From assembly GCF_011250515.1 (NCBI RefSeq), contig NZ_JAANOP010000001.1:434001-498000 (forward strand): a stretch of DNA of 64,000 bases, written 5' to 3'. The translations under genes and the position numbers were made by a program. The stretch's first letter is position 1; every line of letters begins with the position of its first letter. Under the pieces are notes generated by a model. That model was not told the DNA's origin. It saw nothing but the letters and a program-made list of their open reading frames with translations, and did not search any database. The stretch is from Aquirufa ecclesiirivi (GTDB taxonomy: Bacteria > Bacteroidota > Bacteroidia > Cytophagales > Spirosomataceae). Shown piece by piece: positions 1 to 64,000 of this stretch.

Positions 1-620
1 GCAGATGGGGAACAACCGCAAAAGCAACTCTTCAAATTCTATATCCTCATTACAATAAAGACGGAAACAAAACTACTATTGATATTGAGCAGTTTCCCAA
101 AGCAAAAAAATACTTTGAGAAATTTGAAGCACGATTAAAAGAGAGAAAATATTTGATTGATGCTGGCAGAAAATGGTTTGAATTGTGGGTTCCTCATAAT
201 CCTGATTTTTGGAATTTGCCGAAGTTGGTATTTCCTGATATAAGTTTGTCGCCAAGATTCTATTTTGATGAAGGAGGAAAACTTGTCAATGGAAATTGCT
301 ATTGGATTGTAGCTGAGATGAAGGAAAGTGTCGAGAAACTTTTATTGATACAAGGTGTTTCAAATTCAAAATTAATGACAAAGTATCACGACCTTGTGTT
401 CAATAATAAACTTTATTCTGGTAGACGAAGATACTTCACTCAATATGTAGAGAGGTATCCTTTACCTGATTGCAATTCTCCAATTTCCCAGGCAATTATT
501 GAAATCGTTAAAAAACTTAACACTGAAAATAATGCAAGAAAAATTACTTTGCTCGAAGAACAATTGGAAATTAAGGTTGCTGAGGCTTTTGGGGTATCGC
601 CAATTTTTAAGCTGGATTAA
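1..620 (+). CDS. Type II DNA adenine-N6 methyltransferase, C-terminal part (5' truncated by window)
   Basis: The reading frame is open from base 3 and ends at 618-620, so only about the last 205 residues are visible. They look like the TaqI/Eco57I-type target-recognition tail of an N6-adenine methyltransferase: a KERK..L segment, then WFELWVPHNPDFW, PKLVFPDIS, and NGNCYWI. The catalytic NPPY and SAM motifs must lie upstream and cannot be checked. It converges on and overlaps by 14 bases the restriction endonuclease on the other strand, as expected for the modification half of a type II R-M system. It could instead be a combined Eco57I-like R-M protein, since the N-terminus is not visible. Confidence 0.8.
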   Translation, partial: RWGTTAKATLQILYPHYNKDGNKTTIDIEQFPKAKKYFEKFEARLKERKYLIDAGRKWFELWVPHNPDFWNLPKLVFPDISLSPRFYFDEGGKLVNGNCYWIVAEMKESVEKLLLIQGVSNSKLMTKYHDLVFNNKLYSGRRRYFTQYVERYPLPDCNSPISQAIIEIVKKLNTENNARKITLLEEQLEIKVAEAFGVSPIFKLD

Positions 621-1725
621 AGACCGCTTTGCCATAATGCTTTTCAAAAAAGCTCATTGGAATGTTTCTTTGGCATTTATAGCTCTCTGAACTTACAAAA
701 GAAAATATATCTCCAAGTCTTTCTCCTGGTGTTAGGATTATTCCTTCAATGATTTCGGTCTTAGGATTTGTTAGAGCAATTAAATATCTAACATCAAAAG
801 TTGTTAAGTTCTTTTCTTCTATTACAAATTCTTCTCTTTCGGGAGAAAATCTACCTAAATCAACTGTTGGAGAATCTTGCACTTTAACCTCTAATAATTG
901 ATTTCTTATGTCAGGGTAAGCACCATATAGCAATTCGTTTTCTTTTATATTGTAACCCAATAATTCCAACACCATTCTTTCAAGTGCTTGTCCTCTGTTT
1001 TTAGTTGCTGCAGCGTCAAGTTTTCTCCCTATTAATTTTTTTGCAACCAATTCTTTTAAAAGTGCGATTGAATACAATTCTTTAATATGTGGATCTTCAA
1101 CCATTCCCAACTTTGGGGGGGTATAGTGATGAGTTATGTTGTAAGATAGTTTTTTGCTGTCTGGATATGAAAGCACTTTGTCGGCGCTTTCAAAAATACT
1201 TTTTCTTGCCTTTGAAGAAATCAGTAGTTGATGTTTTATAGTTGGTTTTCCAAACTTGCCAAAGTTTTTTTCAATGTATTCCGTTGTAAGAATTACGACT
1301 GAAGCAATGGTACTTTTTGTTAAATCAATTCTCAAAAAAACAAATCTAACATCAGTACATTTCAAACTTTCACCCGAATCAAATTTTATTAAAAGAGTAT
1401 TACTTGCTGGTAATCTATTCCAAACTTGCAAATTATAAGAATCTCCCGAAGTTACAATGTAGGTATCAATAAATTCTCTTGTTATTTTGGGAACTCCTTT
1501 TCCCTTGGGAGGAACAATTTCGAAACTATCTTTTTCTGCTGCTTCTGGTAATATTAACTTTTCAAGTGTCGAAGCAATTAATTTTCTAATATTTGAGCCA
1601 TCTGTTCTTGTCTTACCAGTAATCTTAAATTCATTTCCGATAAGTACGGAAAACTTTTGTATCAACTCTTCTGGTTTAGTAAGTAATATAACAGATTTAG
1701 GGGGCAATTTTAATGCTTGGTTCAT
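607..1725 (-). CDS. Type II restriction endonuclease (PD-(D/E)XK)
   Basis: This 372-residue protein would cut the DNA sequence that the neighbouring methyltransferase protects. A PD-(D/E)XK nuclease core is visible in the C-terminal half: a helix with Glu249 (sequence GQALERMV), then Pro-Asp at 271-272, and Glu-Val-Lys at 279-281 on the next strand. The N-terminal 230 residues have no domain I recognise and may read the target. It starts two bases after the stop of the controller gene, so the two form a C-R operon, and its 3' end overlaps the convergent methyltransferase. The length fits several type II families, including AccI-like enzymes, but specificity cannot be read from the sequence. 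Start ATG at 1723-1725. Confidence 0.8.
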   Translation of the reverse strand: MNQALKLPPKSVILLTKPEELIQKFSVLIGNEFKITGKTRTDGSNIRKLIASTLEKLILPEAAEKDSFEIVPPKGKGVPKITREFIDTYIVTSGDSYNLQVWNRLPASNTLLIKFDSGESLKCTDVRFVFLRIDLTKSTIASVVILTTEYIEKNFGKFGKPTIKHQLLISSKARKSIFESADKVLSYPDSKKLSYNITHHYTPPKLGMVEDPHIKELYSIALLKELVAKKLIGRKLDAAATKNRGQALERMVLELLGYNIKENELLYGAYPDIRNQLLEVKVQDSPTVDLGRFSPEREEFVIEEKNLTTFDVRYLIALTNPKTEIIEGIILTPGERLGDIFSFVSSESYKCQRNIPMSFFEKHYGKAVFNPA

Positions 1726-1727
1726 TT

Positions 1728-1961
1728 CTAGAATTTAAGAAGGTCAGATGAGTCGGTTTTTAAAGCCTTTGCTATTTTTTTCAGATTTATGACAGAGATA
1801 TTTCTTTCCCCTCTTTCAACAGAGCCGATGTATGTTCTGTCAAGGTCGCAAGAAAATGATAGTTTTTCTTGAGACAAGCCAATACCAGTTCGTAATTGGC
1901 GGATTTTGTCGCCAATTTTTAGCAAATATGATTTTTCTTCATTTGAATAAGATGCAGCCAT
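1728..1961 (-). CDS. R-M controller protein (C protein), XRE-type HTH
   Basis: The 77-residue protein is almost entirely one Xre/Cro-type helix-turn-helix domain (about residues 15-72), with the LSQEKLSF scaffold helix and SVERGERN after the recognition helix. This size and fold are typical of C proteins of type II R-M systems. These dimers bind C-boxes upstream of their own gene, first activating and later repressing the C-R operon so that endonuclease appears after methylation. It lies directly upstream of the endonuclease with a two-base gap, and a C-box-like sequence sits about 40 bases before its ATG. It reads leftward while the methyltransferase reads rightward. Confidence 0.85.
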   Translation of the reverse strand: MAASYSNEEKSYLLKIGDKIRQLRTGIGLSQEKLSFSCDLDRTYIGSVERGERNISVINLKKIAKALKTDSSDLLKF

Positions 1962-2000
1962 TTTATTGAAAAATTAGAGCGTAAAACAGCGGAATAGATG

Positions 2001-2027
2001 CCAATAAGTCTACGGACTATAAGTATC
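2001..2027 (-). promoter_or_regulatory. Putative C-box operator of the C-R operon
   Basis: Read on the minus strand, the site is TACT-TAT-AGTC (2025 to 2015), a CGTA spacer, then GACT-TAT-TGGC (2010 to 2001). C-boxes of the PvuII/Esp1396I type consist of two GACT...AGTC dimer sites separated by a short GT-containing spacer. The distal site here is nearly perfect and the proximal one has a degenerate second half, the arrangement that allows sequential binding. It ends 39 bases before the start codon of the controller. The match is by eye; binding is inferred. Confidence 0.75.
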
Positions 2028-2262
2028 TTATTGAAAAACTCAATTACTTTGAGGTGGTGGGCGGGTTTGTGGAGAGGTTTGGTGAAATTAAATGTGCTCT
2101 AAAAGCTTTGGTTTGTGAGTTAAATTTTAGCATGAACGTTGGTACTTTGGCGCTTGGCCCAGTTGTTGGTTTCAGAGCACTAAGCGGTCTGCCGAAAATG
2201 AAATTTAAACAAAGCGCAAAGTTTCATTTGAACACTGAACCACCAATTTCTTTTAGGAGGTG
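2028..2262. other. Non-coding spacer between the R-M operon and the AAA ATPase gene
   Basis: I see no credible gene here. A 70-codon rightward open frame exists but has no protein-like composition. The stretch is locally richer in G (runs such as GGTGGTGGGCGGG near 2053) than the genes around it. It contains complementary short runs (GGTGGT near 2053, ACCACC near 2239) that could pair over about 190 bases, and it ends with GGAGGTGTTAG beside the stop of the leftward ATPase gene. It could be a mobile-cassette spacer or a relic; no origin can be assigned from sequence alone. Confidence 0.3.
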
Positions 2263-4374
2263 TTAGCCCTCGTTTATTTTTTCGAATATCTCTTTTAATT
2301 CTGTGTTAATTTTATCTCTGTGTGATGCCAATTCTTTTATTATTGAATTTTGAAAACTAATAGTGTTGGTTATTCCCATAGATTTAGCTGACAATTCAAG
2401 GAGTTCTTTCCCTGGGAAAAGAGTCAGCCAATCATCTGTTTCAAGTGCAGTTTTTACCTCACTTTCACAATCAGTGATTATTTTTTCAATTGCCACATTA
2501 CTTAATTGTTCGGTTAATGCTTTGTGAATTTCTATTGATGTTTTACTGAATTTTTCTTTTATTAATTTATTTTTATTTGTTTTTATGGTATAGTTGGCTT
2601 TTGTCCCTTCAAAATAGGCCTGCCCATTTAGTACTTTTCCAATAGAAAAATCTTGTGGGTTTAATTTTAAATTTAATCTAAAGCTAATCATATCTCTAAT
2701 TACAGCAGATGAAATATTCAACGCTGTTTTATGAAATATAGATTCGATTTCGTCAATTGTTTTTTCTATATTAAAAATGTCTGACAGAACCGTTTTTATT
2801 GAACTAAAGTCAATAAGATAGTTTTCTAATTCATGCTTTTCTAATACAAATATTTTTCTAGAAGAATGTTCTCTGTACTTGGTTACCATTTCTTTCGTAA
2901 GATAGTCTCGATCTCTAATTAAATAGAAACTTATCCAGGCTAAATTAGATTCCATTATGGAAAGAATAGCATTATTTATCCTGTTCAAATTGTTACTTCC
3001 GTTTGCGGGTATCAATTTGAAATTCGAATTATTACTGAATAACGTGCTGTAAAATTTTCTATCAGGACTAGAGTTGTCGCCTTCAAGAAAAACTAGATTT
3101 TTTGCAACACCTATATAACCAGAAAAACCAAAGAGGTTTTTCAATTGTAAAATTACATCTTGCTCATTGTCTCCCGAAATAAATTTTGCCTTTCTCGAAG
3201 TAAGGTCACGAGTAACGTAAATAACTTTATCCCTACCTGTTTCATCAATTATTTCAGAATTATGAGTAGCCATCCAAATTTGATTCCCTTTCTTTATGCT
3301 CTTTATATTTCTAATCAGGAGGCGTGATAATTCTGGATGAAGATGTAACTCTGGTTCATCAATTACAATAATCGCATTTTCAACATTATGTCGTATAAAA
3401 AAAGATAAGATAAAAAACACTTCTTTTTCGCCTGAAGAAAGGTCATTAAATGTGATTACTTCTTTTGACGGTAATTCGATGAATAAATTTGAAGGTATTG
3501 ATTCGTTTTGGTCTGCAAATTTATAATCAGGAAATAATGTATTTAGTAAGTGTTCATAAGGCTTTATAGGGTCTTCGGGTTCAGTACCTATATTTGCGCC
3601 TTTATTCTTTTGGTTGTGATAATTCCCAAGTTCTCTTAAATAATGATAGCGTTGCTGTACAAGAAATTCATACATGTCTTGATATTGAATTTCACTTGTA
3701 TTGAATGCCATTGTCCATAAATGCTCAGTTCTGTTTACTTCATCAAAGGCAAAAATTTGATTTCTATTGAATCCCTTTTGAGGATAGTTTCGGTCAGCTC
3801 TTAAGAAAAAGCCTAGTGACCTTTTAAGAATGTCTTTAAGTTCTCGAGTTACGTAATTATGTATTTGATTATGAAGTGTTGGATTTTTAGCATAATCTCC
3901 TTCATTAAATTCAAAAGCTCTAAAATAAATGCTGTTTTTGATGAAGTATTCTAGAATGTCATGCTTATGTTTGTGTTGGCGTTTTAATCTTTCTTTTATT
4001 TCTAATCTCTGACGTTCTTTAGTTTCAAGTGTTGAATGGGTATTTGCATCAATTACTTGAATCGCTTCTAAAATTTCTCTTTCAACATTTTCGAGTTCCT
4101 GATTTAAGGATTGAATGATTATGTTTTTTTCATCAGGATTAAGCCCTATTGAAATTTCAAATGAAAAACCAGTAAATGTCCGACTAAGTTGCCAACTAAG
4201 ACTATATGAACTGGAAAGACTATAACCAATTAACTCCAAAACGGAACTTTTTCCACTTCCATTTGGTCCAGCGAATACGATAAGGTCCGAATTTTTATTA
4301 TTAAAGTGAAAAGGCCCTAGCTCCTCATTTTCTAAGTGTCGAAACTTCTTAATTATTATTTTATTTATGTACAT
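2263..4374 (-). CDS. AAA ATPase fused to DUF4435 (TOPRIM-like) domain; merged PARIS-like defence protein
   Basis: This 703-residue protein joins an SMC/ABC-type ATPase to a DUF4435 domain. Walker A is GPNGSGKSS (36-44), a charged coiled-coil insertion spans about 85-145, the ABC signature is SSGEKE (313-318), Walker B is IIVIDEP (335-341), and a switch histidine lies in ATHNSE (369-374). After about residue 420 come FLEGD (Glu431), RDRD (487-490) and HELENYL (514-520), the acidic pattern of OLD/DUF4435 TOPRIM nucleases. In PARIS systems the ATPase (AriA) and DUF4435 effector (AriB) are usually separate and respond to phage anti-restriction proteins; merged forms are known. Its place beside an R-M system fits that role. 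A generic OLD-like protein is the main alternative. Confidence 0.75.
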   Translation of the reverse strand: MYINKIIIKKFRHLENEELGPFHFNNKNSDLIVFAGPNGSGKSSVLELIGYSLSSSYSLSWQLSRTFTGFSFEISIGLNPDEKNIIIQSLNQELENVEREILEAIQVIDANTHSTLETKERQRLEIKERLKRQHKHKHDILEYFIKNSIYFRAFEFNEGDYAKNPTLHNQIHNYVTRELKDILKRSLGFFLRADRNYPQKGFNRNQIFAFDEVNRTEHLWTMAFNTSEIQYQDMYEFLVQQRYHYLRELGNYHNQKNKGANIGTEPEDPIKPYEHLLNTLFPDYKFADQNESIPSNLFIELPSKEVITFNDLSSGEKEVFFILSFFIRHNVENAIIVIDEPELHLHPELSRLLIRNIKSIKKGNQIWMATHNSEIIDETGRDKVIYVTRDLTSRKAKFISGDNEQDVILQLKNLFGFSGYIGVAKNLVFLEGDNSSPDRKFYSTLFSNNSNFKLIPANGSNNLNRINNAILSIMESNLAWISFYLIRDRDYLTKEMVTKYREHSSRKIFVLEKHELENYLIDFSSIKTVLSDIFNIEKTIDEIESIFHKTALNISSAVIRDMISFRLNLKLNPQDFSIGKVLNGQAYFEGTKANYTIKTNKNKLIKEKFSKTSIEIHKALTEQLSNVAIEKIITDCESEVKTALETDDWLTLFPGKELLELSAKSMGITNTISFQNSIIKELASHRDKINTELKEIFEKINEG

Positions 4375-4502
4375 TTTTGTCTGTATTTAAAAGAGGGCTA
4401 AAGGTTTCGGGCTTTGTGTTTTGGAGATTATGGAACACCAATTTTCTATATGCACTAAAGTTTATTAATTGTTTAAATGTGGCCATTCCCCATGTCCACC
4501 CG

Positions 4503-4523
4503 CTAACGCAAAATCCGTGTTGG
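4503..4523. repeat. Small hairpin in the ATPase / TPR-gene spacer
   Basis: CTAACGC at 4503-4509 can pair with GTGTTGG at 4517-4523 using two G-U pairs around a 7-base loop. It sits just beyond the stop of the leftward TPR gene and could serve as a weak terminator, although no clear U tract follows. The rest of the spacer (4375-4502) shows no gene. Confidence 0.3.
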
Positions 4524-4529
4524 AATTAG

Positions 4530-5552
4530 TTATTTTTTTTCAACAAGATTTTCGGGTAATTCTATTTTCAATTCTGTTAACAAGTTCTCTCCAGTTATTT
4601 GTCCGTTCCAGTACTTAATTATATTTTGAATTATGGTTTTGAGCTCACTGTCAGGTTGATGATGTATAAAGTAAATTGCTTCTGTCAAATCCCATCCGCT
4701 CATCCTTTTTCCTGTTAATTTTAAATTTTCAAATGTTACATAAGATTCGGCAAGTTGTATTAATGGATCTTTTTCCGATTTAAAATAAAGTTCGATAATA
4801 TTGAACAATTCTAACAACATTCCATTGTCTGTGCTTTCAAATAGTCCTTTATGTTCGCTTATTAGCTTAGAAGCGCCTTCTGTATCTTTTGCAAAATATA
4901 AACACTCTGCTGTATTTAGAATTGTCCCACTGTCAGTTGGGTTAGTCTTTCTTGCAATTTGATATGCGTTAACCGCTTCCTTTATTTGATTTAGTCTACA
5001 CAATATTCTTCCTTTTTGATTTAACAAATCCACGTCATTATTAGTGATAAGTAATGCCGCATTTGCAAACTCTAAAGCTGGAGTTAATTGATTGTCATTA
5101 AGGAGACTTCTAACTTTATCTTTAAGTTCGATAAATTTTATTTTTCTACTTTGTTCTTCGTTCTCTTTTATGATTGATTTAAGCTCTTCATCAAATTTCT
5201 TTTTCTCTACATCAAACTCTTGAGACTTAATATTAAACTGACTTTGTATTTGTCTAAGGTTGCTTAATTCTTTCTCATATTCCTTTTTTATGCTTGTAAT
5301 ATCACGTAACCCCAGGTATCCAAAAATTCCGACAACTCCTAAAAACAGTGTTATGAAGAGGCTTATCTTTTCGTAATTATTTGAGTATGTCTCTTTAAGC
5401 AAGTCTTTTTCTATTCGATAGTTTAGCTGATTAGCATCAATTTGTTTAACGGTTCTTTCAATATCATCAAATCTACGGGTTATTGAAGTAGAGTCAGCAA
5501 TTGAACTTGTTGTCATTAGGCTGAATACCATAATTAGTATTAAATTTCTCAT
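4530..5552 (-). CDS. Membrane-anchored TPR protein of unknown function
   Basis: The 340-residue protein has a signal-like hydrophobic N-terminus (1-20), a transmembrane helix at about 62-82 (SLFITLFLGVVGIFGYLGL), a long charged coiled coil (about 85-145) and then TPR-like helices (about 150-260; LTPALEFANAALLI, IKEAVNAYQIARKTNP). I do not recognise the family. It follows the PARIS-like gene in the same orientation but transcribes toward it from upstream, with a 155-base gap, so it could be an accessory of the defence island or an independent cargo gene. No catalytic motif is visible. TPR and coiled-coil segments suggest protein-protein contacts. Confidence 0.6.
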   Translation of the reverse strand: MRNLILIMVFSLMTTSSIADSTSITRRFDDIERTVKQIDANQLNYRIEKDLLKETYSNNYEKISLFITLFLGVVGIFGYLGLRDITSIKKEYEKELSNLRQIQSQFNIKSQEFDVEKKKFDEELKSIIKENEEQSRKIKFIELKDKVRSLLNDNQLTPALEFANAALLITNNDVDLLNQKGRILCRLNQIKEAVNAYQIARKTNPTDSGTILNTAECLYFAKDTEGASKLISEHKGLFESTDNGMLLELFNIIELYFKSEKDPLIQLAESYVTFENLKLTGKRMSGWDLTEAIYFIHHQPDSELKTIIQNIIKYWNGQITGENLLTELKIELPENLVEKK

Positions 5553-5744
5553 ATGTGTCTGTTATAATTACTGCCACCTTGTCTATAACTCCTACTTCAT
5601 TTCGTTTAACCAAACTCTAATAAGCGGTTCCCAATTTATCCCTTTTCATATATAAACTCCTAATCTTACTCATATTTTCCTGCATCATCAAATAAGGCTT
5701 GTCAAATCAAATGCACAACTTATCTATTTTCCCCCCGAAACCCT

Positions 5745-5752
5745 TACATTTG
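5745..5752 (+). promoter_or_regulatory. Candidate -7 promoter element before the PQQ dehydrogenase
   Basis: TACATTTG matches the Bacteroidota -7 consensus TAnnTTTG. It lies 15 bases before the chosen ATG at 5768, implying a very short leader. No good TTTG -33 box is seen at the expected distance, so support is partial. Confidence 0.35.
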
Positions 5753-5767
5753 ACAAAATCCAATCCG

Positions 5768-7861
5768 ATGAAAAAGCTTCTGTTCATGGTGGGGATATCC
5801 ATCCTAGGAATCTTGCTGGGATTTGCCTCTTGGCAAAATCGGATGCGTGTGGATTGGCCTGCCTATCATGGAGGCAATAACCGCAATCATTTTTCTCCTT
5901 TAAAACAGATTAATACTTCCAATGTAAGTCAATTATCCCTCGCCTGGGATTACGATGCGGGCGGGGCGGATACCCTCACCAACGGCACCCAAATACAATG
6001 CAATCCCATCATCATCAACGGGATTTTATACGGTGTTTCTGCCAATACCCAGGCTTTTGCAATAGATGCTAAATCAGGTGTGGAACTTTGGAAGACTAAC
6101 ATCAAGATTAAAACCAATAGTACCACCAGTCGAGGACTAAGCTATTGGTCCAACGGCAAAAAATCACGAATCTTTTTTGGCTATGGAGCCTATTTATTTG
6201 CTTTAGATGCCAAAACGGGCAAAGTCATTCCTAGCTTTGGTCAAGAGGGTAAAGTCAATTTATTATCAGGCATCCAACGGGAAGGATCCGATGAATATGT
6301 GTCTCTCAATACGCCGGTGACCATTTTTAAGAATATCCTGATCGTGGGTACTCGTGTTTCGGAATCTGCCACGGCTCTGTTGGGCGATATCCGTGGCTAT
6401 GAGGCCATTTCTGGGAAATTATTGTGGACTTTTCAAACCATTCCTAGACCGGGACAATTCGGATATGCGACTTGGGAGAAATACAATTATAAAAACCTAG
6501 GGGGCGCTAATAGCTGGATGGGGATGGCTTTGGATGAAAAACGAGGGATTGTCTATGCTCCTACTGGCTCTGCGGCTTTTGATTTTTATGGTGGAAATAG
6601 AAAGGGCGACAATCTTTTTGCCAATTGCCTGTTGGCTTTGGATGCTAGCACCGGGAAAAGGCTTTGGCATTTTCAGACGGTACACCACGACATTTGGGAT
6701 CGGGATATTCCTGCGCCACCCAATTTGTTTTCCTTGACCATTCGGGGAGAGAAGAAGGATGTTGTTTCTGTCTTAAGCAAACAAGGCTTTATGTTTGTGT
6801 TTGATCGGGTCACGGGTAAGCCCATTTTCCCCATCGTAGAAACTCCTTTTCCTGCTTCTGATGTTCCGGGTGAATTGGCATCTAAAACCCAGCCTATTCC
6901 CACTTGGCCAGAGCCATTTACTCGACAAAGTTTTTTCGAAAAGGACATCAATCCTTGGGCTTCCAATTATGAGGATATCAAAAAAGAATTGGCTTTGTCA
7001 AAATCAGGTCATGCGTATATACCAGTGGGTAAGGAGAAAACCATCTTTTTTCCGGGTACGGATGGTGGCGCACAATGGGGTGGGGCAGCAGTAGACGAAC
7101 ATCAAGTGATGTACATACCTGCCAAAGAAAACCCGGTATACACGTCTTTGATCCCCAATACCAAAAGTTTAAAAATGACCACTGCCAGTGTTATTTACGA
7201 GCAACATTGCATGAGCTGTCATGGGCAAAACAAGCAAGGGAATGAAGACGGGTCGATACCTTCTTTGTTACAAATAAAGAAGAAATATACGCTCCATAGT
7301 TTTGTGCAATTATTGAATCAAGGGCGCGGAAGAATGCCTTCCTTGCAGCATATCAGTCAAGAACAAAAAGAAGCGATTTGGTCTTTTCTTCAAGGAGAAA
7401 ATATAGCCGTAAAAGGCATCCTTAATTTGTCCATTTCCGATTATTTGATGACGGGCTATAACCGTTGGTTTGATTCAAAAGGCTATCCGGTCAGTCGACC
7501 GCCTTGGGGCACGCTGACCGCTATCAATATGCATTCGGGAAAAAAATTGTGGCAAGTGCCTCTGGGAGAATATCCAGAATTAATGGCTAAAGGAATACCA
7601 AGAACGGGGACCGATAATTATGGGGGTCCAGCCGTTACGGCCGGTGGATTGGTATTTATTGCCGCTACCAAAGATGAATATATTAGGGCTTTTGATCGGG
7701 CGACAGGGGAAGAGTTATGGCGTTATCAATTACCAGCGGCAGGTTATGCTTCGCCTTCCGTGTATGCGGTGGATGGCAAGCAATATGTGGTCATCGCTTG
7801 TGGAGGAGGCAAGTTGAAAACAAAATCGGGCGACCACTATTTAGCTTTTTCCTTAAATTAG
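5768..7861 (+). CDS. PQQ-dependent quinoprotein dehydrogenase with embedded cytochrome c domain
   Basis: This 697-residue exported protein is a PQQ beta-propeller dehydrogenase of the membrane glucose/alcohol dehydrogenase group. N-terminal residues 1-20 form a hydrophobic signal or anchor, then WPAYHGGNNRNHFSPL opens the propeller, repeated W-motif blades follow (ALDAKTGKVI, ALDASTGKRLWHFQ, AFDRATGEELWRYQ), and TDGGAQWGG is typical of the active-site side. A heme c motif CMSCH lies at 481-485, inside a roughly 80-residue insertion before the last blades, so electrons could pass from PQQ to heme within one chain. I chose ATG 5768, which starts the signal peptide (MKKLLFMVG); an upstream TTG would add 23 hydrophilic residues. 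The sugar or alcohol substrate is not identifiable. Confidence 0.9.
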   Translation: MKKLLFMVGISILGILLGFASWQNRMRVDWPAYHGGNNRNHFSPLKQINTSNVSQLSLAWDYDAGGADTLTNGTQIQCNPIIINGILYGVSANTQAFAIDAKSGVELWKTNIKIKTNSTTSRGLSYWSNGKKSRIFFGYGAYLFALDAKTGKVIPSFGQEGKVNLLSGIQREGSDEYVSLNTPVTIFKNILIVGTRVSESATALLGDIRGYEAISGKLLWTFQTIPRPGQFGYATWEKYNYKNLGGANSWMGMALDEKRGIVYAPTGSAAFDFYGGNRKGDNLFANCLLALDASTGKRLWHFQTVHHDIWDRDIPAPPNLFSLTIRGEKKDVVSVLSKQGFMFVFDRVTGKPIFPIVETPFPASDVPGELASKTQPIPTWPEPFTRQSFFEKDINPWASNYEDIKKELALSKSGHAYIPVGKEKTIFFPGTDGGAQWGGAAVDEHQVMYIPAKENPVYTSLIPNTKSLKMTTASVIYEQHCMSCHGQNKQGNEDGSIPSLLQIKKKYTLHSFVQLLNQGRGRMPSLQHISQEQKEAIWSFLQGENIAVKGILNLSISDYLMTGYNRWFDSKGYPVSRPPWGTLTAINMHSGKKLWQVPLGEYPELMAKGIPRTGTDNYGGPAVTAGGLVFIAATKDEYIRAFDRATGEELWRYQLPAAGYASPSVYAVDGKQYVVIACGGGKLKTKSGDHYLAFSLN

Positions 7862-7865
7862 TTTC

Positions 7866-8273
7866 ATGCAAATTCAAGAAATCCCCATCGAACAAGTTTT
7901 AGTGATTCGTCAGGAAGTCATGTGGCCAGATAAAGACCTGGATTTTGTTAAAATCCCAGACGATGAATCCGCCATACATTTAGGAGTTTTGGTGGAAGGG
8001 GAAATCAAGTCGGTTATTTCACTATTTAAGGAGCATCAAAGTATTCAATTCAGGAAATTTGCCACATTGGTATCCGAACAAGGTAAAGGCTATGGGACTC
8101 TTTTATTGAACCATGTTTTTGAACAATTTGGTCAATCGGGTATAGAACAGATTTGGTGTCATGCGCGCGTTCCCAAGGCCCAGTTTTATGAAAAATTTGG
8201 CATGAAAAAAGTAGGGAAACCTTTCCTGAAAAATGGAATCGAATATGTGAAAATGGAGAAAAGAATTTCCTAA
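7866..8273 (+). CDS. GNAT family N-acetyltransferase
   Basis: A 135-residue cytoplasmic GNAT protein. The acetyl-CoA loop is EQGKGYGTLLL (about residues 71-81), preceded by the RKFATL strand and followed by the C-terminal YEKFGM..VGKPFLKNGIEYVKM segment typical of ElaA-like or YjcF-like acetyltransferases. It begins four bases after the dehydrogenase stop codon and so is probably co-transcribed with it. The acceptor molecule is unknown. It converges on the FG-GAP gene with a 13-base gap. Confidence 0.8.
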   Translation: MQIQEIPIEQVLVIRQEVMWPDKDLDFVKIPDDESAIHLGVLVEGEIKSVISLFKEHQSIQFRKFATLVSEQGKGYGTLLLNHVFEQFGQSGIEQIWCHARVPKAQFYEKFGMKKVGKPFLKNGIEYVKMEKRIS

Positions 8274-8286
8274 ATTTTCCCTGATT

Positions 8287-9468
8287 TTATCTTTTCTTTT
8301 TGATTTGATTTTCGAATAAAAATACCCCGTTTTTGTTCGAAATAATGATGTCTGGTTTTTTGTCTTTGTTGACATCCAGCACCGTAATATTTAATCCCGC
8401 TCCCGAGTCTTGATCGATCAAATACTCTTTCCATAAGGGGTCTCTATATTGTTGATTAAACTCTACATAGAAAAGTAAGGCGGGGTCGCTATCCCCTGCA
8501 TCTCGCCCATGATGCGCTAAAAAACGCTTTCCTGTAATGTATTCTTTTCTGCCATCTCCGTTTAAATCGGCCATGATCGATGCATGGGTTTGAGCCGTGT
8601 GCGTACTCATCAAATGAGTTTTAAAGCTGATCTTTCCTTGATTCAATATTTGCTCATGCCACCAAAGTCCCAAAGCATGAGCCGATGCGCTGACGACATC
8701 GTTTCTGCCATCCCCATTGACGTCCATCACTTGCATGTGGGAACAGGCTTCTCCTAGATTCGTCGGATGGAAAGTCCAGTCTCCTGATTTGACATCTTTT
8801 TTACCCTCAAACCAACCTTCACGAATGACCACATCAGCCAAGCCATCCATGTTGATATCTCCCATGCCTATTCCATGCGAGAAACTTTCTGTTCCTGGTA
8901 CTTTTTCTTGACTTAATGCATGTCTTTTCCATTCAGTTTCCCCTTTTTGGGTGGGTGCTTGAAGCCAAACAATTTGCTTTTTGTCTTTGTCTCCACATAA
9001 AATATCCAATCGCCCGTCTTGATCCACATCAATAAAGCCAGGAGATTCATTGCTGATACCCATTCCTTGGGCGATGATGTGTTTGGTCCAACGTTCACTT
9101 TTGTTTTTCGGATTCTCGAACCAAAAACCCGCTTTCCCAGGGAAATCAACGATGACTACATCCTTCCAGCCGTCTAAATTGACATCCAAACAAAGGTTTA
9201 GAAAGGATTCCGAATACTCTTTTCTTGGATCAAAGGTTCTGGACGGGGCCATTTCATGTTTGACCCAATTTGGAGCTTCAAACCAGTAATATCCCGCAAT
9301 AATGTCTATTTTCCCATCTTTATTTAAGTCGCCGGCCGCCACTCCCTCCGAGATAAAATCACCCGTTATTTTCGTTTTCTTAAAGTCGGATGGGGGCTGC
9401 GACTTTAAAGCCAGCATGAAAAATAATAGGAGCAATTCAATGCCTAAAATGGGGATAAATTTTTTCAT
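8287..9468 (-). CDS. Exported FG-GAP/VCBS repeat protein
   Basis: 393 residues with an N-terminal hydrophobic signal/anchor (about 5-22) followed by repeated calcium-loop motifs: DLNKDGKID, DVNLDGWKD, DVDQDGRLD, DINMDGLAD, DVNGDGRND, DLNGDGRKE, DVNKDKKPD. This is the integrin-alpha-like seven-bladed propeller of VCBS proteins, probably at the cell surface or in the periplasm. It starts seven bases after the dehydrogenase upstream of it, so both are likely to be on one transcript. Such proteins accompany exported dehydrogenase and DUF1080 genes in Bacteroidota and Planctomycetota. Binding of a carbohydrate is an inference. Confidence 0.8.
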   Translation of the reverse strand: MKKFIPILGIELLLLFFMLALKSQPPSDFKKTKITGDFISEGVAAGDLNKDGKIDIIAGYYWFEAPNWVKHEMAPSRTFDPRKEYSESFLNLCLDVNLDGWKDVVIVDFPGKAGFWFENPKNKSERWTKHIIAQGMGISNESPGFIDVDQDGRLDILCGDKDKKQIVWLQAPTQKGETEWKRHALSQEKVPGTESFSHGIGMGDINMDGLADVVIREGWFEGKKDVKSGDWTFHPTNLGEACSHMQVMDVNGDGRNDVVSASAHALGLWWHEQILNQGKISFKTHLMSTHTAQTHASIMADLNGDGRKEYITGKRFLAHHGRDAGDSDPALLFYVEFNQQYRDPLWKEYLIDQDSGAGLNITVLDVNKDKKPDIIISNKNGVFLFENQIKKKR

Positions 9469-9475
9469 CGTTGGG

Positions 9476-12334
9476 CTATTTTTGACTCAATACTTTATCC
9501 AATAACATACTCACTTCATGGTTTTCATGGGAATGCCCTAATTTGGATTGTAAATCCTTCAAAGAAGCCATGGCTTCATCCGATTTCAAAGCAGCTACGC
9601 GTTGAATGGTGTAGGTTAAAAACTTGGGCATTTTTGATTTTTGGCCTAATTGAATTGCTCGTTTTACATCCAAAGTAGCCAATGGTTCGGCAGCATACCA
9701 AAGCATCAATGGCAAATTATGGTCTGCTTGATCTTCTGTTTTTTGAACCAATGCATCCAACACATTCCAACGTTGCGCAGGATCCAATCGCAATAAGGCA
9801 GATACTAAATACAGTCGGACCATGGCCGACTTATCCGTGCGAGCCATGGACTCAAATTGACCTAAAATATCAGCGGAAACTTGTTTCTTTTCTGCAACCA
9901 ATTGTATCGCCCAGCTTCGAACATTTTCGTCGGGATTGGTCAATAATTGAGCGACTTCTTTTTCTGTCAAACCTTTTGTCACATGTAAAGTCCATAAGGC
10001 TCTCAATTTTCTAGTCACATCTGGGTTTTTATCGATGATGTTTTTCAAAGCTGCGTGAACTTGGGGATTTGGCCCTCTTTCTTGTAAAATGGTTCTTGCT
10101 TGTAGGACATACCATTCATTGGCATGCAACTGATAATTCACTAAATCCATGTCGGAGGCTTTATGCAAATCCACTTGAACCCATTGATCGTTTTCATGCG
10201 TGATTTTAAAGATCCTTCCCATGGTTTTATCATGGACGTCTGGGTTGGTACTATGGCATTGGTTTTTATCGTACCAATCAATCGCAAAAACGGAACCACT
10301 GGGGTCATATTTGAAGTTGAGCCATTGCGACCAAGCATCATTCATGACAATGAAGTCCTTTTTATGTGAGGCATTGTAGCCCGAACCTTTCCTATTGAGT
10401 TGATCTACGTTTAATCGAGAGCCATTGATGTTGTTCATGAAGATGTTATTTCGGAATTCTTTAGGCCAAGAATTTCCCCCTAAATAAATCATGGCACCTG
10501 CATGCGCATGACCACCTCCAGCGGATGCTGAGCGGAAATTACCCGCATGTGGGCCTCTGTTTCCTACATAATGCCGATGGTCAGCAATGGTCTTGATGTC
10601 TTCGTAGGTGTAAGGATTAAAATGTTTTCCGGCTTGTCGTTCATAACGTGCCCCTTGGATGATGTGGAACATGTGTGGAATCACACAAACCGTAATGAAG
10701 GGATGTCCATAATCGTTGAAGTCGATCCCCCAGGGATTACTCGTTCCTTCTGCAAATACCTCAAACTGATGACTGATGGGATGGAATCTCCACACGCCCG
10801 CATTGATTTTGGTCCGTTCTTGATCGGTGGCGCCCGGTTTTCCCACATTGGAATGGGTAAATACCCCATGATTCCCATATAGCCAACCATCGGGACCCCA
10901 TCGTAAGCTATTGAGTACTTCATGGGTATCATGCACTCCCCAGCCATCCAATAGTTTTTGGACAGGTCCAGTGGGTTTATCCGTTTGGAAATTGGTTGGG
11001 ATGAATAATAGGTAAGGAGCCGCTCCTAACCAAACTCCTCCCATACCCACTTCAATGCCACTGACTAAGTTTAGGCCTTCCATGAAGACTTTTCTTTTAT
11101 CCAAGGTTCCATTTCCATCCGTATCTTCAAAAATTAAAATGCGGTCTTTGCCTTGTCCTTCAGGGGCAGGAACGGGATAGGTATGGCCTTCTACCACCCA
11201 TAGTCTTCCTTTGGCATCAATCGTAAAACTGATGGGACGAACAATGTCAGGCTCTGCAGCCGCTAATTTAATGTTGAAGCCTTTGGGCAAAGTCATGGCC
11301 TCGGCCGCCTTTAAACCTGATAGTCCAGCATTTAGAACAGGATCTAATGGAGGTAGCACAATGATGTCCTTTTGATGCAATTCATTCGGGTAATTAGGCC
11401 GTGTTGCATGGAATTGAAAATTGTCGAAATTGATATGCGCTAATTTATCATGAGCGACGTAAGGAATGGGCGTGATACCCGTTTCATTGTCGATGATGCG
11501 AATGAAGATTTCTTGTTGCCAATAGGGTTTAAGGTTTGCCACAACTGGTTGTAAAGTAGCACGCCCTTGCCCCGTGGAGCGGAAAATGACTTTTTTTGTT
11601 TTTGCGAGTACCAATTCTACTCGTGTGTCTTGTAAGGCACCACCTGAAACCCAAAAACTAGCAAATGGCTGTGTGATTTTAAAGGGGACAGAGGTTAAAG
11701 TACCCGTAAAGGCATAGTTTTTTGTTCCTCCACTCGAGATGAAATGGCTTCCTTCTGGACCAATCTTCATGGTCTTATCATGTACGGGTGAAGGATCTTG
11801 GTCAAAAATAGGATTGGTAAAGGCTTCTCCCTCTGCTTTCCAATCGGCTAAGGTGCCAGATTCAAAATTCAAGTTCAATGTTTTTCCGTTTTTGGACGGG
11901 CGAATACCTTTGACTAATTCATTGCTAATAACACCTTCCACTACTTCAAATTTTCCCACCATGCCAGCTGCTCGGTGACCCGGGATGGAGCAGAAATAGG
12001 TGTCGTTTGATTGGGCAATAAATACAATGCTCGTGCTAGCACCTTTATCTAAAATAGTAGCGCTCTTGATCCCCAGTTTTTCCATGGAAACATCATGCGT
12101 CATTTGTTCCCCATTGACAATCGTAATTCTTACTTTTTTGCCTTTATTGGCTTTTAACGTCGGATTTCTAGTGCCGTCTTTGGAGAAATAACCTAACATG
12201 GTCGCCTCTAAGGTATAGTCAAAGTCGACTTTACTACTATCAGTTTGAGTGAGCATTTTGCTGCTTGCTATGGCAGGATTACCTATAAAAAGACATAGGA
12301 TTAAACCGAGTAAATAGGTAGAAGGCTTCATCAT
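9476..12334 (-). CDS. Exported dehydrogenase-like propeller protein with N-terminal cupredoxin and C-terminal HEAT repeats
   Basis: This 952-residue secreted protein has several domains. Residues 1-24 are a signal peptide. Residues 36-134 form a cupredoxin with a complete type 1 copper site: His80, Cys115, His120, Met125 (C-x4-H-x4-M). Residues about 150-315 form a beta-sandwich, about 345-700 a sorbosone/PVC-type dehydrogenase propeller (RLWVVEGHTYP, RILIFEDTDGNGTLDK), and about 740-950 HEAT-like repeats. Family members usually end in a cytochrome c domain, but no CxxCH is present here, so the copper domain may take its place as electron carrier. It lies in a leftward group with DUF1080 upstream and FG-GAP downstream. 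The substrate is unknown. Confidence 0.85.
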   Translation of the reverse strand: MMKPSTYLLGLILCLFIGNPAIASSKMLTQTDSSKVDFDYTLEATMLGYFSKDGTRNPTLKANKGKKVRITIVNGEQMTHDVSMEKLGIKSATILDKGASTSIVFIAQSNDTYFCSIPGHRAAGMVGKFEVVEGVISNELVKGIRPSKNGKTLNLNFESGTLADWKAEGEAFTNPIFDQDPSPVHDKTMKIGPEGSHFISSGGTKNYAFTGTLTSVPFKITQPFASFWVSGGALQDTRVELVLAKTKKVIFRSTGQGRATLQPVVANLKPYWQQEIFIRIIDNETGITPIPYVAHDKLAHINFDNFQFHATRPNYPNELHQKDIIVLPPLDPVLNAGLSGLKAAEAMTLPKGFNIKLAAAEPDIVRPISFTIDAKGRLWVVEGHTYPVPAPEGQGKDRILIFEDTDGNGTLDKRKVFMEGLNLVSGIEVGMGGVWLGAAPYLLFIPTNFQTDKPTGPVQKLLDGWGVHDTHEVLNSLRWGPDGWLYGNHGVFTHSNVGKPGATDQERTKINAGVWRFHPISHQFEVFAEGTSNPWGIDFNDYGHPFITVCVIPHMFHIIQGARYERQAGKHFNPYTYEDIKTIADHRHYVGNRGPHAGNFRSASAGGGHAHAGAMIYLGGNSWPKEFRNNIFMNNINGSRLNVDQLNRKGSGYNASHKKDFIVMNDAWSQWLNFKYDPSGSVFAIDWYDKNQCHSTNPDVHDKTMGRIFKITHENDQWVQVDLHKASDMDLVNYQLHANEWYVLQARTILQERGPNPQVHAALKNIIDKNPDVTRKLRALWTLHVTKGLTEKEVAQLLTNPDENVRSWAIQLVAEKKQVSADILGQFESMARTDKSAMVRLYLVSALLRLDPAQRWNVLDALVQKTEDQADHNLPLMLWYAAEPLATLDVKRAIQLGQKSKMPKFLTYTIQRVAALKSDEAMASLKDLQSKLGHSHENHEVSMLLDKVLSQK

Positions 12335-12352
12335 AGAGGTAGATAGATTGTT

Positions 12353-12988
12353 TTAAGGTAATTCTTGAATCAGTAAATCTTTTACAGCAACTAGGGCTTT
12401 TCCTCCGCCATGGATTTGTATTCCAATGAATCCGGATTGAGGAATGGAGGCATCCGCTTCGGTATAGTCGACGCTCAAATGACCGTTGATGTATAATTGA
12501 ATTCGATGGTTGATCGCTTTTATTTCATAGTCATTCCAATCATTGATTTTGATCCAAGTCAACACCTCTTGATCATTGGGTTTTACCAAGGTTTTATTCC
12601 TTCTGGATTCATCATATAAGCTAGCCCAATAGTCTTTTCCAAAATCCGCTTGATAACCGATCATCTCGTATGCTGGGTTTTTTAAACGCTGACTACGAAA
12701 TTGAATTCCAGAATTAATAAAGCCTTGGTCGCCTGTCAGTTTGATTTTAAGCTTAAGAATAAAATTCGCATAGGTTTTTTGGGTACAGAGGAAGTTATTG
12801 CGAGGAACGGTGGTTTCTAGGGAACCCCCTACCAGCATGCCATTTTCAATACGCCAAGTATGTAGGGTATCTCCTTCCCAGCCATGGAATGTTTTTCCAT
12901 CAAATAAGGCGACGGTTTTGGGACTTTGTGCCAAACAAAGTGGAATACAGACGAAAGATAGGAATCCTATCCAGATCAATGATTTCAT
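12353..12988 (-). CDS. DUF1080 / 3-keto-disaccharide hydrolase-like protein
   Basis: 211 residues: a signal peptide (1-21), then a concanavalin-like jelly roll with the DUF1080 motifs LFDGKTFHGW (28-37), NSGIQFRS (about 92-99), YWASLYDESRRNK, NDWNDYEI and GFIGIQIHGG. Members of PF06439 act on sugars oxidised at C3, cleaving 3-keto-glycosides by hydrolysis or beta-elimination; others are only presumed carbohydrate-binding. It is probably periplasmic. It ends 18 bases before the cupredoxin-dehydrogenase, so they are likely co-transcribed. Together with oxidoreductases in this window it suggests a 3-keto-sugar pathway; activity is not proven by sequence. Confidence 0.85.
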   Translation of the reverse strand: MKSLIWIGFLSFVCIPLCLAQSPKTVALFDGKTFHGWEGDTLHTWRIENGMLVGGSLETTVPRNNFLCTQKTYANFILKLKIKLTGDQGFINSGIQFRSQRLKNPAYEMIGYQADFGKDYWASLYDESRRNKTLVKPNDQEVLTWIKINDWNDYEIKAINHRIQLYINGHLSVDYTEADASIPQSGFIGIQIHGGGKALVAVKDLLIQELP

Positions 12989-13050
12989 GGAGGGAAAGGA
13001 ATCGTATAATCCTTGAACTCGATAATGAGTTAGGATACGAAGATTCGTTT

Positions 13051-13110
13051 TTTAGGTTTAGCTTAATTCGAATCTCAATATAAGAGAAAAAATCATAGCT
13101 TAAACCTAAA
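13051..13110. repeat. Long inverted repeat upstream of the DUF1080 gene
   Basis: TTTAGGTTTAGCT (13051-13063) and AGCTTAAACCTAAA (13097-13110) are complementary over 13 bases with one bulged T, separated by 33 bases. It lies between the DUF1593 stop (13160) and the DUF1080 start (12988). It lacks a U tract on the leftward strand, so a plain terminator is unlikely; an operator or attenuating leader is possible. Confidence 0.4.
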
Positions 13111-13159
13111 CAAGCTCAAGAATGTGCTATTTTTTATTGAAAGCGTGCAACATTGGATC

Positions 13160-14650
13160 TTAAAGAATGTGAACTACCACGCGTCGGTATCCTGTCAGCG
13201 ATGGCGTTCCATTGTCTTTTCCTTCAATAATCACATGGTAAGTTTCCCCAGCTTTGGCGGTTTCAGGTATTTTAACAAGGGCTTTGTCTCCAGAAATTTG
13301 AATGTCTGCAGCTCCACTTCCTGCTTCTTTATAAGGCCAAGCACTGAATACCACTGCATTTTTATCAGGATCAAGAGCAAACAGGGTTAAGGTGATGTTT
13401 TGGCCTGCTTTGGCATAAACTTTCATCCCTTGTCGTACGGTAATTTGAGGAGCATGATTCGCCTCTTTAAAGTCCTTAATACACCAGTCGGCCCGAGCAG
13501 CAAAATCTTGTTGAAGGGCAATAAGCCAACGAGTTTGAGCGTAATTAATATCCAATTTCCCTAATTCGGGATTGAAATCCGCAGCTTCATCATTGTCCTC
13601 ATATCGGTAAGGATTATCTTTTGCTTGAGCAAATCGACCACCCCAACCACCATAAGATGGGTTATTTAAATTGTTTAGGCCCACATCCACTAAATGTAAA
13701 AATGCAGGGGAATCACCTTCGGAAATAAAATCATAAGGGACAAAACTCCCCCATTGGGCATTCTTCAGTTTGTTGGGATCTCCATGAATATGCTCATCAT
13801 CGCCTGCTTGTTTTTGACTATCGCCGTAGGCATAATACATCTTCAATAAGGGACCGTGATTCAGTATAATGTTCTTAGCCATGTAGGGTCCTTCAAAATA
13901 AGGCTGAGCAGCTTTGGGCATGATTCTTTTCCAAGGATAAGCAAAACTTCCGAACTGATGGGCATTGTAAAATACTCGAATTTTTGGCCAATGTAGCCCG
14001 ATATACTTTTTATAGGTGGCATCTTGGTCCATGACCGTATAGATGATGGCTTTTTTCGATATTTTTTCTTGAATGTTCGGCCAATCTTTTTGTTTGGAAT
14101 AGGTTTCTTCAATGGATTTTAAAGCCCGAGCAATGGTATTGGTTCCTCCCCACGCTTGCAAAAAAATAGCATCAGGGTTATTATCTAATAATTTTTCTTT
14201 AATCCATTCGGACCCTGGGGTGATTTGGGCCATTTCTCCTTCAAAGTCAATGTTCCCGACTTTCACTAAACTTTGTAAATAAGCTGGCATGGGATAGTTT
14301 TTGGAGTGCTGACTTAGTTTGGGATAAACTTCGCCATAAGCTTTCAATAAATCCTGAATCCAGTTGACACCTGGCCAGCGAAGATCGGTTTTGGCTCCAT
14401 ACATTTTCTTAGTCATCTCCATTTCGGAAGTAAACAAAGTACCTTTTCCATCACCTTGATAGTGCCACATGGAACTGGAATAAATTAAACCTTCTAAGTG
14501 AAATTCATTGGAATACAATAGCATCCGAATGAAGGTATCCACATCATCGATTTCCCCATCCGTGGTAACAATGGTTCTAGGTAAATTTTCTTTCGCAAAA
14601 ATGGGTGTGAATAGTCCCATGCAGAGCATAAAATAGAGGATTTTTCTCAT
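13160..14650 (-). CDS. DUF1593 nucleoside-hydrolase-like exported protein
   Basis: The 496-residue protein has a signal peptide (about 1-19, MRKILYFMLCMGLF...FA), then a DUF1593 domain. Its opening TTDGEIDDVDTF carries the acidic cluster that resembles the calcium site of inosine-uridine nucleoside hydrolases, followed by IYSSSMWHYQ and LQAWGGTNTIARAL. The last 80 residues form a cadherin/Ig-like domain (VRQGMKVYAKAGQNITL, then repeated beta strands). Known members are called cellulose-binding or exported hydrolase-like; the substrate is unclear. I chose ATG 14650 because it begins the signal peptide; the frame extends 26 codons further upstream with non-signal sequence. Confidence 0.8.
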   Translation of the reverse strand: MRKILYFMLCMGLFTPIFAKENLPRTIVTTDGEIDDVDTFIRMLLYSNEFHLEGLIYSSSMWHYQGDGKGTLFTSEMEMTKKMYGAKTDLRWPGVNWIQDLLKAYGEVYPKLSQHSKNYPMPAYLQSLVKVGNIDFEGEMAQITPGSEWIKEKLLDNNPDAIFLQAWGGTNTIARALKSIEETYSKQKDWPNIQEKISKKAIIYTVMDQDATYKKYIGLHWPKIRVFYNAHQFGSFAYPWKRIMPKAAQPYFEGPYMAKNIILNHGPLLKMYYAYGDSQKQAGDDEHIHGDPNKLKNAQWGSFVPYDFISEGDSPAFLHLVDVGLNNLNNPSYGGWGGRFAQAKDNPYRYEDNDEAADFNPELGKLDINYAQTRWLIALQQDFAARADWCIKDFKEANHAPQITVRQGMKVYAKAGQNITLTLFALDPDKNAVVFSAWPYKEAGSGAADIQISGDKALVKIPETAKAGETYHVIIEGKDNGTPSLTGYRRVVVHIL

Positions 14651-14724
14651 TTTATGAAAGGAGTTATGAAATGGATGTATTTTGGTTTTGTTTACAATGG
14701 CAAAGATTAGTCTAATCCGATTAA

Positions 14725-15789
14725 TCAATGTTTAGAATCAAGGTAGTGCATTTTTAATAAATCTGCACCAAAATCATTCCCTTTTTCACGTAAAATGGCA
14801 TGAATGTGGTTTCCATCGTTTTGGAATCCGACATTGTCGTATTCAATTAAAAAGTCTGGCCCGTTGATGATGTAATAATGAGACTTATTATTTTCTAGAC
14901 TACCCACCCAGGCAAAATAGATTTTGTCCATTCCTGTGGCTGCAATTTTGTCCATCATTTGATGTGATTTTTCATGTTCAAAATTATGGATGTATTCTTG
15001 AATCAGAATTTTTAACATCGCCTTTTGGGCATCGGTAAATTCTTTTACAGCAATCCCATAATAGGAGTCGATACGCTGTTGACTATTAGGGGAAGTAATG
15101 ATGTCTTTAGGAACGGCTTGTTGTAAGATGGCCTTTGATTTTTGATTATCACTGAGCATATTGATCAACATAAAACCATAATCTTCTTCTTTGCTTAACA
15201 CACGTAAACCCGCATATTTAGAGGATTTCACCTCGGATGGATCGGTACCAATGAAATAGGGCGACATGCTTATTTTTTTACCATCAGAGGTTAGGCTAAG
15301 GGCCATGTGATGACCTCCAAAATTCATTCCCCAAGGAGCATCTCCAGGTTTGCCAAAAATGGAAATGTAGTAATTTCCGTGCGCCCAATTCAATTTTTGC
15401 ATTTGGGTTAAGAACTCCTTTTTGATTTCACCTTTATCGTATGCCTCTTGATATAAGGTGTTTAAAATGTCGTCCAGCTGCATGATGCTGGTTGTTTTTA
15501 GGTAGCCTTGAGAACTTAATAAGGCGCTTAATACGCGATGAAAAGCCAGCCTACTTTTGTCGGAAAGCGAACCATATTGAATCCCCGGTCTAGGTACCAT
15601 ACCTACGGGTAGATTGGTCCATTTTTTTCGTAAACTATCTTGAAAAGAATAGTTCACTTTTTTCAGTTCATCCTGATTTAGGGTGGCTAAAAAGGCCTTG
15701 GTCGCCTGATGAATGCGGTCGCTATTTTGTGAAAATAGACTTAAAGGCAGAAGAAGAGCAATGAATAAGTAAGTGGATCTTGTTTTCAT
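14725..15789 (-). CDS. DUF3500 family exported protein
   Basis: 354 residues: signal peptide (1-20, MKTRSTYLFIALLLPLSLFS), then a DUF3500 domain with WTNLPVGMVPRPGI (about 57-70), the GDAPWGMNFGGHHMALSL motif (about 150-167), a MLINMLS segment, YYIINGPDFLIEYDN and a final HIHAILREKGNDFGADLL. The His-rich motifs suggest metal binding, but the reaction is not known. It is the most upstream gene of the leftward group, 75 bases ahead of DUF1593. It is divergent from the DinB gene with a 115-base shared upstream region. Confidence 0.85.
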   Translation of the reverse strand: MKTRSTYLFIALLLPLSLFSQNSDRIHQATKAFLATLNQDELKKVNYSFQDSLRKKWTNLPVGMVPRPGIQYGSLSDKSRLAFHRVLSALLSSQGYLKTTSIMQLDDILNTLYQEAYDKGEIKKEFLTQMQKLNWAHGNYYISIFGKPGDAPWGMNFGGHHMALSLTSDGKKISMSPYFIGTDPSEVKSSKYAGLRVLSKEEDYGFMLINMLSDNQKSKAILQQAVPKDIITSPNSQQRIDSYYGIAVKEFTDAQKAMLKILIQEYIHNFEHEKSHQMMDKIAATGMDKIYFAWVGSLENNKSHYYIINGPDFLIEYDNVGFQNDGNHIHAILREKGNDFGADLLKMHYLDSKH

Positions 15790-15870
15790 GATAAGGAATT
15801 TTATTAAAAGTATTCATTTTTAATTAAGATACTAATGCATTCCTATACATTTTAGCATGCTATTTTATTC

Positions 15871-15878
15871 TATATTTG
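15871..15878 (+). promoter_or_regulatory. Candidate -7 promoter element before the DinB/GNAT pair
   Basis: TATATTTG matches TAnnTTTG and lies 27 bases before the ATG at 15905. No TTTG box is visible 19 bases upstream. Confidence 0.4.
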
Positions 15879-15904
15879 ATTTTTAACACCTAAGCATATT
15901 GAAA

Positions 15905-16351
15905 ATGATAACAGAAGATGTATTGACGCTTTTTACTCGAGATTTAAACCGTTTAAAAACGGAGATTTCTCAGTATCAAGATGAGGCCAATTTATGGAAA
16001 TTAGATGGGGCTGTTTCTAATTCCGCAGGTAATTTATGTTTGCATTTGATTGGGAATTTGCAAACCTACTTTGGTTCTGTGTATGGCAATACGGGCTATG
16101 TGAGAGATCGTGAAAAGGAGTTTTCTGATAAGGCTGTTCCAAGAGAGCAATTACTCTTTATGATAGCTGAAACCGAAGCCATGTTAAAGCGGGTTTTGCC
16201 GACCATTAGTCAGGAACAATTGGAAGAGGATTACCCGATGCCCGTATTTGATCATTCCATGAAATCAGGGTATTATTTTATTCATTTGGCGGTTCATTTA
16301 GGCTATCATTTGGGACAAATTAATTATCATCGACGCTTATTGGATAAATGA
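15905..16351 (+). CDS. DinB/DUF1572-like four-helix protein
   Basis: 148 residues, all-helical, of the DinB-like/DUF1572 group. The family metal-binding triad pattern is recognisable: NLCLHLIGNL (His about 49), and HLAVHLGYHLGQINYHRRLL near the C-terminus (about residues 126-146), where conserved histidines sit. In related proteins these bind a metal and some act as thiol-dependent S-transferases. The function here is unknown. ATG 15905 was preferred to a TTG two codons upstream. It overlaps the following GNAT gene by four bases (ATGA), a sign of translational coupling. Confidence 0.75.
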   Translation: MITEDVLTLFTRDLNRLKTEISQYQDEANLWKLDGAVSNSAGNLCLHLIGNLQTYFGSVYGNTGYVRDREKEFSDKAVPREQLLFMIAETEAMLKRVLPTISQEQLEEDYPMPVFDHSMKSGYYFIHLAVHLGYHLGQINYHRRLLDK

Positions 16352-16815
16352 TGAGTCAAATTCGTATTACATATTTTGAGCCAGCCTATCGAGATGCCAT
16401 TCGGAGATTGAATGTGGAATGGTTGGAAAAGTATTTCCATGTGGAAGAGATAGATCGGGAGGTTTTATCTAAACCCGAAGAGGTGATTTTAGCACCTGGC
16501 GGAGAAATTTTTTATGCTTGGTATGGAGATGAAATTGTGGGGACAGTTTCTTTAATGAAGTTGGAAGAAAGCATTTTTGAGTTAACCAAAATGGCGGTAT
16601 CGGAAAAATTTCAGGGCTTAGGTATTGGTAAATTATTGATGGAAAATTGTTTGGATTTTGCTAAAAAAGCGGGAATCAAGCAGATTATTATTTACTCGAA
16701 TCGACGACTGGAAAGGGCAGTGGATATGTACCGAAAATTTGGTTTTTTAGAAATGGATTTAGGACCTGTAATTTACCAAAGAGCGGACATTAAAATGCGG
16801 TTGGATATAAGTTAG
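16348..16815 (+). CDS. GNAT family N-acetyltransferase
   Basis: 155-residue acetyltransferase. The ELTKMAVSEKFQGLGIGKLLM stretch (about residues 79-99) contains the Q-x-x-G-x-G acetyl-CoA loop, and YRKFGF (about 131-136) is the usual C-terminal motif. It overlaps the DinB-like gene by four bases, so both are translated from one message. The substrate cannot be inferred; the pairing with DinB-like proteins is common in Bacteroidota. Confidence 0.85.
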   Translation: MMSQIRITYFEPAYRDAIRRLNVEWLEKYFHVEEIDREVLSKPEEVILAPGGEIFYAWYGDEIVGTVSLMKLEESIFELTKMAVSEKFQGLGIGKLLMENCLDFAKKAGIKQIIIYSNRRLERAVDMYRKFGFLEMDLGPVIYQRADIKMRLDIS

Positions 16816-16910
16816 TTGGTGTTTTTCAATTTGAGATATTAAAATTAAGAGGATGAATTTTTTGGTAGGATATTTATAGTATTTTCGAAAAACTAATTAG
16901 ATCCAAATAA

Positions 16911-17111
16911 ATGAGCATTTTAAAAGTAACAACAGAGTCAATTAGAAGGGCGAATAGCAAAGGTATGGATTTTAATAAAATACATCATTTCAAGGGTATT
17001 ATCGTAGTAAAAACGAATTTAAATGGAATGATAAGAGTACGTGAAATATCTAGAGAAATGATCAATGAAGCTTACGAAAAATCTTTAAGGCATTATACTG
17101 AGGAACTATAA
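16911..17111 (+). CDS. Small hypothetical protein
   Basis: A 66-residue open frame with ATG start. The composition is protein-like (mixed charge, no low-complexity), with a predicted central strand pair (GIIVVKTNLNGMIRVREI) and a C-terminal helix (REMINEAYEKSLRHYTEEL). I do not recognise it. It sits right before a decayed membrane-protein gene and overlaps its likely start, so the two may once have formed a pair. A TATTTTCG element at 16880-16887 resembles a -7 promoter box. Confidence 0.45.
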   Translation: MSILKVTTESIRRANSKGMDFNKIHHFKGIIVVKTNLNGMIRVREISREMINEAYEKSLRHYTEEL

Positions 17112-17574
17112 TTTCATTTACTCAAAACTGGTAGAAAAAGACTCTGATTTAATTGGACACGTTGCCTAATCATTATACAAAAAAAGTAAAATTGAATATA
17201 TCGAAAAACAAATATCACTTGGGAAAACTCCAACTGATTCTGAGCTAATTCCTTTCAATGAAATCTCGGCTTCTGAAAGTTCTATAGAAAGGTACAATCT
17301 AAAAGCTACATTTATAATTCAGGGGTTTATTGAAAATATGCTTGATGAGGAATTAGAGAGTTATAAAGAACAAGTAGTAAATAATCAGGTTGATATTCTC
17401 CATAAGGTTATTAAGCCATTAGTTACCCCTATTTGGAAGAATGTTTTAATGGGAGTAGTTGGTTCATTTGTTTTCGCCTTAATCACTGTTACATTCTATT
17501 TTATAATTTCTTATGGAAATTATTCGATCAAAATTAAGATCGAACAGCCAACAGAAACTACTGGTAAATCGTAG
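17098..17574 (+). pseudogene. Decayed gene for a small C-terminally anchored membrane protein
   Basis: The frame reads through about 158 codons but is broken by a TAA at 17167-17169 where the conserved context (VA-stop-SLYKKSK) suggests an original Tyr codon, and it lacks an ATG (the first plausible position is CTG at 17098). Visible parts are NYNFIYSKLVEKDSDLIGH before the stop and an intact C-terminal part with helical ISASESSIERYNLKA and one transmembrane helix (MGVVGSFVFALITVTFYFII). I recall similar small single-span proteins of unknown function. The remaining ATG frame (17338-17574, 78 codons) could still be made as a fragment. Confidence 0.6.
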
Positions 17575-17592
17575 AACGAGTAGCATTTTATA

Positions 17593-17988
17593 TTAAAATT
17601 TCTCCACGGCTATTCGTAAACTAATCAGAGCCAAAACCAAGGTGATGGGCGTAAAGATGAATCTTTCCATGGCATTTAATGCCTGCGTATTTCCCAAGGT
17701 GTTTAAGAAAAATAGGAGAGGAATGAGCCAAATGACATAGTCTGCGACTTTCCCAATTTGGAAGAAAACCCAACGCGCTTTTATGGCAATAATGAGCGCC
17801 ATGAAGACTAAGATGAATAATGAAATGGATTCCATTTTGATTAGTTCATCTTGACTTTGCAAGCGGCCGCCCCATACGATATCAGGAGGCACCACGCCAG
17901 CCATGACCAATAAATGAAACAGAATAGCCAAAAAAATGAATCCCAAAAAGACCCGTACAGCAAGCGTAAATGAGATCCATTTTTTCAT
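17593..17988 (-). CDS. Hypothetical four-helix integral membrane protein
   Basis: 131 residues with four hydrophobic segments (about 8-28, 52-70, 78-98, 105-126) and few charges between them. I do not recognise a functional family; similar short four-span proteins are frequent in Bacteroidota. It begins 10 bases after the GH43-like gene in the same direction, so they may be co-transcribed. Confidence 0.65.
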   Translation of the reverse strand: MKKWISFTLAVRVFLGFIFLAILFHLLVMAGVVPPDIVWGGRLQSQDELIKMESISLFILVFMALIIAIKARWVFFQIGKVADYVIWLIPLLFFLNTLGNTQALNAMERFIFTPITLVLALISLRIAVEKF

Positions 17989-17998
17989 TGATTGATTT

Positions 17999-18967
17999 TT
18001 ATTTGATTTTTTGAGCTTTCACCCCTTCAAAACTAAGTTTTACAGGTAAAATATCCCCTTTGTCATCAAAATACATGGGTTCAATGCAAGTTACCCGGTG
18101 ATTTCTATCCGTTTCATCCAAGGGTCTGCGGTGATATACCATATACCACTGATCTGTATGAGGTACTTGAATGACGGAATGATGCCCGGCACCCGTGGCT
18201 ACCTGTGGGTCTTGTTTTAAGATTTTCTCTTTTCTTTCAAATGGGCCAAAAGGACTATCCGCCACGGCATAGGCAACCGAATAGTTAGGACCTGTCCAGC
18301 CACCTTCACTCCACATGAAATAGTACTTATTATTTCTGATAAACATGAATGGCCCTTCGACATATCCGCTTGGAGTAATTTCTTTAAACATTTTCCCATC
18401 TTCAAAAGGGATGATGGATTTGAAATCGGGACTCAGTCGGGCTATGTTGCAATGCTTCCATCCACCATAAATAATGTAGTATTGGCCGTCCTTATCTTTA
18501 AATACAAATTGATCAATAGGCTGGGCCCCATGATGAAATTGACAGATTAATGGTTTTCCAATTAAATCCTTGAATGGTCCTTGGGGCTTATGGGCTACAG
18601 CTACTCCAATTCCTCCTATTTCCTGATTACTTTGGATGTCGTTAGCTCCAAAAAACAGGTAGTATTTTTTGTCTTTTTGAATGATGGCAGGAGCCCACAT
18701 GGCTTTTTTCGCCCATTTGATAGCTGAAGTATCCACGATTTTGGCATGCTTTTTCCAATGAACGAGGTCTTTGGATGAAAAGGCATCCAAGAATACCTGC
18801 TTTTGATAGACATCAGAATAGGTGGGGTATATCCAATATTCTTTATTGAAAATGATGGCTTCTGGGTCCGCATACCAGCCAGGGAAGATGGGATTTCCGG
18901 AAGTTTTTTGTTGGGCCTGGACCGTATGAAATAGAATTAAAAATATCGAATAGTATAGTAGTTTCAT
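17999..18967 (-). CDS. GH43-like five-bladed beta-propeller glycosidase
   Basis: 322 residues with signal peptide (1-18, MKLLYYSIFLILFHTVQA). The three acidic residues of a GH43-type active site can be placed: Asp34 in WYADPE as base, Asp152 in PIDQFVF as pKa modulator, and Glu204 in YVEGPFMF as acid. Further blade motifs are YYIIYGGW and GAGHHSVIQVPHTDQWYMVYH. It probably removes arabinose- or xylose-type side chains from a plant or algal polysaccharide, but linkage cannot be read. ATG 18967 begins the signal peptide; the frame extends nine codons upstream. It is divergent from the YeiH-like gene. Confidence 0.85.
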   Translation of the reverse strand: MKLLYYSIFLILFHTVQAQQKTSGNPIFPGWYADPEAIIFNKEYWIYPTYSDVYQKQVFLDAFSSKDLVHWKKHAKIVDTSAIKWAKKAMWAPAIIQKDKKYYLFFGANDIQSNQEIGGIGVAVAHKPQGPFKDLIGKPLICQFHHGAQPIDQFVFKDKDGQYYIIYGGWKHCNIARLSPDFKSIIPFEDGKMFKEITPSGYVEGPFMFIRNNKYYFMWSEGGWTGPNYSVAYAVADSPFGPFERKEKILKQDPQVATGAGHHSVIQVPHTDQWYMVYHRRPLDETDRNHRVTCIEPMYFDDKGDILPVKLSFEGVKAQKIK

Positions 18968-19037
18968 AGAGTTTTTAATAACTTGTCTGGGCAAAGTTAA
19001 AATACTCTTTTAATTTACCTAAACTTATCATTCAACT

Positions 19038-20297
19038 ATGTCAACTAGTAAGTCGATCTTTCGCTTAACAGAAGACTGGACCGTCGTGGTCTTTGGATTC
19101 TTAATTATTGCCCTAGCCCTTTTTGGAATAAAAATTCCTAGCCCCACATTTGCTTGGGAAAACTCTACAGAGCTATTCGAAAAAGTAGTAAACTCTAGCA
19201 ATTTATTGAACATCAGTAAATTATTTTTATGGGTTTATGCCATCGCTATATTGGCCACCAAAACTTTAGGAAAGGATGTAATAGCCACTGCCAAAGGATT
19301 TCCTATTGTATTTATTTTAACAACTTTGGCTCTCATCTTAGCTGGGAATTCATTCCTAAAAAATTGGAATTTAGAAGCGGTTATTTTTAGCTTATCCATT
19401 GGTTTAATGATCAGTAATTTTTCAAACATTCCTGATTGGTTAAGAGAGTCTCTATCAACGGAATTATTTGTTAAAATTGGATTAGTCTTATTAGGTACCA
19501 GCATCATTTTTGGAGATATTTTAAAGGCCGGATCATTGGGATTAATCCAAGCTCTTTTGGTGGTAGTTTCTGTATGGTATTTTGCATTTTGGGTATCTAA
19601 AAAATTGGGAATTGATGAGGAAATGGCCATTATTATTTCAAGTGCTGTTTCTATCTGTGGCGTTTCAGCCGCCATTGCTACAGCTGGCGCTATCAAAGGA
19701 GATTCTAAGAAGCTTTCCTATGTTATTTCCATCGTTCTAATTACAGCCATTCCCATGATCATTTTTATGCCTATTATTGCTAAAGCCCTAGGTTTATCAG
19801 AAGCAGTAACGGGTGCATGGTTGGGAGGGACGATCGATACCACAGGGGCTGTGATTGCCTCAGGTTCATTGATCGGTGAGGAGGCTTTGAAAATTAGTAC
19901 CATTGTTAAATTTTCACAGAATGTGCTCTTAGGATTAGCGGCATTCGGAATTTCGATTTATTGGACTTATACCAATAATCAGTCGGAAGTAGCCAAAGAA
20001 TCCAAGCCAAGCTTAGGCATCATTTGGGAGCGATTTCCCAAGTTTGTGATAGGTTTTGTGGCGGCATCTTTGTTGTTTTCATTCGTTATTTCTGGTGAAG
20101 TTATATCCGAAGTAAAAGGTGGTTTAAAATCTCTTCAAGGATTGTGGTTTGCGCTAGCATTTACCAGCATTGGTTTAGAAACTAAGTTCGCAGATTTGTT
20201 CAGTAGCGAAGGGAAAAAACCTTTGTATGCCTTTCTTATTGCACAAGTATTTAATGTGATGATAACCTTGGGAATAGCCTATTTTTTGTTTAATTAA
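19038..20297 (+). CDS. YeiH-type putative sulfate exporter family membrane protein
   Basis: 419 residues with about ten to twelve hydrophobic helices, matching the UPF0324/YeiH family (conserved hypothetical 698). Recognisable parts are the repeated motifs LVKIGLVLLGTSIIFGDIL, ISSAVSICGVSAAIATAGAI (about 200-220) and GAWLGGTIDTTGAVIASG (about 258-275). The family is annotated as putative sulfate or sulfite-related exporter, but experimental support is thin. Here it stands alone, divergent from the GH43-like gene. A sulfatase 33 kb away would release sulfate; linking them is speculation. Confidence 0.85.
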   Translation: MSTSKSIFRLTEDWTVVVFGFLIIALALFGIKIPSPTFAWENSTELFEKVVNSSNLLNISKLFLWVYAIAILATKTLGKDVIATAKGFPIVFILTTLALILAGNSFLKNWNLEAVIFSLSIGLMISNFSNIPDWLRESLSTELFVKIGLVLLGTSIIFGDILKAGSLGLIQALLVVVSVWYFAFWVSKKLGIDEEMAIIISSAVSICGVSAAIATAGAIKGDSKKLSYVISIVLITAIPMIIFMPIIAKALGLSEAVTGAWLGGTIDTTGAVIASGSLIGEEALKISTIVKFSQNVLLGLAAFGISIYWTYTNNQSEVAKESKPSLGIIWERFPKFVIGFVAASLLFSFVISGEVISEVKGGLKSLQGLWFALAFTSIGLETKFADLFSSEGKKPLYAFLIAQVFNVMITLGIAYFLFN

Positions 20298-20346
20298 ATA
20301 AGCTGAATTGTCCATAGGGAAATGATTTTTCCAGAAAATATACTAC

Positions 20347-20799
20347 ATGAAAACTCTTTATATTGGATTCTTTTTTTTAATAATTTGTTGGACTTCTTTT
20401 GGACAAGCCCATAAATCGACAGAATTATTTCAACAAATTTCCCGACTGGATAGTGCCATGTTTCATGCGTATAATCAGCGTGATATGCCCACTTTTAAAC
20501 AATTCTTTACATCCGATTTAGAATGGTTTCAAGATAATGGAGGCTTACTTCATTATGAAACAGTGATCGCTAATTTTCAAAATATATTTAATCGCGATTA
20601 TGTTTTAACCCGAAAATTAGTTCCGGGGACTTTAGAGGTTCATCCAATTAAAGATTATGGGGCTATTCATATTGGTCGACATACCTTTTCACACATGGAA
20701 AATGGAAAATTAGAAGTGGGCGAATTTAAGTTTTTGATGATTTGGAAAAACGACCATGGGCAGTGGAAAATATCCAGAGTTGTGAGTTATGATCATTAG
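20347..20799 (+). CDS. Exported NTF2-like (DUF4440) protein
   Basis: 150 residues: signal peptide (1-20, ending in SFGQA), followed by an NTF2-like cone fold with LDSAMFHAYNQRDMPTFKQFF (about 34-54) and the final FLMIWKNDHGQWKISRVVSYDH typical of DUF4440/SnoaL-like members. Such proteins bind small molecules or act as isomerases; no catalytic residue can be assigned. No operon partner is evident; about 200 bases without a gene follow. Confidence 0.75.
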   Translation: MKTLYIGFFFLIICWTSFGQAHKSTELFQQISRLDSAMFHAYNQRDMPTFKQFFTSDLEWFQDNGGLLHYETVIANFQNIFNRDYVLTRKLVPGTLEVHPIKDYGAIHIGRHTFSHMENGKLEVGEFKFLMIWKNDHGQWKISRVVSYDH

Positions 20800-21001
20800 G
20801 GTGAATAAATTTCAACATAGATTCATGCTATTTTATGTTATGGGCTTAGGTCCTTTTCGAATTTCAGGTATCCCAATTAACGGTACATGTCCTGCTTAGT
20901 CTTGATGCTCAGCTTATCGTATTTTGAAAATGCTCAGATTCCTTGTAACTATGTATTTCTCGGTATATGATTTGAAACAATTTTGAAAGCTTTTCCCAAC
21001 C

Positions 21002-22012
21002 ATGGAACCAATGAAAAAAATCTCCCCAAACTCGCTGTTTTATTTTGTCCTTTTCCTGTCAACATTTTCAATTGTAGCGTCTACTTATGCCCTGGTTCAA
21101 CCTGCTGCCAAAACCAAAATCATCCGAACGCTGATAGTGGATGGACAAAATAACCATGATCAATGGCCGAAAATCACCTTCATGATGAAGGATTTTTTAG
21201 AGCAATCTGGAAAGTTTAAAGTCGATGTTCAAAGATCTCATTTTACGTGGAATGCAGCGGATTTGATTCCCAAATACATGTTGCCTGGTCTAGAAAATAC
21301 GGTGGCACTGGCTAAACCGAAGGCAGATTCTAGTTTTCACCCTAAATTCTCCGACTACGATTTGGTCATCTGTAATTTTGGATGGAATGCCGCTCCTTGG
21401 CCAGCAGAAACACAGGTGGATTTTGAGAAATTCATGAAAAAAGGAGGAGGCCTAGTGGTCATTCATGCTGCGGACAATTCCTTTCCTCAGTGGCCAGCGT
21501 ACAATGAAATGATTGGTTTGGGTGGTTGGGGTGACCGTACAGAAAAAGATGGACCTTATGTTTATTATGATTTGGAAGGGAAATTGGTCAAAGATACACA
21601 GGCAGGCAGAGCGGGTTCGCATGGACCGCAAAAGGAATATCAAATAACGATTCGTAACGTTAATCACCCGATCACCAAGGGTATGCCTTTGACTTGGATG
21701 CACACCCAAGATGAAATGTATGATCGCTTGCGTGGACCAGCAGTGAATATGGAAATTTTAGGTACTGCTTTTTCTGCTAAAGAAAATAGAGGAACGGGTC
21801 GACATGAGCCTATGCTGATTGTGACTCAATTTGGTAAAGGAAGGGTGTTTCATACACCCATGGGTCATGCCGATTATTCGGTTTCTTGCGTAGGTTTTAT
21901 CACCACTTTATTAAGAGGAGCGCAATGGGCTGCTACAGGTAAAGTAGACATTCCTATTCCAGCCGATTTCCCTAAAGCGGATGTTTCATCTAAACGAGAA
22001 TACACGAAATAA
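21002..22012 (+). CDS. ThuA domain (trehalose-utilisation type) exported protein
   Basis: 336 residues with an N-terminal signal (MKKISPNSLFYFVLFLSTFSIVAS, beginning at the second ATG, 21011) and a ThuA-like glutamine-amidotransferase fold: TLIVDGQNNHDQWP (about 41-54), GGGLVVIHAADNSFPQWPAY (about 149-168), EKDGPYVYY, HPITKGMP, and GRVFHTPMGHADYS (about 289-302). ThuA proteins accompany sugar oxidation and disaccharide use. It is periplasmic here. Seven bases separate it from the hydrolase that follows, so both are probably in one operon. Confidence 0.85.
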   Translation: MEPMKKISPNSLFYFVLFLSTFSIVASTYALVQPAAKTKIIRTLIVDGQNNHDQWPKITFMMKDFLEQSGKFKVDVQRSHFTWNAADLIPKYMLPGLENTVALAKPKADSSFHPKFSDYDLVICNFGWNAAPWPAETQVDFEKFMKKGGGLVVIHAADNSFPQWPAYNEMIGLGGWGDRTEKDGPYVYYDLEGKLVKDTQAGRAGSHGPQKEYQITIRNVNHPITKGMPLTWMHTQDEMYDRLRGPAVNMEILGTAFSAKENRGTGRHEPMLIVTQFGKGRVFHTPMGHADYSVSCVGFITTLLRGAQWAATGKVDIPIPADFPKADVSSKREYTK

Positions 22013-22019
22013 GCATTCA

Positions 22020-22898
22020 ATGAAGCGAGTTCTTTTCATTTACTTTTTGATTTCTCTGAATAGCAGGTTTGCCTATTCACAAGAAAGGTTTTCTCTCTAT
22101 TCAGGCAAAGCTCCAGGCTCAGAGTCTTGGGCTTGGAAAGAAGCAGAAAGCAGCTCCAATGGTTTTAATACTCGGTTGGTGTATAATGTAGTGGAACCAA
22201 GTATCACGGCTTATTTCCCCGAGAAATCCAAAGCGAATGGGACATCGGTCATCATAGCACCGGGTGGAGCCTTTCATATATTATCCATCGACAGCGAAGG
22301 CATTGAAGTGGCTAAATGGCTGAATCAACATGGAATTGCGGCTTTTGTGTTAAAATACCGACTTGTTCATATTCTTTCGAATGACCCAGTGAAAGAATTG
22401 AGTGCGAAGATGCAAGATTTTAATAAATTGGATGTAATCAATGCGCCTGTGGTGGAATTAGCCACCAAAGATGGATTGAAGGCCATGGAATATGTGCGCC
22501 AGCACGCCAATGCATGGGGATTGAATCCTCAGAAGATCGGATTCATGGGTTTTTCTGCGGGAGGCACAGTATCCATGTCGGTGTTACAAACGGCTAACGA
22601 TGCCAATCGGCCGAATTTTATTGCCCCAATATATCTATACAAAAAAGCAGTTTTAGGCACTCAAATTCCCAGTCATAGAACTCCCATATTTATTGCGGCG
22701 GCAAGTGATGATCAACTAGGTTTAGCTACGCATTCTGTCGAATTGTATTTGGAATGGTTGAAAGCAAAACAACCTGCTGAATTGCACATGTATACCCAAG
22801 GTGGACATGGATTTGGTATGCGAAAAATGAATACACCTTCTGATTATTGGACGGTAGATTTTGAGCATTGGTTACGTTTCCACCAATATATTCCTTAA
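22020..22898 (+). CDS. Exported alpha/beta hydrolase (acetylxylan-esterase-like)
   Basis: 292 residues, signal peptide (1-21) ending near YSQE. The alpha/beta-hydrolase core has an oxyanion region IAPGGAFHILS (about 77-87), the nucleophile elbow GFSAGG with Ser179, an acid in AASDDQ (about 236-241) and the catalytic His in GGHGFG (about 263-268). Related exported enzymes are acetylxylan or sugar esterases. The start at 22020 was chosen because it opens the signal peptide; an upstream ATG at 21981 overlaps ThuA. Its stop overlaps the convergent LacI-type gene by four bases. Confidence 0.85.
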   Translation: MKRVLFIYFLISLNSRFAYSQERFSLYSGKAPGSESWAWKEAESSSNGFNTRLVYNVVEPSITAYFPEKSKANGTSVIIAPGGAFHILSIDSEGIEVAKWLNQHGIAAFVLKYRLVHILSNDPVKELSAKMQDFNKLDVINAPVVELATKDGLKAMEYVRQHANAWGLNPQKIGFMGFSAGGTVSMSVLQTANDANRPNFIAPIYLYKKAVLGTQIPSHRTPIFIAAASDDQLGLATHSVELYLEWLKAKQPAELHMYTQGGHGFGMRKMNTPSDYWTVDFEHWLRFHQYIP

Positions 22899-24049
22899 GC
22901 CTTTTTCAATGAAGATTTGCGAATGATGAGTTGTCCTTGAACCAACACATCTTCCTGTTGACTCGCATGTTTCTTTGAAATAACATCAAAAAGTAAAGAA
23001 GCAGCTACTTCACCTACTTTTTGAGGAAATAAGTGAAAAACGGTCAAAGCCGGTTCTATAATTTCAGCTAAGTATTCATCGCCAAAACCAACCATACCTA
23101 GTTGTTTGGGTATTTCAATGCCAAGCTCTTTGGAATATTGAATAATTTCTACGGCATTTAAATAATGGATAGCAAAAATGGCGTCTGGTGGCTCAGGTAA
23201 TTGTTGCCATGCATCCACACTCGCCAAAGCAAATTCTTTACTGAAATCACCATGTACCATGTACTCAGGTTTTAGGGGTAACCCATGTTTTTCCAAGGCA
23301 CTGATATATCCTTCTTTTCTTTTTTGACTGATCAATAATTCTGGCGGGCCAGCTAAAATAGCGATGCGTTGGTAGCCCTGTTGTATCAAATGTTCCACCA
23401 ATTGAAATGCCCCTTCAAAATCTTCTTGCCTGATTTTAGGAGTTTCCACTTCGGTACAAATTCGATCAAAATGGACCATGGGCAAACCCTTATCAAAGAG
23501 ATTTTTTATTTGGTTGAAACGGGTTGTTTCTTTGGAATGAGAAATTAAAAGCCCATCGACATGGCTCGCTAAAAGTCCTTGAATATTGGTAACTTCTGTC
23601 TCATAGGATTCATTGGATTGACATATCATGACACGATAGCCATGTTCGTTCGCTACTTCTTGTATTCCCGATAAGACACCCGCAAAAAAGGGTCTTTTGA
23701 TATTGGGGATTACCACACCTATCGTTTTTGTTTCTCCCCGTTGAAAACCTTTGGCAAATAAATTAGGATTATAATCTAGTTCCAGTGCCAATTTTTGTAT
23801 AGCATCTCGGGTGTTTGGACTGATATCCGTTTTATTATTTAAAGCACGAGATACCGTGGCAATGGAAACACCCATAAGTTGGGCAATGTCCTTGATGGTG
23901 GTATGAACCTGTTTTTGAGGACTCGGTTTTAGGGAATGTTCCTGGGTAAAATGATAATCACAGGATTTACAATAAAAACGAACTTTCCCTCGAATCATTC
24001 CAGCCCGAATGACGGATGTTGGTGTGGCACATTTAGGGCAGGTTTCCAA
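22895..24049 (-). CDS. LacI-family regulator with an extra N-terminal zinc ribbon
   Basis: 384 residues. Residues 4-30 form a C4 zinc ribbon (Cys4, Cys7, Cys27, Cys30; RGKVRFYCKSCDYHF) like that at the start of IS1-type InsA proteins. Residues 50-72 are a LacI helix-turn-helix (TIKDIAQLMGVSIATVSRAL), then a hinge and a periplasmic-binding-protein-like sensor domain (TIGVVIPNIKRPFFAGVLSG through VGFGDEYLAEIIEPALT). LacI proteins are normally about 340 residues, so the ribbon is an addition. It is divergent from the hexuronate operon with a 220-base gap holding a candidate operator and probably controls it in response to a uronate or its derivative. Confidence 0.85.
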   Translation of the reverse strand: METCPKCATPTSVIRAGMIRGKVRFYCKSCDYHFTQEHSLKPSPQKQVHTTIKDIAQLMGVSIATVSRALNNKTDISPNTRDAIQKLALELDYNPNLFAKGFQRGETKTIGVVIPNIKRPFFAGVLSGIQEVANEHGYRVMICQSNESYETEVTNIQGLLASHVDGLLISHSKETTRFNQIKNLFDKGLPMVHFDRICTEVETPKIRQEDFEGAFQLVEHLIQQGYQRIAILAGPPELLISQKRKEGYISALEKHGLPLKPEYMVHGDFSKEFALASVDAWQQLPEPPDAIFAIHYLNAVEIIQYSKELGIEIPKQLGMVGFGDEYLAEIIEPALTVFHLFPQKVGEVAASLLFDVISKKHASQQEDVLVQGQLIIRKSSLKKA

Positions 24050-24103
24050 TGGTCGGGTTAAGGTTTAATGATGGGTCTATTATTTCAAAGAATTTCATTA
24101 CCT

Positions 24104-24121
24104 ATCGGTAGCGTTTACGAT
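24104..24121. promoter_or_regulatory. Candidate LacI-family operator
   Basis: An 18-base imperfect palindrome with outer arms ATCG and CGAT and a central CG; six of nine pairs match. Central-CG palindromes are typical LacI-family sites. It lies between the regulator (start 24049) and uxuA (start 24270), 55 bases from the regulator's ATG, so it could serve autoregulation or the divergent operon. Confidence 0.45.
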
Positions 24122-24188
24122 CAATAATTGGAAATAAAAACCCTATATTAAGCTCAAATTAGGACATTTTCCTGATAAAAGCATATTT

Positions 24189-24196
24189 TATGTTTG
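24189..24196 (+). promoter_or_regulatory. Candidate -7 element of the hexuronate operon promoter
   Basis: TATGTTTG fits TAnnTTTG. A TTTT run at 24167-24170 sits near the expected -33 position but lacks the final G. The leader to the uxuA ATG would be about 70 bases. Confidence 0.45.
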
Positions 24197-24269
24197 AAAA
24201 ATATATCTATATGCTATCAGTATAATATGGCAGTTTTTGACTTTTCACAAGAAATAACCTCAAAGTATC

Positions 24270-25451
24270 ATGTTACATACCATGCGTTGGTTTGGGCCAC
24301 ATGACCCAGTCTCTTTAATGGATATTCGCCAAGCTGGCTGTACAGGTGTTGTTACAGCTTTGCATCAAATTGCCGTGGGAGAAGTTTGGTCTAAAGAAGC
24401 GATTCAAGAACGGGTGGATATCATTGAGCAAGGGAATCAACAATATACTCCGCTTCATTGGTCAGTAGTGGAGAGTTTACCAGTCCATGAAGCCATCAAA
24501 AAAGCGTTACCTGAAAGAGAGCAATACATCGAGAACTACCGAATATCCTTGAGGAATTTGGCAGCTAAAGGAGTAAAAACAGTTTGTTATAATTTCATGC
24601 CCGTATTGGATTGGTCCAGAACAAAGCTCGATTTTGAAATGCCAGATGGGGCTAAGGCACTTCGTTTTGTATGGACAGATTTTGCCATTTTTGATTTATT
24701 CATCTTGAAAAGGCCAAAGGCTGAACAAGATTATTCAAAAGCGGTGCAAGAGGCGGCTAAATTGAAATTTGATGGCATGACGAATGCAGAAAAGGAAGAA
24801 TTGCAAAATACCGTTTTATTGGGTTTGCCAGGCTCTGAGGAGGCGTTTCATCTGGAAAACTTTCAAAGTTTACTAGATCAATATCAGGAAATAGGCCCTG
24901 ATGCATTACGAGAAAACTTGCATTATTTTATACAACAAGTGGCCCCGCTAGCTCAAGAATTGGGGATTAACTTATGCATTCATCCCGATGACCCTCCATT
25001 CCCATTAATGGGATTACCCAGAGTGGTGAGTACAGAGAGCGACTTAGCCGCCTTAATGGAGGCTTCACCCGTTCGAGCGAATGGGATTACCTTTTGTACA
25101 GGATCTTTAGGCGTTAGGTCTGATAATAATTTACCCTCCATGATTCGCCGATTCGCTGATCGGATTCATTTTGTGCATTTAAGAACGACCAAAAGAGAAC
25201 AAGAGGAACCTCTGATTTTTCATGAAGCCCCCCATTTGGCGGGAGATGTACCCATGTTTGACGTCATTAAGGCCATACATGAAGAGGAAATTAGACGAGG
25301 AGGCGAACAAATCCCGATGCGTCCAGATCATGGACATCAAATGTTGGATGATTTACATAAGAAGACCTATCCTGGTTATTCGGCTATTGGTCGTTTGAGA
25401 GGCTTGGCAGAAATACGCGGCATGGAATTGGCCATTGCTCGAATGATATAA
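24270..25451 (+). CDS. uxuA: Mannonate dehydratase
   Basis: 393 residues, the usual length for UxuA. It dehydrates D-mannonate to 2-keto-3-deoxygluconate in hexuronate catabolism. Identifying motifs are MRWFGPHDPVSL near the N-terminus, AGCTGVVTALH (22-32), KTVCYNFMPVLDWSR (about 106-120), the metal-binding NLCIHPDDPPFPLMG (about 230-244), GITFCTGSLGVR, FVHLRTT and the C-terminal MRPDHGHQM (about 352-360). It is the first gene of a three-gene operon and follows a candidate promoter. It is divergent from the zinc-ribbon LacI regulator. Confidence is high. Confidence 0.95.
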   Translation: MLHTMRWFGPHDPVSLMDIRQAGCTGVVTALHQIAVGEVWSKEAIQERVDIIEQGNQQYTPLHWSVVESLPVHEAIKKALPEREQYIENYRISLRNLAAKGVKTVCYNFMPVLDWSRTKLDFEMPDGAKALRFVWTDFAIFDLFILKRPKAEQDYSKAVQEAAKLKFDGMTNAEKEELQNTVLLGLPGSEEAFHLENFQSLLDQYQEIGPDALRENLHYFIQQVAPLAQELGINLCIHPDDPPFPLMGLPRVVSTESDLAALMEASPVRANGITFCTGSLGVRSDNNLPSMIRRFADRIHFVHLRTTKREQEEPLIFHEAPHLAGDVPMFDVIKAIHEEEIRRGGEQIPMRPDHGHQMLDDLHKKTYPGYSAIGRLRGLAEIRGMELAIARMI

Positions 25452-25464
25452 TGAAATTATAAAG

Positions 25465-26223
25465 ATGGAGAACAAATTTTCATTGGCCGGAAAGGTGGCT
25501 TTAATTACAGGAGGAGGAACGGGTATCGGATTTGATATGGCAAAATGCATGTTGGCCAGTGGAGCCAATGTCATCATAACGGGCAGAAGAGAAAACGTCC
25601 TACAAGATGCGGTTCATAATTTGGGCGCTGGCGCTTTTTATTTTGTGCATGACATGGCAGATGTCAATGCTACTCCTGGTTTGGTTGCGGATATCATCCA
25701 ATCACATGGAAAAATAGATATCCTGGTGAATAATGCTGGGATTAATATGAAACGACCAGCGGTAGATGTTTCAAACGATGATTTTGCTCAAATTATTCAA
25801 GTGAATTTAAATGCCGTGTTTGTGTTGAGTCGAGAAGTAGGCAAGCATATGTTGGAAAGAAAATCGGGGTCCATCATCATGATTTCATCCATGGCGGCCT
25901 ATTATGGGATAGATCGAGTGGCAGCTTACGCCTCTTCAAAATCAGGCTTGTATGGATTGGTTCGGGTATTGGCTTCCGAGTGGTCGGCCCACGGTGTACG
26001 AGTGAATGCCATTGCTCCTGGATTTATTGAAACGGCTATGAGTAAAACGGCTATGAATTCAGATCCTGACCGTAAGCATAAGGCTATGGATAGAACGCCC
26101 ATGGGCTATTTTGGTAAACCAGAAGACGTAGCTTGGACGGCCGTATTTTTAGCCTCAGATGCTGCAGGATACATTACAGGTGTTTCAATTCCCGTCGATG
26201 GGGGTAATTCAATCGGATTCTAA
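25465..26223 (+). CDS. SDR family oxidoreductase, probable D-mannonate/fructuronate reductase
   Basis: 252-residue classical short-chain dehydrogenase. TGGGTGIG (15-22) binds NAD(P), NNAG is at 89-92, Ser141/142 and Tyr155-x3-Lys159 make the catalytic set, and PGFIETAM follows. The C-terminal GYITGVSIPVDGG is standard. In the canonical pathway UxuB, an MDR-type enzyme, reduces fructuronate to mannonate; between uxuA and a hexuronate transporter an SDR with the same role is likely here, as in many Bacteroidota. It starts 13 bases after uxuA and overlaps the transporter gene by one base (TAATG). KduD-like 2-keto-3-deoxygluconate dehydrogenase activity is the alternative. Confidence 0.85.
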   Translation: MENKFSLAGKVALITGGGTGIGFDMAKCMLASGANVIITGRRENVLQDAVHNLGAGAFYFVHDMADVNATPGLVADIIQSHGKIDILVNNAGINMKRPAVDVSNDDFAQIIQVNLNAVFVLSREVGKHMLERKSGSIIMISSMAAYYGIDRVAAYASSKSGLYGLVRVLASEWSAHGVRVNAIAPGFIETAMSKTAMNSDPDRKHKAMDRTPMGYFGKPEDVAWTAVFLASDAAGYITGVSIPVDGGNSIGF

Positions 26224-27506
26224 TGAAAGAAAAAGTAGGAAATTTTCGCTGGGTAGTGGTCGCTTTATTGTTTTTTGCAACGACCATCAATTACTTGGAC
26301 CGACAAGTAATAGGATTATTAAAGCCAACCTTAGAAAAGGAGCTAAATTGGTCAGAAACGGATTACAGTTTCATAGTGATGTGTTTTACGGCCTCTTATG
26401 CCATTGGCTTGTTATTTTTTGGAAAAATCATTGATCAAATTGGCTCCAAATTAGGCTATACCATTTCGATCATCATTTGGTCGATTGCTGCGATGTTTCA
26501 TGCTTTGGCCAAAACCTCTTTTGGCTTTGGAGCGGCTAGAGCGGTTTTAGGATTGGGGGAAGCGGGTAATTTCCCTGCGGCAATCAAATCCGTAGCAGAA
26601 TGGTTTCCTAAAAAAGAGCGCGCTTTTGCCACGGGAATTTTTAACTCTGGAGCGAATATTGGTGCGATGGTAGCACCCATCATGGTTCCTTGGTTGTTGG
26701 GAGCTTATGGCTGGCAGGAGGCATTTTTAATTACGGGTGCTATCGGATTTATATGGCTTATTTTTTGGTGGATTTTTTATGAAATACCTACTAAGAAAAT
26801 AGGTATAAGCCAGGCCGAATTAAACTATATTCAGGAAGATGACCATGAAGATAATACGCCCATTGCTTGGTCTAAGTTGTTTACCATTCCTCAAACCTGG
26901 GTGTTCATTGTCGGGAAGTTTTTCACGGATCCTATCTGGTGGTTTTTTCTATTTTGGTTGCCATCCTATTTCTCCTCTACATTCGCTTTAGATTTAAAAA
27001 AACCGAGCATACATTTAGCGGTTTTATTTACTTGTACTTCGATTGGAAGTATTGGTGGAGGTTATATTCCAGGATGGTTGATGCGTCAAGGTTGGCCTGT
27101 GTACAAAGCTAGAAAAACAGCCATGTTATTTTTTGCTTTATTGGCTTTACCGATCATTTCGGCACGCTGGGCTACGGATATCTGGCAAGCCGTTATTTTA
27201 ATCAGTATTGCTGCTTCGGCACATCAGGCTTGGTCGGCCAACATATTTACCTCGGTTTCGGATATGTTTCCTAAAAATGCGATAAGTTCAGTGGTAGGTA
27301 TTGGGGGATTGGCAGGTTCTTTGGGCGGGGTTATTTTCCCTTACTTTATTGGAATTATTTTAGATACATATAAGGCCAATGACAATTTGTCGGGAGGATA
27401 TAATTTGATTTTCTTGATTTGTGGATCGGCTTATTTATTGGCTTGGTTACTCATCCATTTTATCTCGCCACGCATGTCACCAGTAGGTAAACCTAGCAAG
27501 GGATAA
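26223..27506 (+). CDS. ExuT-like MFS hexuronate transporter
   Basis: 427 residues with 12 predicted membrane helices, of the anion:cation symporter branch of MFS. Marker sequences are INYLDRQVIGLLKP in helix 1, FGKIIDQIGSKLGY in the loop 2-3, GLGEAGNFPAAIKSVAEWFP (about 99-118), and GGYIPGWLMRQGW. These match hexuronate transporters such as ExuT. It imports glucuronate or galacturonate for the preceding enzymes. Translation is coupled to the SDR gene through TAATG. I did not see an isomerase (UxaC) in the window, so that step must be encoded elsewhere. Confidence 0.9.
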   Translation: MKEKVGNFRWVVVALLFFATTINYLDRQVIGLLKPTLEKELNWSETDYSFIVMCFTASYAIGLLFFGKIIDQIGSKLGYTISIIIWSIAAMFHALAKTSFGFGAARAVLGLGEAGNFPAAIKSVAEWFPKKERAFATGIFNSGANIGAMVAPIMVPWLLGAYGWQEAFLITGAIGFIWLIFWWIFYEIPTKKIGISQAELNYIQEDDHEDNTPIAWSKLFTIPQTWVFIVGKFFTDPIWWFFLFWLPSYFSSTFALDLKKPSIHLAVLFTCTSIGSIGGGYIPGWLMRQGWPVYKARKTAMLFFALLALPIISARWATDIWQAVILISIAASAHQAWSANIFTSVSDMFPKNAISSVVGIGGLAGSLGGVIFPYFIGIILDTYKANDNLSGGYNLIFLICGSAYLLAWLLIHFISPRMSPVGKPSKG

Positions 27507-27702
27507 TCGGTTATTATTTGCTGTTTATGTAAGTGTGTTTAGAAATGAATGGGTAAAAAAGGATCATTCGGTAGGAATATTGGCTTTATCGTTAGAATGG
27601 AAGTCTCCTGCTTTAATGTTAACGGAATTACACAAGATTTTCAGTAAGGATACCTTATTTAGAAGGGGGAAACAAATTTGATTGAAAGGTGTTTAAAACA
27701 AA

Positions 27703-27734
27703 AATAGCCGACTGATACATGTCAGTCGACTATT
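27703..27734 (-). terminator. Rho-independent terminator of the PAP2-like gene
   Basis: AATAG and CGACTGA pair with TCAGTCG and CTATT around a TACATG loop. On the minus strand the stem is followed by TTTTTGTTTT, so it ends leftward transcripts about 50 bases after the PAP2-like stop codon. Confidence 0.75.
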
Positions 27735-27784
27735 AAAAATTACCCCTTAATTATATTTTATAGGCGGATTGAATAACTAGTTAA

Positions 27785-29320
27785 TTAAAGAGCACCGTCT
27801 TGACGTGCTCTTTTGACAGCATATTCGCCGATGACTTTTCCATGTTTTAAGCCCATGGAACAATCTAATCTCCAATGGATTAATCCATAAATTCTAGAAT
27901 CAGAAGCTTGCTGGGCATAGGAATTAAATGTGCTGGCTTTTTGTGGAAAGAAGGCGGATAAAACTTCTGCGCCCGCAGCTGAAAACGTGGAGTGTCCAGA
28001 GGTATAACTGGGAAAGTTAGGCAAACCCACAGAGGTTTTAAGGCCATATTGTTGTGGGCGGGGACTGTAATAGTAAAATTTGGTATCCCAGCACCCAATC
28101 CCAGCATCCATTTCGGCTGTACCTAAATAGGCAAGCATTCTGGCCATGCGGACTTCGCTGTATTTAGCTTCAAAACCAGCATTGGCTCCGTAGCGGTGCC
28201 AGTGTCCTGGAGGAGTGTAAGTTCCTGGGCCATCTGCCCAGAAATTGGCAATGGCAGCTTGTTCACGAGTTTGGTTTTTATCGATCGCTTGAAGCTCTTC
28301 GTAATCTTTCTTAAACTCAGCTGAACCCTCAATATAAGGGATTGCCGGACGAATTGCCTCCAAGGTGGAACGATCGAAATTCCAAGTTTTGACATTTCCA
28401 AAAGTTGGAAGCATGGGAGGCCTGGCCGGGATTTCTTGGCTTGTCCATACAGCTTTGAAGCCTAATGCTTTAGAGCGGGCTATCATATCAGGCGTAGCCG
28501 CTTGATTGTTGGCAGCTCCCATGCCATCAGCTCTGGCTTTTACCATAACTTTTGCCGCAACAGCTCCACCCAGACTTACTCCGGCATTTAAATCTGAGCT
28601 TACGTTCATCCCAGCCCAAAGTCGCGCGTTTTTGCATTCTTCCAATTTGGATTTTAAAAAAGGCCCTTCCCCTGGAAACATAGCTAATAAAATAACATAA
28701 CTGGCTTGTGCTACCACGGCATCCTCTGAAGGATATGAGGGCAAAGAACTCACCGGCAACAAGGGTTTAATGGCTTTATCCACTACACTGGGTGCTTGTC
28801 GATTGTATTGGTATTTATATTTCCATGCGCTCACTAAAGCATCATATTGAGCCACACTTAAATAGGCTAAAGCTCTTGACACATAAGGTGGATTGGCAAA
28901 TGGGAATTTAGGATCAGCTAATGGATTGGCTGCATCCGGTACCGGGTATTTCCCTTCCGCATTGGCGGCTGGTGCTGAGTTATAACGAGCAGATAATTCT
29001 CTGGCTAATTCATTCCATCGGTACACTGCGCCTGCTCCCCAATAGGCAACAATTTGTCTTTGTTCATTGCTTAAATTGGGAGCAACGATGTTTTTAAGGG
29101 AATCAATTTCTTTTAAGTATGCTGGGTCATTGGTTCCAACTGGAGCGGAAATGCTTACCTCCGTTGGGGAACTAAGCACAAAGGTTTTCCAAGAACCCGC
29201 ATTTTCATCCACATTAGCAGGAACATAAGGAGACATTATAGCTTCAGATAAATTGTTTTCACAGGAAAGTAAAAAACTAAAGCACAGGATAGTTATAAAA
29301 TAGTATATGTATTTTTTCAT
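27785..29320 (-). CDS. Exported PAP2/vanadium-haloperoxidase-like lipoprotein
   Basis: 511 residues. A lipobox puts the lipidated Cys at 20 (SFLLSC). The C-terminal half is a PAP2/vanadium-dependent haloperoxidase domain with PSYTSGHSTFS (His near 443) and RIYGLIHWRLDCSMG (His near 485), which together bind phosphate or vanadate. The N-terminal half is helical (AYWGAGAVYRWNELARELSARYN). It probably works as an acid phosphatase or haloperoxidase at the outer face of a membrane. It follows the outer-membrane protein gene by 13 bases, so they are one operon. Sequence cannot separate phosphatase from peroxidase. Confidence 0.85.
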   Translation of the reverse strand: MKKYIYYFITILCFSFLLSCENNLSEAIMSPYVPANVDENAGSWKTFVLSSPTEVSISAPVGTNDPAYLKEIDSLKNIVAPNLSNEQRQIVAYWGAGAVYRWNELARELSARYNSAPAANAEGKYPVPDAANPLADPKFPFANPPYVSRALAYLSVAQYDALVSAWKYKYQYNRQAPSVVDKAIKPLLPVSSLPSYPSEDAVVAQASYVILLAMFPGEGPFLKSKLEECKNARLWAGMNVSSDLNAGVSLGGAVAAKVMVKARADGMGAANNQAATPDMIARSKALGFKAVWTSQEIPARPPMLPTFGNVKTWNFDRSTLEAIRPAIPYIEGSAEFKKDYEELQAIDKNQTREQAAIANFWADGPGTYTPPGHWHRYGANAGFEAKYSEVRMARMLAYLGTAEMDAGIGCWDTKFYYYSPRPQQYGLKTSVGLPNFPSYTSGHSTFSAAGAEVLSAFFPQKASTFNSYAQQASDSRIYGLIHWRLDCSMGLKHGKVIGEYAVKRARQDGAL

Positions 29321-29333
29321 GATGTTCTTATGA

Positions 29334-30221
29334 TTATTTAACCTTAAATAGGTACAATACGCCTAGGGTTACGTTGGTACTTTGTCCAGCATTTTGTCCT
29401 TCTACCACATAGGATACTTTAGCGCTTACACCCAGCGATTTTGGCTGGTATTTGGCATAGGCTCCTACGGCGGTCATCGTCATGTCATTGGTAAGAAATG
29501 GCATCGAATTACGACGAATATTGTCTCCTCCAGCACAAGAAAAATGCTCGGCGAAAACTTCCAACTGGTTTTCTTTTTTGATGTAACCTAGTCGAAACAT
29601 GGCGTCAAAGGCATTGGGCACCACTACGGAACCCGAGTTTACTAGCTTTTCTCCGTTCAAATAGGAGTCGCGATCGACCATAACTTGGCTTCTTACGATA
29701 TAGGAACTCGTGGCACTGATGAATAAGTTGGATGGTAAGTCATAGTGTAGAATGGCTCTGGCGCTGAATGTTTTTGCTCCAAGACCAATGGACATGGGCA
29801 TAAACTCGGTCACATAATTACTCATAGGAGTACTTAGTCCTAGCGTGGCATGTCCATGCAATTGTTTGTAATTAAATACTTGTGCTTTTAACCAAAGGCT
29901 GACATCTTGAAATCCTTGTTGGCCCATCAAATTTCCTTGGCTAGCTTGTGTTTTAACATATGGAACCATGACCAAAGCATTTATTTTTTTGGTAATTCCA
30001 TAGGCAATCATAGCAGATAAAGACTCTGTGCTTAGTTTTCCTATATTGGGATTATCTCTTTTTAAGGAGTTTTCCCAATAATTCGTCCAGGAGGAATTCC
30101 CATACATCAGGGCCCCACAGGCAATATTTTTATTCATGTAGATTTGATCATGTGGCATTTGTGCCATGATCGTATTCATACTCAACATAGAGATGAATAC
30201 ACACAGTAACGTATGTTTCAT
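29334..30221 (-). CDS. Outer-membrane beta-barrel protein
   Basis: 295 residues with signal peptide (1-20, ending IMAQ) and alternating amphipathic strands through to a C-terminal aromatic strand (NVTLGVLYLFKVK), the usual outer-membrane assembly signal. It resembles the transporter-like barrels of the MetA-pathway phenol-degradation group (DQIYMNKNIACGALMYGNSSW near the start). Its ligand is unknown. It is the first gene of a two-gene leftward operon with the PAP2-like lipoprotein, so it may import the product of that enzyme. Confidence 0.75.
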   Translation of the reverse strand: MKHTLLCVFISMLSMNTIMAQMPHDQIYMNKNIACGALMYGNSSWTNYWENSLKRDNPNIGKLSTESLSAMIAYGITKKINALVMVPYVKTQASQGNLMGQQGFQDVSLWLKAQVFNYKQLHGHATLGLSTPMSNYVTEFMPMSIGLGAKTFSARAILHYDLPSNLFISATSSYIVRSQVMVDRDSYLNGEKLVNSGSVVVPNAFDAMFRLGYIKKENQLEVFAEHFSCAGGDNIRRNSMPFLTNDMTMTAVGAYAKYQPKSLGVSAKVSYVVEGQNAGQSTNVTLGVLYLFKVK

Positions 30222-30293
30222 TTTGCTTAATTAAATTGAAATACAACAATCTTGAGAGAATGGTCTTCTTTCAAGCTATTTTTCCAGAAATAA

Positions 30294-30815
30294 TTAAGCT
30301 TGCCGGGGAGGGGAAAATAAGGCATCCTGGAATGAGGATGTCTGTAATGGAGCATGATTAGGTATCGTCGATTCACTTGGCCATTCTAAGATATAGAATA
30401 CCCAGGCAGTACCAGATTGACAATACTCTTTAACCAGCGTTTGAATTAATTTACTTTTTGCTGGGGTTTTTTCAGGCTGATCACCTAAATGTTCATTTAC
30501 TAAATCTGCCAAATCCAAAAATTGATCTCGGGCATTTTTATCATTTACTACTCGGGTATACAAAGTATCATTTTCAATCTTTTGATCTAGCATTTGATAG
30601 AACTCATCTCCTTGCTGTATTGCCCCTGAGACTTCTTGAGGAATTTCCCGATTGCTTGGATAGGGCAAAGAAATAGGGATTTTAACTACATAAGAATCAT
30701 TTTCCGAGTCACTAATGGCTAGGTCAGTATTTGAATTAGCTACATAACGTAATGCAAAACCCCCCGCTTGGTAGAGGAGAATAAACATTAACAATATGGA
30801 AGCTAGTCTTTTCAT
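30294..30815 (-). CDS. Exported hypothetical protein
   Basis: 173 residues with a signal sequence (MKRLASILLMFILLYQAGGFAL). The rest is soluble and acidic, with SDSENDSYVVKIPISLPYPSN and a helical LADLVNEHLGD segment. It resembles a Bacteroidota family of small periplasmic proteins without known function, found near metal-response and TonB genes. It is divergent from arsR (157-base gap) and could share the ArsR operator region, but the operator lies right next to arsR. Confidence 0.6.
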   Translation of the reverse strand: MKRLASILLMFILLYQAGGFALRYVANSNTDLAISDSENDSYVVKIPISLPYPSNREIPQEVSGAIQQGDEFYQMLDQKIENDTLYTRVVNDKNARDQFLDLADLVNEHLGDQPEKTPAKSKLIQTLVKEYCQSGTAWVFYILEWPSESTIPNHAPLQTSSFQDALFSPPRQA

Positions 30816-30951
30816 GAATTTGCAAAACTAGTACAAACTGGTATAATTCCAACTATTTATATGGATTTTGTGCGATGTAACACGCAGAAGGTCAAGTTTT
30901 TTCCATCATATGAAAGAAATTGATCCCCGAATTTTTCTAATTAAATCATTT

Positions 30952-30967
30952 ATCGTAATATTACGAT
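30952..30967. promoter_or_regulatory. ArsR operator upstream of arsR
   Basis: ATCGTAATATTACGAT is a perfect 16-base palindrome ending five bases before the arsR ATG. An almost identical site precedes arsM, so both are probably bound by the ArsR encoded here and released by arsenite. Confidence 0.8.
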
Positions 30968-30971
30968 TGAT

Positions 30972-31304
30972 ATGGGAGCAAGTAAGATTATTGATTATAC
31001 CGAAGAGCAGATTTTAGTAGCAAAATACGCTAAGGCCTTGTCGCATCCTGCACGCATGGCCATCATGCAATTGTTGTTATCGAAACATTCTTGCATTTGT
31101 GGCGACATTGTAGACGAGTTGCCCATTTCTCAATCGACGGTATCTCAGCATTTGAAAGAACTGAAAGAGGCGGGTTTGATTCGAGGTCAAATTGACGGAG
31201 TTTCGATTTGTTATTGTATTAATGAACCTGAGTGGTCCAAATTAACCGAGTTGTTAGGTCATTTTTTTGAAAAAAGACACGTAAAAACAAATAGTTGTTG
31301 TTAA
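30972..31304 (+). CDS. arsR: ArsR/SmtB-family arsenite-responsive repressor
   Basis: 110-residue winged-helix repressor. The HTH runs from about 45 to 72 ([21 protein letters not shown]). Cys41 and Cys43 in SCICGD match the Cys-x-Cys of arsenic-sensing helix alpha-3, and Cys109-Cys110 at the C-terminus could add a third ligand. It overlaps its own operator region and probably represses arsR and arsM until arsenite or a similar thiol-binding ion is bound. Start codon ATG directly follows the palindrome. Confidence 0.9.
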
Positions 31305-31322
31305 ATTTTTTTGTTTAAATCC

Positions 31323-31338
31323 ATCGTAAAATTACGAT
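31323..31338. promoter_or_regulatory. Second ArsR operator, upstream of arsM
   Basis: ATCGTAA and TTACGAT arms flank a two-base AA centre, so the site differs from the arsR palindrome at one position. It lies in the 52-base arsR-arsM gap, 18 bases before the arsM ATG. This implies a separate regulated promoter for arsM and the genes after it. Confidence 0.8.
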
Positions 31339-31356
31339 TAATAAAATCAACATATC

Positions 31357-32202
31357 ATGAAAACAGAACAGGAATTAAAGGAAATTGTCAAGCAAAAATA
31401 TGGCGAGATTGCCATGCAAGGAAAAGAAGAAAACATGGCTTCATGCTGTGGAGCTGGAGGCTGCTCCACGGAGGTGTACAATATTATGTCGGAGGACTAT
31501 ACCACCTTAGAGGGATATCATGCGGAGGCAGATTTAGGTTTAGGCTGTGGATTACCCACGCAATTTGCTAAGATGAAAGTGGGAGATGTTGTCGTGGATT
31601 TAGGAAGTGGAGCAGGAAATGATTGTTTCATAGCCCGTCATGAAGTAGGAGAAACAGGTAAGGTGATCGGTGTAGATTTTACCCCGCAAATGATAGAAAG
31701 AGCACGTATCAATGCAGAGATTCGTGGTTTTAATAATGTGGAGTTTCGCCAAGGGGATATAGAAAATATGCCTATTTCAGCCAATGTGGCAGATGTGATA
31801 GTGAGTAATTGTGTATTAAATTTGGTGCCTAATAAGGCAGGGGTTTTTCAAGATATATACCGCGTATTAAAGCCAGGAGGGTATTTTAGTATATCCGATG
31901 TAGTACTTGTTGGTGAATTGCCTTCAGGATTGCAAAAGGATGCGGAAATGTACGCAGGCTGTGTAGCTGGAGCTATTCAAAAAGAAGATTATATGCAATT
32001 AATACAGGCAAGTGGATTTGTCAATGTGCAAATTCAAAAAGAAAAGCCTATTATTATACCCAATGATATTTTGAGTCATTATTTAAGTGCTCAAGAAATA
32101 GAGGAATTTAAATCAGGTAAAACAGGGATATTTTCGATTTCGGTGTTTGCACAAAAGCCGCTGGAAGAGAATGCCTGCAAGCCAGGTTCAGGATGTTGCT
32201 AA
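31357..32202 (+). CDS. arsM: Arsenite S-adenosylmethionine methyltransferase
   Basis: 281 residues. The SAM site is DLGSGAGND (81-89) with GVDFTPQMIERA after it. The arsenic-binding cysteines are placed as in ArsM proteins: Cys64 (GLGCG), Cys152 (SNCVLNL) and Cys202 (AGCVAG). An extra CC-x4-C cluster (30, 31, 36) near the N-terminus and a Cys-rich tail (CKPGSGCC) may deliver or store As(III). It converts arsenite to methylated arsenicals. It is under a second ArsR operator and starts the run arsM-DinB-MFS, all with gaps under 15 bases. Confidence 0.9.
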   Translation: MKTEQELKEIVKQKYGEIAMQGKEENMASCCGAGGCSTEVYNIMSEDYTTLEGYHAEADLGLGCGLPTQFAKMKVGDVVVDLGSGAGNDCFIARHEVGETGKVIGVDFTPQMIERARINAEIRGFNNVEFRQGDIENMPISANVADVIVSNCVLNLVPNKAGVFQDIYRVLKPGGYFSISDVVLVGELPSGLQKDAEMYAGCVAGAIQKEDYMQLIQASGFVNVQIQKEKPIIIPNDILSHYLSAQEIEEFKSGKTGIFSISVFAQKPLEENACKPGSGCC

Positions 32203-32213
32203 TTTGATCAATC

Positions 32214-32672
32214 ATGCATTCTAAAACGGAATTATTATTGGAATTGTGGGTCGAGTCTAGGACTCGATTTACCAAATTATTAGATGGGATCACAGAGGCA
32301 GATTTGGGCAAAAAATTAGGTGATTCACCCAATTCAGCAGGTTTTTTGATTCGTCACATAGGAGATGTAGAATTGCTTTTTGCTAAGAATGTGTTTGGTG
32401 ACCCTTCGGTAAAAGTGGTGGCTAAAACGGTCATAGATCAACTCGATACTGGGGAATGGACAAATTTGGAAGAGCTAAATGGGTATGTACAGGATTCGTT
32501 TAAAAAATTGTATTCCATTGTTTCTCAGCAAACTGACGAGGATTGGGAGCAAATCATAAGCACTAAGGAATTTGGAACGAAAACAAAATCGGAGGCCTTT
32601 GGGAGAATTGTTTCGCATACGGCTTATCATGCAGGGCAATTAGCCATCGTACTTAAATACGGACACAAGTAA
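32214..32672 (+). CDS. DinB family protein in the arsenic operon
   Basis: 152 residues of the DinB/DUF1572-like four-helix bundle: GFLIRHIGDVELLFAKNVFG (first His about 43) and RIVSHTAYHAGQLAIVLKYG (about 131-150), where two further histidines complete a metal triad. DinB-like enzymes include thiol S-transferases, so a role in thiol chemistry of arsenic is plausible but unproven. It starts 11 bases after arsM and ends 11 bases before the MFS gene. A GTG-free ATG start was chosen. Confidence 0.8.
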   Translation: MHSKTELLLELWVESRTRFTKLLDGITEADLGKKLGDSPNSAGFLIRHIGDVELLFAKNVFGDPSVKVVAKTVIDQLDTGEWTNLEELNGYVQDSFKKLYSIVSQQTDEDWEQIISTKEFGTKTKSEAFGRIVSHTAYHAGQLAIVLKYGHK

Positions 32673-32683
32673 ATATCAATACC

Positions 32684-33991
32684 ATGGGGAAGGTTAAACT
32701 GGGTTTAAGAGAAAATTGGAAACAGTTTAGTTTATTAGTGATTATCAATGCTTTTGTTGGCGGAATGGTGGGTTTAGAGCGCAGCATTTTACCACAAATT
32801 GCGGAGAAAGAATTTGCTTTAGCGGCCAAAACAGCCATCCTCTCATTTATTATTGTTTTTGGCGTTGTCAAAGCCTTTTCTAATTATTTTGCGGGTAGTT
32901 TAGCCAATCGTTTTGGCCGCAAAAACCTCTTAGTTTTTGGTTGGATCATGGCCATTCCCATTCCATTTTTACTCATGTTTGCTCCTAATTGGAATTGGGT
33001 AATAGTAGCCAATGTTTTTCTGGGTATAAATCAAGGCTTGGCTTGGAGTTCCACGGTCGTGATGAAAATTGATTTAGTAGGCGAAAAGCAGCGTGGATTA
33101 GCCATGGGGATTAATGAATCTGCCGGCTATTTGGCGGTGGCACTTTTTGCTTTTTTATCTGGATATATCGCCAATCAGTATGGATTGCGACCTTATCCAT
33201 TTTATCTCGGTATCGTGCTGGTCTTTTTGGGTTTATTGGGAAGTTATTTTTTCATACATGACACACGGCAGCATGTGATACAAGAAGAACAGACTAGTCG
33301 AATCCCACGATTGAAAGATATTTTCTTAGAAACAACCTGGAAAAACCGCAACTTGGGATCGGTTACTCAAGCTGGATTGATCAACAATTTAAATGACGGC
33401 ATGGTATGGGGTATATTTCCCATTCTATTAGCGAGTAAAGAATTTGAACTTCAAGAAATAGGAATCATCACGGCGATATATCCGGCAGTTTGGGGTTTAG
33501 GGCAGTTATTGACAGGTAAAATGTCAGATAAATTCTGTAAAAAGGATATGTTATTTGTTGGGATGTTATTGCAAGGGATCGCATTAATACTGTTGATTTG
33601 GGCTGAAACCATGGGTCAATATATGGGAATTTCGGCCTTGTTAGGCTGGGGAACGGCGATGGTTTACCCTACTTTTTTGGCTACTTTAGCAGAGAATACC
33701 CATCCCTTAGATCGCGCTAAAAGTATGGGAATCTTTCGCTTATGGAGAGATTTGGGATATGCCATTGGTGCCTTAATGACGGGTATCATCGCAGATTATT
33801 TTGGGATAATAACAGCCATTGTTTTTATTGGACTCTTGACTAGTTTCTCCGCCATTATAATTAAAATCCGAATGCGTTGTGGAGAAGGGGAATCAGTAAA
33901 AATTTGGGATTGGTTGATTGGTAAGGAAGTTCAATCCACTTGTACCAATTCGCATTCCATGGTTCAGCCATTAGAAAGGCTGTCTTATTGA
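32684..33991 (+). CDS. MFS transporter, probable arsenical efflux
   Basis: 435 residues with 12 predicted helices and the MFS loop motif GSLANRFGRKNLLVFGW (about 66-82). A second-half repeat GKMSDKFCKKDMLF lies at about 280-293. The C-terminal extension carries Cys residues (MRCGEGES, STCTNSH). As the last gene of an ArsR-controlled operon it probably exports arsenite or a methylated arsenical, but the MFS family alone does not show the substrate. It converges on the AraC-type regulator gene with a 10-base gap. Confidence 0.8.
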   Translation: MGKVKLGLRENWKQFSLLVIINAFVGGMVGLERSILPQIAEKEFALAAKTAILSFIIVFGVVKAFSNYFAGSLANRFGRKNLLVFGWIMAIPIPFLLMFAPNWNWVIVANVFLGINQGLAWSSTVVMKIDLVGEKQRGLAMGINESAGYLAVALFAFLSGYIANQYGLRPYPFYLGIVLVFLGLLGSYFFIHDTRQHVIQEEQTSRIPRLKDIFLETTWKNRNLGSVTQAGLINNLNDGMVWGIFPILLASKEFELQEIGIITAIYPAVWGLGQLLTGKMSDKFCKKDMLFVGMLLQGIALILLIWAETMGQYMGISALLGWGTAMVYPTFLATLAENTHPLDRAKSMGIFRLWRDLGYAIGALMTGIIADYFGIITAIVFIGLLTSFSAIIIKIRMRCGEGESVKIWDWLIGKEVQSTCTNSHSMVQPLERLSY

Positions 33992-34001
33992 AAGCAGAAA
34001 A

Positions 34002-35684
34002 CTATTTTTTTAGAAAATGTTGCTTGATGTACTTGCTTGTATATCCAACGCGTTGACTAATTTTTTCAATGGGTATTTGTTTGCTTTTAAGGTCTAACAC
34101 AATTTCCTGCTTAATCTGTTTGATTAATTCCAAGGTGTTTTTATTGTGCTTTTTCAAGACTCGATTTAAGTGAACACGTGAAATTTGGTAATAGTCCGCA
34201 ATACTTTCCACACTGATTAGATGTTCGTTTTTTAACATGTCTTCCCGTATTCTTTCGGGGGTTATTTCCACTTTCGGAGTTTTGTAATGATCAGGTTTTC
34301 CTTGGTTTCTATATCGGATGAATACGGCACTTCCGATAATGACAACCAGCGTAAATCCTAAAGCAATGAGTAAGGAGGTATCCAATTTACTTTCATTCAA
34401 TATTTCAGGATCCAAGCTGGGTAAAATCTCATTGATTAATTGAGGAAGATTGATGACATAAAGGCCTTCAGTAGAGCCGGCATAAATTAGTTCATTCCAA
34501 CTGTTTAAAGCTCTTTTGTTGAATTCTACATTATCAATGATTTTAAAAACCTCTTGGTTGTTAGTATAAAGAAATAGGCCTTCAAAGCTGGTGGATAAGA
34601 TATTGTTGCCTATAAAAATGGATTGAATGATGTGCTTGTGTCGGAAAAGTAGTTGGCTTTTTTTCGTTTTTAAATCGAATTCATATAGTCCGTCATTGCA
34701 AGAAAGAATGATTTGTTGTCCTTTTATGGTAATATCATAAATAGAAGATCCAATGTGCACTGTTTCTAATTTTCGTTGGACAACGTCATAGAGGTATAAT
34801 TTCCCATTGGCATTGCCTAATAAAAGCAAGTTCCCTAAGTTTTCCATATCATGAAACTGGGAAGTATGCGTGATGATTTTTTTGAGTGTTAACTTGTTTA
34901 AGTTGATCCAACCAATAGCCTCGGTGGACTGAAAATAGGTTTGCTTACCAATTTTCAGCAGTTTTTTAAAATGTTTGATGTCGGTATTCAATGGAAGCCT
35001 TTCCCACTGATTATTTTTTAATCGATAAATCGGGTCTGAATTCAAATAATATTGACCATCAATTTTATTCGTTTCTCCACTGGCAAAATTGGCTCCAGGA
35101 ATGGGTTTGTTGGTATACACAGCCTTGGTAGAATCAATGAATATTCCAGCATAGGTGGCTATTACGCGAAAATTGTCATCATGGTAAATATGTCGAATGG
35201 ATTTACCTCGGTGTTTGATGGAATAGAAATGATGTATTCGATATTCCAAAAGGATACCATTGTAGGACAAGTAATATAAATTACCCAAAGATGCCTCCGT
35301 CATATTGTATTGATCATAGCCAGGCACAAAATTGTCTAATGACCGATGTTTCACTTGATGGCTTTCTGGAAATTGCAAGGTACTATAGGTGCCAAAGACT
35401 TCAGGATTATCGTTTTTACTAATCCATGTAAAGCGGTCATTCTCTTTAGGAGTGAATTTTAATTCATCAAATCGACCTGCATAGAATTTGTATAAGTGAT
35501 TATCCGTTCTGACGATCAGATTGCGTCCATCCCCATCTATATTGACTATTTTCTCGGGTAATGAGTATGTTTTTACAAAAACGGTATCTTGGGCAAAGCT
35601 AAATACACTGATGAATAGTCCGAAGAGGCTGAAACACAGTCTTTGACAAATTGTTTCGACAAGGGCTAATTCTTTTAGTTGCAT
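34002..35684 (-). CDS. Membrane-spanning one-component regulator: periplasmic propeller sensor, TM helix, AraC-like HTH
   Basis: 560 residues. A hydrophobic N-terminus (about 15-32) precedes a roughly 410-residue repeat-rich periplasmic region of beta-propeller type (SIYDITIKGQQIILSCNDG, LYVINLPQL). One transmembrane helix spans about 443-464 (ALGFTLVVIIGSAVFI). The cytoplasmic tail carries an AraC-like HTH (SVESIADYYQISRVHLNRVL, QIPIEKISQRVGYTSKYIKQHF). There is no kinase or receiver domain, unlike hybrid two-component sensors; the plan is that of SusR. It is likely to control the adjacent SusC/SusD locus. The Reg_prop identity is by eye. Confidence 0.8.
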   Translation of the reverse strand: MQLKELALVETICQRLCFSLFGLFISVFSFAQDTVFVKTYSLPEKIVNIDGDGRNLIVRTDNHLYKFYAGRFDELKFTPKENDRFTWISKNDNPEVFGTYSTLQFPESHQVKHRSLDNFVPGYDQYNMTEASLGNLYYLSYNGILLEYRIHHFYSIKHRGKSIRHIYHDDNFRVIATYAGIFIDSTKAVYTNKPIPGANFASGETNKIDGQYYLNSDPIYRLKNNQWERLPLNTDIKHFKKLLKIGKQTYFQSTEAIGWINLNKLTLKKIITHTSQFHDMENLGNLLLLGNANGKLYLYDVVQRKLETVHIGSSIYDITIKGQQIILSCNDGLYEFDLKTKKSQLLFRHKHIIQSIFIGNNILSTSFEGLFLYTNNQEVFKIIDNVEFNKRALNSWNELIYAGSTEGLYVINLPQLINEILPSLDPEILNESKLDTSLLIALGFTLVVIIGSAVFIRYRNQGKPDHYKTPKVEITPERIREDMLKNEHLISVESIADYYQISRVHLNRVLKKHNKNTLELIKQIKQEIVLDLKSKQIPIEKISQRVGYTSKYIKQHFLKK

Positions 35685-35999
35685 TGCTATGAATGAATCA
35701 CAAATTTCTCTAAAAGTAACATAATTTTACTTTTTAGTAACAAATGTTCCTGATTTAGTACTCCAATTTAAAGTTTTATTTACTGTGTTTATTTAATTTT
35801 GTAACTCAATTTAATTGCATTAGAAATCAATTTGGTTGAAAAATAGATTGTAATCAATTTGAATGATTGTTAGATTGAATTTTTATTCCGGTCTTTCAAG
35901 AAATTTGATTAATTATTAGAGAAATATGTAGAACACGGGTTTTTAAAGCCTAGACTTGATTAGAGTCTAGGCTTTTTTGTTTTTATCCTGATGGTGAAT
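35685..35999. other. AT-rich spacer upstream of the SusR-like gene
   Basis: No gene fits. This region should hold the promoter of the leftward regulator. It contains repeated AATTTGA/CAATTTG words and, at 35929-35936, TAGAACAC just before a terminator hairpin whose U tract is on the plus strand. The same TAGAACAC-plus-terminator arrangement occurs near 52446. A short rightward RNA ending at 35975 is possible. Confidence 0.35.
35945..35975 (+). terminator. Rho-independent terminator (plus-strand U tract)
   Basis: AAAGCCTAGACT (35945-35956) and AGTCTAGGCTTT (35964-35975) form a perfect 12-base-pair stem followed by T residues on the plus strand. The leftward glycosidase gene ends 25 bases to the right, so part of its job may be to protect against antisense reading, or it may end an unannotated rightward RNA. 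Confidence 0.75.
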
Positions 36000-36896
36000 T
36001 TATTTGGACTGATATACGTGCACCTTGGAATGCATGGTATATAAACGGAACCCTCTTGCTTCTGGAACAAGGATATTACTTGATTGATTATTTCCTATAA
36101 TGGGGTTATGCGGGTATTTAGTCCAATGAATAAGGTCTTTAGATACCGCAACATTGCTTGACCATTCTCGCCAGTCTTTATAGGCTGTAGCATGATAATA
36201 GCCATAATAGTATCCTTGGTGATAGATGACTTGGTTCATGGCTACACCGTACAAATCATAAGGCTCTGGACCCATTTCTAGTACAGGTTGATCTTGTACA
36301 TTGACCCAGTCGATCAGATTATTGGATTTAGCCAGCCAAATTCCCAAATCATCTCGTTCATAAAATAAGTAGTAGATGCCTTTTAGCTCCATGACACAGG
36401 GTGTTCCAAATGCTCCTTTATCAATCGGCTGGCCATTGGTCTTTTTAATTTTAAGATTTCCCAATTCCTTCCAAGCGGTTTTATTCGTTGAAACAAGTAG
36501 GTGAGTGGTGTCTCCTTTTCCTTCGGCAAACATATAATATACAGCCCCTTTTTTGATGACAAATACATCTTCAATCCATTGTTTGGGATTAATGGGGTTA
36601 GCTGGATGCCTGTTCCAATTTAATCCATCTGATGAAGTGGCATAACCCAGGCGCTTGATCGGATCATTTTTAGTATATCCTGTATACCACATGTGGTAGC
36701 CATCTTTCTCTTTTAAGATGTAACCTCGTTCACGAATTTGCTCATCCCAAGTTTGGGTTCCAGTTCCTGAGAAAATGGCCTCTTCGACCATAGGCTTAAA
36801 CTTTACCAAAGCATCGGGAAAGATGGATTGGCATAACGCATTGAATGGAATGAAAAGGAAAATAAAATAGCCTACTTTTAGCATAGTAAGTTTCAT
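36000..36896 (-). CDS. Exported five-bladed beta-propeller glycosidase
   Basis: 298 residues with signal peptide (about 1-23, MKLTMLKVGYFIFLFIPFNALC). Propeller motifs of GH32/43/68/117-type enzymes repeat along the chain: GYHMWYTGYT, GLNWNRHPANPI, YYMFAEGKGD, YYLFYERDD, YYYGYYHATAY. Candidate acids are Asp in IEDVFVIK and Glu in AEGKGD and YERDD, but I cannot assign the family. The frame extends 36 codons upstream through a terminator hairpin, so ATG 36896 is preferred. It lies between the SusR-like regulator and SusD and is likely a polysaccharide-locus enzyme. Confidence 0.8.
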   Translation of the reverse strand: MKLTMLKVGYFIFLFIPFNALCQSIFPDALVKFKPMVEEAIFSGTGTQTWDEQIRERGYILKEKDGYHMWYTGYTKNDPIKRLGYATSSDGLNWNRHPANPINPKQWIEDVFVIKKGAVYYMFAEGKGDTTHLLVSTNKTAWKELGNLKIKKTNGQPIDKGAFGTPCVMELKGIYYLFYERDDLGIWLAKSNNLIDWVNVQDQPVLEMGPEPYDLYGVAMNQVIYHQGYYYGYYHATAYKDWREWSSNVAVSKDLIHWTKYPHNPIIGNNQSSNILVPEARGFRLYTMHSKVHVYQSK

Positions 36897-36951
36897 AGCA
36901 TGGGGAGGTTTATAGGTTGAATGGACAATGCTTCCATTGTATGATAAATCA

Positions 36952-36984
36952 AAAAAAGTCACTTGAATATCAGGTGACTTTTTT
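36952..36984. terminator. Bidirectional terminator hairpin
   Basis: AAAAAAGTCAC (36952-36962) pairs with GTGACTTTTTT (36974-36984), extended inward by TGA/TCA. A residues on one side and T residues on the other allow termination on both strands. It lies between SusD's own terminator and the glycosidase start. The spacer 36985-37179 shows no gene; it could carry the glycosidase promoter further in. Confidence 0.75.
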
Positions 36985-37179
36985 GCATTACACTTCATCA
37001 ACAAACTAAATTCTTAAAATTGATACACTCAAATTAGATAGATTCTTTTTAATACACAATAGTTATTCGGAGAACATCGAGGTCCGAACGATAATTTTTT
37101 ATAAAAATTGTTAAAATCGCTCACAGATTAATGCAAACGACAAGTTTTATTCAATTCTTATGATAAACGGTCAATAATA

Positions 37180-37204
37180 AAGGCCTACTTTCAAAGTAGG
37201 CCTT
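37180..37204 (-). terminator. Terminator of the susCD operon
   Basis: AAGGCCTACT and AGTAGGCCTT pair around a five-base loop. It begins five bases after the SusD stop codon and is followed on the minus strand by TATTATTG. It should separate SusCD from the glycosidase transcript. Confidence 0.75.
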
Positions 37205-37208
37205 CATT

Positions 37209-38978
37209 TTACCATCCAGGATTTTGTGCTAGCTTGGGGTTAGTAATGATATCCCCTGCTGGAATTGGATATAAATAGTGCTTGTTTTCCCATTTCCTTG
37301 GGATGTTATTGAACCAAGTTAATTCTCCGGAAGTACCGTTTGAAAGTAATTGTGGATTAGCTTTTCCACTGATTAATGGAGACACTTCTACATAAGTCAC
37401 ACCCGATACTTTGGTCGGTAGTTTTTGGTAGAACGCCACATCCAATTTGCCATCCTCATTTAGGTCCAAAGGAGTATCCAAGCTTGGAACATACATACCA
37501 TTCCATTCCATTTGCATGAGTTCTCCTCTTCTCCAACGTACGATATCGTCAAAACGGAAACCTTCTAGGCATAATTCGATCCCTCTTTCTCTACGAACTT
37601 CTAGAATAATTGGGTCAGTAATGGCTGGGAAATAAGTACTTTGAAGGTAGGTGTCAATTACCTTAGGCAAGGCATTTGTACCACCTGTGATACCAGCTCT
37701 TTTTCTCAATAAGCCAATGCTCGCAGCCCAATCTGCATCTGTTAAGGAACCTAATTCCGCTTTTGCCTCTGCGTAATTCAGTAATACCTCAGCATATCGG
37801 ATAATGGACACAGAGTTGATGTTTAAATCTCTCGTATCATAATACATGTCATCCAATGCCCATTTAATAGGTTGATAACCAGTAAATGTATAGGAGAATA
37901 AAGGAGGAGCCGCTTCTAAAGCTCCATTGTTTAAGCGTTTGTAATCACCTGAACGAATGGTTTGTTGTAAACGCTTATCACGTCCTTTCACTTCATCTTT
38001 GAATAACATGGTTTTATAGGCAGGATTATTCGTGTATGGAGTACCATCGATGTTCAAATATGTATTGATGAACGATCGAATGAAGTTGGCCTTATCACCA
38101 TAGGTTCCCGAAGTCCAATACCAGTTTCCATCATTTAGGTTGTTCAATGCCAAGTCACAAACTGCAGAAAGGATCACTTCAGTCGCTACTGGGGCAGGGT
38201 TGATGAACACCTGACGGTATGATTTATCTACTCCAGCACCATCGTATAATTTATAACCAGCTTCGTCCATAACAACTTTGGCTGCCGCTGCTGCTTGCGT
38301 TAAGAGGTTTGCCGAGCTTGAAGCTAAATTTAGGTTGGTATGGTATTTTCTCAAGGTTCCTTCATATAAACACACGCGTGATTTATATGCGAAAGCAGCA
38401 TATTTTGTTACCAAACTTCGGCTACCTTCTGTTTTAGCCGTGATATTGGCACAAGCAAAATTCAAATCGGCAATGACAGAGTCCATGACCATCACACGGG
38501 AATCTCTTCCTTTGGTCAATAGTTCTGTATCTGATACATCCAAGGGTTTGTTGATCCATGGAACATCGCCAAAGCGTTTTACTTTTTCATAATAAAACCA
38601 AGCACGAAAGAACCGAGCGATACCGATGTAATTATTTCTTACAGCTAAAGGGACCTTGGGGTCATTGCAGTTTTTGATGAAATAATTGATATTTCTTAAA
38701 TCGGACCAGGTCCAACCTGAACTCACTTCCGCAGAAAAGTTACCGGGTGTGATGAAGGGAGGAGTATCCTTTCTAGCTAGGTAGTCCGACATAGCATCGG
38801 CGCGATGTAAGTTTTTACCATTCATCATATTATAAAATGAATTGGTATATAAGATAAGGCCGCTTTCGCTACTGAAGATGGGGCCTTTGGTGGTGGTTGC
38901 CTCTGGAATTTCTTCCAAACTACATCCAAAAAATAAACTGGATGTGAAAAGTAGGCAGAAGATATAGTTAAGTTTCAT
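37209..38978 (-). CDS. susD-like: SusD/RagB family surface glycan-binding lipoprotein
   Basis: 589 residues. Lipobox FFGC places the lipidated Cys at 19. The RagB/SusD fold is shown by RADAMSDYLARKDTPPF, YIGIARFFRAWFYYEKVKRFGDVPW (about 105-129), the TPR-like helices KYAAFAYKSRVCLYEGT, VSIIRYAEVLLNYAEAKAELG (about 384-404), and ILEVRRERGIELCLEGFRFDDIVRW (about 448-472), followed by YLYPIPAGDI near the end. It caps the SusC transporter and captures oligosaccharides. It begins 68 bases after SusC and ends with a strong terminator. Ligand unknown. Confidence 0.95.
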   Translation of the reverse strand: MKLNYIFCLLFTSSLFFGCSLEEIPEATTTKGPIFSSESGLILYTNSFYNMMNGKNLHRADAMSDYLARKDTPPFITPGNFSAEVSSGWTWSDLRNINYFIKNCNDPKVPLAVRNNYIGIARFFRAWFYYEKVKRFGDVPWINKPLDVSDTELLTKGRDSRVMVMDSVIADLNFACANITAKTEGSRSLVTKYAAFAYKSRVCLYEGTLRKYHTNLNLASSSANLLTQAAAAAKVVMDEAGYKLYDGAGVDKSYRQVFINPAPVATEVILSAVCDLALNNLNDGNWYWTSGTYGDKANFIRSFINTYLNIDGTPYTNNPAYKTMLFKDEVKGRDKRLQQTIRSGDYKRLNNGALEAAPPLFSYTFTGYQPIKWALDDMYYDTRDLNINSVSIIRYAEVLLNYAEAKAELGSLTDADWAASIGLLRKRAGITGGTNALPKVIDTYLQSTYFPAITDPIILEVRRERGIELCLEGFRFDDIVRWRRGELMQMEWNGMYVPSLDTPLDLNEDGKLDVAFYQKLPTKVSGVTYVEVSPLISGKANPQLLSNGTSGELTWFNNIPRKWENKHYLYPIPAGDIITNPKLAQNPGW

Positions 38979-39046
38979 GATCTTTTGTTAAAATTTTAAG
39001 ATTGTTTTACCTGCTAAGATTTTCTTGATTTTTGATTCTCAGCACA

Positions 39047-42000
39047 TTAAAATGTAATAGATAAACCAAGTGTTACACTTTTCATCAAAGGATAGTTATA
39101 ACCATCGCCGGAGTTTCCTCCAGGAGAGAACACTTGATCAGATGCTACGGCATTTTCAACATCTATATCACGAGTAATATTAAATAGCGGGGAAGCTGTC
39201 CAAATGTTTTCGGCTGAAACATATACACGAGCGGCAGAAGAACCAATTTTAGAAGCGACCTGACTCGGTAAATTATAACCGATTTGGATGTTTTTCAATC
39301 GGATATAGCGCACATCCTGCATGTATTTGGTTTGAGGAGCAGATAATGTTCCGTTCGCATTACTAGCGATACGAGAAACATATCTCGGGAAGTAAGCATT
39401 GACATTATCTTCTTTCCAAATATTGCCTAACTGACTCTTTGGAATGTCTCCATATGGTCTATTGTATTGACCCCAGAATAAATTAGCCTCTCTACTTGGA
39501 TACCAATTTTGCTGTCCTACACCTTGGAAAAAAGCCGAGAAAAAGAAGTCTTTCCAATCCGCACCTAACATAATACCATAGGTATAACGTGGCGTAGAAT
39601 TTCCAATGATGGATCTGTCCCCAGGATTGCTAACACGGCTAGTACCTGGAGTAATTCTTCCATCTCCATTGGAGTCAACAAATTTAATATCACCAGGGAA
39701 CCATAAACCACTGTTGGCGCTACGGAACAAATCTTGTTTAGCACTTTTGGCAACATCATCTGCCGAAGTAAAATATCCAGCAGTGGTATAGCCCCAAATT
39801 TCACCTAATACTTGACCTTCATAATAATCACTCAATAACTTTTGAGGATTATTGTATTTTTTAATAGTAGCTGTATAATCAGAAAGGGTTAAGCGAACAT
39901 TGAACTTTAGTGGACTTGAACCCACATTGACTTGGTCATTATAGGATAGTAACATTTCCCAGCCTTTGGTTTCTAAGTCGGCATAGTTTCCTTTCGGGGC
40001 TGTTGCTCCAAATACAGCAGGTAAAGTTAAACCTACGGTAAACATATCGGTAGTCGTTCTAATATAGGCATCTGCATTAAAATGTAAGCGGTTATTTAAC
40101 ATAGATAAGTCTATTCCAATGTTTTTTGTCGTAGCTGTTTCCCAAGTTAAGCCTTCTGGAATCACTGTGGGATTCGTGGTAAACTGTGGTCTTTGTCCGT
40201 TCAAAACTAAACCGGATTGAGCAATATTAAATTGTTCCAAATAGGCATAGGAATTGATATTTCCATTACCCAAAGATCCATAAGAAGCGCGAAGCTTTAA
40301 GTCAGTAATTAATTTTTCAGGCACATTCCAAAATGCTTCTTTCGAAAGTCTCCATCCTAAGGAATATGATGGGAAGAAAGCAAAGCGTTGGTTAATGGGG
40401 AATTTAGATGAGCCATCATAACGGGCATTCACTTCCAATAAATATCGGTCTTTGAACGAGTAGTTTAGGCGAGAGAAACCTCCCATGATTTTCCAAACTT
40501 CCCAGCCTCCACTTGTTACGATGGATTGACCTAAAGCTAAGTTTATGTCATTAGCTCCCTCAAAAATCAATCCATTTCTTTGGGCAGATAATCTTTTGAA
40601 TCTAGATTCTTCGTAGTTGTAACCTGCCATCACTTTTAGGTAGTGATCTTCATGAAAGGTATTTTCATATTCCGTATACAGGTTGGTTGTCATGTAGTTC
40701 GTCTCCCTATATACGTCATTGATAAAATTAGTGGTCGTTCCCACATAAGAAATAACCCCAGGTTTTACACTGTATGGTACAGGCACAGCCTTGGTTCTGT
40801 CATTGTTGTCTGTGTTTTGAATGGTGACATCACCTTTAACGCGTAATTTGTTTTTGAAGAAATCAGCGGCAAAGCCCGTTGTGTTTCTAAATACTCGCTT
40901 ATCATTGTCAATACCATTTTTACCATAATAAAAATCACCGATGCTATAAGCAGCAGAAAATGATATAGTACCATCTGGATTTAACATGGGAGACATAGGA
41001 TGCCCTTCATCAGCTATGTTTCTCCACACACCACCACCTTCACCTACGTTAAGTGGATTGTGGTATTTCATGTTGGAGAATTGAGTGAAGTTGGTCACTT
41101 TTAACCAAGGATACAGTTGAACACTTCCTTTTCCCGAGAAATTAAGCATTTGATAGTCGTCAGAATTGTACCTGAATAAACCATCCTGACCGAAATAGCG
41201 ACCGGTTAATAAGTAACTTGCTTTATCACTACTTCCTGAGATACTCAGGTTATGTTCTTTAGACGCTGTAGACTTTTTATATAAATGACCATAGTAATCT
41301 GTGCTGCCATAATAAACATATTCACCAGTTACAGGATCAATCTCATAATCGGGTAGTCCTCCTACTTCTTTTCTTCGTTTGAATTCATTCAGGTAGGCCT
41401 GAGAGAATTTCATGGTTTTGTTGACATTCTGAGGAAAACTTCCTTGAAAGTTGACAAATGACTCCGCAAACATGGAAGCAAAGGTGTATCCATCGGTAAC
41501 TAAGTCAGGGACAGCAATGGGGTTTTTCAAGGAATAATTAGAGGAATAGGTCACCGAAGTCTTTCCTTTGGTTGGATTTTTTGTCGTGATTAACACCACA
41601 CCAAATACCCCTCTTGCTCCATAAATGGAAGCCGAAGCGGCATCCTTCAACAAGGTTATGGAAGCGATGTCATTGGGATTTAATAAACTGGGGTCTCCCT
41701 CGACGTTATCAATTAGAACCAAAGCATTTCCTCCTTGACCAATGGAGGTAGTACCACGAATATTGAAACTAGGCGCTTGATTTGGCTTTCCATCACCCAT
41801 CTTAATATTTAAATTGGGCATAACACCTTGAAGACCTTGATTTAAATTGGTTAGCGGGCGGTTATCGAATACCTCACTGCTGACTTGGTCTACAGCTCCG
41901 GTCAGGTTTGCCTTTTTTTGGCTTCCATAACCAACCACAACCACTTCCGTTAATAATTTGGTATCTACTTTTAATTTCACCGTCAAATTGCTTTGGCTCC

Positions 42001-42310
42001 CTACTTCGATTTCTTGGGGAATGTAGCCCACAAAAGAGAAGGCTAAAATGGATTTTTCATTGTCGACATTGATTTTGAAATTACCATTGATATCGGTGGT
42101 AGTTCCACGAGTACTACCTTTTTGAGTAACGGATACTCCGGGAATAGGAGCACCATTTTCTTCCGTAACCTTTCCTGTGACAGGTTTGTCAAATATGGAA
42201 CTGGCGGCGCTTGCCCAGGTGGCGTGAACTACACCACATAGCAGGGCAAAAAAGAGAATGCACATTCTCAGGTACGAGACGTGTTGTCTCATGGGCTGAT
42301 TTTTTTTCAT
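39047..42310 (-). CDS. susC-like: SusC/RagA family TonB-linked outer-membrane transporter
   Basis: 1087 residues. Signal peptide (about 7-36), a carboxypeptidase-D-regulatory-like domain (KPVTGKVTEENGAPIPGVSVTQKGS, 42-66), the plug domain with NQGLQGVMPNLNI, APSFNIRGTTS and LKDAASASIYGARGVFGVVLITTK (SusC signature, about 220-243), and a 22-strand barrel ending YNYPLMKSVTLGLSITF. It imports oligosaccharides using TonB energy. Together with SusD and the SusR-like regulator it defines a polysaccharide-utilisation locus. Confidence 0.95.
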   Translation of the reverse strand: MKKNQPMRQHVSYLRMCILFFALLCGVVHATWASAASSIFDKPVTGKVTEENGAPIPGVSVTQKGSTRGTTTDINGNFKINVDNEKSILAFSFVGYIPQEIEVGSQSNLTVKLKVDTKLLTEVVVVGYGSQKKANLTGAVDQVSSEVFDNRPLTNLNQGLQGVMPNLNIKMGDGKPNQAPSFNIRGTTSIGQGGNALVLIDNVEGDPSLLNPNDIASITLLKDAASASIYGARGVFGVVLITTKNPTKGKTSVTYSSNYSLKNPIAVPDLVTDGYTFASMFAESFVNFQGSFPQNVNKTMKFSQAYLNEFKRRKEVGGLPDYEIDPVTGEYVYYGSTDYYGHLYKKSTASKEHNLSISGSSDKASYLLTGRYFGQDGLFRYNSDDYQMLNFSGKGSVQLYPWLKVTNFTQFSNMKYHNPLNVGEGGGVWRNIADEGHPMSPMLNPDGTISFSAAYSIGDFYYGKNGIDNDKRVFRNTTGFAADFFKNKLRVKGDVTIQNTDNNDRTKAVPVPYSVKPGVISYVGTTTNFINDVYRETNYMTTNLYTEYENTFHEDHYLKVMAGYNYEESRFKRLSAQRNGLIFEGANDINLALGQSIVTSGGWEVWKIMGGFSRLNYSFKDRYLLEVNARYDGSSKFPINQRFAFFPSYSLGWRLSKEAFWNVPEKLITDLKLRASYGSLGNGNINSYAYLEQFNIAQSGLVLNGQRPQFTTNPTVIPEGLTWETATTKNIGIDLSMLNNRLHFNADAYIRTTTDMFTVGLTLPAVFGATAPKGNYADLETKGWEMLLSYNDQVNVGSSPLKFNVRLTLSDYTATIKKYNNPQKLLSDYYEGQVLGEIWGYTTAGYFTSADDVAKSAKQDLFRSANSGLWFPGDIKFVDSNGDGRITPGTSRVSNPGDRSIIGNSTPRYTYGIMLGADWKDFFFSAFFQGVGQQNWYPSREANLFWGQYNRPYGDIPKSQLGNIWKEDNVNAYFPRYVSRIASNANGTLSAPQTKYMQDVRYIRLKNIQIGYNLPSQVASKIGSSAARVYVSAENIWTASPLFNITRDIDVENAVASDQVFSPGGNSGDGYNYPLMKSVTLGLSITF

Positions 42311-42415
42311 AGAGTATAGATATTAGGTTGATTGGATGTTTCCAGATTCTCCAGAAAGGAGAATGGGAAAGGAAGATTGGTTTTTATAGTTGGTGTAATT
42401 AATCGATATAGAAAC

Positions 42416-42444
42416 CAAATTACATAATAATAGCAAAAAACAAA
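42416..42444 (-). promoter_or_regulatory. Candidate promoter of the susC operon
   Basis: On the minus strand TTTG (42444-42441) is followed after 18 bases by TAATTTG (42422-42416), close to the Bacteroidota TTTG-N19-TAnnTTTG form with one base less. Transcription would begin about 100 bases before the susC ATG. Confidence 0.45.
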
Positions 42445-42628
42445 GATTGATTTGGATAAATTTATTTTTAGGCATATAAATAAGGGAATTTTACACAAAA
42501 GTGTCACCTTGGTTTAAACTCATGAGAAGTAGCTTATTAAGTAATGATGAAATTTCTATTTTGATGCAATCTTTTGATTATTGGATTTTTATTCATGAAG
42601 ATTAAGTTTTATTAGCAACTAAAGCCTG

Positions 42629-42636
42629 TAAATTCG
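42629..42636 (+). promoter_or_regulatory. Candidate -7 element of the pirin/OsmC operon
   Basis: TAAATTCG lies 21 bases before the ATG. The surrounding CCTGTAAATTCGTTTC is repeated exactly at 61261-61276, where a full TTTG-N19 promoter is present. The -33 region here is only GTTT. Confidence 0.45.
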
Positions 42637-42657
42637 TTTCATTAAATCATATATATC

Positions 42658-43542
42658 ATGTCAAATATTCAACTGATTATCGAAGAGCGGGCAGCCAATA
42701 TTGGCAATTTTATGGTTGGCCGATTGTTGCCTTTTCGTCAAAAAAGGATGATTGGGCCATTTTCATTTATCGATCACATGGGGCCTGTTAAGTTAAGTGA
42801 AAGGGAAAATTTAGATGTATTGGCCCACCCCCACATCGGTTTGTCTACCTTAACATATTTGTTTGAAGGAAGTATGATGCATCGTGATTCCCTTGGATCA
42901 GCCTTGGAAATAAAACCAGGTGAGGTAAATTGGATGACAGCGGGGAAGGGGATCGTGCATTCGGAAAAGACTCCTGAATATTTACGTCATTCGGATAAGG
43001 TATTGCATGGTTTACAGATTTGGGTAGCATTGCCCAAAGAGTTGGAGCAAATGGAGCCTTCGTTTGTGCATGTAGGAAAAGAGGAATTACCAACTTGGAA
43101 TGAAGGAGAAACTCAATTTACCTTAATTGCCGGGAAAGCCTTTGGTCGAGCATCGGCAGTTCCCGTGTATAGTCCTTTGTACATGATGGAGGTCAAGAGT
43201 AAGGGGAAAACCACGTTGTCTTTAGGGGATCAACTTTTTGGAGAATCGGGCATTTATATTTTGGAAGGGGGCATTGAAGAAGAAGGAAATAGCTTTGGGC
43301 CAAAGCAATTGCTGGTTGCCCAGAACCATAGTTTATGCACTTTTACGATGGAGGCAAATACCACCATTTACATTTTTGGAGGAGAGCCTTTTCCTGAAGA
43401 GCGTTTTATTCATTGGAATTTTGTTTCAAGTGATAAATCATTGATTGAAAAAGCCAAAGATGATTGGATGAATCAACGATTTGATAAAATAGCGGGAGAG
43501 GAAAATGAGTTTGTTCCTTATCCAAGATTAACCAATAGATAA
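42658..43542 (+). CDS. Pirin family protein
   Basis: 294 residues with two cupin barrels. The N-terminal one has the pirin metal motifs FIDHMGPV, HPHIGLSTLTYLFEGSMMHRDSLG (His about 60, 62, His 80) and NWMTAGKGIVHSEKTPE (about 99-115, with His and Glu). The C-terminal half contains PVYSPLYMMEVKS and IYIFGGEPFPEERFIHWNFVSS. Pirins bind iron and may act as quercetinase or as stress-related regulators. It is followed three bases later by an OsmC gene, suggesting an oxidative-stress operon. Confidence 0.9.
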   Translation: MSNIQLIIEERAANIGNFMVGRLLPFRQKRMIGPFSFIDHMGPVKLSERENLDVLAHPHIGLSTLTYLFEGSMMHRDSLGSALEIKPGEVNWMTAGKGIVHSEKTPEYLRHSDKVLHGLQIWVALPKELEQMEPSFVHVGKEELPTWNEGETQFTLIAGKAFGRASAVPVYSPLYMMEVKSKGKTTLSLGDQLFGESGIYILEGGIEEEGNSFGPKQLLVAQNHSLCTFTMEANTTIYIFGGEPFPEERFIHWNFVSSDKSLIEKAKDDWMNQRFDKIAGEENEFVPYPRLTNR

Positions 43543-43545
43543 GTC

Positions 43546-43941
43546 ATGGGAATAATAAAGTCGCAAATAAGAAATACACTTTATCAAGTAGAGATTCAAA
43601 GTGATTCTGGGAATCAATTGATCGCTGATGAACCACAGGAACTAGGAGGAGGGAATACTGGATTTTCCCCAGATGAGCTGCTGAGAGCGGCATTGGCCGC
43701 TTGTACTTCTGCCACCTTGCGCATGTATGCAGACCGTAAAGGTTGGGATTTACAAGGGGTAAATTTGGAATTGGATTTTGTTTGGGATAAGGATCTCAGC
43801 AAAACCACGATTCGTCGGGAAATACATATATCTGGAAATTTGGATGATGCTCAAAGAGAAAGACTTTTGGCTATTGCTAATTTATGTCCTATTCACAAAG
43901 TACTTAGTAATCCCATTGAAATCATTACAAGCCTAAGCTAA
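43546..43941 (+). CDS. OsmC family protein
   Basis: 131 residues with the OsmC fold: NTGFSPDELLRAALAACTSATLRMYADRKGWDL (about 37-69) carries the first redox Cys (about 53), and ANLCPIHKVLSN (about 113-124) the second. These peroxidatic and resolving cysteines reduce organic hydroperoxides or serve related thiol chemistry. It is co-transcribed with pirin (gap three bases) and converges on the sialidase-like gene with a three-base gap. Confidence 0.9.
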   Translation: MGIIKSQIRNTLYQVEIQSDSGNQLIADEPQELGGGNTGFSPDELLRAALAACTSATLRMYADRKGWDLQGVNLELDFVWDKDLSKTTIRREIHISGNLDDAQRERLLAIANLCPIHKVLSNPIEIITSLS

Positions 43942-43944
43942 GAG

Positions 43945-44973
43945 CTACATGCTGTGGCCAAAAATTTGACCTTGGTTTTCCCAAATGACCAAGGCTTGTT
44001 GGTTGTTCATAGCCTTTACGATGGGGAATCGACCCTGTCCCAAGGCTTGAGTGATTCCTGTTTTATTAGACTTCAGGAATATTTGACCCATGTGGCTCCA
44101 AGCTATCCACTGGCCGGAGGCTAGTATGACCGTGGAGGCATTTTTCCCTGGTCCTAGCAATTTCTCTTCTCCCTGTATTCCCGAAGTATACAGGTTTTCT
44201 GCTCTTCGCCATACACTCACAACCTCTCCATCGGAAGTCATATCCAGACTACCTCCATCCATGGGGCAGGCATTTAAAAGCCAAGTGCCCATTCCTAATT
44301 TTTGAGCCTGTCCATAGGATTTACCTCCATTGTTGGACTGAATTACATACATATCCCTCGCGCCTTGTAGCCAATTTCGAAACATGATGGCGATATGCTC
44401 ATCTTTCATGCTGATATTAGGCTGGCAGCATTCGCAGATGCTTGATTCAGGAGAGGCATAGACCAATTGATTTTTCTGCCAAGTTTTACCGCCATCCAAG
44501 GAGGTGCTCGACATTAATTTATTTTTTTGATTGTTTCTTAAATCCAGCCAAATGACGGTGAATTGATGTTTATTATTTGCTGCAATAGCATTAAATCCTT
44601 CTTTGGCGATGTCTGGAATATCATTTACCCGATTTTTCATCCAAGTGCCTGTTTGAGTTTTTCTAAAGGCGTAGACATTTCCTGATTTATCAATCGCCGT
44701 TATGATGGTTTCGGATTCAGAGCTGGCAATTCTAGGCCCACGAGATGCCCCTACATGTAGTCCAACTAAAGAGTCAACTAAGCTAGGCTCTGAAAAATGT
44801 GCCCCTTGATCTGTGGAATAGGAATAAAAGAGCTTATTTTTTTGACCAAATACCAACTCGATTTTGCCTGAATTTCCTACACAAAAATCGGGTTGAATGC
44901 CTTGGGTAGAGAATAGAGAAGATTGGGCAAAAGCGATTGGACTAATTAATAAGCAAAACAGGAATTTGAGCAT
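43945..44973 (-). CDS. Exported sialidase-like (BNR repeat) protein
   Basis: 342 residues with signal peptide (1-16). Asp-box/BNR repeats are visible as STDQGAHFSEP, SLDGGKTWQKN and SNNGGKSYGQA, and a six-bladed propeller is likely. A CECCQPN motif (about 177-183) is unusual for sialidases and could bind a metal. I cannot identify the arginine triad or Tyr/Glu pair of real sialidases, so a function in binding or in another hydrolase activity is equally possible. Confidence 0.75.
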   Translation of the reverse strand: MLKFLFCLLISPIAFAQSSLFSTQGIQPDFCVGNSGKIELVFGQKNKLFYSYSTDQGAHFSEPSLVDSLVGLHVGASRGPRIASSESETIITAIDKSGNVYAFRKTQTGTWMKNRVNDIPDIAKEGFNAIAANNKHQFTVIWLDLRNNQKNKLMSSTSLDGGKTWQKNQLVYASPESSICECCQPNISMKDEHIAIMFRNWLQGARDMYVIQSNNGGKSYGQAQKLGMGTWLLNACPMDGGSLDMTSDGEVVSVWRRAENLYTSGIQGEEKLLGPGKNASTVILASGQWIAWSHMGQIFLKSNKTGITQALGQGRFPIVKAMNNQQALVIWENQGQIFGHSM

Positions 44974-45108
44974 TTTTTAAAGGAGTAGCGTTTGACAAAG
45001 AAAATCCATTTGTCGGAAAATCGCTATAAATGCACAAAATGATTCATATTAATTTAATACTTTTAAAGCTTGAAAAATCACATAACTTCGTGTAAACCCT
45101 CCATCAAC

Positions 45109-46395
45109 ATGAGAAAAATTTATTTAGTGTTTGTCGGCCTATTGTTTTCTATATCTGTCATAGGCCAGTCGATTGATAAAATCATCAACATCAAAGAAGT
45201 GGAGCGGATTGAGCGCTATTTAGCTTCCGACGAATTGGCGGGAAGAAAGCCATTTACCCCCGGTATTGAGAAGGCTGCGCAATTTATCTCGGAGGAATTT
45301 GCCAAATCAAAATTAAAGAAGTGGGGGAATTCAAACACATATTTGCAAACGTTTCAGATGTATAAGCCAACATTGAAATCGATACAAGCTAGTTTAGACG
45401 GAGAGGTTATCGATAGCAAAAAAGTGGTGGTGATAGGAAAGGAAACCAAAACCATCATCCAAGAAAATACATCTTACGCTCAAGCGAGGATAGCCAAAGG
45501 GGAAAATTTCTTTCAATCGGCCTACCGTTTTATATCGGGTAAAACACCTACGGTGGTATGGGTGGACGAGGATTTTGCGGCTTTATTTGCTCGTTTGAGT
45601 AATCGCAATATGTTACGAGAGAATCAAGTGAACGTAGCCTTTATTTTGTCCAATAAAGCGGCGAGCCAGTATAAAATTGAAGTGGAGAATGAGATTACAC
45701 CTATGCCATTAAGCAATGTGGTGGGAATTATTCCAGGTAAGTCCTTGGCAAATGAGTATGTCATTTTCTCGGGTCATTATGACCATTTGGGGGTGATGCC
45801 GAACCGAGCCGTTAAAGGAGATTCCATTTATAATGGGGCCAATGACGATGCGGCTGGAACTACGGGAATGATGATGTTGGCCAAGTATTTTAAGAAATGG
45901 AATAAAAATGAGAGAACATTGATTTTTGCGGCATTCACGGCAGAAGAAAGTGGAGGCTTTGGAGCTACTTATTTTTCGGAACAGTTTGACCCAGCTGATG
46001 TGAAAGCGATGTTCAATTTGGAGATGATCGGTACAGAAAGTAAATGGGGCAAGAATAGTGCTTATATTACTGGATTTGAAAAAACAGATATGGGAGCTAT
46101 TTTGCAAAAAAATCTAGAGGGATCAGGTTTTACTTTTCATCCAGATCCTTATACAGATCAAAATTTGTTTTATCGATCAGACAATGCCACCTTAGCTAGA
46201 TTAGGTGTTCCTGCACATACTATTTCTACTTCTAAGATGGATAGTGAGCCTAATTACCATAAGCCCAGTGACCAGATAGAGACCTTGGATTTGGAAAATA
46301 TGACAGCCATCATTAAGTCCATTGCTCTAAGTGCCCAAACCATCATTTCGGGTAAGGATACCCCTAGTCGAGTTGATACTTCCCAATTGAAATAA
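45109..46395 (+). CDS. M28 family exported metallopeptidase
   Basis: 428 residues with signal peptide (MRKIYLVFVGLLFSISVIG). Two-zinc aminopeptidase motifs are in order: FSGHYDHLG (first His and Asp), GANDDAAGTTGMM (bridging Asp), FAAFTAEESGGFGATYF (Glu-Glu, catalytic base), NLEMIGTES, and PNYHKPSDQIETLD (final His). It trims peptides from the N-terminus, probably in the periplasm. ATG 45109 was chosen over an upstream TTG as it opens the signal peptide. It precedes the deaminase gene by 18 bases. Confidence 0.9.
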   Translation: MRKIYLVFVGLLFSISVIGQSIDKIINIKEVERIERYLASDELAGRKPFTPGIEKAAQFISEEFAKSKLKKWGNSNTYLQTFQMYKPTLKSIQASLDGEVIDSKKVVVIGKETKTIIQENTSYAQARIAKGENFFQSAYRFISGKTPTVVWVDEDFAALFARLSNRNMLRENQVNVAFILSNKAASQYKIEVENEITPMPLSNVVGIIPGKSLANEYVIFSGHYDHLGVMPNRAVKGDSIYNGANDDAAGTTGMMMLAKYFKKWNKNERTLIFAAFTAEESGGFGATYFSEQFDPADVKAMFNLEMIGTESKWGKNSAYITGFEKTDMGAILQKNLEGSGFTFHPDPYTDQNLFYRSDNATLARLGVPAHTISTSKMDSEPNYHKPSDQIETLDLENMTAIIKSIALSAQTIISGKDTPSRVDTSQLK

Positions 46396-46413
46396 ACCTG
46401 AAGAAAACCATAC

Positions 46414-47124
46414 ATGAAAATTATTCCCGTTAAGAATTATGCAGAGTTGAGTGAAAAAGCCAGTGCGAGTATCATTCAATCAGTGAAAGAAAAACCAGAT
46501 TTGTTATTTTGTGCTGCTACGGGAGGTTCCCCAACGGGTATGTATGCACAGATGCATCAAGCTCATGTTGCGGATCCATCCTTATTTTCTGCCATGCGCA
46601 CCATTAAAATGGATGAATGGGGTATAATCCCTTCTGAGCATCCAGATTCCTGTGAAAGTTATTTGAAAAAACATCTATTGGGACCTTTGGAAATAACAGA
46701 AGGCCGATATGTTAGTTTTGATACCCAGGTGAAAGATTTTCAGGCTGAGTGTGATCGAGTGCAAAGCTATATTGAACAAGAGGGTCCTATGGATATTTGT
46801 ATTTTAGGATTGGGAAAAAATGGGCATATTGCTTTTAATGAGCCAGGAGAATACTTGCAGGCTCCATTTCATAAGGCCATTTTGGCAGAATCAACCATTC
46901 AACATGATCCAGCTTTATCACAAGGAGCAGAGCCTGCATTTGGTTTATGTGTGGGCATGGAAGGGATTTTACAAGCTAAAAAAATCATTTTTCTGATTAC
47001 AGGAAAAGGGAAACAGGATGCGTATAAGACCATCATGGAGAGGAAAATTACAACGAGCTGTCCGGCTACTTTTTTGTGGACGCATCCTAACGTTGAGTGT
47101 TATGTTGATCAGGAGGCCATTTAA
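46414..47124 (+). CDS. nagB-like: Glucosamine/galactosamine-6-phosphate deaminase family
   Basis: 236 residues of the NagB/6-phosphogluconolactonase superfamily. Motifs are LLFCAATGGSPTGMY (about 30-44), KMDEWGIIP (about 68-76), the catalytic LGLGKNGHIAFNEPG (about 130-144) and the GLCVGMEGILQAKKIIFLITG stretch. The length is shorter than NagB (about 260) and fits galactosamine-6-phosphate isomerase-like members. It converts an amino-sugar phosphate to a ketose phosphate and ammonia. It follows the M28 peptidase gene; sharing of a transcript would join peptide and amino-sugar use. Confidence 0.85.
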   Translation: MKIIPVKNYAELSEKASASIIQSVKEKPDLLFCAATGGSPTGMYAQMHQAHVADPSLFSAMRTIKMDEWGIIPSEHPDSCESYLKKHLLGPLEITEGRYVSFDTQVKDFQAECDRVQSYIEQEGPMDICILGLGKNGHIAFNEPGEYLQAPFHKAILAESTIQHDPALSQGAEPAFGLCVGMEGILQAKKIIFLITGKGKQDAYKTIMERKITTSCPATFLWTHPNVECYVDQEAI

Positions 47125-47186
47125 CATCGAATAAAAATAATAATTCTCCCTTTGGGGAGAATCAACCTATTTAATTTACTAGCACC

Positions 47187-48167
47187 ATGGAAATTTTACA
47201 AGCCATAGGAGAATGGATCGTTGGATTTTTTGGATTTGACGATCTCATGGAATTTCTTGAGAACAAAACCTTTGCTGATTTTTTGACCTATGATGGAATC
47301 AAGGTTTTGATTAGACCTTTATTTCCCATCACATTGGTGCTGGAAATGGCTCGGGGCTTATTATTCAAAAGTTTTGGTCTGGGGAATTATAAAATTCCAT
47401 TTTTCAGTTATGTACTGAATGCCTTTATTGGCAGGTATTTATCTTTGGGGATGACGGCGATATGCATTGGATTTTTTGAACCCAAAGCTCTTTTTCATAT
47501 TTCGTTTACTTGGTATTGGTTTATATATGGATACATTGTTTGGGAGTTTGCCCATTTTATTTACCATTATTTAGCTCATAAAGTTCGATTGTTTTGGTGT
47601 TTGCATTCCACACACCATGCTCCTGAAAACATGAATTTAGCCGTTTCCTATGCCCACTTTTTCTTGGAGGGCCCTTATGCGGATATCATTCGAGCCAGCA
47701 TTTGTATTTTGGCGGGACTTCCCCCAGCAATGCTTTTTGCCATCATGTTTATTGATGGAACTTGGGGAGCATTCATTCATATTGGGGATCATTTAGTCAA
47801 AGATGCACGCATGGGGAAATTGGGGAATTTTATGTTGAGTCCAGCACACCATCGAGTACATCATGCTCGAAATGTGCAGTATATGGATACCAATTTTTGT
47901 AATTTATTGAATATCTGGGATCGAGTATTTAAAACATACCAACCTGAATTAGATGATGTGAAAGTGGAATATGGAATAACACGAGAGATGAAACCCAATC
48001 ATTTTTTGGATGCCTATTTTGGGGAATTGCTAGCCTTAGCTAAAGATGTTTATCATGCACCAGGGCTTGTGAATAAGTTCTTATACATTTTCATGCCACC
48101 AGGTTGGAGTCATACGGGTCTGCATAAAACAGCCACTGCCATGAAGAAGGAGGCGGGGATAGGATGA
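47187..48167 (+). CDS. Sterol desaturase / fatty acid hydroxylase family membrane protein
   Basis: 326 residues with about five membrane helices and the eight-histidine di-iron motif set: HFIYHYLAHK (about 126-135), HSTHHAPE (about 144-151) and HRVHHARN (about 226-233). Such enzymes hydroxylate or desaturate lipids using oxygen. The substrate in this organism could be a fatty acid, carotenoid or hopanoid. It follows the deaminase with a 62-base gap that contains a small hairpin (47143-47162, ATTCTCCC/GGGAGAAT) and converges on the next gene. Confidence 0.85.
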   Translation: MEILQAIGEWIVGFFGFDDLMEFLENKTFADFLTYDGIKVLIRPLFPITLVLEMARGLLFKSFGLGNYKIPFFSYVLNAFIGRYLSLGMTAICIGFFEPKALFHISFTWYWFIYGYIVWEFAHFIYHYLAHKVRLFWCLHSTHHAPENMNLAVSYAHFFLEGPYADIIRASICILAGLPPAMLFAIMFIDGTWGAFIHIGDHLVKDARMGKLGNFMLSPAHHRVHHARNVQYMDTNFCNLLNIWDRVFKTYQPELDDVKVEYGITREMKPNHFLDAYFGELLALAKDVYHAPGLVNKFLYIFMPPGWSHTGLHKTATAMKKEAGIG

Positions 48168-48177
48168 TTCGATCTAA

Positions 48178-48684
48178 CTAATTTTGTTTAGTACGGAAAA
48201 ATAAGGTGGGAATCGACACTAGGATATAAATCAGGCTGAATCCTAGAATGGCAAATTTTAAACCAGCCAACCCAAATGTCAGGATATAAATAATGGAGGC
48301 ATGAAAGCCCATTAGGGAAATAATCATTCCTGTATTTTCTGCTAGGTCACAAAAGAAAGCCAGTAGGATTGCATTTTTAAGTAAAATACCCATTTGTTGG
48401 ACCAGTTTACTGCGGTGCCTGTGTGCGAAAATGGAAAGCGTAAGTTGGAAGAAATAGGTGTAAATGGGAATATACAAAAAGTCGATGGCTATATTCCAGC
48501 GGAGCGTTTGGACATCCCAGCTAGCGACGATTTTTTGAAATAATTCTTCCGTTTGGGCAAATTCTAAGTGCACAATTCCCATCGGAGTAAAGCTGTTTTT
48601 TAGCGCCGCACCCTGCCATTGCATGAGGTAAGAAAAGCCTAGCAATAGAGCAAAACTGACAATCCATTTTTGATGTAGTTTCAT
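48178..48684 (-). CDS. Hypothetical four-helix membrane protein
   Basis: 168 residues with about four hydrophobic segments (near 8-24, 60-80, 98-120 and 130-160). IVASWDVQTLRWNIAIDFLYIPIYTYF is a recognisable pattern shared with other Bacteroidota proteins of unknown function. I chose ATG 48684; the frame extends 13 codons upstream into a terminator hairpin, which argues against the longer version. Confidence 0.65.
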   Translation of the reverse strand: MKLHQKWIVSFALLLGFSYLMQWQGAALKNSFTPMGIVHLEFAQTEELFQKIVASWDVQTLRWNIAIDFLYIPIYTYFFQLTLSIFAHRHRSKLVQQMGILLKNAILLAFFCDLAENTGMIISLMGFHASIIYILTFGLAGLKFAILGFSLIYILVSIPTLFFRTKQN

Positions 48685-48700
48685 GGGAATAGGATATTGA

Positions 48701-48735
48701 AAGAGTCCATGTAAGTTTGACATACATGGACTCTT
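48701..48735 (-). terminator. Terminator of the GH2 gene
   Basis: AAGAGTCCATGTA (48701-48713) and TACATGGACTCTT (48723-48735) form a 13-base-pair stem. It starts 12 bases after the GH2 stop codon and is followed on the minus strand by a short TTTC run. Confidence 0.75.
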
Positions 48736-48747
48736 CTTTTCAAGGTT

Positions 48748-50559
48748 TTATTTTAAAGTCTCCCGAATCTCGATGTTGGCTTGTCGGATTTTATCCTCCA
48801 ACAACTTCATCACCTTTCGGTCATAGGTCATCAATCCATTTACTTCAATTTCCACATCAGTGGTTTGGGTATATACCGCGGCTGAATAACCAAAAGGAAT
48901 AAGCTTTTTAAGCTTTTCAGCTAAGTCCACGTAGGCCTTAGTCGCTTCTTCACTTGTTTTGTATTGCACATATCCCCAATTTCGATTGGCTTCCCAAAGG
49001 TGTTGGTCCAAGGCTAAACCGATGCCTCCATATTCACCAAGCACGTTGACACGCTTGGAATCAAATAGTCCCATTTTAGGATCTGGGTAATTGTGCATAT
49101 CCAACATATCGCCTACATCATAATGGTTACCACCACTGGCAGGATTGACCAAGCGTGAAGGGTCATAGTTTTTAGTCCATTCTACCACCTCCGGTGTTTT
49201 AAATTGGCCCCAAGCTTCATTGAAAGGCACCCAAACCACCACGCTGGGATTAGAAAAGGTTAAATCCATAATCTCTTTCCATTCTTTCATGAAGTTTTCT
49301 TCAGAGGCTTTGGAGCGGATTAATTCCTTGTCATTGAAGTAGTTTCTGGTTACCCATTTCGGGTCTTTATCTCCACTGGGCATATCTTGCCAAACCAAAA
49401 TCCCCTCACGATCGCAATGGGTATACCACCTGGCCGGTTCTACTTTCACGTGTTTACGAATCATATTATAGCCAAAGTCTTTGGTTTTTTTGATGTCGAA
49501 AAGTAAGGCCTCATCGCTTGGTGCTGTATATAGGCCATCTGGCCACCAGCCTTGGTCCAATGGGCCCAATTGAAAGACATTTTTATTGTTCAACTGAAGG
49601 CGATGAATTCCATTGGCATCTATTTTAGTAGATATTTTACGCATTCCTACATAGCTTTTCAATTTATCTTTTACTAGGCCATTACGAAGAATGGAAATTT
49701 CTACGTCATATAGGAAAGGAGATTCTGGGCTCCATAATTTAGCGTTGGGTATGGCAACTAAGACATCCTGACCTGCGGCAGCTTTGCCAGATGAAATCAC
49801 GCTTCCGTTCTCCAAAACCTTTACTTCAATGATATCTGAAGGCATGCTACCTTCGGTTTTGGATTGAACACTGATATTTCCTCCATCGATGTTGGGTACG
49901 GTTTTTAATTGGCTAATGAAGGTAGATTCTACGGGTTCTATCCAAACCGTTTGCCAAATACCTGTTACGGGAGTATACCAAATGCTTCTTGGGTTGTTTA
50001 CTTGCTTGCCCCGCGGCTGAAAGCCAAGATCACTGGGGTCCCATACTTTGACTACTACTTTTTGAGCTTTATCTTTTTGTAGAAAGGCGGTGATATCAAA
50101 GCTAAAGGGAGCATATCCACCTTGGTGGCTTCCTACTTTGATATCATTGATCCATACATCTGCTTTCCAATCTACGGCACCAAAATGTAAGATGATGTTT
50201 TTATTTTTCCAGGTAGCAGGAATGCTAAATGTACGGTGGTACCACAATTCTTTTTGATCACCTACCGTTTTTTGAACCCCTGATAGACTAGATTCTACCG
50301 CAAAAGGGACTAAAATTTTTCCATCAAATTGACTCGGGATATTACTTCCTTTATTGATAATGGCATAATCCCAAAGACCATTTAAGTTTTGCCATTGATC
50401 TCGGACCATTTGTGGTCTTGGATATTCGGGGAGTGGGTTGTTAGGATCTACTTTTTCTGCCCAAGGGCTCTTAATTTTGTTTCCTGCTGGTTTCCAGTTT
50501 TGAGCATCTACAGAGAATAGTTGCATAGCTAGGACAGCTGCAAAAAATAGGTTTTTCAT
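48748..50559 (-). CDS. GH2 family glycoside hydrolase (beta-galactosidase/glucuronidase type)
   Basis: 603 residues, signal peptide 1-19. Domains: sugar-binding (about 40-215; ILVPFAVESSLSG, ILHFGAVDWKADVWIN), immunoglobulin-like (about 216-310), and the TIM barrel with Glu448 in FNEAWGQ as acid/base and Glu509 in GEYGG as nucleophile. The short length, without C-terminal extra domains, fits exported GH2 enzymes of many specificities. Glucuronate release would feed the uxuA operon, but specificity cannot be read. It is followed by a terminator and lies downstream of the AraC-type regulator. Confidence 0.9.
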   Translation of the reverse strand: MKNLFFAAVLAMQLFSVDAQNWKPAGNKIKSPWAEKVDPNNPLPEYPRPQMVRDQWQNLNGLWDYAIINKGSNIPSQFDGKILVPFAVESSLSGVQKTVGDQKELWYHRTFSIPATWKNKNIILHFGAVDWKADVWINDIKVGSHQGGYAPFSFDITAFLQKDKAQKVVVKVWDPSDLGFQPRGKQVNNPRSIWYTPVTGIWQTVWIEPVESTFISQLKTVPNIDGGNISVQSKTEGSMPSDIIEVKVLENGSVISSGKAAAGQDVLVAIPNAKLWSPESPFLYDVEISILRNGLVKDKLKSYVGMRKISTKIDANGIHRLQLNNKNVFQLGPLDQGWWPDGLYTAPSDEALLFDIKKTKDFGYNMIRKHVKVEPARWYTHCDREGILVWQDMPSGDKDPKWVTRNYFNDKELIRSKASEENFMKEWKEIMDLTFSNPSVVVWVPFNEAWGQFKTPEVVEWTKNYDPSRLVNPASGGNHYDVGDMLDMHNYPDPKMGLFDSKRVNVLGEYGGIGLALDQHLWEANRNWGYVQYKTSEEATKAYVDLAEKLKKLIPFGYSAAVYTQTTDVEIEVNGLMTYDRKVMKLLEDKIRQANIEIRETLK

Positions 50560-50637
50560 GTTAGGATATAGATTTAAAAGACCTAAGATATTAAAAACCT
50601 TGAGTTCTACACTTTTTGAAAAGAGATAAAGATGTAA

Positions 50638-51834
50638 TTAAATCGCTTTTTGTTGTTCTGACCAGACCTTTGGAGTACATCCTTCAATTTCTTTAAAAGC
50701 TTGGAAAAAGCTATTTTTTGAGGTAAATCCAGCCTCTTTCATTAATCCTTCTAAGGAATAACGTTTTCCTTTGTCCTTTAAGATGAGTTCTTTCACATAT
50801 TCGATGCGGTATTTGTTCTTGATTGTTGGGAAGGGAGTATTGAGTATTTTGTTGAAACAATAGGAAACATGATGTTGGGGAATATTTAATGTCACTACGA
50901 TATCACGAATGGAAAAGCGAGGGTTCAAGTATGGCTTTTCTGTTTCAATGTAGTTTAAAATGATCTGAGCAATTTCGTAAAACGAATCATCTACTTCCAA
51001 TTCTGATTTTTCTACACTTATTTTTTTCTTTTTAGTTTGGATGAGTTCAAGTTCTTCTACCGTTAATTGTGGTATTCCATATAGTACTCTAGGGAATAGT
51101 AGAATCAATAGTGGCATGACAAACGCCAACATGATTAGTATACGGTAATATGGCAGATATTCATTCAGGTTGCTGAAGTCATTTTCTGGACTAAATAGAA
51201 CAATGAAATTGGATGAAAGAAGAATGCTAGCGATGAAGGTATTGAATGCTACAAATATAGTAAGCCATTGAATTGTGACACGTCTTTGCATTCCACTAGA
51301 ACCTATAGACTCTGTTTCATTCGTTTCACTTGATTTGATTAACAGCATGATCATCATCCAAGCGTAGTACACGTATAAAAAATTTCGGATAAAATCGTTT
51401 ACTAAGTTAGACGCAAAAATGTGGATTTGGTTGGTGTAAAGCTCACCAGGTTGGTTAAGAATTTTCGTAACTAAAGCAAGTTTCTCTGGGTATGGTTTTA
51501 AAAAATAGGGAATCAAACCCACCAACATATATAAGCTGGGAATAAAGTGCCAAAAATCTTTTCGACGAAGTCCTTCCTGATCGCTCAGGGTGTTACGTAC
51601 ATATATATATGAAGCTGGTCCAATCAGAAAAAACAGGGCTGAAAAATGACCATATAGTATGGCTAAGAGCCAAGGTAATTGGCTATCGTAAGTGAATAAA
51701 TAGTAGTTTAAGCTAATTAATCCAATTAAAAAGTAAAAAACAGACAGGAAAATAACGCCTTTATTCTTCTTAATATTAAAATAAGCAATAATAATAGAAA
51801 AGAGTAAAGACAAAAATGGTAAGGTTAGGAACAT
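50638..51834 (-). CDS. AraC-family regulator with multi-helix membrane N-terminus
   Basis: 398 residues. About seven membrane helices occupy residues 1-255, and an AraC-type HTH the C-terminal 120 residues (PRFSIRDIVVTLNIPQHHVSYCFNKIL, YSLEGLMKEAGFTSKNSFFQAFKEIEGCTPKVW). The membrane part resembles 7TM sensor modules in Bacteroidota AraC proteins. It ends 78 bases upstream of the GH2 gene in the same direction, making GH2 a possible target. The signal perceived is unknown. It follows a 678-base intergenic region. Confidence 0.85.
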   Translation of the reverse strand: MFLTLPFLSLLFSIIIAYFNIKKNKGVIFLSVFYFLIGLISLNYYLFTYDSQLPWLLAILYGHFSALFFLIGPASYIYVRNTLSDQEGLRRKDFWHFIPSLYMLVGLIPYFLKPYPEKLALVTKILNQPGELYTNQIHIFASNLVNDFIRNFLYVYYAWMMIMLLIKSSETNETESIGSSGMQRRVTIQWLTIFVAFNTFIASILLSSNFIVLFSPENDFSNLNEYLPYYRILIMLAFVMPLLILLFPRVLYGIPQLTVEELELIQTKKKKISVEKSELEVDDSFYEIAQIILNYIETEKPYLNPRFSIRDIVVTLNIPQHHVSYCFNKILNTPFPTIKNKYRIEYVKELILKDKGKRYSLEGLMKEAGFTSKNSFFQAFKEIEGCTPKVWSEQQKAI

Positions 51835-52461
51835 TGATGCGGTACATTACTGTACTAGATATTCTATGTGCTTTCAATTGGATCCTTTTAGGTAGGCTCC
51901 TATTTCATGAACCGATTAACGTAGAATTTGTTAATCAACATGATGAAAGTCATACAAATATTGGCTAGTAGTAAATGTCTTTATATATTTAGAACGGTAT
52001 CGTTATTTTAATCGGTTTAAGTTAGGCATGCATCTTTAGAGCTTGTTTGGATTCACATAATCCTTTGTCCTAAAATTCAAAATCTATACTTAATTTATCC
52101 ACAAGCTTCAGGGTCCCCAAAGATATATTTTTTAAAATTGACCACTTATTGATAAAAATACCTAGCCCCTCGATTATTTACTAGCGATTACAAAAATAAT
52201 CCGAACCGATAACTCAGTATTTTAGCCGAATACGACACGAATGGAGTAATTTAATTAGTATCGAATTATTAAATTATACTAATTATTGGCTTTATTTTGA
52301 ATTTTTAACAAGTTTTCGCCTAAATTTAGCCTATTGTTTTAAAAATTAGAAGCTAAAATTTCAAATTTTCAAAAACTAATGTTTATAAGATTCAATCATT
52401 GAGTTTAATAAGCAGCCTGTTTAGAATTAAGACAGTATACAATTATAGAACACAGGAATGC
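51835..52461. other. Long AT-rich intergenic region with an inverted repeat
   Basis: No convincing gene was found on either strand. Visible structure: a perfect 10-base inverted repeat TAATTAGTAT / ATACTAATTA at 52252-52261 and 52276-52285, and TAGAACAC at 52446-52453 right before the terminator. It should contain the promoter of the leftward AraC gene at its left end. The rest could hold a rightward small RNA ending at the terminator. Confidence 0.4.
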
Positions 52462-52494
52462 AAAAAGCCCACCGTTATTAGCGATGGGCTTTTT
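52462..52494. terminator. Bidirectional terminator after the sulfatase gene
   Basis: AAAAAGCCCA (52462-52471) pairs with TGGGCTTTTT (52485-52494), extended by a CG/CG pair, with A and T tracts allowing termination on both strands. It lies about 20 bases beyond the sulfatase stop codon. Confidence 0.8.
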
Positions 52495-52512
52495 TATTCT
52501 TTAGTTTTTCGA

Positions 52513-54036
52513 TTATAGTCCTTTTTGAAATATTTCTAAGGCTTCTTTATCATCATATTGATGTATCTTTTGTACTAATTGCTTTTTCAAATCGGCAATA
52601 ATTTGCGCATTTTCTTTTTTATCATAGATATTGTTCAAATTTTTCGGGTCTTTTTTGATATCATACAATTCCCAGAAATCTTTAGGTCCATAGAAACGAA
52701 CTAAGGTATATTGAGCCGTTCTTAATCCAAAGTGTGGATAGACATGGTGGGGTTGTGGGTATTCATAGTAATGATAATACGATTCATTCTTCCAGTTTTT
52801 ACCTTGGCCTTTTAACACAGGTAGAAAAGATTTACCTTGAATTTCCGCAGGTACCTTTGTTTGAGCAATGTCCAGTAAAGTAGGAGCCCAATCCACGTTA
52901 GATACGACTTGACTTACTTTAGTGCCGGGTTTGATGGCACCAGGATAACGAATCACAAAGGGAGTTTTTAAAGATTCCTCATATATAAAGCGTTTATCGA
53001 ACCAGCCATGCTCTCCTAAGTAGAAGCCCTGATCGGAAGTATAGACCACGACCGTATTTTTGGCTAATCCCGTTTTATCTAAGTATTCCAATAATTCACC
53101 GATATTTCGATCGAGCGAGTTTGCCGTAGAAAGATAGTCTTTCATGTAGCGCTGGTATTTCCATTCTGCTAGTGCTTTGCCACTGAGTTTTTTCTCATCA
53201 AACTCTTTACTGATTTTATTTTCATAATAGTCATAAAAAGGAGGTCTTTGCTGAGGGGTAAAGCGATTATAATTGCCTCCATCTCCAGGGCCTTCATATT
53301 TACCATGGATTTTTAAATCCTGACTTAGAATCATGGTTTTGTCAATCGTCATGTCCTGATCTTCTGCTGCCAACCTTCCAGCATAATTATCGTAAAATGT
53401 GTCTGGAATAGGGAAAGTCACGTCATCATACGCTCCTAAATCAGGAATGTCGGGTAACCAAGAACGGTGGGTCGCTTTATGGCCAACCACCATGAAAAAT
53501 GGTTTATTGGGATCTCGTTGGTTTAACCATTCTTTTGATAATTGAGTAATGACATTGGTGACATAACCTTCACGTCGGGTAGTTTTATTTTGACTATCTA
53601 CAAAATCAGAATTGTAGTAACTACCATGTCCTGGAAGAATGTTCAAATAATCAAATCCATGAGGTAAAGTCCCTAAGTGCATTTTTCCTACCCAAGCGGT
53701 CTGATATCCGTTTTTTTGTAATTCTTCAGGGAAAACGGCTTGTTCTATGTCGAATTTCTTTTCGTTGAACTTATAGCCATTTTTATGACTGAATTTGCCA
53801 GTCAATAAGGTAGCCCTACTTGGTCCACAAATAGAATTAGTCACTACGTTATTATACAGGATGGCTCCCTCTCTAGCAATGCGATCAATGTTGGGGGTCT
53901 TAGCCAATTTACTTCCATAGGCACTAATGGCTTGGGAAGTATGATCATCCGAAATAATGAAAATGATGTTGGGTTTTTGTTTTGCCTGACCCAAACTATA
54001 AAAGCTAATCAGGAGTAGAATAAGAGATTTTTTCAT
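52513..54036 (-). CDS. Exported type I sulfatase
   Basis: 507 residues with signal peptide (1-18). Metal-binding Asp30-Asp31 opens the alkaline-phosphatase-like fold. The formylglycine motif is Cys70-Gly-Pro-Ser-Arg74 in the context SICGPSRATLLTG, so maturation needs a formylglycine-generating enzyme or anSME, neither of which is in this window. Further motifs are WVGKMHLG (about 116-123) and YTSDQGFYLGEHGWFDKR (about 333-350). It removes sulfate from a polysaccharide, probably periplasmically. It is divergent from the TIM-barrel gene, suggesting one locus. The substrate cannot be named. Confidence 0.95.
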   Translation of the reverse strand: MKKSLILLLISFYSLGQAKQKPNIIFIISDDHTSQAISAYGSKLAKTPNIDRIAREGAILYNNVVTNSICGPSRATLLTGKFSHKNGYKFNEKKFDIEQAVFPEELQKNGYQTAWVGKMHLGTLPHGFDYLNILPGHGSYYNSDFVDSQNKTTRREGYVTNVITQLSKEWLNQRDPNKPFFMVVGHKATHRSWLPDIPDLGAYDDVTFPIPDTFYDNYAGRLAAEDQDMTIDKTMILSQDLKIHGKYEGPGDGGNYNRFTPQQRPPFYDYYENKISKEFDEKKLSGKALAEWKYQRYMKDYLSTANSLDRNIGELLEYLDKTGLAKNTVVVYTSDQGFYLGEHGWFDKRFIYEESLKTPFVIRYPGAIKPGTKVSQVVSNVDWAPTLLDIAQTKVPAEIQGKSFLPVLKGQGKNWKNESYYHYYEYPQPHHVYPHFGLRTAQYTLVRFYGPKDFWELYDIKKDPKNLNNIYDKKENAQIIADLKKQLVQKIHQYDDKEALEIFQKGL

Positions 54037-54201
54037 ACGATTTGTTTCAATGCTTGCCGTGAATTTTTATTTAATGGTTACTAGACGGGAGCTTTGTCTT
54101 GTTATTTTACAGGTTTATGTGGAAAAAATACTGATTTTTTTCGTTTAATTTGGTATACCTATCAACAAATAGGGTCATTTTTATCTTAAAAACACATGTA
54201 A

Positions 54202-55083
54202 ATGAAAAAATTATTTACCTATGGCTTTTTCAGCTTATGTATCAGTCTTTCTTTAGGCGGCTTGGCCAAACTGCCAGATAAATATGTGAATAAAAAATTA
54301 AATATAGTAAAAAAGGCTCCTAAAGATTGGAAGCTTGGAGTCGCACTTTACACATTTAATGGATTTTCCTTTCCAGATCAATTGGCTAAGGCTGACAGTG
54401 CAGGTTTACATTTTATTGAAGGATATACTTTTGGTAAAGCAGGTGCCGCCTTGAAGGATTCAGCGGTGATGAACTTGTCGAAGTCGGGCGTTCGACAACT
54501 GAAACAAATGATTCAAGTGAAGGGTCTCAAAATGGAATCTATTTATTTGGTGGGAGGAAAGACCATTGATCGTTGGAAGAAGGAGTTTGACATAGCTAAA
54601 GAATTAGGAGTCAACTATGTTACCGCTGAGCCTCCTGTTCATTTATGGGATGGAGTAGATAGTCTGGCAGGGATTTATAAAATCAAAGTGGCTATTCACA
54701 ACCATTGGAAAGGAACGAGTGTTTATTGGACTCCTGATTCCCTACTTATTGCGATGAAAAATCATCCCAATTTTTATGCTTGTCCGGATTTAGGTCATTA
54801 TCCTAAAAGTGGCATCAATCCTGTGGATGCATTAAAAAAATTACAAGGGCGTATTATAGCGATTCATTTAAAAGATATAGCTGAATATAATAATCCAAAA
54901 TTGAAGGATGTACCTATTGGAACAGGCGTTGTGAATTTTACGGAGGTTTTTGCGGAGTTAAAGCGACAAGGTTTTCAAGGGAATATTAATATAGAACGGG
55001 ATACCCAAGAGAAACCAAGTAACCTACCTTCGGTTATTCGGTCGGTACAATATTACCGAGAACAAATCAGGCAATTAAACTAA
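54202..55083 (+). CDS. Exported xylose-isomerase-like TIM-barrel protein (sugar isomerase/epimerase family)
   Basis: 293 residues with signal peptide (about 1-22). The AP-endonuclease-2/xylose-isomerase TIM barrel is evident: WKLGVALYTFNGFSFPDQLAKADSAG (about 43-68), GVNYVTAEPPVHLW, IAIHNHWKG, FYACPDLGHYPKSG (about 190-203), IAIHLKDIAEYNN, and the metal Glu in NIERDTQ near the end. The exported location argues against a phosphate-sugar substrate. Relatives in 3-keto-glycan routes act as hydratases or epimerases. It is divergent from the sulfatase. Confidence 0.8.
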   Translation: MKKLFTYGFFSLCISLSLGGLAKLPDKYVNKKLNIVKKAPKDWKLGVALYTFNGFSFPDQLAKADSAGLHFIEGYTFGKAGAALKDSAVMNLSKSGVRQLKQMIQVKGLKMESIYLVGGKTIDRWKKEFDIAKELGVNYVTAEPPVHLWDGVDSLAGIYKIKVAIHNHWKGTSVYWTPDSLLIAMKNHPNFYACPDLGHYPKSGINPVDALKKLQGRIIAIHLKDIAEYNNPKLKDVPIGTGVVNFTEVFAELKRQGFQGNINIERDTQEKPSNLPSVIRSVQYYREQIRQLN

Positions 55084-55177
55084 GCCTCTAAGCTGTTATC
55101 GAAATTTTTATAGCTTTGTTTGGGGCAAATATCATTCCTTTAGGACAATTTATCAACGTATAACAATAGAACACAAT

Positions 55178-55450
55178 ATGGAAAGAATACTCGTACAAAT
55201 TAGTCTTTCAGATAGTGGAATAGAAACGATAAAAAGCACACCCGATTTGCCCAAGAGGGAAATGGAGTTTGTCAATCAATGGAAAGAAAATCAGATTTTG
55301 GAAAGCTTTTTTATTTCAGTTTCAAAAAAAGATGCTGTGTTAATATTTCAATCAATTGATGAAGCTAAGACAAAGGAGCTCATAGAGGCATTACCCTATT
55401 ATCCATACATGTCGAAAGTAGAATACCATCACTTAAATAAACAATTTTAG
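55178..55450 (+). CDS. Small hypothetical protein (YCII/muconolactone-isomerase-like fold)
   Basis: 90 residues with a ferredoxin-like pattern: MERILVQISLSD strand, REMEFVNQWKENQILESFFISVSKKDAVLIFQSIDEAKTKELIEALPYYPYM. It resembles YCII-like or muconolactone delta-isomerase-like proteins, but no catalytic residue can be assigned. TAGAACAC ends four bases before its ATG, matching a word seen twice elsewhere. Confidence 0.6.
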   Translation: MERILVQISLSDSGIETIKSTPDLPKREMEFVNQWKENQILESFFISVSKKDAVLIFQSIDEAKTKELIEALPYYPYMSKVEYHHLNKQF

Positions 55451-55554
55451 TTGTTAGGATTTTTGAAATTGTAGCCAAGGCCTGAATGAAATCAGGGTAG
55501 TCAATGGTAATTTTTTACGCAAATACATCCAAATTACACAAGTAAGATGAACCA

Positions 55555-56061
55555 ATGAAACGAAGAAAGCTTTTGCAATCCATAGCCCTTTCAGCAGGAG
55601 CTCTGGTAGTTTTACCCAGCTGGGCACAAGGCTGGAGTCGAGAACAAATAGTTACGAATCAAGTATTTCAGCTAGAAGAAAAGGAGATGCTCCGACTAAT
55701 AGCGGGAACCTTCATTCCGGAAGGAACATCCAAAGGAGCGAACGGGGTTGGAGTGGAACTTTTTCTTGATAAACTATTTAGTGATTGCTATACGATGGAG
55801 GACCAAAATAAGCTTAAAGCAGCCATCAAAGCTTTATCCTTACAAGCGGATTTAAATCACCATTTGGCATTTGGGGCATGCAGTGCTGCGCAGCGAGAAG
55901 GACTATTACTGGATTTAGAGAAGTCGGCCGAGCACCTATGGGCTTATACCATCTTAAGGTCAGAAACGATACGGGGCTATACAACTTCTGAGTATGTATT
56001 GACGGAACATTACCATTATGTCATGGCCCCAGGTTTTTACCATGGCTGTGTAAACGTATAA
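55555..56061 (+). CDS. Gluconate 2-dehydrogenase subunit 3-like protein (glucoside-3-dehydrogenase small subunit)
   Basis: 168 residues with a Tat-like signal: KRRKLLQSIALSAGALVV then a cleavage region PSWAQGW. The remainder is the helical gluconate_2-dh3 domain (EEKEMLRLIAGTFIPEG about 40-56, and ETIRGYTTSEYVLTEHYHYVMAPGFYHGC at the end). In LacABC-type glucoside 3-dehydrogenases this subunit accompanies a GMC flavoprotein and is needed for export or activity. Three bases separate it from the GMC gene, so the pair is a complex. Confidence 0.85.
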   Translation: MKRRKLLQSIALSAGALVVLPSWAQGWSREQIVTNQVFQLEEKEMLRLIAGTFIPEGTSKGANGVGVELFLDKLFSDCYTMEDQNKLKAAIKALSLQADLNHHLAFGACSAAQREGLLLDLEKSAEHLWAYTILRSETIRGYTTSEYVLTEHYHYVMAPGFYHGCVNV

Positions 56062-56064
56062 TTT

Positions 56065-57768
56065 ATGGCCAATTTGAATCTAAGTATAGCTAAGAAAAAT
56101 ACCTATGATGTCATCGTCATAGGATCAGGTGCCAGTGGAGGCTGGGCTGCTAAAGAGTTTTGCGATCGGGGTTTAAAGACCTTGGTTTTGGAACGGGGCA
56201 GGCAGGTAAAGCATGTAGAAGATTATCCCACGGCTTCTAAAGCACCTTGGGAATTTGAGCATCGTGGTACGGTAAGCTTGGCCGACAAGCAAGGTTTTTC
56301 TGCCAGTGGGTTTATGCGAGAAGAAACCAAGCATTGGGCATTGCCAGATGATGAGCAACCTGTTGTGTATGAAAAACCGTTTCGATGGACTAGGGGATAT
56401 CATGTGGGAGGAAAGTCTTTATTATGGGCTAGGCAAACCCAACGCTGGTCGGATTTTGATTTTGAGGGACCTATTCGTGATGGATTTGCAACAGATTGGC
56501 CGATTCGGTATAAAGACATAGAACGGTGGTATGATCATGTAGAGAAGTTTGCTGGTATAGCGGGTTTTAATGATAACTTGGCGGAACTTCCCAATAGCAT
56601 CGTTCAGCCGGGATTTGAATTAAATTGTTTGGAACAACATCTTAAAGAAACGTTAACGAAAGCTTATGGTAATCGTTGGGTTATTTCTGGTCGCTGCGCT
56701 CACTTAACCGATCCTCAAGAAATCCATTTACAGCAGGGACGAGGCCGTTGTTTGAGCCAGCGTCAATGTAATCGAGGATGTAATTTTGGTGGATATTTTA
56801 GTAGTAATGCTTCCACTTTGCCATGGGCTGCAAAAACAGGAAATCTAACATTGCGTCCACATTCGGTTGTGCATTCCATTATTTACGATGATAAAAAAAA
56901 TAAAGCCATAGGGGTCAATGTGATAGATGCCACTAGTCATGAGATGATTCCTTTTTTTGCCAAAGTGATTTTTGTTAATGGCTCTACCATCAATACCAAT
57001 GCCATTCTTCTTAATTCTAAGTCGAATCGTTTTCCAACTGGATTGGGGAATGATTCTGGTTTACTAGGAAAATTCATTGCTTGGCATAATTACCGTGGTT
57101 CGGCCAATGCGAGTTATGATGGCTTTAAAGACAAAAAGACCGAAGGAGGCAACCCAAGTAATGCCTATATTCCTAGATTTAGAAATGTAAAACGTCAGGA
57201 AACGGATTTCTTACGGGGCTATGCGGTGGGTGTTGGTGGAGGTAGAGGAGAATATTCCAAGCAAACGGGCATAGGTGATACCTTACGAGATAACTTATTG
57301 AGTCGACAATGGGGCAATTGGAATATATCAGCTTGGATGATGGGAGAAACAGTTCCTACGGAGCAAAACCACATCCGTCTGCACTCCGATTTGACAGATA
57401 AATACGGTATACCACAGATTGTATTCTCTTGTGACTGGACGGAAAATGATGTCAAAATGGTCAAGGATTTTAGAGAGCAAATGCAAGAAATGTTCGAAAA
57501 AGCAGGTTTTCAGCATATCAGAACAGCCGATTCCAAATCGGCACCTGGCGCTGATATCCATGAAATGGGCGGCGTACGCATGGGGAAGAATCCTAACCAT
57601 TCATTATTGAATGAATGGAATCAGTTACATACCTGCAAAAATGTATTTGTCACCGATGGTGCCTGCATGACATCAACAGGGACACAAAATCCCACCTTAA
57701 CATTCATGGCATTAGCAGCTCGTGCGGCGAATCATGCGGTGGATGAATTGAAGAAAAAGAACTTATAA
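56065..57768 (+). CDS. GMC oxidoreductase, probable glucoside/sugar 3-dehydrogenase large subunit
   Basis: 567-residue FAD protein. The dinucleotide site is VIVIGSGASGGWAAKEF (15-31) with LVLERGRQ. GGKSLLWARQTQRW (about 112-125) and the C-terminal GACMTSTGTQNPTLTFMALAARAA are typical of GMC enzymes; MGGVRMGKNPNHS near 505 includes the region before the catalytic His/Asn pair. It has no own signal and should leave the cytoplasm with the Tat-bearing small subunit. It probably oxidises the C3 hydroxyl of a glycoside. The next gene starts 12 bases later. Confidence 0.9.
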   Translation: MANLNLSIAKKNTYDVIVIGSGASGGWAAKEFCDRGLKTLVLERGRQVKHVEDYPTASKAPWEFEHRGTVSLADKQGFSASGFMREETKHWALPDDEQPVVYEKPFRWTRGYHVGGKSLLWARQTQRWSDFDFEGPIRDGFATDWPIRYKDIERWYDHVEKFAGIAGFNDNLAELPNSIVQPGFELNCLEQHLKETLTKAYGNRWVISGRCAHLTDPQEIHLQQGRGRCLSQRQCNRGCNFGGYFSSNASTLPWAAKTGNLTLRPHSVVHSIIYDDKKNKAIGVNVIDATSHEMIPFFAKVIFVNGSTINTNAILLNSKSNRFPTGLGNDSGLLGKFIAWHNYRGSANASYDGFKDKKTEGGNPSNAYIPRFRNVKRQETDFLRGYAVGVGGGRGEYSKQTGIGDTLRDNLLSRQWGNWNISAWMMGETVPTEQNHIRLHSDLTDKYGIPQIVFSCDWTENDVKMVKDFREQMQEMFEKAGFQHIRTADSKSAPGADIHEMGGVRMGKNPNHSLLNEWNQLHTCKNVFVTDGACMTSTGTQNPTLTFMALAARAANHAVDELKKKNL

Positions 57769-57780
57769 AACAAAATACAT

Positions 57781-58629
57781 ATGAAAACGAATCGATTGAT
57801 GCTTGTCCTTTTGGGAATTGGACTTAGTTTGGGAGCTTATGCTCAGAAAATTTATACCTATCCCTTGGGAGTACAAGCCTACACATTTAGAAAGCAATTT
57901 CCTCAGGACCCACTAAAAACATTGGATGTTATCAAAGGTATGGGCTTTACCGAATTAGAAGGTGGTGGCGCTAAGGGAATGACATTGCAAGAGTTTAAAC
58001 AACAATGCGACGCAAGAGGTATTTCTATTCCATCTACTGGAGCCGATTTTGGGGAATTAGAGAAGGATCCTATGGCGGTAGTTCAAAAGGCAAAAGTCTT
58101 AGGGGCTAAATTTGTCATGTGTGCTTGGATTCCTCATAAAGGGAATGACTTTACCTTAGAAGATGCTCAAAAGGCAGTGAATGTATTTAATAAAGCGGGT
58201 AAGGTTTTGAAAGAAAATGGAATAACGCTATGCTACCATGACCATGGATATGAGTTTCATCCCTTTGAGAAAGGAACTTTATTGGATTACATCATTCAAA
58301 AGACGGATCCAGCCTATGTTTCTTTTGAAATGGATGTCTTGTGGACTTTACACGGTGGCGGAGAAAAAATGCCGGTCAAATTGTTGAAGAAATATCCTGG
58401 TCGCTGGAAATTGATGCACGTCAAAGATTTGCGCAAAGGTGTTGTTGGTGATTTAACGGGGCATACGCCTGCCATCAATGATGTTCCTGTAGGAACAGGT
58501 CAAGGTAACTGGAAAAAAATCATTCAATTGGGTAAAAAAGCAGGAGTGGAGCATTGTTTTATAGAGGACGAAAGCGACAATGAAATGGTCAATGTACCCT
58601 TAAGTGTTCAATACTTGAAATCTTTATAA
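57781..58629 (+). CDS. Exported xylose-isomerase-like TIM-barrel protein
   Basis: 282 residues with signal peptide (MKTNRLMLVLLGIGLSLGAYA). The TIM barrel has LGVQAYTFRKQFPQDPLKTLD (about 30-50), CYHDHGYEFHPFEKG (about 151-165), FEMDVLWTLHGGG (about 182-194), HVKDLRKGVVGDLTGH and FIEDESDNE near the end; His, Glu and Asp residues here form the usual metal site. Third gene of the operon with GMC and its small subunit. Homologues work on keto-sugars or inosose. It ends at a terminator shared with the receptor gene. Confidence 0.85.
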   Translation: MKTNRLMLVLLGIGLSLGAYAQKIYTYPLGVQAYTFRKQFPQDPLKTLDVIKGMGFTELEGGGAKGMTLQEFKQQCDARGISIPSTGADFGELEKDPMAVVQKAKVLGAKFVMCAWIPHKGNDFTLEDAQKAVNVFNKAGKVLKENGITLCYHDHGYEFHPFEKGTLLDYIIQKTDPAYVSFEMDVLWTLHGGGEKMPVKLLKKYPGRWKLMHVKDLRKGVVGDLTGHTPAINDVPVGTGQGNWKKIIQLGKKAGVEHCFIEDESDNEMVNVPLSVQYLKSL

Positions 58630-58633
58630 TGAG

Positions 58634-58663
58634 AAGAGCCTCGAATTTCGGGGCTCTTTTTTT
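58634..58663. terminator. Terminator between the GMC operon and the receptor gene
   Basis: AAGAGCC-T-CGA pairs with TCG-G-GGCTCTT, followed by a run of T on the plus strand. It begins five bases after the TIM-barrel stop and overlaps the stop region of the convergent receptor gene. Confidence 0.8.
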
Positions 58664-61091
58664 AGAAATCTTTTTCTCCGTATTCTGTTTTGGTGGATTT
58701 TGTTTTTTGTCCCCGATCATTGATTCGGAAACCTACACTTAGCTGGATGACTCTGTCCCATTTACGGTAATCTGTACTACTGTAAAAGCTTGGTGTTTGT
58801 GTAACAATGGTTTGGATATTGGAATTAAAGACATTCAGACATTGTAGGTTTACATTCGCTTTATTTCCCCAAAGGCTATATTTCAAACTGACATTGGAAA
58901 GTAATAAATTAGAGTCATAGCCTTGTGTAGTCACGGATTTTGATAAATAGGTAAAATCCCAAACGAAGCGCAATGTTGGACTGATATCTAGGCTGGTATT
59001 TCCGTTTAGATTATAATTAAAACTACTTTGTCGAGTTTCTATTCCTCGGAAATTTCCTTGTACATCAAACTGATAGAGGTTACCCGAAAGGTATATTTTC
59101 CAAATTTTACTAGGTCTAATTTCTGTCAAAAATTCCATACCGGTTGATTGTGAATTTCCGGCATTGGTATACGTTCGTCCTAAAATGGTCCTACTATAAA
59201 TTTCGTTTACTCGGAAAACTTTATCTTGAAGGAAGTTGACATAGGCTGTAGCGGTAAATGAGATATTTTCAAAGCCTTTACTTAAACCTATTTCCAACAC
59301 ATTGGCTATTTCTGGCAATAAATTGGGGTCGCCAGTTTCTATGGTTTCAGCATGGCGATGGTTTTTAAAAGGCGACATCAACTTGCTGGTTGGTCGTTCA
59401 ATTCTTCGGCTATAGCCGATTCGTAACGTCTTTTCTCCTTCCAATTTCCAAATCCCTTGTAAGGAAGGGAATAAATAAATTTGATTGAGGGCATATATTT
59501 TACCTGGTTCTCCGTCATGAGTAAGCGTACGATCCATCCATTCTGAGCGTAATCCGATGGCATAAGAAAATTGCTTTTTCGCACCGTTTAATTGCACATA
59601 AGGGGCATGTATACGTTGGACTAACACCATCTTGTCTGTGTAGTTTGGATCGGAAACCCAAGTGCTGGTACCAGCTGCATAGCGCTCAAACAGAAAATCA
59701 CCTTGGTGGTTGACATGCCTTATATGATAACCCACCTCCAGCTTATTTTTATTGCGAAGCGGTAGGCTATAATCTAGTTGAAATCTCCAAGCACTCAACG
59801 GACTTGTTTCTGTAGATCTTTCCCAAAGCAACAGTTTATTGCTTCCTTCATAGGTATCGTAATTATTTAATGGGCCACCTAGTTTAGAGAATTCATACAG
59901 GCCTAGGAGACTCAGTTTAGCTTGATTGGGATATGTATGGGAATAGTCGATGTTGTATGTTTGAAATTTACCTGAACGAACAAATAAGTTTTGGTTAAAA
60001 AATTGCTTGTAAGGGCTTTGAGAAGCATTGAAGGAAGAGAATAAATCAGTTCCTGCAGGCGTCCGTATAAAATCCTGATAATGCAAATTGGCCGTACGGT
60101 CGGTTTGTTTTTCGCCTATGTATGCCGACCAATTCCATTGATCCACCGAGCTGGCTTGGAATGTACCTCCAGCCCGAAACGAATATTGGAAATCCATGTA
60201 GTTTCTAACTCCTTGGGAAGGCATATAGATTAAGGTATCTTGAAATTTGGTGCGAATTTCTCCTACCCGAAAGCCATCGATGTCAAATCGTCGGTAATCT
60301 ACCGCAGCAAAAACACTCCATTTTTTGTCGGTAAAGGTCCATTGCAAATCGCTACCAAATCGTAAAGGTAAAATCCCTCCATTCATGATATTTCCGGACC
60401 AAGATGTACCAATCCGCGTATTCTTTTTTGTGATGATATTGATCATTCCAGCTTTACCATCGGCATCGTATTTGGCGGAAGGGCTGGTAATGAGCTCGAT
60501 GCTTTCAATGATATTGGCGGGTAATTGAGCTAAAATATCGGCGGGAGTTCTGGTAGAAGGTTTGCCGTCGACCAATAAAACAAATCCTGTACTTCCTCTT
60601 AATGCAATTTCACCTTCGGTATTGACGGTAACTGCAGGTAAGCGTTGCATCAAATCCATACCTGTGCCGTTGGCGGCATTTTGAAATTGTTTCGTCTGGA
60701 AAGTTTGCTTATCCATTTGCAATGCCGCTACCGATTTTTCTCCGGTAACGATTACTTCATGGAGGGTTTGATTGTCAGGAACTAAAGCAATTTCATGGCT
60801 AGAAAATTGTTTGAACTCGACTACAGAAAAGGTTCTAGTTTTGTAGGACAATGCTTGAACTTTCAGGTATGCGATGTTCACGGGGACATCACTGAAAACA
60901 AATTTTCCGAGGGTATCACTCAATGTTCCTTTCCACACAGTGGAGTCTTTTTTCCACAAGCTGACATTCGCAAATTCAATTTTTTGCCGACTTTGTTGGT
61001 CGATTAATTTACCTGAAATTGTGTTTCCTTGGCTAACAACGATGGATAGGTTGGCGACAGTCAATATGATGACCAACAAGGCTTTTTTCAT
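58662..61091 (-). CDS. Outer-membrane beta-barrel receptor with carboxypeptidase-regulatory-like domain
   Basis: 809 residues, signal peptide 1-21. An N-terminal regulatory-like Ig domain (GNTISGKLIDQQSRQKIEFANVSL) is followed by a plug (LMQRLPAVTVNTEGEIALRGSTGFVLLVDGKPS, then YDADGKAGMINIITKKN) and an OMP_b-brl_3 barrel. This is the family of TonB-dependent-receptor-like proteins without SusD partners. It may take up a peptide, siderophore or metal complex. ATG 61091 was chosen because it begins the signal peptide; the frame extends 19 codons upstream. Confidence 0.85.
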   Translation of the reverse strand: MKKALLVIILTVANLSIVVSQGNTISGKLIDQQSRQKIEFANVSLWKKDSTVWKGTLSDTLGKFVFSDVPVNIAYLKVQALSYKTRTFSVVEFKQFSSHEIALVPDNQTLHEVIVTGEKSVAALQMDKQTFQTKQFQNAANGTGMDLMQRLPAVTVNTEGEIALRGSTGFVLLVDGKPSTRTPADILAQLPANIIESIELITSPSAKYDADGKAGMINIITKKNTRIGTSWSGNIMNGGILPLRFGSDLQWTFTDKKWSVFAAVDYRRFDIDGFRVGEIRTKFQDTLIYMPSQGVRNYMDFQYSFRAGGTFQASSVDQWNWSAYIGEKQTDRTANLHYQDFIRTPAGTDLFSSFNASQSPYKQFFNQNLFVRSGKFQTYNIDYSHTYPNQAKLSLLGLYEFSKLGGPLNNYDTYEGSNKLLLWERSTETSPLSAWRFQLDYSLPLRNKNKLEVGYHIRHVNHQGDFLFERYAAGTSTWVSDPNYTDKMVLVQRIHAPYVQLNGAKKQFSYAIGLRSEWMDRTLTHDGEPGKIYALNQIYLFPSLQGIWKLEGEKTLRIGYSRRIERPTSKLMSPFKNHRHAETIETGDPNLLPEIANVLEIGLSKGFENISFTATAYVNFLQDKVFRVNEIYSRTILGRTYTNAGNSQSTGMEFLTEIRPSKIWKIYLSGNLYQFDVQGNFRGIETRQSSFNYNLNGNTSLDISPTLRFVWDFTYLSKSVTTQGYDSNLLLSNVSLKYSLWGNKANVNLQCLNVFNSNIQTIVTQTPSFYSSTDYRKWDRVIQLSVGFRINDRGQKTKSTKTEYGEKDF

Positions 61092-61241
61092 GAGTAGGTA
61101 AGGGGCAATGTCTATTAAACAATCAAAAGATAGAGATTCTATACTCAAAACGTATCCTTAGCTGGGTATTTTTAGGTTTAAAGGAGGTATTTGGCGGGGA
61201 TGATCGAAGAAACTGAATTTGGTCATGAAAAAGATAAAAGG

Positions 61242-61272
61242 TTTGGCTCTACTAATTAATCCTGTAAATTCG
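61242..61272 (+). promoter_or_regulatory. Promoter of the LOG-family gene
   Basis: TTTG (61242-61245), exactly 19 bases, then TAAATTCG (61265-61272), a close match to the Bacteroidota primary-sigma promoter TTTG-N19-TAnnTTTG. The ATG follows 26 bases after the box. Confidence 0.7.
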
Positions 61273-61298
61273 TTTCTAATGAATGCAAAGTATGTACT

Positions 61299-62036
61299 AT
61301 GAAATGGACAAATGAGTTTGATTTTTTAAAAGGACCACGAGCACGCTGGAAAGAGTTGATTTTTTCGATGGAAGTATTGTTTCAATACATTAAGGGATTT
61401 CGAAATCTCCACTTTATCGGACCTTGTATCACTATTTTTGGCTCAGCCCGCTTTGATTCAGCGCATTCTTATTATCAAACCACGGAGAAGTTAGCTGGAG
61501 AACTTTCACAATTGGGATTTGCGATCATGACTGGCGGAGGACCGGGCATTATGGAAGCGGCGAATAAAGGAGCCATGCAAGCAGGAGGAGTGTCTTTAGG
61601 ATGTAATATTGAATTGCCTTTTGAACAACACGCTAATCCCTATTTAGATAAATTTGTGACCATTCGGTATTTCTCTGTTAGAAAGGAATTACTGCGTAAA
61701 TATTCGTCTGGCTTTGTGGTGATGCCCGGAGGATTAGGCACATTGGATGAGTTTTTCGAAGTTATTACCTTAATTCAAACTGGTAAAATCAATCATTTTC
61801 CGGTAGTTGTCATGGGTTTGGAATACCATGAAAAACTGATGGCTTATTTTGAATCATTAATCAAAGAAGAAACTGTAAGCCCAGGCGACTTTGATTATAT
61901 CTTATTTACGGATGACATCCAGATGGCCATTAATCACATTCAAACAAAATCTGAAAAACGTATACAACCTCGGGAAAATCCAAATAGGCCTTTGTGGATT
62001 TTGGGGGAGAAAAAGATTTTCAAGAAGAGAGCCTAA
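61299..62036 (+). CDS. LOG family protein (cytokinin-activating enzyme type, TIGR00730)
   Basis: 245 residues with the Rossmann-like lysine-decarboxylase-related fold: CITIFGSARF (about 47-56), TGGGPGIMEAANKGA (about 80-94), and PGGLGTLDEFFE (about 148-159), the PGGxGTxxE motif of nucleoside-5'-monophosphate phosphoribohydrolases. It likely cleaves N6-modified AMP or a related nucleotide. It has a strong promoter of its own; the next gene follows 128 bases later. Confidence 0.9.
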   Translation: MKWTNEFDFLKGPRARWKELIFSMEVLFQYIKGFRNLHFIGPCITIFGSARFDSAHSYYQTTEKLAGELSQLGFAIMTGGGPGIMEAANKGAMQAGGVSLGCNIELPFEQHANPYLDKFVTIRYFSVRKELLRKYSSGFVVMPGGLGTLDEFFEVITLIQTGKINHFPVVVMGLEYHEKLMAYFESLIKEETVSPGDFDYILFTDDIQMAINHIQTKSEKRIQPRENPNRPLWILGEKKIFKKRA

Positions 62037-62164
62037 ACAGCTGGAGCATGTAATTTTGTGGTTAAATGCTTTAAATAGTGGCATTTAATTAGTTGGTATA
62101 CCTGACGAAGGTCATATTTATTTGGGGACTTAGAGCTGAACTTTGTAGCAAACAATAGTAGATT

Positions 62165-63952
62165 ATGTCTAAAAAGCTCGCACATTCATTTCATATCCCG
62201 GTCATGGGATTAGGCTTTACCATTGATACGCCGGTCAAAGTAGCTCATTTAGGAATTTCCTCGGTTATATCCATCATGGATGATCACCTCGTAGAGGAAA
62301 TGAGAGAAGTACATGCCAAAGCCCATGCAAAGGAGTTTATTCCTATTTTAAAAACAGAAGCAGATTATCGGGCCAAACGTATTCAAGCCTATTTGAATTT
62401 GGTGAATGAAATAGTGAATGAAAAGATTGAGGCCATGCGCCAGCAATCTTGGGAAGAGGGAAGTGATTTATCTCGCTATTTCGACTTATTACCAGAATCC
62501 TCTCCATTGAAACAAGCATACCTATCTTGGCTTTTAACGAAAGAGGAGTCGCTCGAAAATTACCTGAGAGAAAGTATCATTCCGGGTTCCATCGATGTGA
62601 ATATCATGTCCAAAGTGAATAAAACCAATTATAACCAAGAGGGGGAAGCTTTGGAAAAGGAGTATGCCGATGCTTTGTCAGCACTTCGAGGATATGCGAT
62701 GAGCAATTTAAAATCATCGGTTATATTTTCAGCAGGATATAATCCTTTGCTATATAGTTATATCGAGCAGTTTGACGATTTTTTCCCTAATCAACAAGGG
62801 GAATTAAAGAAGCAAATTATCTTGAAAGTAAGTGATTTTAGAAGTGCTTTGACGCAGGGGAAACTATTGGCTAAAAAGGGACTTTGGATTTCTGAATTCC
62901 GAATCGAATCAGGACTGAACTGCGGAGGTCATGCCTTTGCTACCGATGGATTATTGTTAGGACCTATTTTGGAAGAGTTTAAGCGTAGTCGGGAGGAAAT
63001 GAAGCAAGAGCTTTTTGAGATGTGTCAAAAAGTAATGACCGAAAAGGGAGGAATAAACTATGCGGAATTGCCTGAAATGCGGATAACGGTTCAGGGAGGA
63101 ATAGGCACGAGTGAAGAAAATGAATTTTTATTGGAGCATTATCAAACCCAAGGAACGGGATGGGGAAGTCCATTTTTGTTGGTGCCTGAGGCGACCAATG
63201 TTGATGAGGCCACGTTAACCGCCTTGGCTATGGCAGAGGAATCTGATTATTACATGAGCCATGCTTCGCCACTGGGTGTTCCTTTTAATAATTTCAGAAA
63301 GAGCAGTTCCGAAAAGCAGCGCTTGGAAAGAATCGAAAAAGGAAGGCCAGGCAGTCCTTGTAACTTGGAATATTTATCCACCAATACGGAGTTCACCGAA
63401 AAGCCGATTTGCACGGCTTCACGTCAGTACCAGCATGCTAAAATTAAGGAGTTGGAAGCCCAGAATTTACCTAAAAATGAGTTTCAAAAGCTCTTTGATA
63501 AGATTACTGAAAAAGCCTGTTTATGTACTGGACTTGGGACTTCTGTCTTGAAAAATCATGGGATCAAACCCAAGCATCATTTGCACTCCATTGCTATTTG
63601 TCCAGGCCCGAATTTGGCTTATTTCTCAGGAGTATATTCTTTAAAACAAATGGTTGATCATATTTATGGTCGTATCAATATTTTGAATACCCAAAATCGA
63701 CCCAATTTATTTGTCAAGGAGCTGGGCTTGTATGTAGATTATCTCAAAAATGAAGTAGCAGAAAGTATGGAAAACATGAATGTCAAACAGGAGCGGTATT
63801 TGAAGACATTCAAACAAAACTTGTTGGCAGGTGTCGAGTATTACAAAGCCTTACCATTTCCCAATTGGAACGATATGTTGCCTGATTTGAAGCAAATGGA
63901 AAGTCGCATTGAGGCTTTAATCATACCTAGTTTGGAAAGGAATATGGCTTAG
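62165..63952 (+). CDS. Large conserved protein of unknown function, possible flavin/TIM-barrel fold
   Basis: 595 residues without a signal or membrane segment. The start FHIPVMGLGFTIDTPVKVAHLGISSVISIMDD resembles the opening of flavin-binding TIM barrels such as nitronate monooxygenases, and GLNCGGHAFATDGLLLGP (about 256-273), ITVQGGIGTSEENEFL (about 309-324) recall their phosphate-binding and active-site loops. The last third has several Cys: SPCNLEYL (about 398), KPICTASR (about 415), ACLCTGLG (about 447-452) and AICPGPN (about 477-479), which could bind a metal cluster. I do not recognise a named family, so no function is claimed. Confidence 0.75.
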   Translation: MSKKLAHSFHIPVMGLGFTIDTPVKVAHLGISSVISIMDDHLVEEMREVHAKAHAKEFIPILKTEADYRAKRIQAYLNLVNEIVNEKIEAMRQQSWEEGSDLSRYFDLLPESSPLKQAYLSWLLTKEESLENYLRESIIPGSIDVNIMSKVNKTNYNQEGEALEKEYADALSALRGYAMSNLKSSVIFSAGYNPLLYSYIEQFDDFFPNQQGELKKQIILKVSDFRSALTQGKLLAKKGLWISEFRIESGLNCGGHAFATDGLLLGPILEEFKRSREEMKQELFEMCQKVMTEKGGINYAELPEMRITVQGGIGTSEENEFLLEHYQTQGTGWGSPFLLVPEATNVDEATLTALAMAEESDYYMSHASPLGVPFNNFRKSSSEKQRLERIEKGRPGSPCNLEYLSTNTEFTEKPICTASRQYQHAKIKELEAQNLPKNEFQKLFDKITEKACLCTGLGTSVLKNHGIKPKHHLHSIAICPGPNLAYFSGVYSLKQMVDHIYGRINILNTQNRPNLFVKELGLYVDYLKNEVAESMENMNVKQERYLKTFKQNLLAGVEYYKALPFPNWNDMLPDLKQMESRIEALIIPSLERNMA

Positions 63953-64000
63953 TATTGGCCTTTTCCTTCGCTATGGACAGATTTCGATGTAGAGCTTTTT

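Follow-up and report, generated by a model that had tools for sequence, protein, structure and literature searches.

Which protein would break the glycosidic bond in a locus that encodes a GMC flavoprotein, its small subunit and two TIM-barrel proteins, and which of the surrounding genes belong with them? A preliminary description of the window, by which we mean the whole 64,000-nt stretch of DNA analyzed, had drawn a sulfatase and a DUF1080 protein into the same pathway. The genome that holds the window is that of a freshwater-type bacterium close to Aquirufa. ORF and Pfam checks found intact reading frames, as it had claimed, for the GMC pair, both barrels and the DUF1080 protein. The features are as follows.

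12353-12988, minus strand: DUF1080 protein (Pfam 3keto-disac_hyd, E 2.7e-33)
52513-54036, minus strand: sulfatase (Pfam SGSH_C), divergent from TIM1
54202-55083, plus strand: TIM1, an AP_endonuc_2 barrel (Pfam E 1.5e-19)
55178-55450: 90-aa ORF within the 0.47-kb spacer between TIM1 and the small subunit
55555-56061, plus strand: small subunit, Gluconate_2-dh3 (PF13618, Pfam E 3.4e-20), with a Tat-like signal
56065-57768, plus strand: GMC flavoprotein, GMC_oxred_C (Pfam E 2.8e-21)
57781-58629, plus strand: TIM2, a xylose-isomerase-like AP_endonuc_2 barrel (Pfam E 3.1e-11)

Gene order and its conservation

The small subunit, GMC and TIM2 genes form a tight unit with intergenic gaps of 3 and 12 bp. 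We computed gene order and its conservation directly, using the best 80 of 300 GMC relatives; the window GMC falls in a separate 29-row clade (SH-aLRT 99), corresponding to the window locus and 28 external ones. Within this set of the best 80 of 300, the small subunit directly precedes GMC in all 29 clade loci. Downstream sequence is available for 28 of these, and in 24 the gene next to GMC on that side is TIM2. Across 61 family genomes, the coordinates place the best TIM2 match no more than about 420 bp from 19 of the 21 listed GMCs that share at least 64% identity. Nevertheless, TIM2 is not directly downstream in 4 of the 28 clade loci, and of the 59 family genomes in which TIM2 has a match, 40 have their best one at a site that does not adjoin this GMC type. 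TIM2 is, therefore, not wedded to it. Our neighborhood script left TIM2 unmarked in L161 and L169, though the genome search located one in each. Where TIM2 lies apart from this GMC type, a set of 31 regions in other genomes plus one in the window's own genome, no partner was common to most copies. Two families, k62 and k63, each flank TIM2 in four such loci; judged by eye, k62 resembles a formyltetrahydrofolate deformylase, and k63 has the look of an FAD sugar-lactone oxidase unrelated to GMC, and the presence of this oxidase-like neighbor counts against a fixed GMC–TIM2 pairing.

The second barrel of the preliminary description is present nearby as TIM1, but it is separated from the unit by the spacer with its 90-aa ORF and, among the loci fetched, TIM1 and the sulfatase stand beside the core operon only in the Aquirufa-type loci L011–L015. 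TIM1 probably lies outside the core operon. Its relatives (E ≤ 1e-25) occur in 20 of the 61 family genomes, and in the eight neighborhoods inspected, neither GMC nor the small subunit of the window had a matching ORF at E 1e-10. The sulfatase, which had been regarded as joined to the system, is encoded divergently on the minus strand. Among the loci compared, its close relatives (91–97%) occur only in L011–L015, and the operon-near sulfatases of L027 and L037 are distant (25–26% identical), so we rejected it as an operon partner. Rfam at gathering scores returned nothing in the window. A 19-base sequence just ahead of the small subunit occurs exactly only once in the genome; at three mismatches it has six further matches, versus three for a reversed control. 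A single −7-like box lies at 55111, in a window that holds 68 such boxes.

The dehydrogenase pair

The small subunit begins with MKRRKLLQ, which by eye resembles a Tat signal, and an RR pair lies inside the first 40 residues of the small subunit at all 29 loci of the clade, in agreement with the Tat dependence previously proposed for the pair. We saw no export signal of GMC's own and infer that the small subunit takes GMC across the membrane.

The closest PDB relative of GMC is the large subunit of fructose dehydrogenase (4.5e-29), a relationship that leaves C3 regiospecificity a prediction. GMC carries a C-x5-C-x3-C triad (C229, C235, and C239) that aligns with CCGNNNCMPIC of fructose dehydrogenase 8k6k. 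These cysteines and His499 are present in all 129 aligned rows, and Asn542 is present in 27 of the 29 clade rows (the other two are gaps) and in 91 of the remaining 100. In FDH and GDH, the three-cysteine motif binds a 3Fe-4S cluster. Since the triad is that of FAD dehydrogenases, it does not support the earlier label of oxidase and suggests that GMC is more likely a dehydrogenase. We predict from its sequence an FAD/Fe-S glycoside (C3) dehydrogenase.

The LacABC system is among the nearest parallels. PMC9007349 describes a LacABC GMC dehydrogenase that works in the periplasm in Caulobacter and Pedobacter, and it proposes a periplasmic 3-keto route for both. Like LacABC, the window has GMC catalytic and Tat-type Gluconate_2-dh3 subunits in tandem, and related Pedobacter clusters combine these two genes with a TIM2 homologue at the end. 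The window GMC is only 44–47% identical to the GMCs of DUF1080 clusters from Pedobacter (46–47%), Flavobacterium and Niastella. Unlike LacABC with DUF1080, however, the window operon has neither DUF1080 nor a cytochrome c gene, the latter being absent among the ORFs of 52513-58629. The window's own genome, G000, contains 19 Cytochrom_C matches. Comparison of 23 G000 stretches with the cytochromes encoded in the L069, L076, and L077 clusters gave weak matches (25–45% over 33–104 aa) and no clear acceptor; the best, at E 3e-11, was to a 120-aa frame on contig C31.

Candidates for the bond-cleaving step

In the pathway as first drawn, the GMC pair oxidizes C3, the DUF1080 protein cleaves and the barrels hydrate, with the sulfatase included in the same route. 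The DUF1080 protein does exist, with the Pfam match given above and a Sec-like signal by eye. Moreover, among the best 80 of 300 relatives, DUF1080 occurs in 11 of the 52 other external GMC loci, including the Pedobacter, Flavobacterium, and Niastella clusters and two Chitinophagaceae loci, L052 and L054. Both of the latter have DUF1080 and several GMCs, including copies that share 58% identity with the window GMC and fall in a neighboring 25-row clade. In Caulobacter, fitness data support LacABC together with DUF1080 (PMC9007349).

Against this reading, the DUF1080 gene of the window lies 41,214 bp from TIM1 on the opposite strand. A LacA-like GMC pair lies instead on another contig of the window's genome, C31, and a cluster-type DUF1080 is found 8 kb from it. 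The genome has 15 above-cutoff DUF1080 matches spread over 13 ORFs, two of which contain a pair, and the chance of finding one that near a random point is 0.29 (13 ORFs) to 0.33 (15 matches). DUF1080 is present in all 61 family genomes, with 3 to 26 matches each, so mere co-occurrence is uninformative. None of the 28 orthologous external loci, drawn from the best 80 of 300 relatives, has DUF1080 in its fetched flanks (4–22 kb each). Compared with 11 of 52, this gives a Fisher p of 0.007 (mean locus length 17.4 versus 18.2 kb), which is only indicative because the species are related, the loci span 4 to 22 kb and the set is the best 80 of 300. We rejected DUF1080 as an operon partner because it is distant, on the other strand, one of many copies in the genome and missing from the fetched flanks of the orthologous loci; together with the lyase residues found in TIM2, these points make cleavage by this DUF1080 protein very unlikely.

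The candidate for bond cleavage is instead the barrel TIM2. Its fold and a Sec-like signal, judged by eye, agree with the exported isomerase-like barrel that had been placed after the GMC pair. We computed the fold and active-site residues directly. In a Foldseek search with the AlphaFold model (pLDDT 93.2), Alistipes AL1 (8tcd) ranked first (E 2.4e-17), BT1 of Bacteroides thetaiotaomicron (8tct) fourth and Agrobacterium AtOGE (8bvk) seventh; AL1 and BT1 are called 3-keto-beta-glucopyranoside-1,2-lyases by PDB title alone. Structural comparison (VIA) gave Z 27.7 for AL1 (rmsd 2.1, 234 aligned, 32% identity), 26.9 for BT1 (rmsd 2.3, 234 aligned), and 23.6 for AtOGE (rmsd 2.3, 212 aligned). A profile of 30 TIM2 homologues matched BT1 at 3.6e-62, AL1 at 5.6e-62, and AtOGE at 2.1e-41.

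PMC10628242 gives His132, Asp163, His189, and Glu233 as the Mn ligands of AtOGE and His134 as catalytic, H134A being inactive. These align, in that order, with H153, D185, H213, E262, and H155 of TIM2, by way of an alignment to the L077 barrel transferred to TIM2 through the homologue alignment. All five are invariant in the 30 aligned homologues. The full active-site set of TIM2 is E60, H153, H155, E183, D185, W188, H213, and E262 (EHHEDWHE); the position of Glu183 is Gln in BT1. The genome encodes 21 barrels, of which 10 match the TIM2 profile at E 1e-3; among these 10, in which residues were checked, the full set occurs in TIM2 and three others. From the model, we predict that TIM2 is a Mn-dependent 3-keto-beta-glycoside 1,2-lyase (beta-eliminase).

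A family member like TIM2 could also act mainly as a hydratase. TIM2 may, thus, be a glycal hydratase or a 3-keto-sugar isomerase/epimerase, with cleavage left to another barrel or to a DUF1080 elsewhere. The Agrobacterium operon described in PMC10628242 has two barrels, the eliminase AtOGE and a tentative hydratase. The 3-keto-glucoside 4-epimerase YcjR shares TIM2's fold, the three further barrels of the genome have the same residues, and BDI_3400 (3obe), a barrel without stated function, ties with AL1 (Z 27.8). However, the nearest named structures are lyases, at Z 27.7 and 32% identity compared with 20.6 and 13% for the epimerase, and the HxH pair and Trp188 agree with AL1 and AtOGE. We consider a hydratase or epimerase role unlikely.

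The fructose dehydrogenase match of GMC also fits a sugar or polyol dehydrogenase of the fructose, glucose, gluconate or inositol type, without C3 chemistry, whose product, for instance an inosose, TIM2 would act on. TIM2 has weak similarity to the NCBIfam myo-inosose dehydratase IolE (45 bits, cutoff 290), and IolE structures reach Z 23–24. Nevertheless, the TIM2 profile matches IolE far more weakly than the lyases (2.3e-15 versus 3.6e-62 for BT1), and the DUF1080-bearing clusters of related GMCs in Pedobacter, Flavobacterium, and Niastella include TIM2 homologues (29–33% identical). Such a role seems highly improbable.

TIM1 gave a model with pLDDT 78.6, built from 12 sequences. In structure it is most like Parabacteroides barrels that carry no functional annotation, BDI_1903 (3p6l) being nearest (Z 30.9), followed by many isomerases and epimerases. 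Its residue set is EHHCDHHE, with Cys and His at the equivalents of TIM2 183 and 188; lacking Glu or Gln at the former and Trp at the latter, it does not fit a second AL1/AtOGE-type lyase. TIM1 is a second, presumably exported xylose-isomerase-like barrel that may be isomerase/epimerase- or hydratase-like.

A putative oxidize-then-eliminate module

Because TIM2 is like AL1 and BT1 and has the AtOGE residues, the small subunit, GMC, and TIM2 could alone oxidize and eliminate. We give a probability of about two in three to 55555-58629 being a compact periplasmic oxidize-then-eliminate module for glycosides. In this scheme, GMC would be exported by the Tat-signal small subunit to its presumed periplasmic location and would oxidize a beta-glycoside, its regiospecificity presumably being for C3. 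Electrons would pass from FAD through a probable Fe-S cluster to a presumed acceptor. TIM2, exported separately from the GMC pair and with Mn as its putative metal, would abstract H2 through His155 and expel the aglycone or leaving sugar by beta-elimination, yielding a 2-hydroxy-3-keto-glycal. Later hydration and reduction would fall to products of other loci, and neither DUF1080 nor the sulfatase would be needed. The preliminary idea of exported C3 oxidation and elimination with a barrel partner is supported by the match of TIM2 with the lyases and AtOGE; the roles and wiring it gave are not, as the barrel rather than DUF1080 would cleave.

TIM2 resembles AL1 (8tcd/8tcr) and BT1 in fold, HxH pair, and metal-site residues (29–32% identity over 234 residues). 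The partner oxidoreductases of BT1 in B. thetaiotaomicron are of the Gfo/Idh type; in the window, unlike the AL1 and BT1 systems, the lyase-like barrel lies directly 3′ of a Tat-signal GMC pair. The Agrobacterium GlycDH–AtOGE system likewise combines a flavoprotein C3 dehydrogenase with a Mn barrel beta-eliminase, and the catalytic residues are shared, the window activities being predicted. According to PMC10628242, that operon has four enzymes, including a second oxidoreductase and two barrels. In contrast, the window operon has no reductase, and TIM1 does not have the full lyase residue set. In the literature searched, we recognized no description of a small subunit–GMC–TIM2 operon, which is no proof of absence.

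More tentatively, and at somewhat less than even odds, the unit may represent a minimal self-contained periplasmic glycosidase of Bacteroidota and Balneolota, in which a flavodehydrogenase with an Fe-S cluster, exported by Tat, and a Mn-dependent 1,2-lyase, also exported, would replace glycoside hydrolases on beta-glycosides, without DUF1080 and with electrons reaching respiration through a shared carrier. The three-gene unit would then offer a simple system in which to study glycan cleavage driven by oxidation, and the E-H-H-E-D-W-H-E set provides a first means to select probable lyases among barrels annotated just as sugar phosphate isomerase/epimerase. If the reading is true, many Bacteroidota would cut glycosidic bonds outside the cytoplasm with a respiratory dehydrogenase and a metal lyase rather than a glycoside hydrolase, and predictions based on glycoside hydrolases would miss such operons.

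Gene layout and conservation

The window (contig C11, 434001-498000, of a 3.12-Mb genome) carries these genes around the oxidoreductase:

52513-54036, − strand: sulfatase
54202-55083, + strand: TIM1, xylose-isomerase-like barrel
55178-55450, + strand: 90-aa ORF in the spacer that follows TIM1
55555-56061, + strand: Gluconate_2-dh3 small subunit
56065-57768, + strand: GMC oxidoreductase
57781-58629, + strand: TIM2, xylose-isomerase-like barrel

The GMC protein, small subunit and two barrels named in the preliminary description were confirmed as intact ORFs, each in its expected Pfam family, as was the sulfatase. The 90-aa ORF has a weak muconolactone isomerase-like match (E 0.0011, under the Pfam cut-off). 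Because this ORF separates TIM1, and the gaps from small subunit to GMC and from GMC to TIM2 are only 3 and 12 bp, we regard small subunit-GMC-TIM2 as the tight unit. The spacer between TIM1 and the small subunit is ∼100 bp in five Aquirufa-type loci (L011-L015). Aquirufa-type loci retain, with small changes, a 19-base stretch before the small subunit (55491-55509, + strand), which has no further exact copy in the genome. Elsewhere in the window lie a PQQ-dependent dehydrogenase with a cytochrome c domain (5699-7861, +), another sugar or alcohol oxidation system, and an AAA_15/AAA_21 ATPase with a weak DUF4435 match (2263-4374, −), OLD-like by appearance.

GMC relatives were collected by a scan of named genomes; from the loci of the best 80 of 300 relatives, together with our own genome, 129 GMC proteins were placed in a quick tree. 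The window GMC shares 95% identity with the GMCs of Aquirufa nivalisilvae and A. beregesia. In the tree it belongs to a clade of 29 rows (SH-aLRT 99), with Balneolota (L029, L036) and a single Pseudomonadota-labelled MAG (L035) among the members. The small subunit lies directly upstream of GMC in all 29 rows, and TIM2 follows GMC immediately in 24 of the 28 clade loci having downstream sequence (L037 ends there); the exceptions are L028, L029, L033, and L035, with TIM2 slightly further on in L029. Six loci labelled Chitinophagales or Bacteroidetes (L050, L052, L054, L055, L061, and L087) have three to seven GMC genes clustered beside a small subunit.

Matches to GMC (E ≤ 1e-200) and to TIM2 (E ≤ 1e-40) each occur in 59 of 61 family genomes. 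Of the 21 listed GMCs with 64% identity or more, 19 have the best TIM2 match within ∼420 bp (coordinates read by eye; exceptions, genomes G043 and G047). In the remaining 40 of 59 genomes with a TIM2 match, the best one lies away from this GMC type, and no partner common to most of 31 such TIM2 regions was found. In four family genomes (L165, L176, L178, and L183), a TIM2 homologue adjoins k63, a Tat-signal FAD oxidase-like gene that by eye is sugar-lactone oxidase-like.

Predicted functions of TIM2 and GMC

An AlphaFold model of TIM2 (30 sequences; mean pLDDT 93.2) was searched with Foldseek. First came 8tcd (E 2.4e-17), titled in the PDB as Alistipes 3-Keto-beta-glucopyranoside-1,2-Lyase AL1, followed by 8tcr (third), 8tct (B. 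thetaiotaomicron BT1; fourth), and 8bvk (the Agrobacterium O-glycoside β-eliminase AtOGE; seventh). Superposition by VIA gave Z 27.7 with AL1 (rmsd 2.1, 234 aligned, 32% identity), 26.9 with BT1 (rmsd 2.3, 234 aligned), and 23.6 with AtOGE (rmsd 2.3, 212 aligned); a Parabacteroides barrel without stated function was level with AL1 (Z 27.8).

The excerpt of PMC10628242 gives the AtOGE metal ligands as His132, Asp163, His189, and, weakly, Glu233, with His134 as catalytic residue (H134A is inactive). These align with H153, D185, H213, E262, and H155 of TIM2, all invariant across 30 homologues; the mapping ran from AtOGE to the L077 barrel and then through the homologue alignment, and the VIA end pair 264/235 is consistent with it. 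By fold and residues, TIM2 is lyase-like. The genome has 21 Pfam-found barrels (20 over the cut-off), 10 of which match the TIM2 profile at E 1e-3 or better; among these 10, four carry the full E-H-H-E-D-W-H-E set. TIM1 reads E-H-H-C-D-H-H-E. The three full-set barrels other than TIM2 (C2:54537, C34:154460, and C11:79183) lie away from the operon.

Among PDB entries, GMC is closest to large subunits of fructose dehydrogenase (4.5e-29) and to glucose dehydrogenase; matches to pyranose oxidases are confined to its C-terminal part. Cys229, Cys235, Cys239, and His499 are invariant in the 129 rows, and the three cysteines line up with the corresponding triad of fructose dehydrogenase. This motif binds a 3Fe-4S cluster in fructose and glucose dehydrogenases, and His499 is presumably the catalytic active-site histidine. 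The PDB relatives and conserved triad argue that GMC is a dehydrogenase using an external acceptor. For Rhizobium glucoside 3-dehydrogenase, the acceptor is a mono-heme cytochrome c, according to the excerpt of PMC9915066. No cytochrome c gene is encoded beside our operon, and counterparts of cluster cytochromes in 23 own-genome stretches were weak matches only.

DUF1080 and its neighbors

DUF1080 matches occur in all 61 family genomes (3 to 26 each); ours has 15 above cut-off (16 in all) in 13 ORFs, one of them at 12353-12988. This gene had been proposed to cleave the oxidized glycoside, a role that we set aside: it is encoded on the opposite strand, 41,214 bp away from TIM1; the chance of a DUF1080 that near a random point is 0.29 to 0.33; and an HMM built from the DUF1080s of this genome and related ones detected no member in the 28 external loci of the GMC clade, against 11 of the 52 other external GMC loci (from the best 80 of 300). 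Its partners may perhaps be the genes that follow it on the same strand (8287-12988, −, DUF1080 included), which encode a PVC-type heme-binding protein carrying a plastocyanin-like domain, and an FG-GAP protein.

Among the 11, Pedobacter, Flavobacterium, and Niastella loci also carry Gfo/Idh proteins, transporters, further barrels, and a TIM2 homologue, and most have a small cytochrome c. L052 and L054 combine DUF1080 with GMC copies that fall in the neighboring clade and are 58% identical to the window GMC, which speaks against a clean split of GMC clades by DUF1080. The own-genome GMC closest to the Pedobacter cluster GMC sits on contig C31 (63% identity to L077), where a DUF1080 50-56% identical to cluster DUF1080s lies 8 kb from this LacA-like GMC, behind apparently unrelated genes. 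If DUF1080 acts with a GMC in this genome, the C31 pair is the likelier one. The C31 locus (L108; G000:C31:53000-72900) also holds a small subunit and a gluconolactonase-like gene.

Proposed route

From computed gene order, fold, and residues, Tat-dependent export and oxidation by GMC followed by elimination by TIM2 is most likely; activity, regiospecificity, metal, location, and acceptor are as we infer them. The small subunit would carry GMC out by Tat, and GMC would convert its substrate to a 3-keto-β-glycoside. TIM2 with Mn2+ would polarize the ketone while His155 takes off H2, and loss of the leaving group would yield a 2-hydroxy-3-keto-glycal; the same elimination scheme is proposed for AtOGE in the excerpt of PMC10628242. 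Hydration and reduction would be supplied by genes outside the operon.

Such oxidize-and-eliminate chemistry is already known from AtOGE and, by PDB titles, from AL1 and BT1. A periplasmic route through the glycoside 3-dehydrogenase LacABC and DUF1080 is proposed for Caulobacter and Pedobacter in the excerpt of PMC9007349; unlike it, our operon has neither DUF1080 nor cytochrome. This locus differs from these systems in that a Tat-type GMC is compactly paired with a predicted exported, lyase-like barrel.
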